DNA of 64,000 nt, taken from Acanthochromis polyacanthus (lineage: Eukaryota > Chordata > Actinopteri > Pomacentridae). The position numbers and the translations under genes are program-made. The stretch is taken from the NCBI RefSeq assembly GCF_021347895.1, contig NC_067114.1:30294373-30358372 (forward strand), read 5' to 3'. This document shows, piece after piece, positions 1-64,000 of the stretch (the stretch's first letter is position 1; every line of letters starts with the position of its first letter). Under the pieces are notes generated by a model. That model worked only from the letters and a program-made list of their open reading frames with translations. It ran no database searches and was not told the origin of the DNA.

Positions 1-3000
1 GGGATGATCTCACTAGTCGTAGGCTGAAAGACGGAGCTTCCGCGCCTTTTCACGCCAGACAGGGAGAATTAAAATGTGTGTGTTTCTCTGCCTGAGGAGC
101 CAGTCATTTCCCTCACTAATCTTGGGTGGAGACTTCATCTGTCTTCCATTTCACTGCTAATATCTGGTAATATTTTACTACATGACAATCATACTTTCAG
201 CAACTGCTAATCACATCCATGACAGTGTTTTTTTCTCTCCCACTTGTACACAAAGGACAATTCTGTGTGGCACAAGCACCCTGACTTCTTGTTTGGTCAG
301 ATTCATATGGATTTAAGTTTCTTTTATACTAATGTGAAGCTTCCATTCCTCATTGAAATCCATTTCCATCAGAAAATGGATTAAAGCATAGATGAGATAA
401 GGCACAATTCTGATTTAAAAGTACTTTTTTAAATTTTAAGTTTAACTTATGTAATAATAACTCATTAAGATGAGAACATCCTTTCTTTTGGCAAAAAAAC
501 AAACAACTTTTTGACTTGTTTTGTCACAATTTTGAGATTTTAGCATAATTTTCACCTAAAATGTCTTCATTTTGACTAATTTTGCTTTTCATCAAATCTA
601 TCATTTATCTTGTGAGACACTAAATGAATATAGCACCTCTTGTGAATATTGCTGTCTAAATCTATGCCCAAAGTTTATTCATGTAGTTGCTATTATTAGT
701 TTTACTCTTATATGTGTAGATGGTTGACCAAGCAGAGCAAAGCTTGTTTGGAGGGAATGTTTGGACCCATTCTTCTCATCATATTTCCGTAATGCCAGTC
801 ATCTGTGCTCACGGTTTGATTTGCTATTTAAGACTAGCATGTGAATTCAATGACCAACAAAACAAAAGAGCTCTCTCATGGTGGAAATCCCAGATCTGAT
901 TTACCAGCAAAATGTAATCAGCTGATCCATTACATGTCTGTTCTGCTACATAAATCTGTGAGATTGAAGAGAAAGTGATTACAAGATGTTTGTTTTCATT
1001 TTAGAATTTAGAGGTAAGCTGCACGGAATGCAGAAAATAAAAAGGCTAATTTCTATTCCAAAAAATCTGAGTTTGCTGCTTAAAATACACAAAAACAAGC
1101 AGACAGATTGGGAATAAACCCGTGATTATAGCCTCACATTTGCACTACCAATATGTAGTAACTTTTATTACTTTTTTGCAGAATGTGTTTGTGGAGATTT
1201 TTCCTCCTAATAATTCTGCATAGTTTGTTTAATCTCAGCAGATTAGATGCAGGAGACTTTGTGGCAGATGCATCATCACCTCAGCCTCTGCTCCTGTGTG
1301 GATCTGACATGAGACAGCCTCACCAGTGGAGTTATCGTTAGCGGCCATCATCAGTAAATACGTCCTTAATACCCTTTGGAATCAATTTCCTCCAACATGG
1401 CCAGCATGTAGAGGATCGATTTCATCTCAGAGTAAAATAATGTCTGGCAAAGAGGTGATGGTGGGCTGGTGGGGGGGGGCAGTGGAAGAGGTAGAGGGGT
1501 GCAGTGCTTTTGTCACATGTTAAAGTGGGTGCTTTGCATTCCCTGGGTGTATAATCACCTTCAGGACCATTCATTACCCTCGGAGCTGTGCCGCCACCGT
1601 GGCTGTCACCCGGGATGACAAACCGGTGGAGGGGTGGGGTGGTAGTGGTGGTGGAGGGGGGAGATGGGGTGCTCTCTCTCTCCAAAGGGGTGGGAAGACA
1701 GAGACGATGATGATAGATAGAAAGAAGAAAATGTGAGTGGAAGGGGGGTGTTGTGGTCGTACAGCCCAATCTGAAAGTTCTCTCTGGGCCACATGTGTAG
1801 CTGCAGAGGAGACGTGTGCACACGGACAGGCACACGGACGGAAAGATTGATGTTCCCGTAAAGCTGCGCTGCTATAGCCTGTGGCCCTGCAGCGTGGTGT
1901 CTTGGATTGTTGGCCTGTGTGTGTGTCTTTGCCGGGCGTCCACCTTGATTCATGCGTGGAAACAGTGACCGAAACGGATACAAGACTAATATCACGTCCC
2001 GTCTCTTCCACTGCCCCCCCCCCCCCCTCCGCCTTTGCAATTTCACCCTAATAGATCCAGAAATTGACCTCTCATATCCCAGAGGCACGTTATTACATTT
2101 CCCAAAGTCGTATTTTATCTGCCCCCCCCCTCCTTCCCTTGTCCCAATACCCCCATCCACCCCAACCTTTACACCCCATCTCACCCAGCCACCAACAGCA
2201 ACACGCCAATTAATGGGGTTGCTCACCCGGCGTTATAACTTAATAAACTTCGGGGGTAATAACTTTCTCGCTCTGCCCGGCAGCAGCAGCACCGGCACAA
2301 AGACTGAAGTGTAATCTTGTAGTTTATTCTGGATGGCCGCCCAGCACCAGGAACACAAAGAGAAATGTGTAGCTGGATGCCAGCATTAACTGGACGTGGT
2401 GTTTTGGAAGGAGTAGGATTCCACTGATGTTCACATGGCAGCCATTTTGAATGCATGCAGAGCCTGGGTCTCCCCTGCTGTTAAGACGGATAAATCATGC
2501 CGAAACTACATTTTTTCCTCGGATTCCTCGCTAAAGGGGGAATAAGACCTGAATTCAAGGAGCTCATGTCGACAGTTTAGTAAATCCCAGCCGCTATCAC
2601 AATCTGAAGCATCCTGCCTTCCAGCTGAGCTGCTGCTCTGAGCAACTGGCTTTCACAGTGCCCTCATTTGATCAGATTTACAAGTTTGGAGCTGGAAAGC
2701 ATTACACTTGTGGTGTTGACAAAAAACAACATTCTTTTAGGGAGGTTTCGCTGTTTGCCAGGACATATGAGGCACCGGCTTGTGTGCCTTCAGGATTCCC
2801 GAAACGCCAACTATCTTTCCGAAACTCCTCATCTGAAAAGAAAAAGGGGGGAAAGAAGCAAGGACTTTGAAAAACTCTGCCATGCTGTAATGTTTTGCAG
2901 GCTAGCAGCTCATAAAGTCCAAAGTTCTCGGTGGAATTTGGCCCCTGTTGAATACTACATTGTTAGGCCACTTATGTGAGGGGGTATGGAGCACAAAATA

Positions 3001-6000
3001 TGACTTTGGGACGACATAAAACCCAGTGGGGCTGACGATGCAGCTTAAAATGAGTCTGTAAAACATTTTCTTCCTCCTTCTCATGCCCCTTATGTGAGAT
3101 GAAAGATTTTTAGATTTTGAAATGTTTTGTAGGCAGTCGAGAAGTTTTAGTGTCACTGACAAAGCAAGGCCTTAGTGAAAACCTCATAGATGATCTAGAA
3201 CCTATTAGTGAGGTTTGGAGGTGCTTTGGACAGAGCATGGCTAACTTTTCTCCTCTGTTTCCACTCTTAATGCTAAGCTAACTGGCTCCTGGTTGTGGGA
3301 TAATCCTCTCATTATGCCCTCATCAAGAAAGCAAATAAGCGTATTATTTAAAATGTTAAACCACAGGAAGCAAGTGTGAGCAAATCATTCCAAACAGATA
3401 ATGGGTACTTTTATGACAACAGATGATTCTTCTATTGCAGCACAAAATAATTCATCCTAACAATAAAAATCTGCAACAGCTCTGAAGTGTAAATCTGTAT
3501 TTCCAAGCAGATTCCCTCATAAGCAGCAACCCTGAGGTGTCACTGAGGAACATGTATGGAAGTAATGGCAGCTCTCACGCAGAAATGCATGCACAGTTTG
3601 CACCTACACGGTTCAAAATGGCCGCCTGGTGAACAATAGAAGCAGCCTTTTCCTTTCTTTAGTCACTGGTTGGTGCAGCTCCCACTACCTGCCACACTAA
3701 CCCACTGCAGCACAGACTCATGGAAACAGACCACAGGAGAAAGTGCTGACCCTTTAGAAGAGATGAGGGATTTTCTTTTTTTTTTTTCATTTAGTTTTTG
3801 CTCATTTCCACAGACAGGCCTTCACGACCACCAGGCCAGACTGGGACACACAGTGTTACTGGTGGAAAGTCTAATAATTCAGACTGGGGCTGCTGGGCTC
3901 CGTCCAGCTCTTAACCAGCTCTCTGCTGATGGATAGCGCGCTCTGATGCTGTAATAAGGTGGCTGAGTGTGTGTGTGTGTGTGGCAGCCGTGCAGTCATA
4001 AAGTGTGTATATGTGAGCGTGTGTAGGGTTTGTAATTTGTGTTTCTTCTCCTGAAAAGGCCAGTATGGAGGTGGAAGTCTCCCTCTCTCTCACAGCAGAC
4101 GGATGGATCAGACTCCTCTGGCACATGTGAGATTTATCAGGCAGGATTAGTGCAGGGAAACACAGCCCGTTCACATCCAACATAATGAATATAGATATAT
4201 ACATTTTTTTTTCAGAAAAATCTAATGAATATCTTTCTAGGGAACGCTTTTCTGTCCCACCCAAAAAAATAAGTCAAGAAGCTTTTTTGGGAAAGAGCTT
4301 CGAGCGGAGCCAGAGCCGCCAACACGTGATGGATGAAATGTTGTTGTTAGTGCGAGTGATGATAGAAAAACAGAACAAACCCTTGTTATAGTGGCCGAAC
4401 CCTGCACGGCTTTATATCAACATGACTGCGACTCTTGACAGGTAGAATATTATTATTATTACGGAGTGCAAATGAACCAAACAGCCGCTCACATGCGACC
4501 GAGACTAGAGTAACACCAATCCAATGACTGTCCAATCAAATGCAGCTTTCAGTCATTTTAAATTAAAAAAAAAGGTTTGCATTAATTTATCAGAATAAAA
4601 ACAACGTAAGAACATCCTCTTCCCTTCACATGCAACGCGTAAAACCCTACACTCTAGGTGAAAAAAAAAATCTAAGTTTCACTCTTGTCCTCGTTCAGCT
4701 ACAGCTTGAAACTCCATCACCAGCCGCTGTGGGATTTCCATGAGCCTCCATGTAGATTTATACGCGCTTTAAGAGTCCAGTGTTCTCGTCCTGACCGTCC
4801 CTCCTTCAGATGGGAGTCCCGCTCAGCGCACTGAGTCCACGCTGCAGGCTGAGTTATGAGGCCTCTGCTCTATTGAGAACTAATCTAGCCTGCTCTGCTG
4901 CTCCGAGCCGCCCAGGTCAGTGATGGACGGCCCCGGCTCCTTTTTATGATTTTGATGATTTTTTTTAGAAGAAGACATACAGGAGACGTGTTCAGCTGAT
5001 GGAGCGAAACGTGTTGTTTGAGGACAGCTAATAATAGACTGCATTATCCTCATTATTATTGTTATCATGAGAGGAGAGTGAGGGTAAATGCGACACATGC
5101 ACTGCTCCTCTTCCTGAGAAATACGCGCACATGTGTCCAAACCCTAATCAAAGCAGAAGCAGAGGATAGTGCGTATCTGTGTCTCTCTGTCCACCCAGAA
5201 GCATTACCATATTATACGACTAGTTACCCCGACCTATAAAAGATAATCCGGCCTGTCCGGTGCAGCCCGGTGGAGCTCCGGAGCTCATCTTTCCACACCG
5301 TATTGACTGTTCATTCGTGCGTAAAGCTGCAGGATCAGGAAGCAGAGGGCCCGGCACGTTTCCACACCGAGCATACCGTGTAGCATTCCGCTCCTCAGAC
5401 ATGTTCACACTTTTAAATGGGACAGTTTGTTACAGCCTGACTGACAGCAGGAGCTTTAAAATGCGACGGAGCAGACAGAAGCACATGTGTGCCGGAGATA
5501 ATGAGAGCCCTATGATCTATAATGTACCTGCAGTTTAATAAAGAGCGAGAAAAAGACTTATTTAAAAGTAGGTGCTTTTCAGAGGAGACAGAAGTGCCCA
5601 TGTCCTGATTATCTGGAGGTTATCCAACCTGAACACCTTCGCTGGTGAAAATGAGAGATTAGATTATTTTTTGGATTTATTGGTTCTGCTCTAAACCGTC
5701 CGATCTACTTGCTTAAAGCTTTCCAGACACACCAGAATCGTTTGTCTTTAACAAGCATCTATAATAAATTGATAAGTTTTTCTTTTTAGATGAGAAGCTC
5801 TAAAGCAGCTTTATGTGTTTAACTGGGCTTCCAGCCAAGTGATTCAAACTAACCATAATGTCAGTCACTTTCAGACTGTCTTATGGAGGCAATAACATCA
5901 CCTCACACAGAAATACAAAATACAACAATGACCCCTACAGTTCTTCAGTTTCTGCTAAAATTATCTGAGGAGGTGGTCCAAATATGCTGAATTATTAAGC

Positions 6001-6343
6001 CTATTTTGGGTTCTTGTTTTATTACGTTTCACATCGTTATTTTATCCACTACTTGCAGGTTAATAAAAGAGTGTGTCACTCCAGGAAACTAAGGGGAACT
6101 ACACACAGCATTAGTGTCATTGCTTATCTGTTGTCTGTGTGCATCCTGTGCGTGTTTGCCAGTGAGCACCGCTAACACGGGGACGATACGAGCTAAATAT
6201 CACAGTAAACTTCGAGAGCAGAAGGTGGGGGCTCTCCGGCTCTTTGTTCTTGTTTTATGGCGGCATTAAAAGCATTTACAATCTCCCACTTCACGCTCTC
6301 TCTCTCCCTCTCCCGCGCCCTATTTCCTGCTTTAATAACTTAC
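1..6343 (-). other. hoxb9a: hoxb9a intron 1 (partial, runs off left edge)
   Basis: Sequence downstream of the hoxb9a exon 1 splice donor, whose GTAAGT lies at 6343-6338 on the minus strand. A Hox9 second exon should begin with an ANW-type hexapeptide and carry the homeobox. I looked on the minus strand for the recognition-helix codons (WFQNRR) and for the MYLTRD segment and found neither, so exon 2 appears to lie beyond position 1. The interval holds no recognisable protein-coding exon. It contains ordinary AT-rich sequence, a G/C-tract-rich block at about 1530-2330, a short TG run near 3966-3983 and a GC-richer block near 5225-5480 with a TATAAAAG on the plus strand. The intron assignment is inferred from the donor. 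That exon 2 is missing is observed by eye only. Confidence 0.75.
1530..2330. promoter_or_regulatory. candidate conserved non-coding block inside hoxb9a intron
   Basis: This block differs from its AT-rich surroundings. It is richer in G and C, carries several G/C homopolymer tracts, and contains homeodomain-type core motifs such as CCAATTAATGG (about 2205-2215) and TTAATAAACTT (about 2240-2250). It has long frames open in several phases on both strands, but their composition (Pro/His/Thr-rich) matches no protein family I know, so I do not call a gene. An enhancer or other conserved non-coding element within the intron is an inference. Only comparison with other fish HoxBa clusters would establish it. 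Confidence 0.3.
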
Positions 6344-6956
6344 TTTGATCCGGGCCGTCTTTGTCCTCACTGCCTTCACAAATGTCCTTATTTTCCTCGA
6401 ACCCTGCTCCCGGGATGGCGGTGGGATGGTGGCTCAGCTCTCGCGCCGCCGTGGACGTCGACTCCAGGATGTACGTGGTGGTCTCGTGTTGGTGCTGTCC
6501 GCCGATTTTGGGTGGGATCTCCCCTCCGAGATGTCCGAGCTGCGGCTCCAGCTTGACCAGCCCCGTTTGGCCCTGCCCTGGGACGGACTCGGAGCCGCGC
6601 GGGGCGCAGTCCAGCCACGAGCGTATGTACCGTGTGTCCGCGGCGGGCACGTGCTGGGCTGGGATGTACGGGTGGTAGACAGCGGGGAGGCCGCTGGCAC
6701 CGTGGTGCGGGCTGAACGGGCTCCAGGACGAGGAGAAGACCGGAGGCTTGGGCTGGAAGCTGCAGGATGGATAGGACTCCGGGTGGGGATGCTCCGCCTG
6801 GGCAGCGCCGCCGGGCAGCCTCCCGCCCGCGGCCGCTGCGGAGCTGGAACCGGAGTACTGGACGCTGGGGAAGCGAGCCGGGGCTGAGAGTTCATCGCTC
6901 TCGTGACTTATGATGGAGTCCACGTAATAGTTGCTCAAAGTCCCAGAAATGGACAT
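6344..6956 (-). CDS. hoxb9a: Hoxb9a homeobox protein, exon 1 (partial gene)
   Basis: First coding exon of a Hox9 transcription factor, which binds DNA with PBX/TALE partners in the nucleus and patterns trunk and tail. The ATG is at 6956-6954. The first 19 residues (MSISGTLSNYYVDSIISHE) are the Hoxb9-type N-terminus. Further Hoxb9 hallmarks follow: a YPSCSFQPK block near residues 62-70, an LPAVYHPYI block near 90-98, a TRYIRSWL block near 108-115, and CEGSEDKDGPDQ just before the exon end. A Ser/Ala/Gly-rich stretch (about residues 35-53) makes the exon longer than in mammals (204 codons plus one base). The donor CAAA|GTAAGT at 6344/6343 leaves phase 1, as in other Hox9 genes, where the next codon is Thr. 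The hexapeptide and homeodomain belong to exon 2, which is not in the window. The frame is intact. Paralogue assignment rests on N-terminal identity plus linkage to mir-196 and a Hox13 gene. Confidence 0.95.
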
Positions 6957-7560
6957 TCTCGGACATTATCTGCGAAACGCCGCAAGTTCACTAAAAGGAG
7001 AAGAGAGACATTACTGGATTTTCCTCTCTTTCCTTCTCTCTCTCTTTTTCGTCTTCTTCTCTTCTGTTCTTTGCGAGCTCGCCCCCTCCCTTCCTCTCTC
7101 TCTCTCTTTCTCTCTCTCTCCTCTAGCCCCTTCCTTCCAAACAACTTGCTCACTATAGCGAAACAAAGTGCTACAGCCTTCAGCCTCGCACGGTGCGCGG
7201 GGGTTTGTCGGGCTGTGAGAGGCGCAAACTGATTGGCCGGACTTTTTCTTCGAGCCTGAAAAAGCGTCAATGGAGCGTAAATCAATCCTGCACACGCGCC
7301 CCCTCCCTATCCTCTCTCTCTCTCTGCCTCTCTCTCTCCGTGTCTCTCTCTCTAATAGATTGCCTCCCTCTAAATAAATTGTCTTGTTTATATGCAATAT
7401 GCAAAATGAACACTTCGTGCGTATATCTAGTCTGCGTATCTATGGCTGCTGTCAGGCTGGAATTATAGAAAACCGTTAAATTATGCGTCGTCTGGACACT
7501 ACGCATGAAATGCAAAGTGGAGACAATGGCTGACAAATAAGTGCCGCCATTATTTTTATG
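6957..7560 (-). promoter_or_regulatory. hoxb9a 5' UTR and proximal promoter
   Basis: Region immediately upstream of the hoxb9a ATG. It contains two long pyrimidine (plus strand) / GA (minus strand) tracts at about 7020-7130 and 7309-7352. Between them, at about 7229-7240, lies an inverted CCAAT box (GATTGGCC on plus, GGCCAATC on minus) roughly 275 bases upstream of the ATG. A TCAATGGAGCGTAAATCAATC segment (about 7266-7286) has PBX/HOX-like half sites. No clear TATA box is placed on the minus strand. The transcription start is not determined from sequence. The frames open here in several phases are products of the CT/GA repeats. Confidence 0.5.
7022..7352. repeat. CT/GA-rich simple-sequence tracts upstream of hoxb9a
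   Basis: Two blocks of imperfect (CT)n, about 7022-7130 and 7309-7352, separated by ordinary GC-richer sequence. On the sense strand of hoxb9a they read (GA)n, a composition associated with GAGA-type factor binding and with flexible or H-form DNA in promoters. Function here is inference. Confidence 0.7.
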
Positions 7561-10500
7561 TATTTATCTTTATTTTTTACCTAAGCAAAATAGATACACG
7601 TGTATTTCACTGTGAGACTGGAGAAAAACGAATAGCTGAGAGAACATCCAGTCTTGCTGAATTGTGCACAAGCAATCACTTAAATCAATCCCAGCATCAG
7701 GGAGTCTGCATTTAAAACACCATTAGTAGAAGCACCAATAGTCCCACACTTAAGGCGAGTCAACAGCAGAGATATTTTCCTTCCAAGACAAGATAGATGG
7801 TAAAACTCGCACCCAGGTATGTTTAATTATTCACCCGCTTTCTGGGCCCACTTGGAAGCTTTTCTCTGAGCTGTGGAGCTGCTCGACACTGTTTTTATTG
7901 GCAGATTAACAGTCATTTTTGTTAACGAGCGCCATTAAATCGGGTCCTGCGTGGTTATGCCGCTTGTCTTTACAGCGTAAACTACTTCAACTACTTTTTT
8001 GGGGTCCGTTTAATACCATAATAAAATCCTACATGAGGGCGGCTGCTTTACTTTTATAGGGCTGATATATGGCCTGTGGTGGTGCGGACCGTAAACGCGG
8101 CTGAGGCTGCTGCAGCCTTCCTGCCGGTCGGCTAAAGGGAGCTTCTCACTCACCGGTCAGGCTGCCAGGAGCGAACACAGCTCCGACCGGAGCTCGGTGG
8201 AGGCACCGGGGAGGCTGGACGCACGGATTTGTGTTCACTTGTACTCACTCGGCAATGTTTGAGGGATAAAATCAGGCTTTTAATGAGGATACTGGAGACT
8301 CAGCTTCACTCTGGACTGCTCAGACATTTGACTTCCATCTGACCTTTGTCAAAGTCACCGGGATTGTAAGTCTTTATATTTCTTTATAATTATCACAGAC
8401 GTGGAGTCCTGGGCTCTTTGGAGATGGCGGCCTGCTAGTCGGGGCTATAAATCCTATCTGTGCGCCACATATTCAGCCAAAAGCGTTATTTACGACGATT
8501 AAATATGAACTACACATTGCTTATGGGGTTAACGTGGTTATTTACGAGGCTGAAGGTGGACCGTAGCGCAGCTTCAGATCTGCTGAGGAGAATGATTTGG
8601 ACCAGAGGCTGGCTGAGCGGCTGGTGCCTGTTCATTTCAGGAGCAGCAACACAAACCCAAACCAAGAATCCTTTAAACATCAGTTGCGACTCTGGCGCCC
8701 AGCTTTGGCCTTTGAGCTTGAATTCACCGCATTCCTCCGTCCTTCCGTCTGAAAGGACCTATTTCCATCTGGAGAGCTTCCGTTGAATTGCAGCGACTCA
8801 GTGAGAAGCCAGACTGAAAACTGTAAACTTCACTGAGGGCTGATGTGCTGGATGCGGAATCAGACTGGTTCTGTTTAAAGTTGCACCTTGGAATGTAAGT
8901 TATGCCCCGAATCGACTCAATCCACAAGAAAACGATGAAATCCATAATAATGTATTAATTGTGTATTTTGTAGTTCTGGAGAGCCTCAGTTTAGTGAAAT
9001 AAAAAAATGTTAATTTTATTGCCTCAACCTCCTGCGTATTCATTTTTACGCAGTTGTTTTTTTTTATATCAGACTCCTAAACGTGCTCTTTGCGCGGTGT
9101 TTCCGACATGTTCAGAGGACAAACCCACTTTGTTTTGCACTCATAGATACTCGGGATATTTTTCAGTCAAAATGGCCTCTGCTCAGACCGCAGGCTGTGG
9201 GAATTTTAATTTTCGGAGGGCCTCCGCCCTGCAGGCCAGGCTGCCAACCAGACAGCGCGTTAATTGGAGACACTGGCGTTGAGAAGCTTGAAGACATTAT
9301 CTGCAAACCACCTTCATTTTCTACACGTTGCCTCAGTGGTGTGACACAAGACGTTAGAGACAAAGAACCCCCCTTTTCCACACGCACATATTCACAATTA
9401 GTGCGCTAACGATGAGAAATGCGTGGGGTTCCATTAAAAAAACGCACAACACTGAGTCTTGTTCCACTTAAATTTGGCCACAAATTAACAAATGCACAAT
9501 ATCATGAAGTTAAAGTATTTTTCCGTCAAACAAATCACAGAATCAGGCCAGAAAACGATGCTTTGCTGCTTGTAAAGAGTACTGAGGATTAAACGCAGCT
9601 TCCACTTCACTCTGTTTTATATCCTGACATGTTTTAAAGCCTTATAGGGAAATTCACACCAGACAAAGTTCTCTCATGTTCATTAAAGTGACTGTTTTCC
9701 AGCGTGGCCAAACCAATCCACGCAGGCTGTTTTAGGTTTACAGGCAGCAGTAAAGGTATTTACAGTACAATAAATGGCACTTCCAGCATCCCTTTCCTAG
9801 CATTGGACTCAATATGAATCCCCTCATAAGAAGTCATTGAACGACCATAAAACGAGCTGGATCATTAAAAAGAATAATTTAAGTCACTAAGTGAACTCCT
9901 CATAGAGAATAGTTAACATTCCAGCTTTGCACGTTTTTTTCTTCTTCACGGATTTTAAATTACGGAGGCAACCCTGTCAGAGCAGCGAGGCCGCCATCAT
10001 CTCTGCTGATTTGAAATACTGACTTGAATTCTAGGTGGTAATTTGCTTTTCCTGGAGCGAAAGCTTTCATTTCCACTAACGGACCTGGATTTAGAAGGCA
10101 TAAATTTAGAATTTCTAATTAGGTCTATACTTATCCCAAACTCACGGCTTATTTTGTTTTGGAGGTGATATATTGTGTTGGGGTGCAGCACGCCCTGGAC
10201 AGAAAATAACCTTTCTCACACCAGAATCAACTAGAAATCTTATTTTAGCTTGAAAATCTTTTGCGCTTTAATATTGTTTAGTACTTTGTTGAAGAAAAAG
10301 CCATAAAAAGTAAGAAATACAACATGCATACATGTTTCAGGGCAGACTCTGATCGAATATCTCCAGCTGTCCTTGATGGGATTTAAAAAATGTAATATGT
10401 ATATTTTAAATTTAGAAAGTTGGTCAAGTAGATAAGAACACGTTTTTAAAATAGCTAATTACGATGCAGTCCTTTAGATCCAAACCAGTTTATTATTGAG

Positions 10501-13500
10501 GTAGGACTCCTCTGAAAAGATTAAACTCAGCAAAGTGTTTGAAATGTTTTGTCACCAGAAATATGCGTATTATACCAGACAAATGACAAATACTAGCCAA
10601 ATCGACTTTTAAACTTTCAAAATATAAAATTTAGTGTTTAGGAGACACAGTCTAAATCGTGTTTTTGACTACATGGCGTTTTAAACTCTGGTTATTGTCG
10701 TGCGTAAAAACTGAGCTTCCCTCATTTAGTCAGAGTTTTTTTTTAATGAATTAGTTTATTCTATCATACAGAGAATATTAAATCACCAACCCTGGATTAA
10801 TATAAGTCCCTAATTTAACGTTCTGTATGTATTGCTTTTAACATAAAGTCCGGGAGATGACCTTAATAGAAGGTGAAATAGATAAATATGTGTTTTTTAT
10901 ATTTTATATAATGCAGAAGAGAAGTTTATTTGAGAAGAGCAGGTTCTATTTAACTTTTACAATCGTATTTAACACACGTAAGACGACATATATGTGGTAT
11001 AATTTTAACCAAACCCTAACTTAAATATGAATCAGTGTTTTTAAATCAGACATTCTGCCCATGTGTGTGGACTGAAATCAAAATTTGTATTCCATAAAAT
11101 AATGTGATCAGCAGTGATTACAGTTTCTGCTTAATATGCCGTCAAATGACTGTTTCCGTACCTTCAAATGTAATATGAATTCTTGCTTGATGCGGGCCAA
11201 TATTTACCACAACACCAACTGCGCTCTAGTAAAACAGTCATTTAACACTTACTGATATGATTTGCAGTGACTGATTTAGGCGTCATATTCTGATGAAAAG
11301 GCACCGGTTGTTACCTTCCAATAAAAGCTATCGAGTATGATAACCTGTGTGATTGATACAAGCTATATATTTTAATAACGGCCCCATGCCTGGGCCTCAT
11401 ACATCATGCACAGCATCGTATTTCTCAGCTGAAAAGCTTGAAGAGGCTCCAGGCATTCTCCCCGAGCCTCTTTACAGCTCAGATGGTAAAGTTGTCTTTG
11501 TAAATGAAGTCAGTGGAGAGTTATTAAACGCCGATCCTCGACAGCAGGGGAAGGAGGAACGGATCGTGATGTGGGACACACACTCAGCGACAGCAAATGT
11601 CCTGAGACGCATCTCAGCGGCGCGTCCAGCTGCCGTGGACGCTCTTTGCGCGCGCGTGCGTGTGTGTGTCCTTCTTGAATACCATCTTTCGCATCATCTT
11701 GCTTCAATGAAAACCTGCTTTATTAAAAACTCTGTTGGAAAACTTCTTTTATGTGTCCTTCTCATCCAGCAAAGTATGGCGGTAACCACTAACACATGCC
11801 TGAGATAGCGGTGCCTGAGCTGCAGTGTTCCCCTGTTAGGCAGAGACATGCAAAGGTCCTGCATTATGTCTGCTTTAGAGGCTTTATTTAAGTCTCTGTG
11901 TGCTTTTGGAACATAATGTGCTCCATATGCAGAGATAATTTATTTGTTACTGAGGAAAATGAAGCAAAAATACACTCATAAATTTAAAAAATATAACATA
12001 AAATAGACTGCTCTGATTCTCCTGAGATGAATTCTTGTCATTTTGTATGTTCAGAAGTTGCTCAGTGGATCAGAGTTTCTAATTTAGGGACTGTATGGAA
12101 ATTATCAGCAGGGGGAGGGTGCTAAATATTATGTTTTTGTTATTTACAAAAAAATTATCTGCATCCCCATGCTCATGTACAGATGATCTGTTCATGTACA
12201 AATAGTTTTAAAAGTATGAAACAGACCAATTAATGACATAAAAATACAGATGAAGTGTTCATAAATAATGTCACTGCAAGTCACCTTTTGCAAAAAAAAA
12301 ACTAGTTCCCTTAAGGAGTAGTCTTCGTGTTACTGAGCATTCCTAAAATAATTCATGGACTAAACAATAAGCTAATAGTTTGTCCTGATATCAGTCCCCT
12401 CAGCTGTGTGTTCGTGTAGAACAGACTGGAGTAAATCTGCAAAGAGCCTGAAAATAATCAAGATGTATTTACAGTCTAGAACTGATTAGAATTTGGTGGT
12501 AAAAGGTCAAATTTTAAAGCCATTGTGACCTAAACACAGCACAATATTTATAGAGAAAATAAATCTAAATTAATGCAAACAGATTTCCTAAAATGATAAG
12601 CTAATTTAACTTTATATCCAAATGGTCACAGACATGATCTGAACTAAATGCTTGGTGGACTCACACAATTCCAGAGAACGTTTTAATTCTAGTTTAAGTG
12701 TCTGGGAAATCTCTCTTATTTTCCTTGTAAAACAGAAGAAAAAAGCAATTTATTTCAGCCATCCCTTGTGAGATTTACTACAGAAGAAAAGAGGATTAAA
12801 TAGTTCCATCAGCGAGATGGCTTCCATGTGTCAGGAAGTATAAAAATATGTTTTTGCCACACAAGCTGAGAACAACAATCCTGCTTCTGTATCCGAGCTT
12901 TATTTTGCCATCAGTCAGACGCTCTCATCAGCAGGTCACGAATGAATTTAATCTTCAGCATTTTACTCCAATCACTCCTTTACTCTGCATCAGAATAGGC
13001 TGATAAATAAAATGTTGCTTCCTGGCTGACATTTATTGCAGCATCCAGGTGCTAATTTCCACCAGAAACCACATTTTATATTATTCCTGAAAGCACTGTT
13101 TGTGCTTTTTTCTCATCCCATCCTCCATATTTGTGACAGCTACATTAAAAATCTTGGTCCAGTGGGTGTGTCAAATGAAATAAACACATTTTGCTCGTTT
13201 ATTTACTACTTTGTTCTTCCAGGAAGCTCTTCTCTTTTTCTTTTAATTAGCAGGCTGCCTGCTTTCAGTCGTGTTTCCATTCTCACTCCTTTGGCTTCTT
13301 CTGCTAGTTTTGTCCCAAGTGAAAGATTTCACACTTCATTTGTGGCCTCAACATGTCTGAGCTCTGTAATGTCGGCCGCAGAGTGACGTATTTATCATCA
13401 CATCCTCGGCTTACTGTGACTTCACTGACTGAGAGGTTAACTCAGGATTGTAATCAGTGCTGTACTAGTCGATAAAACGCTCGTTAAGGATTTTAACTCT

Positions 13501-14290
13501 TTAATTTGCCTGCTTGCATCATCTTTTCATTTAAGGAGAGAGCTGTTTTATTCTGTCCCCTACTTCTAGTTGTTTTTCTGCTTATTAAAAGTCACATTAG
13601 TAAAGATGACAGCGGTCGTATCAGCTGTCCTTTCTGTTTATGTCCTTTCTGTTTATTCCTCTACAACCCAGTGGATCGGACTAAATTATCAAAGCAATGC
13701 CTTGAAGAGACAGACAGGGAGACCAGATGCAACATCTTGCTCCTGGCCACCTCTGATGCTGTAAAATTAATGAATTTGTAAAGTAGAAAATGTAAAATGT
13801 GCTTCATTTTTAGTGACCCTTAAGACATTTCTCAAAAGCACAAAGAACTGACTTTTTCCCAGTGAATTAATGTAATAAAAACACATTCAGCTGTGTTTTA
13901 GTTCACCAAACATGTTAGTCACAGTTGGTCAAATGATCCGAACCTATCTGAACAAATAAAACCTGATGAGCTGCAAGAACAAAATCAATTAACTTCATCT
14001 TTTTCAACTGACAAAATCTTATCAGTTGCATGTTGTTGTATCATCTGCTTTCCTGAAAGAATCTGAACGGTACTCATCTTCTTCTCTGACTTGTTTGTGA
14101 CAGAGCAGAAGCTGTGGGTTTGTGTCGGAGGAACATGGTCCTCGTGGTTTAGAGCTAAATATGTCTGAGATCTGCTGTTGGGGCTTCATGCTGTCATCTG
14201 AACAAAGCTGTGGTGGTCAACAGAAGCATCACAGGGAGGAAGAGAAATGGAGATGAGCCTCCAAAGAAGCCAAACAGACACAAGATGAGA
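7561..14290. other. intergenic, no gene recognised (hoxb9a upstream)
   Basis: AT-rich non-coding DNA between the hoxb9a promoter and the first interspersed repeat. I see no exon with recognisable protein homology on either strand and no RNA gene. Short open frames (for example near 8460-8786, 11353-11808 and 13036-13386) have no recognisable domain and no coding signature. A segment at about 7850-8000 contains a TTTTTATTGG motif and a GCGCCATTAAATC motif typical of Hox-cluster regulatory DNA, and a consensus splice donor on the minus strand lies at 8154/8153. Both are weak leads only. Confidence 0.6.
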
Positions 14291-14440
14291 TCCAAGACGG
14301 ACGGTTTTCAAGTATTTTTATATTATTTCTTTCTTTCTTTCAAGTTTATTTGAAAAAGGACAGCGTGCAGTTACATTAAAAAGATGGCTGCACCAGATAT
14401 AGCTTCAAGCTAATTTCCATCTGTAGTCCTTGCTCCATAA
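14290..14440. repeat. probable dispersed fish repeat fragment
   Basis: A short TTTC run is followed by a segment (about 14341-14430) reading CAAGTTTATTTGAAAAAGG and onward that resembles a widespread fish interspersed repeat tail. No second copy is seen in this window and no terminal repeats are clear, so the assignment rests only on my recollection of the motif. Confidence 0.3.
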
Positions 14441-14916
14441 AAAACAAACATTCATTATTAAAGGACAGTCTGTGTGAAGAAAAGCAACAAAAATCCCAGT
14501 CTGAGCTGAACTGGTGGCCATGTTTGATTCATCCCTGATTGTTTGATAATGATCAAATACAGAAAGTTTTTTGACACACCAGTGCAAATGGTAGAAGAAT
14601 GTAATTGTATTTTGTGTAGATGGCCTGAACCTGGTCGTTTCCCTTCAGTACCTTTTACCACACACACATTTTTTTTATATATATATCTCAAAATACTAAA
14701 TCAAAATACTAAATTTGTAAAAATACTGACATTTCAGATGATTTTTTCCCAAAAACTGCAAAAAGAAGCAAAAAAAACTGCACCACTATACCGCACCATA
14801 AGATTACATTTTGTTCTATTAAGAGTTAACAGATAATTAAGCAGGAACAATTACTATAACTTCTGGGCTGCCATGTTACCAAAACTCTGGTTTAGACCAG
14901 TTTTAGCAGTAATATG

Positions 14917-15264
14917 CTACTGTTCAATAGTCTGGGGTCATCCAGATAATTCCATGTTTTCCATAAAACTCCCACTTTTATCCATGTGCTAACATAACTG
15001 CACAAGGGTTTTCTAATCATCAATGAGCCTTTCAGCACCATTAGCTAACACAATGTAGCATTAGAACACAGGAAATGTTCCTCTGTACCCCTACGGAGAT
15101 ATTCCATTAAAAATCAGCTGTTTACAGCTACAATAGTCATTTAGCACATTAACTATGTCTACACTGGATTTATCATTCATTTAATGCTATCTGCATTGAT
15201 AAAACTGCTTTTCTTTCAATAATAAGGACATTTCTAAGTGACCCCAGACCTCTAACGACAGTAT
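14917..15264. mobile_element. Tc1/mariner-like MITE, copy 1
   Basis: A non-coding element of about 350 bases. Its left end reads TACTGTTCAATAGTCTGGGG and its right end is the degenerate inverted match ending in CGACAGTA, with TA at the outer edges as expected for a TA target site. The interior is nearly identical to 35286-35637, sharing blocks such as TTAGCTAACACAATGTAGCA and GGAGATATTCCATTA. Its ends match the common fish terminal repeat that begins ACTACCGTTCAAAAGTTTGG. It carries no transposase, so it must have been mobilised in trans. The superfamily assignment rests on the terminal repeat and the TA edges. Confidence 0.75.
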
Positions 15265-15812
15265 AACTTCAGAGGCAGATCTTGCACATTTTCCTCGTTT
15301 AATTCATCTCCAGATTCAGGTGTTACATAAAAAACATCCATTCATCTGTTAGTTAGCCGTACCTGGCCTGTTCTATGGCTTATGCAGGGATACAGTCTGT
15401 AACAGCTGACTGGAGGCAAGAGGTGACTCAGAATCTGCTGCTAATCTACCATGCATGTCTGTGGACTGTGATTAGACTGAGAACCATTCAAAGAGAGAAC
15501 ATGGAAACTGTGCAACAGAAAGGCATCAGCCAACCAGCAGATTCAGATCCAGAGGCGAAGGGAGGCGACAGAGCTAACCACAGCAGAACCATGCCGCCCA
15601 CTTCCTCAAAACACATGATTAAATTATGAAATACGATGTTTGGGTAAGGGTTTTACTAACAACAGTATATGAACTTAGCAACCAGCAACAACAAAAGGGC
15701 TTCTCCACATAATAAACACATGCTGGTATCATAGAAGTTCTGGCATGCAAGGGAGTATTTTTATGTTATAGGAATTTAATCTGTCCTCCATTACTTCCAG
15801 GGTTATTTAAAT

Positions 15813-16445
15813 CGGGTGTCCAACATGAGGCCCGTGGGCCAAAAGTGGTCCTCCAGAGGGTCCAATCCGGCCCTCAAAGTGTAAAAATTACAGAGAAGAC
15901 ATTAACTGCAGATTGTAAATTAGTAAAACTATAAATTTAAAATCATTTCTAGACCATACGTTATTTGGATCATAAAGTAATATATTAGATTGTTCATTTG
16001 TCATTTTGTCTCGTTTTTGTTGGGTTTTTTTGTCTTTTTTTGCCTGACTTTTGTTGTTTGTCTCATGTTTTTGTCGTTTTGTGTTTTCTTTTGTCATTTT
16101 TGGTCTGGTTTGTGTTGTCTGTGTAATTTTTTGTCTCGTTTGTCCATTTTTTTTGTCACTTTTGACCTTTTTGTCTATTTTTTGTTGTTTTGTGTCTTGT
16201 TTTGTGATATTTTGTCTTGTTTTTTGGGGGGGTTTGTCTTTTTTTTGTCTGACTTTGGTCGTTTTGATCTTAAAGTAAATCCTCTGTGGTTCAGGTCCAG
16301 GTGACTAAATGTTGTGTTCCTTTGTAGACACTCTGTGATCTGGAAGCTGTAATGTGGAAATGATAAACTGAGGATGAATGTTGGTAAAATTGAACTTTTT
16401 TTCACAAGAAATTAAAATATTTTCATATTGAGTCTGACCTCCCTG
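15813..16445. mobile_element. hAT-type non-autonomous transposon, apparently full length
   Basis: The left end reads CGGGTGTCCAACATGAGG. The right end is TTGAGTCTGACCTCCCTG, which is the degenerate inverted complement of the hAT terminal repeat CAGGGGTGTC. The element is bracketed by ATTTAAAT (15805-15812) and ATTTAAAG (16446-16453), a 7-of-8 match with the 8-base target duplication of hAT elements. The interior begins with a GGCCCGTGGGCCAAAAGTGG block shared with the copy at 54781, then enters a tandem TTTTGTC-rich tract at about 15985-16260. The open frames across this tract are repeat products. No transposase is encoded. Confidence 0.75.
15985..16262. repeat. TTTTGTC-rich degenerate tandem array inside the hAT element
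   Basis: Strand-asymmetric T/G-rich sequence built from imperfect repeats of a TTTTTGTC / TTTTGTTG unit. It explains the Phe/Cys/Leu-rich plus-strand frame and the Lys/Gln/Asn-rich minus-strand frame here, which I do not regard as genes. The related copy at 54960-55130 has a shorter version of the same tract. Confidence 0.7.
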
Positions 16446-16453
16446 ATTTAAAG

Positions 16454-18030
16454 GGGAATTCCAGCTATTTTGAGTTTTGGTTACTTAAAGCTGTGATTGT
16501 GAGAAAGACTTTTAGTACATGGTTAAGACTAAGATATCCAGACTTCTGCTTCAAAATACAAGATCCTACATCTTCCATAACTCAGATGCATCTTTAACCA
16601 GATGCTTAAAATCATTCAAACTCTGCAGCTCCACAGTTTTACTTTAAAACTTTACTTTATAACTGTTTGACTGGCTGAGTAGTGCACTGCCGTGTCCATT
16701 AATGTCCAATTCCTCTCTGTCCTTTAAAGTTTCCAATTGTGCAAAAAGGCCTGCATATGTTGCCCATTTCCTGTTTAAATTAAGCTTACATTTAGGACTT
16801 TATCTTTCAATGATAAGCCTGCAGATCATGTTTACTACTTCAGCCAGTATGCATTAGATTAATCATTTCCTTTGCTAAATTCTTTATCCAAATCTAATGT
16901 GAGTCAATGCAGCTGTCATCAGAAAATGTACTTCAAGATCAGAAAGCATGACCTGATAATATTTGTAAATTACTGAATGAATGCTCAGTACGATCAGCCC
17001 GATGAATCGGATTATTCTCTCCTTTAGCTGAAGCAGGAACTCGTGATTTCCAGCGCTGATGTTGATACTAATAAACTGATCTTCATTCACTGAGGTACAG
17101 ATTAAACATTAGTGGCTTTCAATAAAATGGCCCATGAGTTTTTACAGCGAGCTGCTTCATTTACAGTGTGGATGTCAACAACAGTCTCCTCTGTGTGTTT
17201 CATGTGATGTTGAGAGAATGCAGAGCTTGTTGGGGCTGTTGTAGCGGCGCCAGTTCGCAGCCAGACACTGAACTGTGGCTGCTAAATGTTAATGCGCTAT
17301 TAAATGCACTGCAAATTATACAGAAACCCTCCGCCACTGACACCGGAGAGTAAGAGAGGGAACAGATTTACAGCCTCATGGCAGCACGTTGAACTTCATA
17401 AAACATATTATGTTTGAAAATGAACACGGCCGGCGTTTATCATCTCAGTACAAGGGCTGCTGCTGGCTATGAGCAGGAAAGGCCAACTCCATCTGACCCT
17501 CCTCTGACACACACAGACGCACCATCATTTGTTTAATTTTTCTGATGACCAAAGTTTCCTCTATAGAGACAAATCCTGCATCAGTGAAAGCAGATTTTAA
17601 ACACACTTAGCTGTTAGCCTAAGCCAAGCAGTGGACTCCAGGAGCCATTAAATTTATCATGTTTACACAGTCCAAATGACAAGTTCGCAGCAGAGAGAGG
17701 GCTGCTACGCTTGGCTTTGATCACTGCACTGCCTGCAGGCCTGAGGCGGAAGAAATGCTCCCATCTGTCTCTGAAGAATAAGAGGAAATACTAGAAAATG
17801 TGTAGAGATGTTTTTATCAGGACCTGTCTTTGTGCTTCAGCACCTGATGAGGTAGTACTGGTCACTTCATGTTGACTCACCCTCTGCTGATGAGCTCAGG
17901 CATCTCTTTTAGTAGCTGAGGTCACTCTGAAGGCATGAGTTGTCATTTTAAGCTAATGAGTACAGAGTAGGAGGCAGGACGTGGTTAGCTCATCTCTGAC
18001 AGCAGCCATGTGTGTGTCAGTGTGCATGCC
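16454..18030. other. intergenic, no gene recognised
   Basis: AT-rich non-coding sequence between the hAT element and the SINE. Short frames (for example minus strand 16884-17090) show no domain or family resemblance. No RNA gene is recognised. Confidence 0.55.
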
Positions 18031-18416
18031 ATGTGTATAGATCTCCATTCTCTCTATACGCCGCTTTATCCTCACTAGGGTCATGGGGGGGTGCTGGAGT
18101 CTATCCCAGCTGACTCGGGTGAAGGCAGGGGACACCCTGAACAGGTCACCAGTCTGTCACAGGGCTACATATACAGACACACAATCACACTCACATTCAC
18201 ACCTACGGACAATTTAGAGTAACCAATTAACCTCAGCATGTTTTTGGACTGTGGGAGGAAGCCGGAGTACCCGGAGAAAACCCACGCATGCACAGGGAGA
18301 ACATGCAAACTCCATGCAGAAAGATCCCAGGCCGGGATTTGAACCGGGGATCTTCTTACTGCAAGGTGAAAGTGCTAACCACTATCCCACTGTGCAGCCC
18401 CTATGTGTATAGATCT
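18031..18416. repeat. 14-bp target-site duplication flanking the SINE
   Basis: ATGTGTATAGATCT occurs at 18031-18044 and again at 18403-18416 with no mismatch, directly abutting the two ends of the SINE. Confidence 0.85.
18045..18402 (-). mobile_element. tRNA-derived SINE with LINE-like tail, flanked by perfect 14-bp duplications
   Basis: On the minus strand the element starts GGGGCTGCACAGTGGGATAG. It contains an A-box-like TAGTGGTTAGCACT and a B-box GGTTCAAATCC, which are the internal RNA polymerase III promoter elements of a tRNA-derived head. The body follows, with the widespread fish segment covering CCCATGCATGTGTGGG-type sequence, GGGTACTCCGGCTTCC, and a tail reading ATCCCAGCTG...ACCCTAGTGAGGATAAAGCGG. 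The flanks carry the perfect direct repeat ATGTGTATAGATCT at 18031-18044 and 18403-18416, which marks a target-primed insertion. The intact duplication suggests a fairly recent insertion. A decayed relative lies at 37863-38060. Confidence 0.85.
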
Positions 18417-19295
18417 GCATAAAGGAATGATAGAAAGGGTTCTATTCATGAAGGGTGGGTGTAATAAGCTCATGCACTCTTAATGAATACCAACAAAAAC
18501 AATTCCTCGTACCAAATAGCTGCGAATAGTTTTCATTTTGCAACATTTTACTGTCATACAAACAAATCCAACAGACCCTCACTTATTTTCACACCTCATC
18601 TTGGTTCTTATTTCACATTGACAGTACTGTATGTGCTTCTCCATTGAAGGCAGATGATGTTCCTTTATTAATTAATAAAACCCAACACTAAAGAACCCAA
18701 GCATCGCTCAACTACATGACTTATGAATGTGCATTTAGAACCTTTCCCAAAAGTTCTGTGAGGTGAGACTGTTTGGATTTTAAACAGAATGTGAGGCTAC
18801 TGACAGACACTACAATGACTGACCCACTGACACATCTACCTAAGAGATCAAGTGGATTTTTAACTACACTGAGTCTGTTTCTTGATAGAAATCTCATGTT
18901 TTGGGTTAAATTTAAAGCATGGAGGCAGGATGTGGATGTGTGGAGCAGAGGCAAACTAGCTTGTCTTTTTCCAACATCTTTACAGCTCAAGAATTAACAC
19001 ATTACATCTCATTTGTTTACGCTTTGAAGGACATAAATGCAGCCTTTATGTTAAGCTACACCAACCACGTCCTGACTTCAGCTCTGAGTCAGAACATTTG
19101 TGTCTAAGTGGACAAACAGAAGTCGGTCTTCATAAAAACTACAAACCCAGTTCAAACATGTCGAACACGGTCGCGTCAGTGCCTCAGAATCAGGACTTGG
19201 ACGTGGTAATGAGGATATTTTCTGTGTGGATGAAAGATTCAGACTTACTGTACAAAATAGATTCACATAGCCTTGATTATACAATGTTTCACTAC

Positions 19296-19355
19296 TTAAC
19301 TCTTTGATGCACAACATGGGTCAAAAGTGACCCATGTTGTGCATCAAAGGGTTAA
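19296..19355. mobile_element. 60-bp near-perfect palindrome with TTAA ends (piggyBac-like mini-element)
   Basis: TTAA at 19296-19299 is followed by an arm of about 24 bases containing CTTTGATGCACAACATGGGT, then a 4-base AAAG spacer, then the inverted arm, and TTAA at 19352-19355. The arms differ at one position. TTAA is the target site of piggyBac transposons, and a CCCTTTGATGC-type start is common in fish elements of that superfamily. This copy seems to consist of little more than two joined terminal repeats. The DNA could form a cruciform. The superfamily call is inference from the TTAA edges and the end motif. Confidence 0.6.
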
Positions 19356-20817
19356 ATGGACCTTTGTGAGGTTGTGTACATCCACACAGGTCATTTCAGT
19401 GATTTTGGCTGTTTACATGTATTCTCAGGACTGAATTTGATTGACATCTCCCTCATTGTTCTCAGAATTATGGAGTAATCCATATAATGCATCATATTTT
19501 GTTTGCTAATTATTTCAAATCTGAATTGCTAGCCCAGCTTTGCTACAAGAAAAAGTAAAATGCAGTAACGTAACTATGGTTTACAATTTTTAAAGAAAGC
19601 TGAAACCATATTTTGGGCAGTTTCCATGGTAACTGGCAACAGGAGTTTCTAGGAGACATGCAGCATCTGGGGTGTGAACTTTTATAGGAGACAGTCCACA
19701 TAGTGTGTGCTCTGCATCACTGAGAACTCGTCGTGTTGCTAAGTTTGTATTTCATTGCTAACACTGAAGCTAGCACTGCAGGCTAACCAGCTTCTACCTT
19801 TCAAGTTAAAAGTCTGAAAATAAATCACCGACAGATCATCCTAGACTATTTTTTATACATATTTACTGTCTGTTCTGTTGGCATTGTTGAATCAGGGAAG
19901 CAGTGTGCTGTATTATTTTATAATCTTTTATCAGCTTATCATAAAAAATGGAACAGAAGCTGAATTTTGCATGTTTGTGCTGTTGGGGTCACAGTTTTTT
20001 GGTCACATCTCCAGTTTGTCTTCCATCCTTCACACCAAGCTGTAGACTTGAGTTTCAATTAAATATGTTATTATTTGGATAATCTTAATTAAATCAGGTG
20101 ATGTGATTAAATTAATTCCTTTCAGCACTGAGCAATCCTGTTGGACTGGTTTCTTTTAATTGCATTGGATAAACTTCATTTACTAGTGTGTTTTTTAGTT
20201 CACCCAACTCTATTAATTTAAGTAGAACCTTGGAAATAAGTTGAATCAGCCCTAATAAATTAAGTTGACTCAAGACAAGCAGATTAAGTTAAACCAACAG
20301 ATTTGCTTAATGCGTAAAGAAAGCTATTTGATAAAGTGGAAAAACTTACCAGGACTATAAAATGTTCAGTCAATGAGTTATTTTATTAGGTGCACTGATT
20401 CTCATTAGATGTGTAATTCCAACACCTGCTGAGTCCCAAATAGCACCTGGTGGTGTTCATCAGCATTTATGAAGGAGGAGGAGGAGAGTTAACCAGACTT
20501 AGCTGCCTCTTTTTCATCGGCACACGTATGTAGTACACACCAGACAAAACATACATGGAGACATTAGAAGCACCTTGCAGCAAACAGAGTATTTATTGAG
20601 GTTTCTGTTGCAGAAACAGATGGGAAAACCACCGTGTAATCACTTTAAATCTCAAATTCAAAGAGCATGTGTTCTGAATTCACGTGGCTTTTAGCAGAAG
20701 CAGCCAATCTAAAAAGGCTGCAGTTTGTTTTATCCATCAGACTGTCTGTTTAGAAGCAGAGCGATGCGTTCAGTGATCAGCTGGGTTGAGCGCTGCCTCC
20801 TCTCGGTCTGTTGACAT
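19356..20817. other. intergenic, no gene recognised (hoxb9a-proximal flank of mir-196)
   Basis: AT-rich non-coding DNA. The segment at about 20140-20400 resembles 25360-25640 in places (for example CCAACAGATTTGCTTAATGC versus CCAACAGAGCTGCTTAATGC), so the two may be diverged copies of one dispersed repeat. No exon is recognised. Because mir-196 is transcribed leftward, the 3' part of its primary transcript may run through here. Confidence 0.5.
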
Positions 20818-20908
20818 GCAGCTGGTGTGACTCAGGCAGTTTCAGGTTCCTGTGATCTTTAGCATCCAGCCCAACAACTTGAAACTACCTACATCACACA
20901 GCTCCTGG
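20818..20908 (-). ncRNA. mir196: mir-196 microRNA precursor hairpin
   Basis: The mature 5p strand at 20891-20870 (minus) starts TAGGTAGTTTCAAGTTGTTG, which is the miR-196 family sequence with seed AGGTAGT. Compared with miR-196a it has A instead of T at position 12, matching the form I recall as zebrafish miR-196b. The 3p arm lies at 20852-20831. Its GAAACTGCCT pairs without interruption with AGGTAGTTTC of the 5p arm, and the stem continues outward through AGCTGTGTGA / TCACACCAGCT. The loop is about 17 bases. miR-196 genes lie between Hox groups 9 and 10 in vertebrates, exactly the position seen here, on the same strand as the Hox genes. The known role is repression of Hox mRNAs (Hoxb8 is the classic target), which sharpens posterior identity. 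The primary transcript ends are not visible. Confidence 0.96.
20870..20891 (-). ncRNA. mir196: mature miR-196-5p
   Basis: A 22-base mature strand beginning at 20891 on the minus strand. The seed at positions 2-8 is AGGTAGT. The rest of the strand follows the miR-196 family consensus apart from position 12. Confidence 0.93.
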
Positions 20909-21611
20909 ATGAATCCGCTGGTTCCGGTCACAGCAGCAGTGGTCATGGAGGCGCTCCAGCTGGTTCTAGGATTTCATTCAGGATTAACCAGAGCACTGCA
21001 AGAGAAGTGCGAAAAACTCTGAAACCAATGGAAATGGACAGATCACATGGCTTCCAAACGCTCCTATTCAGTTTTCACAAATCAAACACTTTTTTAGATC
21101 CAATTCATTATTTTTTTCCAGAAACATCAATTCCCTGTGTTGACATTCTTTATAACTCTATAAAGTAGCTTCCATTGTTAGCGTCTTCCATTCCCACACT
21201 GGATTAAATCTGCCCACAGATTCCCAGCAGACTGACAGGAGATGGTCTAGCATGCAATCCGCCCTAACTCTTTGTAATCTGATCTCATTTGATCGGCCTC
21301 GCTGTTTGTTCTCTCCTTCCTCTCCTACAGCTGCATCAAAGCTGGATTAAGTTGCTAATGCTAATGCTAACCCAGTATCTCCTGCAGCTGCCTCACATTA
21401 GAGGACTGGAACTGGTCAATCGGGGGAATAGCGCTCAGAGGAACTGGAGCACGTTTCTCACTGAGGTTAGCGCTGATGAAAAACCTTCAGAAATGCGTCA
21501 TGTTTTTCTCACAAGATCCATGTAAGGGAGTGATGAGGATTCAGGAGCATCCATAGTGAGATGTTTGAAGAAGAACTGAAGACTGTAGTTCCTTGTATAA
21601 GAACTAGATAG

Positions 21612-21690
21612 TTGGACGGATGGATGGATGGATGTAGGAGATAGATGGATAGATACTTTATTAATCCCGAGGGAAATTCAAGTAAAGCTT
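21612..21690. repeat. GATG microsatellite plus fish retroposon tail fragment
   Basis: A short (GGAT)n run is followed by AGATAGATGGATAGATACTTTATTAATCCCGAGGGAAATT-type sequence (about 21640-21680). The TACTTTATTAATCCCGAGGG motif is one of the commonest fish retroposon 3' tails. The element body is not present, so this is a fragment or an isolated tail. The family is not assigned. Confidence 0.55.
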
Positions 21691-21980
21691 CCCCTACTAG
21701 TGTCACAACATATAGCAGAGATACTGTGAAATACAAGGCTGTTTTCACCTCTCTTTGGATTGGTTTAGTCACAAAAGCAACTTTCTTTGGTTTAGTAAAT
21801 AATCAGGGTTTGGGTTAAGATCAGTGACCTTCTCTGCCATGGTTACGCAATAACGTAACACTCTGGTTAAGTTTATGGAGATGAAATGGTGAGTTTTGGT
21901 TCAAACGGGGAAATGAACAGATTCTTCCATTGTTGGACTGCTTTACCCTTCTCTTTCTGTTACTCCCATCATGATTACAG

Positions 21981-21994
21981 CCACTAGATGGCGC
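21981..21994 (+). promoter_or_regulatory. putative CTCF binding site (core match)
   Basis: CCACTAGATGGCGC fits every position of the vertebrate CTCF core CCASYAGRKGGCRS on the plus strand. It lies about 1.1 kb beyond mir-196 on the relic/hoxb13a side. CTCF sites are known to separate chromatin domains within vertebrate Hox clusters. Occupancy here is inference. Confidence 0.5.
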
Positions 21995-24900
21995 TGTCAC
22001 AATAACATGTAGCTATTGGCTTTAAAAAAGCTTTTACTTACTACCTATTCTCATGCAGACAGATCTCAAGTCAGTTATTTTTCTGACCTTTTTCCCATTG
22101 CAGTAAAAGACCTTTGTATTTAGCATATTTCATGTTTGAACTGGAATTATCTGACACTGACATCAGTCTTGTCTGCCAGTCGAGCTGGTTATCATGATGA
22201 CGTCATCTTTATCTCCCAAAACCTTTCAGAAATGACCTTGATAGGAACAAAAACTCACCACCTACATTGTTCAGTTAAGGACAGTACAATAGTTAAAAGA
22301 CCAATGATCTCCAGCTGAAAGTCACATGCTTGGTGCATTCAACCAAACCGTACGACTTTTAGGCTATGAGAACGTCATGTTATGGATAGATGTTATGTGA
22401 AAATCAGGAGTTTGTTTGTTGAGATAAACAGCTGGAGGCACTAATTCACCATTTGGGTGACATTAAATCACTGAAGAAGAAGAAGAGGGTGCAATGAGAT
22501 GATGAAACTGATGGTGAGAAAGAATGTAGAAACTTCATGGAATTAACACATCAATCTTATGTTGCATGAAATCTTTTAAAGAAACTTAAAAGTTCCTCAG
22601 CATTTCGCACAGATCTGCTGCTATTTTTTGCCTGTCCAGTGGAAGCTCCTGCTGAAGTCACATCCTTCATGGACACCGCTTTCATGCAAGAATCAGGAAT
22701 GTAGTGATGAAATTTACAGTCAATATATAACCTTGTGATCAATATTATTATGACTCACACAGTTTGCCTGCAGATAAGGCATCCAGCTGAACTGTCAACA
22801 CTGAGCTTCTCCTGCTTCTTGCTCTGTCTGACTGGATGGTGATGACTTTATTACCATCACCAGAAGAACTGACAGTCACACCAATGAAATAACATCAAAG
22901 CTGGTTGTCCTTTAATGTCTTCAAAGCTGAGCTGAAAGTTCATCTGACGTCTTCACAGAAATGAGGGCCATTTGTAGAGGCTGTTTATTTGCACAAAACA
23001 TCTAGCGTACCAAGGTAAACATTAACTGTGCAGCAGATGGACGCATGGCGGCATGTCTGTACATCTGTGTGCTCAGAACTCCAGGTCTTTCTCTTATTTC
23101 CTTTGAATTTCTCTTCTCTTTCATTGAGTTCTTGTACGTTTGTAAAAAACGAAGGACGAGCACTTTCTTTTCTGCTCAGGTTGAAAGACTTTGAATGCTT
23201 CATGTACATCTTTGCATAAGTTTGCACTGCAGCCCTGAGAAAATTAGCACCTATTTTTCCCTTTTTATTGACTTTGAATGCAGCTGCTAACGCTCGCTTT
23301 ACTCTCTAAGAACTTGAGGGTAAAACCATATTAAACTTTCACATTTTTATATGTAGTTTCTGCTTTACAGAACTACTTTTTAGTTTTACTGCTACATTCT
23401 TTCTTCACTTTCACTTTTGTCCAAACAGGACTCCCCACAGCTGCTCATGCTCGCCTGTTTTTCACCTTCTGCTTTGCATCTATTTCACATTTGTAGCAGA
23501 GGGCTGACACACCTACAGACGACTATGTTTAACGTATGCCAAGAGTCATCTGAAATACTGACTAGCACAAATCCACGTTAATTGAAATACAGTTTAACTG
23601 TCACGCAAGTACAATAACTCGCTTTAGGTTTTTATGTGACAGTTGCAAGACTTGCAGCACTGCCTTCCTCTGGTTATAATCAAATGATTAGAGTGCATGT
23701 GACCGAATCCAGCAGCAGGAGGTCAGACTGCTGCCCTAAATCATATCTAACAAGTAAAATCCCTTCAGCACCAGGTTCTTGCTTGGCTTAATGAATATCC
23801 AACTGTGTGACCCTGATGCGAAAAGAAGTTTGGAAACCTCTCGAGCTCTTCTAAGATGATCTGAAACAGCAAAATGATGAACTCCGAGAGGAAACTGAGA
23901 GGAGAGGTCAGCTACCATGTGTGTCAGTAAATTAAAGAATTCCAGTTTAGAAGAGAAGACGACCAATATGAAATCAGTGTCTGTTCATTCTCAGAGAACC
24001 TAGGATGTGCATTCTAGAGACAAAGCCGGCGTTAGGAGAGAACACAACAGACAGGAAGGACAACAAAGGAGGCAGACTTTCCAGGAGGCGCAAACCTTCC
24101 TTTGGAGTGTCTTTTGTTGACCACCAATAGGCAATGAGGGGCAATTCGGCCACCGTAAAACCACACTATGCAGTAATATACACCACTTGTACAACCGCCT
24201 CCTCCACTTCCTCCGACCGCCAATAAACTAGTTGGTCAATTACCCCCGTGGTAAAAAGTAAAGGTGGGAGAGAGACAGAGGGAGAGCAGAGAGCCATGCA
24301 GACGAACAGGGAAGAGGCTGGAGACGGCGTGGCGCTGCAGAACATGGCGCCTGCAGACCTGCAGCAGGAACTGCGGCTGTCCTCCCTCCCTCCCTCCTTT
24401 ATGACCGTCCTCCTCTCTTCTTCCATTTACTGCTCTTGTTTATTTCCTTCTGTTTTCCCGCCTGTCTCACTCTGCACTTTGTATTTGCTCTGTTTCCCCC
24501 CTCCGATGAATTACAGTCGGCGTTGCTTTCCTTTAGCCCTGCGCCTTTTCTTTTCCTCTCCTCACAAACGGACAGCAGCTGGCTATCGCTGCAGCAGAGG
24601 AAGTTCAGCCATGTGTTCCTGATCAAAGCTCCACGCTGAAGCCCTGTGGGTCGCTTCTCATGCAACAGAGCAACCCAGAGTGTCACATTTAGCCGGCGAT
24701 GAAGCAGGGTGACGGTCAGGTTGAGGATCCACTGCTGACTCCTGGGGCTCTACTGTCCCAACATGTTCACATTTCTAACTGTAGCAGCCATTTTTTGGAC
24801 CATTTCCTTTTGTTTGCACGTGCAGCTCCTCTAAACTCAGCGAGGAGACTAGATATGTGCTGTAAAATGATATTCTGGAGCTGAGTTTACTCTGCAGCCT

Positions 24901-27900
24901 CTGTCTTGAACCATTAACCCAGATCAGTCAGGAAACAGGACAATAGTTATTTACTGAGTCTATAAAGAGAAATGCAGAGACCACAGGAGCCATTTACTGC
25001 AGCTCCATCAGTGCATCTGATCCTGATAATAAAGCCTGATGTCACCGTTAACTTGTACTATAGAAAGCTCTGATGCTTCATTCAGAACTCAAATGCAGTC
25101 CTTGTAGATGCAACAGAGCTGCTTCTGACATTAAACTAATATTGTTAGTAGTAATACTGCTGAGCTGTTGGTAGCACTAATGCTAATGCAATAACGTGCT
25201 GTTTTATCATATAATTATAGGATACACATGATTAAATAATGCAGTATTTGCATTATACTCAACAACTTAACTTCTATTTGATCCACAAATGTAGTCAATC
25301 TAGCTTAGACTAAAACAATAACTCTTCAAATGATTGTAAGATAAAGTCTAAATTATTTTCTCCAGTTTTAAGCAATGATGCCGGTCCAACTTATTGTACT
25401 TGTGTTGTGTCAAGTAATTTCTCAGACTTGGATCTGACTTAATTTACTGAAAATGAGCCAGCTAGTTTTACTGAATTAAAACTACACCAGTAAATAAAGT
25501 TGATCCAACCCAAGTAAATGAAACTGGTCCAACAGAGCTGCTTAATGCTGAAAGAAAACCATTTATCAGGCTGGAAACCCTCTCCATATTTGTTTAAAGT
25601 TCATTCAAGTGATTATTTTTTGAGTGCTCAAGAATCAGATATAAAATGGAAAATTAAAGGTAATGACAAAAACTTGTCAGTCATAAACTTTACATGTACT
25701 GTTTGAGTTTTACAGTTATTAAAAGACAACAGCATCTTTTATCTGTGTGACCAGCGGAACATAAGGTGCCATCTGTACGTCCAGCTCAGAGGAACGGGAA
25801 GTGGAAGTCTTCAAAATGCAGAAATAGAAATTAGAAAGCTCTCACAGGAAATATCCCCTCAGTAGAAGCGCTAACACGTTTCCCACACAGCAGAGTGAGT
25901 CAGAAAATCCTCCAAAAAGACACAACCACAAACTAGTGGAATTGTGAATCACTCCTTTGGCACAAACATGAAATTAATGGATTTGGATCCTTCTGCTGGA
26001 GTTACTGGGACTCTTAATTTACTGCATCACCTCTGCTGTTACCACAACAGCAGCAGGACTACTACTTACTGCTTTGTTATTGGTTGTGTTTTTACAATGA
26101 TTCCACACATGAATAAATAAAAACTGAAGTCCTGGAAATGCTTAGCTTTAGTTCATATAGGAATAATTTATAAATCCTGTTGCTTGTGTCTCATGGCTGA
26201 ACTTTCTCTGACGGGTTTATTTTAGGTAAAATTACAGCTGCTAATTTCTACTCGGATGACAAACACAGAGGCTTTCTGTAGGCATAATTACAGCATGTCA
26301 GGATTATGGATTTCCAGTGTGTTAGAGGCAGAAACACCTCACATTATCACTGCTTTTAAAACACCATAGCAGTGCAGCCAGCAGCTTATTTTAAGAATTT
26401 AATGAGACAAATTAAAATGACTAAATTATTGACATTTACACTTTCTTATGTTTTCTGTTTTTGCCTCAGGCTTCTGAATGCACTTTACTGAATAATGTAT
26501 CGGGATAAAAACAGGTGAAAGCTCAAACGCTGTTAGTGGAAATTTCTCTTGAATGTTCTTTCAGGGATGTTGTTCTCAGGCTGGGGACAGTGGGGCCGTA
26601 CTGCTGGAAATACAGTGCAGGCTGCTTCCACTAGGAATTAACTTTTAGTACATTCAAGGCCAGCAGTATAATAAATAAAAGGGGTGGTTTCAGCAAAAGT
26701 GGAAAGAACCAAAAATATTTTATTCTGAATATATTAGAAGTGCATGACTAATGAGTTTTATCATTAATAATGTGCTTTTAATTGTTTTGTGATAATATTA
26801 TTGACTAAAATGCTGAAAGGCCGTCTGTTTATTGCAGCATTTTTTATATTAAATAAACATGTTCCATTTTAAATGATGTAAATGTTCCAGGACAGACGGT
26901 GAATTATCTGAAATATGTTTTAATTTAAAAAAAGCAGTGCAGATAATGTGTTCCTCTAACTCACGGAGGTCCCTGCTGGATTTTAAAAGTGTCCACGATT
27001 CTAAAACAGTCAGTTCATCTTAAAACACAGTTCCACAACTGGTGTCAAAAAGTTGGAATAAATTTTAGGATAGAGAACAGGAGAAATAATATTATTTAAC
27101 AAATGCACGTCATTAGACTGTTAGGTTCATTGTTCTCATTAATAAATCCTGATTATATGGCCTGGATTCCCTGATATCCTTCAGTTTTGAATGAATAGTA
27201 AATAAAATAATGATTTCAAACCAGCAGTCATCACACTGTAAACCATACGCGGCCTTTTCACTGAACAACCTCCTGCTTTACGCACAGAAAAATAAAACAC
27301 ACACTCACCATCAGATGAGGACAGACCACTGAGCCCACGCTGCCTGGATAGGAAATAAAAAATACATAAATACAACTGCATCAAAAAGCACATTTGATCT
27401 GTGTTTAGATGAGGAAAGTGAAAAAAAAAACACCCAGAGAATTAGAGAAAAGCAGCGCGAGCAGCCTCCACCCCGCTGCTGTATCAGCTGTACTTCCGGC
27501 TCCTTCTCCGGTTCATGTGCTCGACCTTGGATCGTCCAGGAGGCCAACGCACCGCCGTCCTCAGCCAGAGCTCGGCTTAGATGTGTCATTTTTCATTTTC
27601 ACAATTTCGGATTTGTACCAAAAAAAGAACAGAAAAAAATCTCCAGTATTCAGGCATCAGCCCGAGCACCTTTCCATCTGATTTTTACTCACAGTGATGT
27701 CCAGTTTAACTGTCCTCACTCCACTCTGTCCCTTCCGTAGTAAACACAACGTCACACATAAACAGTGGATTCTTTCATTTGTCGCCTTGTCTCTGGCCCT
27801 CTCACTGAAGCAGCTGCAGCTCGTTCTATTCCTGTAATCTGTTAGTGTGTCCAGTGCGTAAAAGCTTGGTGAGACTGCAGCAACTCAAAGCAGACGGCGC

Positions 27901-28021
27901 ACCTTCATCTTCAGCTACAGCTCCTCTCCTCCACATCCTCTCTGCGTCTTCCTGCTCCGTGTGGAAGGATCTGGAAGGAGATCCTGGTCTGGATCACTGG
28001 ATGCTGGAGGAGGCCATGCCG

Positions 28022-28242
28022 CTGCGGCGCTTCTTTCCTCATCCTCAGGTTCTGCAGCTGGATCATCACCTGGATGTCGGTCAGGTCGACGCTCTTGTTG
28101 ATCTCCAGGCGGCGCTGTCGGCTCAGGTACAGGTTGAACTCCTTTTCTTGGGCTGCTCCGGAGCCTCCCTGCTCCGTGGGAGAACTGCGCTGCTTCCTAT
28201 GGGCTCTGGCCGACAACGAGGAGTCGAGTGCCGGGCAGCCTT
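28022..28242 (-). pseudogene. hoxb10a: degenerate Hox10-type homeobox exon (hoxb10a relic)
   Basis: A minus-strand frame aligns along its length with the second exon of Hox10 genes. It holds LSARAHRKQR where Hox10 has LTAKSGRKKR, then P-T, EKEF, LYLSRQRRLEINKSVDLTD where Hox10 has MYLTRERRLEISKSVHLTD, and QVMIQLQNLRMR where Hox10 has QVKIWFQNRRMK. The residues that define a working homeodomain are lost: Trp48 is Gln, Phe49 is Leu and Arg52 is Leu, although Asn51 remains. There is also a net two-codon insertion before EKEF and a two-codon deletion in FLFNMYL. The conserved KLKKMNRENR tail is gone. A potential acceptor (CTCTGCAG) survives at 28250-28243. No stop interrupts the frame. I found no Hox10 first exon upstream. 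The position between mir-196 and hoxb13a is where hoxb10a belongs. Most likely a pseudogene; a fast-evolving, non-DNA-binding product cannot be excluded. Confidence 0.8.
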
Positions 28243-28624
28243 CTGCAGAGACCCGGAGACTCATCTGGAGAGGAAACACGGCTGATAAACTAGATCCTTT
28301 TATTTTACACATTCTAAAATAAATAACAGAAAGCAATGACTATACCAGACAGCTTTTTATTTTACTGGACAAAATATTATTTCCTTTAAATTTAATTTTG
28401 TGGGGAAGACAAATAATTTAAATGATTATCCTGGATAAATAGTAATTCAAACACTCATACTATGAGCAATAAATATGAGAAACTGAACAGTAATTAATGT
28501 CGTTGTTAGGTGTTATTTACACGCAGGAAGTTATTTTTAAAAAGTCAGAAATGTCTTTCTATTTTGGAGCGTTCTTTCACTCAAAAAGACGAAGACCGAG
28601 TTTGAGTTCATTTTCATCTTGTCT

Positions 28625-28732
<108 letters not shown>

Positions 28733-28859
28733 GAAGCTGTGTTAATCAGTATTGTTCTGTCCACACTGCAACAAACGCCGTAAACAGCCTGATAAATAAA
28801 TGAAACATTAGACAAGATCATTAAATAAAACAGAAGAGAATCAGCCTGGAACAATCAGC

Positions 28860-29420
28860 TAGCTGAAGGGAGATTTTATTTTTAAGAATGCTGTAATTTT
28901 AGCGCGTCCTGGAGTGAAAGAAGGCAGCTTTTACGCACGGCCTGTATACGGTGGAAGACAGAAAATCCTCCCATTCCCTCTTTTTGTGGCAGCAACATAT
29001 CTCCTTTCAGCTTGTCTCCGCTTTTATCATTTGAGATCAGTTTCATGCATCCACACGTCGCCATATTTAGCCAGCAAACTCTCTGGGCCTCTTTGTCTTC
29101 CACCAACACGCTCCCACACCGTGAGGAGCAGCGGGGATTAAACCTGAACTCTCGCTTCTTTCTGCGCTCAGACTCGTTTTAGACCCAAAGCTATGGTTTA
29201 ATAATTATGATTTACGGTGACATCGCTTCCATCCCACGATTTCTGCGCGGGGATCTCTGGTTTCTCTCTCAGCAGCGGAGATCTTAAGGTCAAATCAGAG
29301 AATTCATAAATAACTGCACCGCGCGGCAGGAAAGATCACACGCACGTGGTTCATTTTAAGGTTTAAATCCCATTTTATGGAGCTCCCTTTGAGCCCGGAC
29401 AGATAAAATCAGAACGTATT
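28860..29420. promoter_or_regulatory. candidate conserved non-coding block upstream of the Hox10 relic
   Basis: This sequence is less AT-rich than its neighbours. It contains CATAAATAACTG and CCCATTTTATGGAGCTCC segments (about 29305-29385) with TTTATGG, the core bound by CDX and posterior Hox proteins, and a TTTACGCAC motif at about 28930-28938. It lies 0.7-1.2 kb upstream of the relic exon in the direction of transcription. It could hold the remains of hoxb10a regulatory or intron sequence, or an enhancer serving neighbours. I could not find a Hox10 first-exon reading frame in it. Inference only. Confidence 0.3.
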
Positions 29421-30013
29421 TGTACAGTTCTATGTTGCATATTATGGGATGAAAGCAGAGCTGGAAGAAAAAAACAAAAAGCTAACTGTATTTGCTTTAC
29501 TTTTTATGCACTTGAACAAACGCTTTTCTTGTTTTGTACATATTTCAGAAAATTTAAAATGTTCCGGCAATAATTTAAGAAAATTAATTTATTACAATAT
29601 AAGCTTTTAAAATACACCAAAGTACATGTGCTTCACTCAAATGTCAAATACTGAAATAAATATTTTTCTTTAAAAAGCCTAAACGCTGTGCTGTAATGCA
29701 GATTTAGTTTTTTTTTCTTTCATTTATGCTAAATTAGCCAGGAAGCATATTCAATGTTTTTTTAAAATTGTGTCAAATTGCACATGTAGTTTCGTTTTTA
29801 TGTTTAAAAATTTGGAACTGAATGTGTAAAGGTAAACACAGTGCAGCCTTTAATTCTGAGAAATATAAAACATAATATTTGTCAGTTCAGTGAGAAAAAA
29901 AAGCCTGAAAGGAAAGCAAAGAATCCTGATTTATTGGAAATGGAATCTGTTAAAGAAATAAAAATGGTTTATGTAACATAAATATGGCCAAGTTTGCAGC
30001 TGCTGAATAGATA

Positions 30014-30143
<130 letters not shown>

Positions 30144-30879
30144 TTAAATTGAAGTTTAGGCTTCTACATTTATTTGACTTTTGATGATTAATTCACTGAC
30201 TTCTCAGCTTTCTGTTATTTCTATTTCACTTTAAAATTCTTGGGTTTCTTATTTTTCGGTGTTTCGTGTCTGAATCCCCCTGAATGTTTTCCTCAGAGGG
30301 ACAAACATGGCTGTGTTTGCTTTGTGTCCTGAGGCTTGACTTTCTGCTACACTTTGCTCTCTGGGCTCCTCCTGTCCGTCTGCTGGACTCGGTGTAGAAG
30401 GAAGAAGACCATTCCATCCTGGCAGAGCAATAAATTCATTTCGGGGAGAGATGCGGTGTGGCAAAATGAGTCTCTTTGTCTTTAAGAGCCCGCCATAAAA
30501 CCAAATAAAGACAGAGCGAGGCAGACAGGAAGAAGAGACAGAGGAGTCACCTTGTCTCGCCTCCAGACCAAACAGCCTCCCCCCTCTGGCTGCTGCCATG
30601 GCCGAGCTCCCCGACCCGCCGTCTGCCGCTCCTTTCCTGTTTGTGCCACACCGTCCACCTCCAGCCGCTGTTCCCTGAGTCTCCTCCCCCTTTCTGTTTT
30701 CATTTTCCCTTCTTCCACACTCCTGCCTCTTCCTTTATATCATCCACTTTTCATTTTTCTCTTTATCAACCCCTGCACCACCAACACACACATTTATAAT
30801 CTTCCCTTTCTGTCACTTTTTCCTCTCCACCTCTCGTACCTTGTAGCTTCTCTCTGCTGGTTCCTCTCCCTCCACCAGG

Positions 30880-31720
30880 CCGCTCTCCTCCTCCTCCTCC
30901 TCCTCTCCTAGCGGCTGTGTTTGGACCAGAACCGACTGACATCTTCCTTCAACCGACTGCCTTCATCCTGGGAAATCCAGCGGCATGTGAGGTATGAGAT
31001 GACGGGATGGATCCAGAGAGAGAAGAAAAGGAGGACTAGTTGGATGAGTTTGGTCGCAGCAGTGATGGGGAGCAGACTGAAGTCCCGAACCGAACCTGCA
31101 GAAGCATCCCCGGTCCGGCTGCTGACACCGGGCCGGTCCGTACCTGAGGAGGGAGGGCTCCTTTTAGCTGGAATGCTGCGGACGGTGAACACGTGCGCTC
31201 ACGGACAGCTGGGGACGCGTTTTCTGCGCGTCTTCGCTCCATCATCGCTCCATCATCACGCCTCGGTGCAGGATCGGATCACGTGTCCACCTGGCGCCTG
31301 GCTGCTGACACCGGGGTGACATCCAGGCTGTGTAGCTCCAGCTGCCGTCGCTCCTCTCTGCGCGCAACGGTTCTGGAGGTATTTTGGAGCAACTGGAGCG
31401 CACCGCCGGTTCGACCTGTTTGGAGCTGTTGGTCCATGAAAGAGTTAATGTTCACACACCTTCTGACATGGCTGTGGGAACATCAGCAGGAGGGGGTGGG
31501 GGCATACTTTGGGTTGATGAGGGCAGAGACACAGTTTGGCCGGAATCGCTTCCTGTTAGGCGGCCAATGGCAGTGTGAGGTTCACGGGCAGGCCACGCCC
31601 CCAGCGCTCTGACGTGTCCGTCTTCTCCTATTTATTTATCAGTAATGGCACTGCGGGCTCCATTAAAACGCGCTCTGTTCATAATTCACCGCTTCTTCAA
31701 ATGAGAACCACGCGTGTTTG
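30880..31720. promoter_or_regulatory. CpG-rich, promoter-like block
   Basis: CpG dinucleotides are clearly denser here (for example around 31080-31380) than in the surrounding tens of kilobases. The right part contains an ordered set of promoter-type motifs: GGCCAATGG (about 31562-31570, CCAAT box), CCACGCCCCC (about 31593-31602, GC box), TGACGT (about 31611-31616, CRE core), TATTTATTTATC (31629-31640) and CCATTAAAACGCGC (31661-31674). Frames are open on both strands but none resembles Hox10 exon 1 or another family. Possible readings are a promoter for a non-coding transcript, a leftover hoxb10a promoter, or a Hox-cluster enhancer. I cannot choose between them. Confidence 0.4.
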
Positions 31721-34189
31721 AGCAGCAGGAGGCACAGACAGATTCAAGCTGCATCCAATTACAGAGCAGCTCAGAGCAGCAGCCCGCTGTGGAATTTCCC
31801 CTCCGATTAGGCCCAGCATCGCTCTCTGATAGTGGATGCTCTGTGAAGTATTCTAATGTTCCTGAGGAATGCATGCTGGAAGGCCGAGGATGTCATAAGA
31901 GGAGAAAAATGAGGAGATCCTGGTGCAGCAGCAGGAGTTTAGCTTTGTTTTTTTTAAACTCTTGGAAACGTGAAGCAGCATTTGGAGCTGAGCAACGAGC
32001 AAAAAATCTTTCAAGTCCTTACTATGAAATGACACCACGTTTAAAGATACTGTGAGACGTTAATTCCTGTGTTTGAACCGATTAAAGATTGATTTATTCA
32101 GCTTTTGATTGTGAAAACAGCAGTTATGTCAGTGCTAGTGGAAAGCAAACTATAAATATGTTTTTCTTATTTGGTGAAAACAATTATGCAATTTTTGTTT
32201 TCTGCAGCACCAGTTTCCAACATAAATCATCTCAGAATAAAGTCAACATTTTACAATATTATAGGAATAAATGTGGTCATTCCCAGAACAAGCATGAACA
32301 GAAAACAAATTAAATCTGTCCTGTAATTTAGAGAAAAAAATCAGTGTTCAGTATTAAAGTTCAGGAATAATAGCCTCACAAACCAGTGTACAGTGTTAGC
32401 TAATGTTTTTTTTTTTTTTTTTTAAAGAGCATTATAGGATAGAAGTTCTATCTTTATAGATGGAAACATAAATTGTAATCAAAGCTGAGGACAAACACTG
32501 TTTAGACCTACAAAAATGTCTTGTCAGAGCTGCTGGCTGCTTGAAGAAACAGGGCAGTCTTTACTGTCAGTATTTAAGGCAAAGTATGTATTTTTTTATT
32601 AGTTTATTCAGAATTTATTGCAGTCACAACTTATTTTAGACTCTTAAACTACAAAATATCAGACTGTGGCTGCAAAGAATTACAGTGTAAATAAATATCT
32701 TAATACATTTAAAAGGTTCTGATAACAATCCAATAGAAAAGACAGAAGAAAATGAGCGCATGCGCACATGAGGGCACTGATGGTTAAACTCAATGACGTG
32801 TGTGTATATATATATAAAATATGTACGTTGTGTTGAGGATGTCTGCATGCAGTTCACCTTTTCTGCCTGCAGGTGTCGTTGTTGTCCCTGACACTCCTAC
32901 TCTGCTACAGAGCTTGAAAATAATTTTAAGATAATCTCTTTTTTTAGTTTAAAGTTGAAACATAGATGCAAAAAGCTGTTTTTGTGCAATAATTGTTCGA
33001 TTTTAGTGATCAGTGAGCAAACAAACTCAATAAAAATAATCAGTTTGGTGGATTTCATCCACAAGTTCAAATGAAAAGAGGCTGTACATATGTTTAAGAT
33101 CAGACGTCTTCCTTATCGGTGCACATAAAAATACAGCACAATTCTGTCCATGTTTCTGTGTGTATTTGCAACGTGGGCTCTCAGGTTTTTGCAGGCCTGA
33201 TTAAAAATGTTTTATTTGGAAGGTGAAACGTTTTGAGAGAACAGGAAGGTTTTTATTCATTTTTCATAACTGAGACTGTTGCTGTTTTTGCTATAAATGT
33301 AGAACTTTATCCAGCATGTAGTGCTCATATACAAGCACAAATCATCCAGGATTAACAGCACCATTATTACATTTAAGTCCATGCATCTTTGTGTTTCCAC
33401 TTTCCTCTTTATTTACATCCAGCCACCGCACTGCTTTATGTGTAAAATAGTAACTACAAAATCACTTTCCCTTCATTTATATTTGGACTTTTCCTCTGAT
33501 TTTATTAAGCACCAGAGTACAGAAGTCGCTCCATTGCCAAAAACCAGCTGTGCACACTTTGAGTTGCGCAGTTATTATATTCTGATTCTTTCCTATGAAT
33601 AAACTGTAACGGAAAATATGAACAGATCTGGGAGAAGTTGTAGCTACAGTCAACAACCAGCCATGCAGATGTAAGCAGGTCTGGATCACTGTTTGACTTC
33701 TAACAGCAAGGTTCATAACAACAAAGCTGCTACAACTTTTTTTTGAGCTCTTAAAGTCTCCAAAACTCCAAAATATCAGTATTTAAATGAACCGTCGTGA
33801 AACCAACCGGCAACATGAAACCCCACATGGATGTAAAAACAGTCTTTGTTCGGACTGTGGATGAGACACATGTGGCGTCCAGATCCAACTTTAATCTTTC
33901 TGCTCAGTAATGATCTCTCTGCTTACAGTCAGAGCGTTAGCAGAAAGTTAGCTCATCACTAAAGTGGATGAGCTTCATCCAGAGGGTTAAACTCACCGTG
34001 TTTGGAGACCGTGTGGCGGGATGACGCATGACGCACGGCGCTGATCGTGATGGAGGATTATTCGTCTTTTTTATTCCTTCTGTGTGTCTCCAGGCTTTGT
34101 TTGAGCTCTAATGTCAGTCAGTCAGTCCGTCCGTCCTCAGATCCGGGACTGAGGGGGTCTGGTGTGTCGGGCCCTGCTGTAAAACCCTT
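31721..34189. other. intergenic, no gene recognised
   Basis: AT-rich non-coding DNA with a poly-T run at about 32406-32423 and a short TA run near 32804-32818. Short frames here have no family resemblance. Confidence 0.55.
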
Positions 34190-34326
<137 letters not shown>

Positions 34327-34734
34327 AACATGCTGCAGAGAGTCGAGCCTTCTGCTTTCAAAAGTGACATTCCACTGATTTCTCCTCTCTCTCTCTTTCT
34401 CCTGCACACACACTCTTCCTCTCTCCATCCTCCTAATTTCACACAAACACACACTCTTCTTCCCCCCTCCCATAATTATAAACAGAGAACACACACACAC
34501 ACACTTCTACAAATGGTAGATCTCCCCACTCACGTCCACACCCCCGGTCAAGCTCGTATAACCGGTTACCATGGCAACGGGGCCCCAGATTGCTATAAAG
34601 TTTTACAACACAGAAAGAGGCCCGAAACTCCCACTCTGCCTCTTTTTCTTCTTCTTCTTCTCTCTCCTCCATGTGTGCGTCACCGTGAGGAATGGTAAAG
34701 AAGAATCCAAACACATCCTCCGTCTTTCTTCCCC

Positions 34735-34930
34735 TCATGCCTTCACAAATTGTTTTCCATAAAACGAGCCGCGGGGGAATTGAGGCATTTTTCATTAAAG
34801 CGGACCAGTGAGCGCATTAGAAGAATTAAAACATATTTATGGAGCCAGATTTGCATTTTTTTACAGGCTGGTTCGCGGCCCCGGTGACCTTGAGCGTCTC
34901 TGAAGGTCGAGGTCGGTTTGAATGAAATGT
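34735..34930. promoter_or_regulatory. candidate conserved non-coding element with posterior-Hox/CDX motifs
   Basis: A compact unique segment contains TTTTCCATAAAACGAG (CCATAAA is the CDX/posterior-Hox core), TTTTTCATTAAAGCGG, ACATATTTATGGAGCC (TTTATGG again) and CAGATTTGCATTTTTT (ATTTGCAT, octamer-like). It is followed by a GC-richer GGTGACCTTGAGCG half-site for nuclear receptors. The density of homeodomain cores and lack of repeat resemblance make it a good enhancer candidate, but conservation cannot be tested here. Confidence 0.4.
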
Positions 34931-35285
34931 AAAGTTCAGAGCTGTGAGTAGATCAGATCGATGGTGTGACCTCCTCCAGCTGCAGCAGTCCATCCCAGAG
35001 GAACATCTCCTGCTCTCTGTGTGGAGGATTAGAGGGAATAGGATGTTTCTTCATCTGGTCACATTGTCAGAAGAAAAATGATTAAAAACGTGGCTCTTAA
35101 TGCATCAGAGAAGTGCACATCACACCTTGACAGTTAGTATTAAGACTTTGGCATAAAAACGCTATTTAAAGCAAAACGTAAAAATGTTTGCAAAGGATGT
35201 AAATACTATGAGCAAAATTTACACTAAGATCCAAATTTGAAGTAAACTTTTGTGTTTGTGCTGCAGTCGGAGCTTTTAAATTTCA

Positions 35286-35637
35286 TACACGACTGTTCTA
35301 AAGTTTATGTTCACCCAGATAAATCCATGTTTCAGTAAAACTCCCACTTTTATCCATGTGCTAACATAACTGCAAGGGTTTTCTAACCATCAATGAGCCT
35401 TTCAGCACCATTAGCTAACACAATGTAGCATTAGAACACAGGAGATGTTCCTCTGTACCCCTATGGAGATATTCCATTAGAAATCAGCTGTTTACAGCTA
35501 CAATAGTCATTTACCACATTAACTATGTCTACACTGGATTTATCATTCATTTAATGGTATCTGCATTTAAAAAACTGAGTTTCTTTCAACAATAAGGACA
35601 TTTCTAAATGACCCCAAACTTTTGAGTGGTCTTGTAC
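35286..35637. mobile_element. Tc1/mariner-like MITE, copy 2
   Basis: Nearly the same interior and orientation as copy 1 at 14917-15264. The left end reads TACACGACTGTTCTAAAGTT and the right end is the inverted-type AACTTTTGAGTGGTCTTGTA, with TA at both edges. It carries no coding capacity. Confidence 0.78.
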
Positions 35638-35702
35638 TAAAATACAGCAAAATAAAGTTAAAATACAGTTAAATATAGTATAAAAAAAATGCAGCAACAA
35701 TT

Positions 35703-35790
35703 TACACTACCGTTCAAAAATTTGAGGTCATCCAGACAATTTCATGTTTTCCTTCAAAACTTTTCTAAGGTTTTAATGTTCCATAACTGC
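35703..35790. mobile_element. Tc1/mariner-like terminal repeat fragment
   Basis: TACACTACCGTTCAAAAATT and the next roughly 40 bases match the left terminal repeat of the two MITEs almost at consensus, but the following sequence differs from both. It is either a different deletion derivative whose right end I cannot place (up to about 35930) or a solo end. It lies only 65 bases from copy 2. Confidence 0.6.
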
Positions 35791-35939
35791 ATCTTATTTC
35801 ACATCAGGTGCATAAATCCAAGAGATGATTTCAAAAATAATGTACAAGTTCATCAAAAATAATAAATTCTCACTTTTAAGTACCTCAGATATTACCTTAC
35901 ACTTATATTTTTTTTGTTTATTTTTTTTTAAATTCAATC

Positions 35940-37860
35940 AATGCGACCTACTTCTTGGCTCCTTAGGACTAAAATTCATAAAGTACAAAATACTGGCCAT
36001 ATGATGCAATACAGAATTTTATTTGTTACATTTTTTACTTTAGGAAGTTTGAAGCTACTATTATTTGCAGAAAGAGAGCTTCTCTTATACTTTGCTCATC
36101 AAACTTGCACAGAAACTTTTAACTGTAATGATACAATTTTTATTGAAGTAAATGTTCTGAATACTTCCTTCATCACCATTGTCCTCCCTATAAATAGAAA
36201 TGATTATAATCAATTACATTTTGACTTGTTTTCATCCAAATTCATGTAAAAATCTTGTCTAGAAGCTTAAACTTCTGCTGCTGCTTCTTCTTCCACCACA
36301 TACTGTGAAGCTGAATCCAGATGTTTTCTTCTGAACGGGGCACATGAGTCATAATAGCAGAGCTTTCTTTTCTTTTTTCTGTTCTGCCAGATCTCTCTCC
36401 TCTTCAATTATTAAAACAGAAATGTGGGGCAGAAGAAAAAAAGAAGAAACTGTACGAGTTAAATGTGCAGTGAGTTCATGGAGGAGGTTTCTGTTGTGCA
36501 GCTCTCAGCCACATGGAGCTCTAATTCCAGTTTAACAGCAGCTGTGCACAAGACATTAGCTGGTCCTGAACAGATTTCTGAAATGAATTCTTGTGTTTGC
36601 GTGCAGCTCGTTGGACATGCTACTGGATGTGAGCTCACGAGCAGAAACACATGATCTGAGAGCTTCTAATCAGCAAACTGGGGATGTTTTTTTATGAATC
36701 CCCCTGATGATTTTTCATCTAAAGTAAGATAAGGTACATTTTAAAAAAATAAGCAAAGTTTAAGATTATTTAAAATAACTTCAGAGATGCCAGTCTTGCA
36801 GTAGAATCAGAAAATGAGATACACCTGCAGAACACAGGTTTGACCAGCAGGTGGCAGTGTGGCACAATGAAAGAAAGATCATTTAAAAACGGATAACTTC
36901 ATCAGTATTCCAGCTGTTACCAGTCAGATTGTTGCATTATTTAATGCTTGTCACAGTTTTGCATGAAAACTGGTTTCCATGTGCAATAAATCTGTGATCA
37001 CTAGTTAATATAAAATATAATATTTATGAAGAAAGCAGATTAATTTCTGACAGTTGACTGATGTGGTTTTGGAGTTATGACATCATCATCTTTACGTAAA
37101 AACACCTTTTGCTGAAAACCCTGACTGATGGATGGATTCTGTGTGGAGTCATTTCCAAGCAGCAGTAAAAGGCTCTTTGTCTGATCTGCCTCACCATCAG
37201 CCTCCAGCCCCGTGTGTTTTCCTTCTTCTCCGTCTCCCAGGACGCACCGGTCTCTGGCCCGCAGCTCTTTTACGGTTGTGTATTTCACCGGCTCTTTTAC
37301 TGCCACCGACAGACAGTTAAAGTCTGCTGAACACACGCTCGCTGCCCGTCAGCGGGCTGCGGCTCCATAAAGGGCGTCTTTCTGTGAAAAACAAGAGAGA
37401 GAATAAGAAGGAGATAGAAAACCCAGAGCGATCAGGGTTTTATTCTGAGCTCTATAAAGCTGGAGACCCTACAGCAGCAGAAGCAGCAGCAGTCCACCCC
37501 CTAAACCCTCTAACCCCCCAAACATCTGACCTTGAGACTGAATTAAGGAGCGCTTTTCTGTCTTCTGCTGTTTTCTTCTGCGTCACACCTGAGCTGGAAC
37601 AAAATGACACCAGAGTCTGGAGCAAAACATCTTCTCCTCTAAAACAAAGTCACCTTAACGCTTAGATGCTCCAGTGATTGGACCTACACTCCAACATAAA
37701 TGGGTTAAAAATGATCCTCAGCGTGTTTTTGGTTAAGAATAATAACTGATATTATTGTTTGAATTATATTTTAGTCCACACAACAAAGATTTCATGTTTG
37801 AAATGTGTTTATTTTTCACTTTATGACAGATTTTGAACATTTTGATGATTGAAAAAGAAG
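35940..37860. other. intergenic, no gene recognised
   Basis: Non-coding AT-rich sequence. It holds a CTCF-core match at 36844 and a slightly GC-richer stretch at about 37130-37380. No family resemblance is seen in any frame. Confidence 0.5.
36844..36857 (+). promoter_or_regulatory. putative CTCF binding site (core match)
   Basis: CCAGCAGGTGGCAG fits all positions of CCASYAGRKGGCRS on the plus strand, the same orientation as the match at 21981. It lies between the Hox10 relic and hoxb13a. Binding is inference. Confidence 0.5.
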
Positions 37861-37862
37861 AA

Positions 37863-38060
37863 TAGGGATGCCCATTGGATCAGTGGTTAGTACTGTCGCC
37901 TTGCATTAGAAAATCCCTGGTTTGTGTCCCGGCCTTCCTGGGATCTTCCTGCATGGAGTTTCCATGTTCTCCTGTACATGTGTGGCTTTTCTCCAGGTTC
38001 TCCAGCTTCCTCACAGTCCACAAACATGCTGAGGTTAACTGGTCATTCTAAACTGTCTGT
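37863..38060 (+). mobile_element. decayed, 3'-truncated tRNA-derived SINE
   Basis: Diverged plus-strand relative of the SINE at 18045-18402. It keeps CAGTGGTTAGTACTGTCGCC (A-box region), a damaged B-box (CTGGTTTGTGTCCC), TGGGATCTTCCTGCATGGAG, TTCTCCAGGTTCTCC and CACAGTCCACAAACATGCTG. It ends around CTAAACTGTCTGTAG and lacks the rest of the tail. No target duplication is obvious, so the copy is older. Confidence 0.75.
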
Positions 38061-38215
38061 AGCTGGAAAATGAAATGATAAAAACTTTCATTACAAAGAT
38101 ATTCCAAGAAAACGACCTCACCGGCTCATTTCTGACCCACTGATGCATCTAAGGGTTAATAAAAGGAGTTTATCTTAATGAGAGGATGGTTTCTGTAATC
38201 TGCATGGAGTAAAAA

Positions 38216-38257
38216 CCAGATCCAGATGTTGACACCTGGTATCAACATCTGGATCTG
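38216..38257. repeat. short inverted repeat (hairpin)
   Basis: CAGATCCAGATGTTGA and its inverse TCAACATCTGGATCTG lie back to back around a CACCTGGTA-type centre. It could be a remnant of a miniature palindromic element. No function is assigned. Confidence 0.55.
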
Positions 38258-39250
38258 CAAACCTTATCTGGATAATGGATCCATGTGTGATCCTACATCT
38301 GGAGCTGACATGTTGTCTCTGATCCACGTAACATTTCCAGACACTGATCACATGTTCATAGGAGGTGTAGAAACTGCATTTCACCGTAAACATGAATTGT
38401 GGGAGTCCAGCTGCTTTGGATTCCATGTTTGTTCTGCAAGCATACAAAAGCAACTTTAAGGAATCTCTTGGATAAAAATTGAGGCCTTGAATTTGTTAGA
38501 GAAAAATTGTGGAATTACTCATTATTTCTTCCTTCTCGCCCAAATACCACATGCTGTTATACGTGTGTCAGAGAAAACTCTGCAAGTAGCAAACATTTAA
38601 CGACCCCCTCCAGTGAAAGGCCAGTTTTTACGTCTCCATATGGAGGATTTCTTTATATGAGGAAAAAGCAGTGAACACCACGGCTCAACATTTTTACCTT
38701 GAAGCTGCAGAGTACACACTCCATGTTTGGGGTTTTGTGTAGAACAATTGTAAGGAACTAATCTTGTCTACTTGCAGGGTGGGATTCTTTTTGGCATTTG
38801 TACGGCTGAGTTAGTCCACCTTTATTATGTCGCATAGAGTAGTTTAACAGTGTTTGAATAGAGCTGAATGTTAGCTGGAGGCAGAAACTACAGTGTAAAG
38901 TTACATGTAAGCTACATTCAGGATTATCTTCATGGGAAAACACTTCTAAATATGTACGTTTAATACTCAGAGGGGAATTCTGAGACATCAAAGACCAGAT
39001 TTCAGTAAATTTCATGTGTAATTGTTGCCAGTTTTTGAACTTTTTGTTTGGTGTCTCAGAAATATTGACAGAGCTATGTATACTGGAGGCTAATAGGCGC
39101 CGAAATCCATTATTGGAGGAGGTCAGTCCATCCAGGATGATTATTTCTATAGAAAAACATCACTTGCATAGCTTAAGCATCACTCTTTACTCTCCGTACT
39201 AAATTAAACAGGCAGCTAGCTCAAAACCGTCCATCATGTCTTCATGTTAA

Positions 39251-39375
39251 TACGGTAGCTTTGAGTTCTTTTGTTCAGACAGAACGATTAGAAAGCTTTC
39301 AATGAAACTGTCAAGAAGGTAATCAACATCTGTCTAATCATTCTATGTCTGAACAAAAGAACTCAGAACTACTGT
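39251..39375. mobile_element. palindromic miniature element of about 125 bp
   Basis: Two arms of about 40 bases. The left arm (39251-39291) includes GAGTTCTTTTGTTCAGACAG and the right arm (39333-39375) includes the inverse CTGAACAAAAGAACTC. The outer parts (TACGGTAGCT versus AACTACTGTA) also pair imperfectly. A spacer of about 40 bases separates them. This is the structure of a MITE or foldback element; the superfamily is not identifiable because flanking duplications are unclear. Confidence 0.55.
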
Positions 39376-42300
39376 ATGAACAGACAGCTGCTGAGACAAC
39401 CAAGACAATGATGTTTTTTGTGTGGTTTAGAGGATGATGCAAAGTCTGTCTACCGTAGGAAACATCACTTCCAGCTGGACTGACACAAACACATTTCCTC
39501 CCAGTAAAGCAACATTTCTGATGTAATAATGTAGGTTTCCACTTTCAAAGAGCCACACGGTCCAGGAGGGAGGATGGGTGGAAACAGGGTTTGTGTCCAG
39601 CGTGGCCCTGTCGTTCTGAGACCGGGCTAGATGTTCAGCCACTACAACCAGTAGATCAGACCATCTCACCACATGCCTGAAGGGGGGCTTCCATTTTCTG
39701 GGTTACCATGGTGATGAGCCCCGCCCTATTTAACATACAGTATGATTAGTAGCTGAAAAGGAGTGAGGGTAGAGAGCAACATTCAGTAAGTAAAGATGTA
39801 TTTATGATGCATTATGAACAGTCCAGGAGAAAATATATTTCTCTCACAATGTAACTGTAAATACCTTCTTTGTTTGAATGGGACATGATTTTTAGAGGTA
39901 AATCTCCAAACCGGGGAGGATGATGCTCAGATCAGTCTGTATGAAGCCACAACGTATTGTTCTTTAGCTGTACTGTGGTTATGATGTGTTTGGTGCTTTG
40001 TACATGTAGTTTTCTGCATGCATCATATTTGCATATTAGCACTAGCCTTTTGCTAACCCTGCTGTAGTGTCTCCTTAATTTTGAATCAAGTCACATATAA
40101 ATCTGCTGTATATTCAGTGATGCTGCTCTAAAAGCAGGAACAGGACTCTGTTCACACACCACTGCTGGATTTCTCTCTCTGAAGTGAATATTTATAGAAA
40201 CAGAGGATATCTGTCTTAGATTGATTCTAAATGAGAAGTTTACTGATTCTGTCTTTATTATTGCTAGTAAATCCTATGAAGAAAAGATTAAAACAACAAC
40301 ACAGGAATTAATCAGATTAATTTAATCAAATTCACTCAATAACTTATTCTAATTATTAAAACACATCAGCCACACTGTTGAAAGCAGTCACCAGTAAATT
40401 CCTTTTGTAACTGTGTCCAGCTATTTTAGGAATTATTTAATGCTAATTATTAGGCAAAACAAACAAACCAAAAACTATGTAACCATACACACTTTAAAGA
40501 TTTACATCTGTGGGCCTGAGAGCCACAAAGAGAGCAGGAAAGTGAGGAAATAATGAGACGACTAATTGGTCTTTTCATGAGATTTGTTAACAGAAAACCG
40601 TATAGAATGATGTCAGTGATATGATTTAATATTTATTACTGAGCTGAAACCCTCAAACCTCTGCTTTCTCTTCTTTCTCCTCAAACAGCATCACTCTGTG
40701 TGCAGCGGTTGAATATGTGGTGAGCTAATAGACGGCTGTGTAGTCAAATTATATGCTTTAAGAAAAGGTCGGTGTGTGGAGAGCTGCTTCCACGGCATCA
40801 GGACTAGAGTCTGGATCAGTAAATCTGATTTATTCTAAGACACACTGCTCAGTCATCCAGAGGAGATTCGGTACATCCATTGAGAATATGAGAAGATGAG
40901 CTAACTAAAAGGTGGGGAATGTTGTCCATTTTGCTGGTATTTGACCCAGGAAGCAGCTGAAATCTACGACTACTAAGCATCTGTTTTCTACTTTATAAGT
41001 CTCTGCACCACACTCTTCTCTCTCCTGTACTTGGTGTTCATCCTCTCTGTCCTTCTTGTTCTTCTCTGCAGGTTAACTTGTCAGCAGCCTGCAGAGTGTT
41101 TCATATTTGTAGTTTCTTTTCTCTCACACCCACTTAAGGCAGACGCTTCATTCACTCATCATGGTTTGTCCTTCAACACCAAGGTCTGCTGGAGGAGAAA
41201 TTCCTGACTTTATCTATTTAACATTACAGCTCTTGATCTTAAACCGACCAAAGAGGACTTAAGTTAGCATTTGGTGCTTTAATATTTAGGGTTCCTTGAG
41301 ATGCAGTTCACCCTAAAGAACACTAGATGGAGAAAGAGAGCCAAACACCAAACCCTAACTCTGCTCTGCCTCAGTCAATATGAATCCATATCAATATATT
41401 TTATCTCACTGTGTCTTATTTTACAGTGCAGCCAGCAGTTTCTGTCACATTTATTTCAGCCTGGTATGTAATCAGCTCCAGCTCTGATGGGCTGGTGGAT
41501 CCACGCTGACAGGCTGCAGCTGCCAGCGTCTAAAAAAGACTTCTTGTTCTTCGTGTTGTTATCACTTTTCATTTGGTGTTGACCTCAGGCAGTCTGGTCC
41601 CTACAGATCCTCTGATTAGCCTTACATGCTGTAAATAATATGCCATCAGTTTAAGGCATTATTAACTGATGATATACAGTCTTCAACTTGCAGCTCCAGT
41701 TTTACCACGTGTGCATATTCAGTGTGGCTCAGACTGCTTAGACATGTTTAATGATTGTGCTTGAAAATACAAGTTGAATGTAGTTAATGAAGTACAGAAA
41801 CAAAAGAAAAATAAAACCATCAGCTGTATTTCTGCACTGCAACATAAAGTTCATAGCAGAGACGCTGCATGTATTCAGAACAGCTGATCAAAAGCTGCTG
41901 TCGTTTCACATGATCAACCAATAATCAGTCAGACTTTATTAATAAAGCACACATCATGTATTCAGTGCAACTCCATGTGCTGAACATAAAAAAATGAAAA
42001 AGAGCTACATTTTTATTTAAAATTAAGCTTAGTATGATTAAAACACCAGTAAAATAACAAACAGAAAACAGTTTTAAAAAATAACAACATGCTAATAATA
42101 CCAGGCAGAAAAGGTTGGTTTAAAGTTTGTTAGTATTATTTTGTTCTTTATCCTCACAGTCGGCAGTTCTTAGGCTGATCCACATCAGAGACCGCAGAGG
42201 ATGAAAGCATCGGTCCACGTCAGTCAGTCCTTACCACACTGCTCTTAAAAAGAAATGCTGCTGTTCCATCTTAGTTTTAAGAAAGAAACCATTTCTTGTT

Positions 42301-43100
42301 GAAGGTCCTCTGGTAAACTGCACAAACGTCTGACTATTGATGTCTTTCTTATGCAGAAGAACAGATCTGTTTAGTTTGTTTGAATCTCATCAGACAGAAT
42401 GAGAGAACAGGAATGTTTTCTATGGGATAGTTTTAGTGGGCAAATGACACACACATATCACTGAATGACACTGATCACCATTCATGAGATGTGTAATGAT
42501 GTATTTATTCTGGATTAACCTTTCTCAGATTAACTTTATAATAATGGAGAAAAAAAGCAAATCACCTCTGACTTGCTGTAAGGTTTAAAGTCACAGCCAG
42601 CAGAGGAAATACTAAAATCACCACGTAAATCTGTTGATTTAATGACTTCAATCTTTCATTAAACTCTGTCTGATCATGTCTGAGTAAAGCACCTCCATGC
42701 TCTGCTGATGAATTCATCTTTTATTCTGCTCCAACACTTACAGACACACAGCTAGAGGTACATTTCTGAATTAGGTTTGGTTTTCCCTGTGATCTGAATA
42801 CAAATAAACTATAAAAATAAAAAGACACCGTACAGGCAGAGACTGTGTGAAGTTTTATTACCATACGAGCCACAATTGTACTGTGAAATGCAGCAAACGG
42901 ACAGAAAAAGCCATGAATAGAGACCGCATAAATGACACAAAAAATGAGCAGAATAAGCAAAATAAAGAGAACAAAAGAATGATCAGGATTATAATTTATA
43001 CAGTATTGACAGAAGAAGCTTTGACACAGTGAGGTACAACAATTTAAAGTTATAAGGTAGAAGGAGTGAGAGAGAAAGTAAAAAAAAACTAAAGTATTTT
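39376..43100. other. intergenic, no gene recognised
   Basis: AT-rich non-coding DNA. The stretch at about 41930-42120 (CAGACTTTATTAATAAAGCA and following A-rich sequence) looks like a fish retroposon tail region, but no second copy exists here to confirm it. No exon is recognised. Confidence 0.5.
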
Positions 43101-43239
43101 TGTGTGCACTGCATTTGTTCACTTCAATTTATATTTGTGTCCAACTGAGATGGTGCACAGGATATAAGAAACAGCAGAGAGCAATAAAAGAGGTGATTAA
43201 AAAAGCTAAATTTATATTCTAAATGTGATGTATAGACCA

Positions 43240-43440
43240 GATGAGGAGGAGTTGTGAGGGCAGAAGCTGCTCTGTCGTCCTCTAACGCTGCAGCAGAAGC
43301 TCCTATCTCCGTCCAGACGGCAGCAGAGTGAACAGGTTGTGTCTGGTGAGTCCTCTCTGTCCTGTTATCTCCTGAGTCAGTGATCCTGGGTAGATGGATG
43401 CCAGCCATGGGTTATTAAAATCCTGATTTAGGGAACCAAA
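43240..43440 (-). repeat. probable fragment of a fish transposable element (coding-derived)
   Basis: The minus-strand reading contains NLFTLLPSGRR followed by further residues in an adjacent frame. A conserved peptide of the form LLPSGRRYR is common in fish retroelement-associated sequence. The piece is short, broken across frames and lacks any complete domain. Assignment is from memory of the motif and is tentative. Confidence 0.35.
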
Positions 43441-43674
43441 CTTGGCTTTTACTGCTGGAACGATGACCCCTGATGTCTGCTGTAACATGACAAAAACCAA
43501 TATTCCACCCACAACGAGTGATTTACTCTGTGTTTTCATTTAACCTTAACATGGAAATAGTAACTAAATGCACAAATAAATAAATGAAATGTGCTTTGTC
43601 AGGGATTGTAGATCTTTCTCTGTCACTAAAGAGTTCAGCACAAATATGATTTGCACTGCTCTGTGAGTATCTTC

Positions 43675-43855
43675 AATTCAATTCAATTTTATTTATATAG
43701 CGTCAATTACAGTCAAATCGTCTCAAGACGCTTTACAGAACCCATATACCCCCCAGAGCAGCCCAAAGGCGACAGTGGCAGGAAAACACCCTTTTAACAG
43801 GGAAGAAACCTCGGGCAGAACCCGGCTCTATCTTCTGTCCTGAAGCAACCAAAAT
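43675..43855. repeat. dispersed fish repeat (TTTATTTATATAGCG family)
   Basis: Starts with a CAATTCAATTCAATTTTATT run, then TATATAGCGTCAATTACAG, CTCAAGACGCTTTACAGAAC, CCAGAGCAGCCCAAAGGCGA, CAGTGGCAGGAAAAC and GAAACCTCGGGCAGAACCCG. This order is that of a very common teleost interspersed repeat. The class is not assigned here. Confidence 0.65.
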
Positions 43856-51228
<7,373 letters not shown>

Positions 51229-51232
51229 GTGT

Positions 51233-51263
<31 letters not shown>

Positions 51264-51266
51264 GGG
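51229..51266. repeat. (GT)n joined to a 20-base G run
   Basis: A TG run at 51229-51247 passes directly into about 20 consecutive G (51247-51266). Such a tract is G-quadruplex-prone and hard to sequence accurately. Confidence 0.9.
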
Positions 51267-51348
51267 TCTGTTGGACATGAACTTGAGACAGAAAAACGAG
51301 CCTCAGTCCTGCATTCCTGGTCTAAAGCATAAAGTATACTCTGGGGAG

Positions 51349-51350
<2 letters not shown>

Positions 51351-51430
<80 letters not shown>
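51351..51430. repeat. (GT)n microsatellite
   Basis: About 40 uninterrupted GT units. Confidence 0.97.
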
Positions 51431-51431
<1 letters not shown>

Positions 51432-54400
51432 AGGGGGTGGGTCCTCTCCTCTGCTCCTGCTGTCCCCATAAACTCCAATAGAATAGAATGGTTGGAGGAC
51501 AGAATCTGGACGTTGTAGGACTACAGGACAGGAGGGATTGTAGCTCCATATCTGCAGAGGAGATGATCTTACTTCTGCAGCTTCTATGAACCGTGCAGAG
51601 AAATTAAACGTCTCACGTGGTTCAGGGAATAAAACTTTCTTCTGTTTATCATTAACTTGAAATCCTGATCATCGGTTTTCTTATTCTAGGCAGAAAGAGT
51701 CAGACAAAGCACCTTAAACAGGTAGAATATAAAGCATGATAGCATATTGGATGAAGCAAGATGGAATACACGTCAGACTTTTAACTGAGTACTGCAGTCT
51801 ATCTGCTAAAGCCAGAAAGCTAAACTTCTATTCTAAAATGTTAATAGATTAGTTAAAAAGATCTAAGACACCAGGTGACAACAAGTTATAATTTTGCCAC
51901 TAAATGTTTTATTTATGTGAAAATTATCACCAATAGAGGTTTGACTAATATTGAATTAATGGATTAAGACAAAAAAAAAACACGTAACAAATAAATTCTG
52001 TTACTTTTTCTGTTTTTTTTCTTTGGATAAGCTCTGATCATAATAGTTTATATGTGACTGTTGGTCTGCAGCTGTAGCTGATACAAACCCAGATAGGAGG
52101 TCAGTACATGGAGAACCACAGCGTTAAAATCTGAATTTATCTCAGACTTCTGCATATAAAAGCTGCTGTGATCTCTGAGGAGGATGCTTCACTTTGAATC
52201 GTTAAAGCTAACACACATTGTACCGCTAACCTCCGTAGTCTCGCTGCTGTTTACTGTTTTATGTTTAACAGAATTACTACTTGTGTGATTCTGTTCTCAG
52301 AGCAGAGGGAGTCCACTGAAGAGTCTGTGGATGTTCTCAGCTCTCTGCAGTGTTTTGCACATGGAGCTTTATAGATGTGAGTTAAAGAAGGACTTCAGAC
52401 CTAAAGCGGTCCGTTCCAGCAGCTGCAGGCGGAATTAGTGCAAACCTGAAACACCTCAGATGTGTTCTGGAGCAGAGCTGCTTGTTGCACGCGCCCGGCC
52501 ATCTGTAAAACTTTTATTTCAGTGGCACTGTGACTAAAATTATGGGATATTTTCTTCCCACTGGATGCAGAAAATGTTTTATTACAGAGTTTCACACAAA
52601 TTAAATGAAAGTGCAAAAATCTTTAGCTGCTTTATGCATGGCAGGAATCTAAGTCAGATTCATCTGATGTGTGTTTTTATGTATGCATCCACTCAGAGAG
52701 GACACACTGCCTTCTAATTTGCTGTAAGAAGCCCTGTTCAGTCTGCAAATAACTAAAAAATGATCACATGAGGTTCACCTTTTCACTGCTGCTGCTCTGT
52801 GTTCTTACCACATTTGCAACAAGGAGAGAATTTGTATATTTGGACTGAATTTTAAACAAAAATGTGACTTTAGGGACAAAGCTTTTCTACTATATCAATA
52901 CATAAGCACAGAAATTACAATACGCTCCTGATATTTTGACACATAAAGAGTAAACGATAAAAAATATTCTTTAAAGTTGAACTAAGGTGAGTCAGGACGA
53001 GACTTCGGTTCCCTCCACTTTTCTAAGCCCCACCCTCTTTCCATTCTGATCTCAGCTGTGTTTTCTTCCTCTGCTGGCGGTCCTCCAGTCACTGAAATCC
53101 GTCCAACTGGGTCGGTTTGGAACATCCGCCTGCAGCCGTCAGCCAATCGTTTAGAGGCTCTAGTGCTTCATTCAGTTTTAAAACCAGCAGCCTTCTTTAC
53201 CTGCAGAAGACTGGGAGAGGCGTTCATGCTGCTGCTGAGGAAAGCAGGAAACTGTCTGCTAACAGGGAAACACCGGGTCGGTTAAGCTTAAATTATGTCC
53301 CCTTTTCCTAACATTTCTGTCTTCACTCGATCATGAAGCTGAGGAAAGTTGCAAAGCAGAAAGTATGACAACGAGGAAACAGAATGTGGTGGATTCTGCA
53401 CACATTTTTAAAAATACTGGGGTAAGAAGCTGCAAGTTAGCAAGTGTGCACCCATTCCTATATCATAGAGGTGGAATACAACACAGACTGCAAACTGCCC
53501 TGTGCTTCAAACAAATTTCAAATATTTTTACTTAGCTTGAGCATGTGCTGCTTTGAGTGCTACTATGTGTACAGATTAAGATGTTACTTGGTCATAATAA
53601 TATTACACCACCCAAAGTTCTTCAAATGTAACCTCAAACCACTGAAACAATAATCAGTTTCTGTGTGAATGCATTAATCACAAAGACTCAGTGTTAATAA
53701 TAATATCACCCTGCAGGAGCCTTTAGTTTGCATTTTAAGTCTGATACTCATTAATACTGCTGCTGTATTTTGTTATATGCATTTCTGTTCCTTGTCAAGA
53801 ATGATTTATTCTTAGTGTTTATTTTTCTGCAGCAGTTTCTGTACTTTTACTGGACTGAACGATGTGCAAACTTCCTTCAGCACCAAACATTTTGTACAAC
53901 AGGTCAGCTGTGATTTTTACTTCATCAAAGTGAGGAAAAATAGTAAACGGTGTCATAAAATAAAAAAATAAAGAAAAGCTTTTAGTAAAATAAGCTCTGC
54001 TGACTCTCCACCTTTCCTCTGAGCGTGCAGCTGTCTGCAGGCAGGAATGTAAAGTCCTCAGCGGATTTTACTACCGCAGCAGCTCTCACTCTCTGCTCGC
54101 TTCAATGCACCTCTGACAGGAAGAAAATCTCACTTTTTTAAGTTAAACCAAATGATGTGTGTGGTGAAGCACAGGATAAAACAAAGTTAATTTACTCAAA
54201 TTAACGCAAATAAAACACAAAAATCTGGGAATATTCAGAGTTCAAAAGAAGGAAAATGTAATAAAATAAATATTACACTTATTTCTGCTCATTTACTGAT
54301 GTTTTTCCCTTTCACTGGGTTCTCATTTTTAGTGGCAGAACATCTGATGTCTGCTTTTCTCATCCCTTTTGCTGCTGAAACATCTAATGAGGAACGGTAC

Positions 54401-54780
54401 CAGCTGACTGTTTCAGCTGTCCTCACAGCGTCCACACAAGAAGCTGAAGTCAAATATGTTTTTGTTTCATAGTTTCAGAGCGGCTCTGAAATTAAAACTG
54501 AAGCTTTCAAACTTTATTTCTTAAGCCTTCTAACTACACTTGTTATCTTTAACAACCTCCCTCATTTACTGAGAAAAACGATAGAATCTTACTTTGAATT
54601 AAAATTGTGTTTTCATTTATTAATTTAATGTTTATTCTTTTAAAATGATTAAGATTTTCCTACGAAATATCAGCCATGCATTGATATTACACATAGCAGA
54701 GCCACAGGATGATATTTAGTTTAGTTCTTTTTTTAAATGCAGAAAGACTATAATATAAAAATACTGGATTACAATTAAAC
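51431..54780. other. intergenic, no gene recognised
   Basis: Non-coding AT-rich sequence without recognisable exons, RNA genes or named repeats. Confidence 0.5.
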
Positions 54781-55135
54781 CAGGGGTGTCCACCATGAGG
54801 CCCGTGGGCCAAAAGTGGTCCTCCAGAGGGTCCAATCCGGCCCTCAAAGTGGAAAAATTACAGAGAAGACATTAACTGCAGATTGTAAATTAGTAAAACT
54901 ATAAATTTAAAATCATTTCTAGACCAAAGTTGTTTGGATCAGAAGGTAAAATACTAGATTTTTTTTATTGTTCTTTTGTGTCTCAATTTTTATAATATTT
55001 TAATTTTTGTCATTTTGTTTCTGGTTTTTGTTGTGTTGTGTTTCCTTTTTGTCTTGTTTCTGTTTTTTGTCTCATTTTTGTCATTTTATTTCTCGCTTTT
55101 GTAATTTTTGGTGTCATTTTTTCAGCCAGCCTTAA
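54781..55135. mobile_element. hAT-type non-autonomous element, copy 2, right end missing
   Basis: Begins with the textbook hAT-type end CAGGGGTGTCCACCATGAGG, then shares about 140 bases almost identically with 15813-15955 (GGCCCGTGGGCCAAAAGTGG, CATTAACTGCAGATTGTAAA), followed by the same kind of TTTTGT-rich tract. The matching right terminal repeat of copy 1 is not found, so the element is truncated or its end has decayed. Confidence 0.72.
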
Positions 55136-55735
55136 TTCAGAATGACGCCTTCTTGGTTGTATTTTTAGATTATATTACCTTTTGTATTTTTGTATTTCCA
55201 TTTTGGGTTCTTTTTTCTGCATGAAGCATTGGGTGTTTGACTTGTTCTTGCTATAGTTTATATTTTTGGGAAGTTGAATCTAAAACAGTTCCTCATATTC
55301 TATCCAGTTCATATTACAATATAAAATAATACAATATTTTCAGTTTTAGTTTACTTACAAATTAATCAAGTACAAATATCTCAACAATTTCTTATATTAT
55401 ATCACTGATATCAGTTCAAACTAAAATTCTATTTGAAAAGGACTAAATCTGCTCAGTGAAACGCTCCAAAGCGCATGCGTCAACAGGCTGATGTTTCTGT
55501 TGTGTGAGGATAAAGTGAGACCACATGAGTAGGGTGGTGCAGCTCACAGTCTTCCTCCTCCTCCTCTTCCTCCTCCTCTCTGGTATTTGGACTAAAGGGG
55601 AGAAGGAGCTTTATGAGCTTCAGGGCTTCCGTCGGTATTGTTGGTTTTAAAGGAGGACAGAGACGGAGCAGTAAAGAAAGTCAACAGCAGAGCACACCGC
55701 CGTTTGTCAAGTTCAATGTTAATGTTTAACGGTCT

Positions 55736-55776
<41 letters not shown>

Positions 55777-57356
55777 AATGAAATGCAGCTTTACAGTGAT
55801 CAGAATGCAGCTTCTTCTTTAATGATCTATTTATTCCAAATTAATATTTCCCTGATAGAAGCCATAAAGCAGACTGATCATACATGCAGCTTTTCTTTTC
55901 TATTACAGGTAATTAATGGTCCGTTTCCTGGCCTCCTCTAAGCACAAAGAGCCGCTGCTGACCGTTTCATTTTCATCTGCTTCACCGTCAACTTTAATTT
56001 CACCTCAAGTTTCACATCAGTGCCGCAGATCAGCCCGTAAAAGACGTTTAATGTTTTCAGCAAATCTTAATATTCTATATTCTGAGGCACATATGCTGTA
56101 AAAACCCCATGCTCACATGCAGAGCTCCTCACACCCAGACCTGTCTGAGATCTCTCATTTCTCTTCAAACTGCAGAAGGCCTGACAGTTCTAGCATTTTT
56201 ATTTTATTTCGTCGAGAACAAAATGTGCAAAATGTGCACTCTACGTTAATGTGCAAAGTGGCATTTATGTTCTCATCTTCACTTTTAAATCCAGCTTCAG
56301 ATCGAATTTTAATTCAGGCCATGAAGAATGTGTGTTCGATGTGGAATAGCTGTTTAAAGTTCTGTCCTTATGTTTTGGCCATTGAGAGCAGGATGTCAGG
56401 CCTCATACAGATCAAATCTGCTTTTAGGACCCCACATTCATGGAGATCAGCTTTCACTGCACCACAACAACGCAAATGACCTCCTAATATGATTCCCTTC
56501 ATTGGGACATTTCTGAACGCAGAGTCTTCAAATGAAAACCTTCCGTAACTCGAACAGTAAAGCGTTTTTCAGTGTGTTTTGACGCAGGATTTGGAGCTGT
56601 TTGTTCCATTTGCAGGAAGGAAATGAACGGACAGGCCTGACAAACGGCTCTCAGTGCAAAACTGTGCGCATTTTGGATCAAGAAACATGTTTCAGAACGC
56701 CGAGAAACATCAGAGGATGATGCGTAAAAATGCGTCTAAAGGCGATTTGTAAAAATAAACAAACAAAAAAATGTTTAATACACCAAGTTCAAATTAGAAA
56801 TCTTTTGACTCCGTGATTCAGTGCTCAGCATTTAGCCTATACTGTCACAAAACAGTGTTCCGTTTACTAATATGATCACCAGTCTGAGCTTTAAATCACT
56901 CTAATCCGTTTTATTAGTGTGATTATTTTAGTTGAAGTCAGGCTGTTTAAATGAGATGAACACGTTCTGTTTCAGCTGACAAGTGTTTCCTGTTGGGCCA
57001 CGATCCAGCCTCCCCGTGAAGTAGGCCATAAAACAAATCCAAATAATTAAATATACCGAACAAGTCCGCAGAACCCCTCGTTTTTCTGACGTCAGACGGA
57101 ATTTTTAAACCGTTTCCAAACGAAACCTCGGGGTTCTTCAACGTTTACGCACGGCTTTTTGGATGCCGGAATGCTGACGTGATTTTGAGATAAAGTCTGT
57201 GCGCTTTGCCTCGATCATCCAGAATGCGTCCGCTAAGCTCCAGAGCCGTGCACATGAAGCTCACGTCACTCACTTGTCGCCTTGACCGTGAACGCGCCGC
57301 AGGAGCGGATCGATGGTGGAGGACGGGAACCTGCTGATGAGAAAGGAGCAGGGCGT
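55136..57356. other. intergenic, no gene recognised
   Basis: Mostly AT-rich non-coding DNA with a TCC-rich run at about 55549-55580 and a (CA)n run at 55736-55772. A GC-richer, CpG-containing unique stretch occupies about 57050-57350, roughly 1.6 kb past the hoxb13a stop codon. No exon is recognised. Confidence 0.5.
55736..55772. repeat. (AC)n microsatellite
   Basis: About 18 AC units. Confidence 0.95.
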
Positions 57357-57367
57357 GCGTGTGTGTG

Positions 57368-57449
<82 letters not shown>
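57357..57449. repeat. (GT)n microsatellite with G-run end
   Basis: About 46 GT units with a GC interruption near 57373, ending in a run of eight G. Confidence 0.96.
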
Positions 57450-57451
<2 letters not shown>

Positions 57452-57565
57452 GGGGGGTGTTGGGGTGTCTATCAGACGTCCTGCTGTCATAAAATGTTCG
57501 CAGGAGACTGGAGACTGAACCTATAGCTGGTCACATGACTCTCAAGGTCAAGGGCTTCTTCTGTC

Positions 57566-57567
<2 letters not shown>

Positions 57568-57615
<48 letters not shown>
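57568..57615. repeat. (CA)n microsatellite
   Basis: About 24 CA units, about 120 bases from the preceding GT tract and in the opposite sense, so the two could pair as an inverted repeat. Confidence 0.96.
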
Positions 57616-57619
<4 letters not shown>

Positions 57620-58861
57620 GGCTGAAAGGATTTGCACAGACAATAGCACAATTTAAAGCCTGTTCAATTCTGCAGGAGCTGCTGAGATGTTTGCGTAAAA
57701 ACACATTTCAAATAATTCTAATATTCTTTCTGATTACTTTTGAGAAGCATTATAGCGGTAATGTTAGTAGTTTTATAATTATATATATATATGTATATGT
57801 GTGTGTGTGTATTATTTCTAAATGAGCCTCTTAAATATCACGATTTTATTCTGTTTGTTTTTGTTAAAATCAAAGCTAACATTAATAAGAAACTCTCAGC
57901 TCGAAATTTTACATCATACGGTATTAAAAAATAATAAACACCGTCGGTCTTGCTGCAAGAAAAAGTCTTTTAATTATGTAGATTTGAGAGGAAACAAAAT
58001 TTAATTCTGCGTCAATAAAGTTTAAATATTTACTGCTCTAATTTATAAAACTGAATTAACTGAAGTCTATTTTTCGTCTCTTCTCTATGATGGAAATCTG
58101 TTATGCAGACTTAAAACATGTAAATTATTGTGAGACTCACTGAGAATTTGCTGATTTAAGTTGACATTTTCTGTCTGTCCTGTAAAATCTTTCAGCTCAG
58201 TGCTAACATTTCTGAGTGCAGTAAAATAAGAGTCTGGTTTTAATGGTGGAGCTTCGGTTCTCAGGCAGGACTGTGGAGTGATAGAGAGCTGTGGCCTGGT
58301 TCTCTCATGAATTCACGGTCCTATAAACACGTTGAATCTTCACAGCCATTCTGGATTCCTCTGCTGTTTGTCCAGATATCAGCTTTCAGTCTTTGATATG
58401 CGCTAAATGCGGGTTTGCTTGCACATTTTACGGCGTCATTCAGTGAAGGGACAAATTACGCACAAAAAATCAGACCTGCTGCTTTAAATAGAATGTTGAT
58501 GATTTTTTTAAAAAACATATAAGACCTACTGGAGACTAAATCGGGATTAAAAGAATTTATTAGGTGTTGCACTATATTCTGAGTACTGGTTTACAGCGAT
58601 ATAAACATATGGACAGCATAACAGAGTGTTTTCTTCTACAGGCTACTGAACACGGACACGGACAGTCAGAGACACAGAGAGACAGGACAAGAAGCAGGCA
58701 GGAAAGTGCTGTATTTACAGGACGCCTCTGAGCAGCAGCTTTATCAGAGGACTTTGGTTCTTTTCTTTAGTCTTATTTTCCTTCACTTGTCTTCGTTTTC
58801 TTCCTTTAGTTGACGCACACGAACACACGCACAGTCCGTCAGGAGTACCACGTCGAGTTGC

Positions 58862-58867
58862 TTTATT
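58862..58867 (-). terminator. candidate hoxb13a polyadenylation signal
   Basis: TTTATT on the plus strand is AATAAA on the minus strand, about 105 bases after the hoxb13a stop codon. It would give a very short 3' UTR, so a more distal signal may be the main one. Confidence 0.4.
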
Positions 58868-58971
58868 TCTCCCACTTTTCTGTTATTTTTCTCAGTTCAG
58901 TTTAACGTACAAACACGGCAAATACACCCAGTCCACTGGGTGAAAGGCTGCACAGAGCAGTGACCTGCATG

Positions 58972-59219
58972 CTACGGTACGCTGCTCTTCACTTTGGCCA
59001 CGAACTTCTTCTCCTTCACCCTCCGGTTCTGGAACCAGATGGTGATCTGACGCTCCGACAGGTTGGTCACCGCCGAGATCTTCCTCCTCTTGTCCTTGGT
59101 GATGAACTTGTTGGCTCCGTATTCTTTCTCCAGCTCCTTCAGCTGGACTTTGGTGTACGGTATCCGCTTCTTCCTGCCGCGGCGGAAAGGCGAGCCGTCG
59201 TGCTGGTGCGCGACCACAT
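58972..59219 (-). CDS. hoxb13a: Hoxb13a homeobox protein, exon 2 (homeobox)
   Basis: Second coding exon of a Hox13 (Abdominal-B class) transcription factor. The acceptor is TTTGTCAG at 59227-59220, and the exon opens with AT, completing an Asp codon begun in exon 1 and reading [19 protein letters not shown]. The 60-residue homeodomain (59178-58999) starts [10 protein letters not shown] and contains [31 protein letters not shown] and [11 protein letters not shown]. Trp48, Phe49, Asn51 and Arg53 are all present. [11 protein letters not shown] with [11 protein letters not shown] is diagnostic of group 13. The protein ends KVKSSVP, and the stop TAG is at 58974-58972. Known roles of Hox13 are terminal axial identity and arrest of axis extension. 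The exon is intact, arguing for a functional gene. Confidence 0.97.
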
Positions 59220-61073
<1,854 letters not shown>

Positions 61074-61440
61074 ATGCGCTCCTTTTCCCGGTCTGGCCTT
61101 CGTTAGTCGCCGTTTCCTCTCAAACTCTGTCCGGTTTAGGCGCTAAACTGCTACATTGGCTGATGGAGGTGGACTGGGAAGCTTCTGTGATCGCTGCTTC
61201 TCCTGAACACACGCAGCTCAGGTGATTTACTTACACCGTAACGTGCACTGTCATAGCACGCGTGCGCTGCTGTGCTGCACCGTTTAGTTACGGCGCTCGC
61301 TCGGAGGCAAAGTCTCTCGGTAACCGGCCGGACCTCCGGTTACATCCAGCCGCAGCCTTGACGCAACTAGCCCCCGGGACCAGAGGAGGAGGGAGGGCGT
61401 GTGTCCATTGGATGAGACCCGATGATCACGTGATGGGACA
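61074..61440 (-). promoter_or_regulatory. hoxb13a 5' UTR and proximal promoter
   Basis: Upstream of the hoxb13a ATG there is a CCAAT box on the minus strand (plus-strand ATTGGC at 61155-61160) about 80 bases upstream of the ATG. A second CCAAT (plus-strand ATTGG at about 61407-61411) follows, with a perfect palindromic E-box TCACGTGA at 61426-61433. The block is CpG-rich between about 61240 and 61440, in contrast to the AT-rich sequence beyond. The start site is not determined. Confidence 0.5.
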
Positions 61441-64000
61441 AGAGAAAAAAAGAGAGCAGAATAGACTTGTTGGGGATTGTCAGTCAAAGAAAAAATATTT
61501 TTATGAGGCTGGAGCTGTGGCACGAGGAGAGCATGAGCTGATTGGGTTCAGCTTCCTGTCCCGCTCTGCCTCGTGCATCTGCATTCTGTCAAACCCGAGC
61601 CTCTGATGTCCTGAAGTCTCCACAAAGAGTGACTTTATCTTTATGACCCCGAAACGAAATTAAATCACTTCAACAGACATGTTCTGTGTGCGTAAATACG
61701 CACTGGGAACGCGCCCTGATGCAGAAAGACTCCTAATATCTAAACTGCTGATTAATTTACATCATTGCTGTTTAATGAAATGCAATTCTTAGTCTACGCT
61801 GAATATAAATACACCTGCATGAAAGACAAAGATGAAAATGTGAAGTAAATAGAAATGATGATACAGTTTGGTTGCTGCGTAAACATCCTGATCATTTTTG
61901 GTGCTTTTAGAATTCTTACTGTCGACCTCCAAGTGTAAAAATGTTCAGCATTACGCAGACTGTTGGGCATATTTACAGACTAATCTCTGCTGCCAAATGC
62001 ATGGACATGTTTATCGTTGCTGTTAAAGTAGTACAAATCATAACATACCAGTAGTATTTCCATTTTTCAAGAAACGATTATTAAAATAATTGTACCCTCC
62101 TGCATACGTCTCAGGCTGGGTTTACGTGTTTTTAGTTCCCACATCTGACTGAAGGAAGCGTAAAGGGGATTTATAGAAGGGATTTGGAGGTCTTAAGATT
62201 TGAGAAATATGGCTTCGGTTCAAAGGGCCTCAGAAAGGTTTTCACAGCACTTCTGAGCCGCCATATTTGCGTAATCATTTCACTACCTGCTTATGGATTT
62301 GGATGTATGTGAGAGGAGGTGGACGCTTCGCCCGGAGCAGTTTGGAATGAATTCTTCTTTTCTGGTCTGTAACTCAGAGTGAGGTTAGGATGAGCCTCTG
62401 AATGCGCCACACATGCAGGCAGGATGAACCTTAAATTAACTGTCAGATTCTGCAGAAACACACGCGAATCAAACGTGTGTGATTTTATGTCTAAACGTGT
62501 CTGCATGTTGTTAGTTAATATAAGAACTATGGAGCAGGAAGAACCCAGCATGTTTGGTGGGAGCAGCAGTCATTTTGAATCTTGATGGTCTGTAAACATA
62601 CATTTAATATCTTTAGCTTCCAATGAGTTTTATACATTCAGATGGAAACATCCAGACTGCTCATTAGTTTTAAACAGAATATACTGTGGCCTTTTTATTA
62701 TTATTTCATTCTTGCTCTCTTGTCCGCTTTATTGAGCTGAGAAATGTGTCACAGAACTGATCCATGCTCTGTTTTTTTTGCATTATATTTCTTTCGAAAA
62801 CGCAGTTGAGTGGCAGGAAGCAGGTGTGAAGCTTGTCCAGGTGATGGAGGAAGAATCTGCAGCAGAGAGGAGTAGTAAACACACAGACTGGCTGTTTGCT
62901 CTCCGCCTTATTCCACTGCGCAACATGGGCCTTTACACAGAGGAAATAAACCTCCAGAACTGCTCCGTCATTTGGTGGACACTGAACTAATAATTCTGTT
63001 AGTAAGTGATGACGTCAGTGCACCAAAACTCCAGAAAAATAGACAGAATAAAAATAAAGCATTTTAAAATAGCTGCAATGCAATTTAAATGCGCCTGAGT
63101 TTAAAAGTAGAAGGACGAGGTGAATTTAAAACGTGATGACATGAAATCTGTCCTTTACAGTCCATGTTTGATGTCTGATAGGAGGACTGGTAGGAATGAA
63201 GCGGGATGCAGCTTGTTTCACATATTTTTACGCTCTTACACACACGACACTACAGGCATTTATTTACACGTTTATAAAGATACATTTAAAAAAAAACAAT
63301 GAAAAAAAATCCTTCAAATCTCCAAAAAGAGCCACATTAGTGGATCTTAATAGTTTTTTAAAAGGAAACATGACGAATTAAAACGTAAATAAAGCAGAAT
63401 AACCTTTAGATATAACATAAAAGCATAATATTCTATCTTCAGATATACATGCAAGTGTCATACGTTTACCAAAATAAGAAAGAAAAAAGGAATAATAAAA
63501 AAATAATAATACTTTCTGGTTGACTCTATTTTGCTGAATAATTTCCACTTACAACTGAATTTCCCAGAAAGACTGTGAGAATTTTTTATTTTTTTTGCCA
63601 AATTACAGAGATGAGAATGACTAATTAAAAAAATAATGTCTGCTATTATAAAATAAGTCTAAGTAAGCTAGAATCTGTTTTATCTGTGAAGGAGAAGCTT
63701 CAATAAACACCACACAAACGGATTTCACCTCAGTAATGTTCTCCTACCACAGAACCACTTCAGATAAATTTCACGTGAATGTGCAGAAAACACACCTGGA
63801 TCAGGACAGGACTCATATAAAGAACAGCAGGCTTACATTTAAAAAAAAGTGTTGAAATGTTCAGAAACTGCAGCGTGAGAGAAACACAAAAACATCCGCA
63901 CACACAGTAACACACACACAGCAACACACACCAACACAAGCCACCCAGACAGCCAGGCTCTGTCCCATAGTGTGGTCTGTGGTGCTGGTGGGGGGTCAGA
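61441..64000. other. upstream flank of hoxb13a, no gene recognised
   Basis: Mostly AT-rich non-coding DNA outside the Hox cluster proper. I looked for exons of neighbouring genes and found none. A few TTTACGCA/TGCGTAAA motifs (for example near 61689-61698 and 61878-61885) resemble posterior-Hox sites. Short A-rich and CACA-rich runs lie near the right edge. Confidence 0.55.

Follow-up and report, generated by a model that had tools for sequence, protein, structure and literature searches.

Decayed Hox genes have been described from teleost clusters before: a remnant of hoxa7a in pipefish, hoxb7a in a cichlid, and pseudogenes of hoxa7a, hoxb7a and hoxc1a in fugu (PMC5168715, PMC2080641, PMC5016917). 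As for hoxb10a, one source lists Tetraodon, fugu and medaka as lacking it (PMC7057633), another reports its absence from the percomorph common ancestor (PMC5168715), and HoxB10 is reported lost in mammals (PMC3038165). A teleost microRNA can also outlive its host protein, as reported for miR-499 in medaka, which persists without MYH14 and remains expressed without its host gene (PMC3716903).

The window, by which we mean the whole 64-kb stretch of DNA analysed here, covers the 5' portion of a teleost HoxBa-type cluster, and its Hox genes all lie on the minus strand. At minus-strand positions 28216-28004 it holds what is probably the relic of hoxb10a exon 2, a unitary pseudogene still in its original slot. 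The mammalian HoxB cluster carries mir-196a-1; there, as here, mir-196 is retained beside a lost Hox10, with the difference that no relic exon is claimed for mammals. The sequence is like hoxb10a of zebrafish and other teleosts in its slot between hoxb13a and hoxb9a beside mir-196, in its strand and in its Hox10 exon-2 residues (judged against Hoxd10a and HOXA10). In contrast, zebrafish hoxb10a is reported intact (PMC6173838), whereas the relic is without core residues of the homeodomain, the tail and a recognisable exon 1. It resembles the decayed genes of pipefish, cichlid and fugu as another case of Hox decay within a teleost cluster, but the pipefish hoxa7a remnant is reported to keep exon 1 sequence and to have lost its homeobox exon, the reverse of the hoxb10a relic, which retains a homeobox and for which we found no exon 1. 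We found no description of a hoxb10a relic in the accessible open-licence literature, which most subscription journals fall outside. The hoxb10a relic is ordinary in kind and unusual in its readability, and a readable homeobox fossil in the hoxb10a slot makes the loss datable by comparison of relatives.

Cluster layout and affinity of the exon

The features that frame and make up the locus are as follows.

60310..61011, minus strand: hoxb13a exon 1 frame (HoxA13_N, 91 bits)
58972..59262, minus strand: hoxb13a exon 2 with an intact homeodomain, the upstream neighbour (homeodomain, 69.3 bits)
28004..28216, minus strand: degenerate Hox10 homeobox exon 2, the probable hoxb10a relic (HMM, tblastn and frameshift-aware alignment; overlaps the initially annotated 28022-28242)
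28040..28138, minus strand: best-kept core of the relic, 33 codons FNLYL..NLRM (23 of 33 residues identical to fish Hoxd10a; GC3 32/33)
20824..20900, minus strand: mir-196 hairpin, intact (70.1 bits against a gathering score of 55.4)
6291..6965, minus strand: hoxb9a exon 1 frame, the downstream neighbour (Hox9_act, 179.8 bits)

The gap between hoxb13a and hoxb9a spans 52 kb and houses both the mir-196 hairpin and the hoxb10a relic. The hairpin lies 7.1 kb downstream of the relic on the same strand and contains TAGGTAGTTTCAAGTTGTTGGG, and a mir-196 hairpin bearing this sequence is presumably mir-196b by name. The corresponding gap is reported to be 63 kb in a cichlid and large in stickleback also, and to be "normal" in pufferfishes, medaka and zebrafish (PMC2080641); we infer that the gene layout of the window is percomorph-like. 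A WFQNRR-type homeobox exon 2 of hoxb9a was not seen downstream of exon 1 (positions 1-6291), and this exon probably lies outside the window edge.

The initial annotation had read the sequence as a decayed Hox10 exon 2 in its ancestral slot, and both parts of that reading held up. The relic lies between hoxb13a and mir-196 on the Hox strand, as is the case for hoxb10a, and mir-196, hoxb9a exon 1 and both hoxb13a exons are all on the minus strand. As to identity, the minus frame displays the motifs RKQR, EKEF and NLYLSRQRRLEINKSVDLTDIQVMIQLQNLRM, and a Hox10 exon-2 HMM built from 86 of 120 fetched proteins (those bearing names are HoxD10) matches the minus frame 27914-28339 with 51.1 bits (E 1.7e-14). 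In the HMM listing the sole frame above the relic is that of hoxb13a (73.1 bits), all remaining frames among the matches listed score 6.2 bits or less, and the same HMM found no intact hox10 homeobox in the 64-kb window. With tblastn, 108 of 121 queries (the 120 fetched proteins plus HOXA10) matched the relic at E values from 3e-12 to 0.72; in frameshift-aware alignment it scores 133, compared with 23-41 for 20 block shuffles. The top phmmer match among solved structures is Hox-A9 (7.6e-7).

When Hox7, 9, 10, 11, 12 and 13 are compared, the relic is closest to Hox10. Local scores are 127 and 122 for the two Hox10 references, which are Hoxd10a and HOXA10 and not Hoxb10a itself, followed by Hox9 (102), Hox11 (91), Hox7 (85), Hox12 (82) and the Hoxb13a of the window (59). 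Over the 33-residue core there are 23 and 22 identities to Hox10 versus 9 to 17 for the other groups (the HOXA10, Hox11, Hox12 and Hox7 sequences came from outside the fetched set). At the nucleotide level the exon forms a sharp GC-rich patch (61-62%) next to DNA of 29-30% GC.

Residue losses, reading frame and age of decay

The recognition helix of the relic has Gln48, Leu49, Asn51, Leu52 and Arg53 in place of the usual Trp48-Phe49-x-Asn51-Arg52-Arg53. Loss of Trp48, Phe49 and Arg52 had been noted at the outset; alignment with 106 proteins confirmed it and added the loss of Arg43 and Lys46. Trp48 and Phe49 are part of the homeodomain hydrophobic core. Met24, Thr27, Asn39, Arg43, Lys46, Trp48, Phe49, Arg52 and Lys55 are invariant in 106 of the 120 proteins and changed in the relic, and the ungapped relic retains 21 of the 47 invariant columns; helix-1 columns are invariant here because the 106 reference rows were chosen by a helix-1 motif, and one row (P0031) is Hox9-like. 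Within the 33-codon core the altered residues are 24, 27, 29, 35, 39, 43, 46, 48, 49 and 52, and residue 55, directly behind the core, is altered too. Ile47, Gln50, Asn51, Arg53 and Met54 are still present. The annotated loss of the C-terminal KLKKM was likewise borne out, the Hox10 tail KLKKMxRENRIREL being missing from the relic alignment, and the frame extends 36 codons past homeodomain position 60. The Pfam homeodomain model gives the relic 16.7 bits, under its curated cut-off of 22.9. We infer that production of a Hox protein from the hoxb10a locus has ceased and that the exon is very probably without protein function.

The minus frame at 27911-28339 is open over 142 codons, with no stop inside the homeodomain, and this openness had been called unusual for a pseudogene. 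That the frame is open stands; that it is unusual does not. We simulated neutral drift of the Hox10 core until 10, or 5, of its 33 residues had changed (18 settings of 1500 runs each), and across settings the 33-codon core was still open in 49.5-79.9% of runs. Since neutral runs mostly or often keep the frame open, the open frame is unremarkable. Across much of the relic, four of the six frames run open for 93-158 codons.

The initial annotation had further proposed two compensating indels, of plus two and minus two codons. These keep EKEF in register and are a fair alternative, but at frameshift penalties of at least 10 the best alignment of the relic has neither gap nor frameshift. With the penalty set to 8, an alignment that loses 2 bases at 28036 scores equally well and restores KK, and such a loss could be the cause of the missing C-terminal KLKKM. 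Lowering the penalty to 6 adds two more shifts in helix 1, and at 4 there are six altogether. The acceptor that had been placed at 28243 is one of two sites recognised by consensus only.

28243..28284, minus strand: acceptor-like sites TTTCCTCTCCAG (end at 28265) and CTCTGCAG (end at 28243)

The second of these does end where it had been placed, but the acceptor scan preferred TTTCCTCTCCAG (first exon base 28264) together with another site whose first exon base is 28313.

Base composition at third codon positions bears on the age of the decay. In the core, 32 of 33 codons end in G or C while GC2 is 0.21; GC3 of hoxb13a exon 2 is 0.86. With ten neutral changes, at most one A/T third base was seen in 0.1-0.8% of simulated runs at an ancestral GC3 of 0.86, in 4-12% at 0.97 and in 7-21% at 1.0. 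With five post-loss changes, the corresponding figures are 1-3%, 19-34% and 38-57%. Most changes therefore predate the end of coding, or else GC3 was already extremely high in the ancestral exon. The core GC3 is a hint that little drift has elapsed, one whose strength depends on the ancestral GC3 and on the changes native to hoxb10a, and if anything it points to a gene that died late or to a protein still retained.

The region upstream of the relic and rival readings

A Hox10 exon 1 with its N-terminal motifs gave no match above chance by tblastn, HMM or frameshift-aware alignment. The queries were HoxD10-type proteins and HOXA10, not Hoxb10a, and such queries could overlook a b-type exon 1 that has diverged. 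In the frameshift-aware alignment over 28300-32200, three queries scored 40, 44 and 58 on the minus strand and 39, 42 and 56 on the plus strand, and the maxima of 12 shuffles for each query were 56, 49 and 63. Two exon-1-type matches at chance level, one at 40035-39982 (10 queries, E 0.54-0.96) and one at 38908-38726 (3 queries, E 0.89-0.90, with stops), were taken as chance because their order is wrong for a single gene.

Upstream of the relic, and hence also of the mir-196 hairpin, there is a further feature.

30741..31840, no strand assigned: orphan CpG island, a candidate surviving promoter/first-exon island of hoxb10a (strict CpG criterion, 58 CpG)

Five CpG-island criteria were applied, and the strictest (500 bases, GC 0.55, ratio 0.65) gives four islands in the window. 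Three overlap exons, namely hoxb9a exon 1 and the two exons of hoxb13a. The remaining one is the orphan, isolated 2.5 kb upstream of the relic and similar in length to those that accompany live Hox exons. Looser criteria yielded 11 islands (500/0.50/0.60), 8 (300/0.55/0.65), 16 (200/0.55/0.65) and 22 (200/0.50/0.60), several of them away from Hox exons. One example is the CpG-rich stretch at 56926-57665 (500/0.50/0.60), which lies below hoxb13a exon 2 and adjoins a dinucleotide repeat. The orphan island carries ATTGG boxes at 31759 and 31568 and a GC-type box at 31601. Three minus-strand donor-like sites fall within 1.2 kb at the island, the gap average being about one per kb, and a donor-like CAG/GTACGG lies inside it at 31144. 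The window holds no repeat copy of the island, and none of the eight ORF frames around island and relic has a Pfam family at 0.1.

Could the exon still be translated? A retained, non-canonical derivative would be a short protein that has lost the core of its recognition helix and, if working, would act without classical DNA binding. Such a protein would account for the 142 open codons and for the coding-like pattern of the core (GC3 32/33 with GC2 0.21); an ATG that immediately follows the acceptor-like site at 28265 opens 117 codons, and the donor-like site at 31144 would also suit it. We nevertheless consider this reading quite improbable: an open frame is to be expected under neutral drift, the hydrophobic core lacks Trp48 and Phe49, and no exon 1 was recognised. 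Protein searches point the same way, the 142-codon frame having no relative at E of 0.01 or below in a set of 294 similarly long candidates that share words with it, and a chimera query for longer proteins having none at E of 10 or below among 15 candidates. In the same protein database a human HOXD10 query retrieved 6515 homeobox-type relatives, and among the 120 of these that were listed none is named Hoxb10a, those with names being nearly all HoxD10 and several being nameless. These negatives are weak because the search needs shared exact 5-residue words.

We also think it unlikely that the relic was kept as a non-coding element, an enhancer or Polycomb target in which the homeobox would be conserved as DNA sequence. 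The GC-rich patch of 61-62% beside DNA of 29-30% GC and the nearby CpG island would fit such an element, but the live Hox exons of the window are likewise GC-rich, so descent alone accounts for the patch, and a long footprint-free stretch is reported from this gap in cichlid and stickleback (PMC2080641). A chance match, or a piece of a repeat or of some other homeobox gene carried in from elsewhere, would suit the score under the Pfam curated cut-off and is extremely improbable given E values of 3e-12 and 1.7e-14 to Hox10, a strand and slot correct for hoxb10a, and the lack of a second copy in the window or of any other Pfam family. On the HMM E value and the lack of another copy in the window, we rejected a chance or repeat origin of the relic.

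A possible promoter for mir-196

CpG-rich sequence loses its CpGs when it is methylated in the germ line. The CpG richness of the orphan island therefore suggests that this stretch is still kept unmethylated and promoter-like. Going by position and CpG content alone, we tentatively raise the possibility, doubtful as it is, that the hoxb10a promoter outlived its protein and that the island may feed mir-196. The ancestral promoter at this 5' island would then still be active after the loss of the protein, transcription from the old hoxb10a start would run along the same strand towards mir-196, and a non-coding precursor of mir-196 would begin at the island. Under this proposal the island would persist because transcription from the old promoter continues.

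In a pan-cancer survey, miR-196a/HOXC10 and miR-196b/HOXA10 are reported as the most coregulated miRNA-host pairs, by readthrough (PMC8471046), and it is from this readthrough, together with the miR-499 precedent, that we propose the hoxb10a start site as feeding mir-196. The likeness to miR-499 is a candidate one; miR-499 is intronic and its expression has been demonstrated (PMC3716903), whereas the mir-196 case here is known from sequence alone. Readthrough to mir-196 is not assured, because 12 AATAAA/ATTAAA signals intervene on the minus strand between the relic and the hairpin, and the orphan island possibly serves something else.

Medaka (PMC2080641) and Gulf pipefish (PMC5168715) are reported to lack the mir-196 of this cluster. 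If the promoter proposal is true, island and relic should be gone where mir-196 is lacking, as in these two fishes, and present where it is kept. A live promoter at the island would explain how a Hox10-side start site and mir-196 persist without a Hox10 protein, and would provide a parallel for the mammalian HoxB cluster. The orphan island and mir-196 are the part of the locus that deserves experiment.

An Rfam search of 27500-32500 returned a lone match of 21.4 bits, below its gathering score of 65 and overlapping a (GT)n repeat, which we rejected. Between the relic exon and the island lie two perfect (AC)n/(GT)n runs, at 28626-28729 (52 units) and 30017-30140 (62 units).
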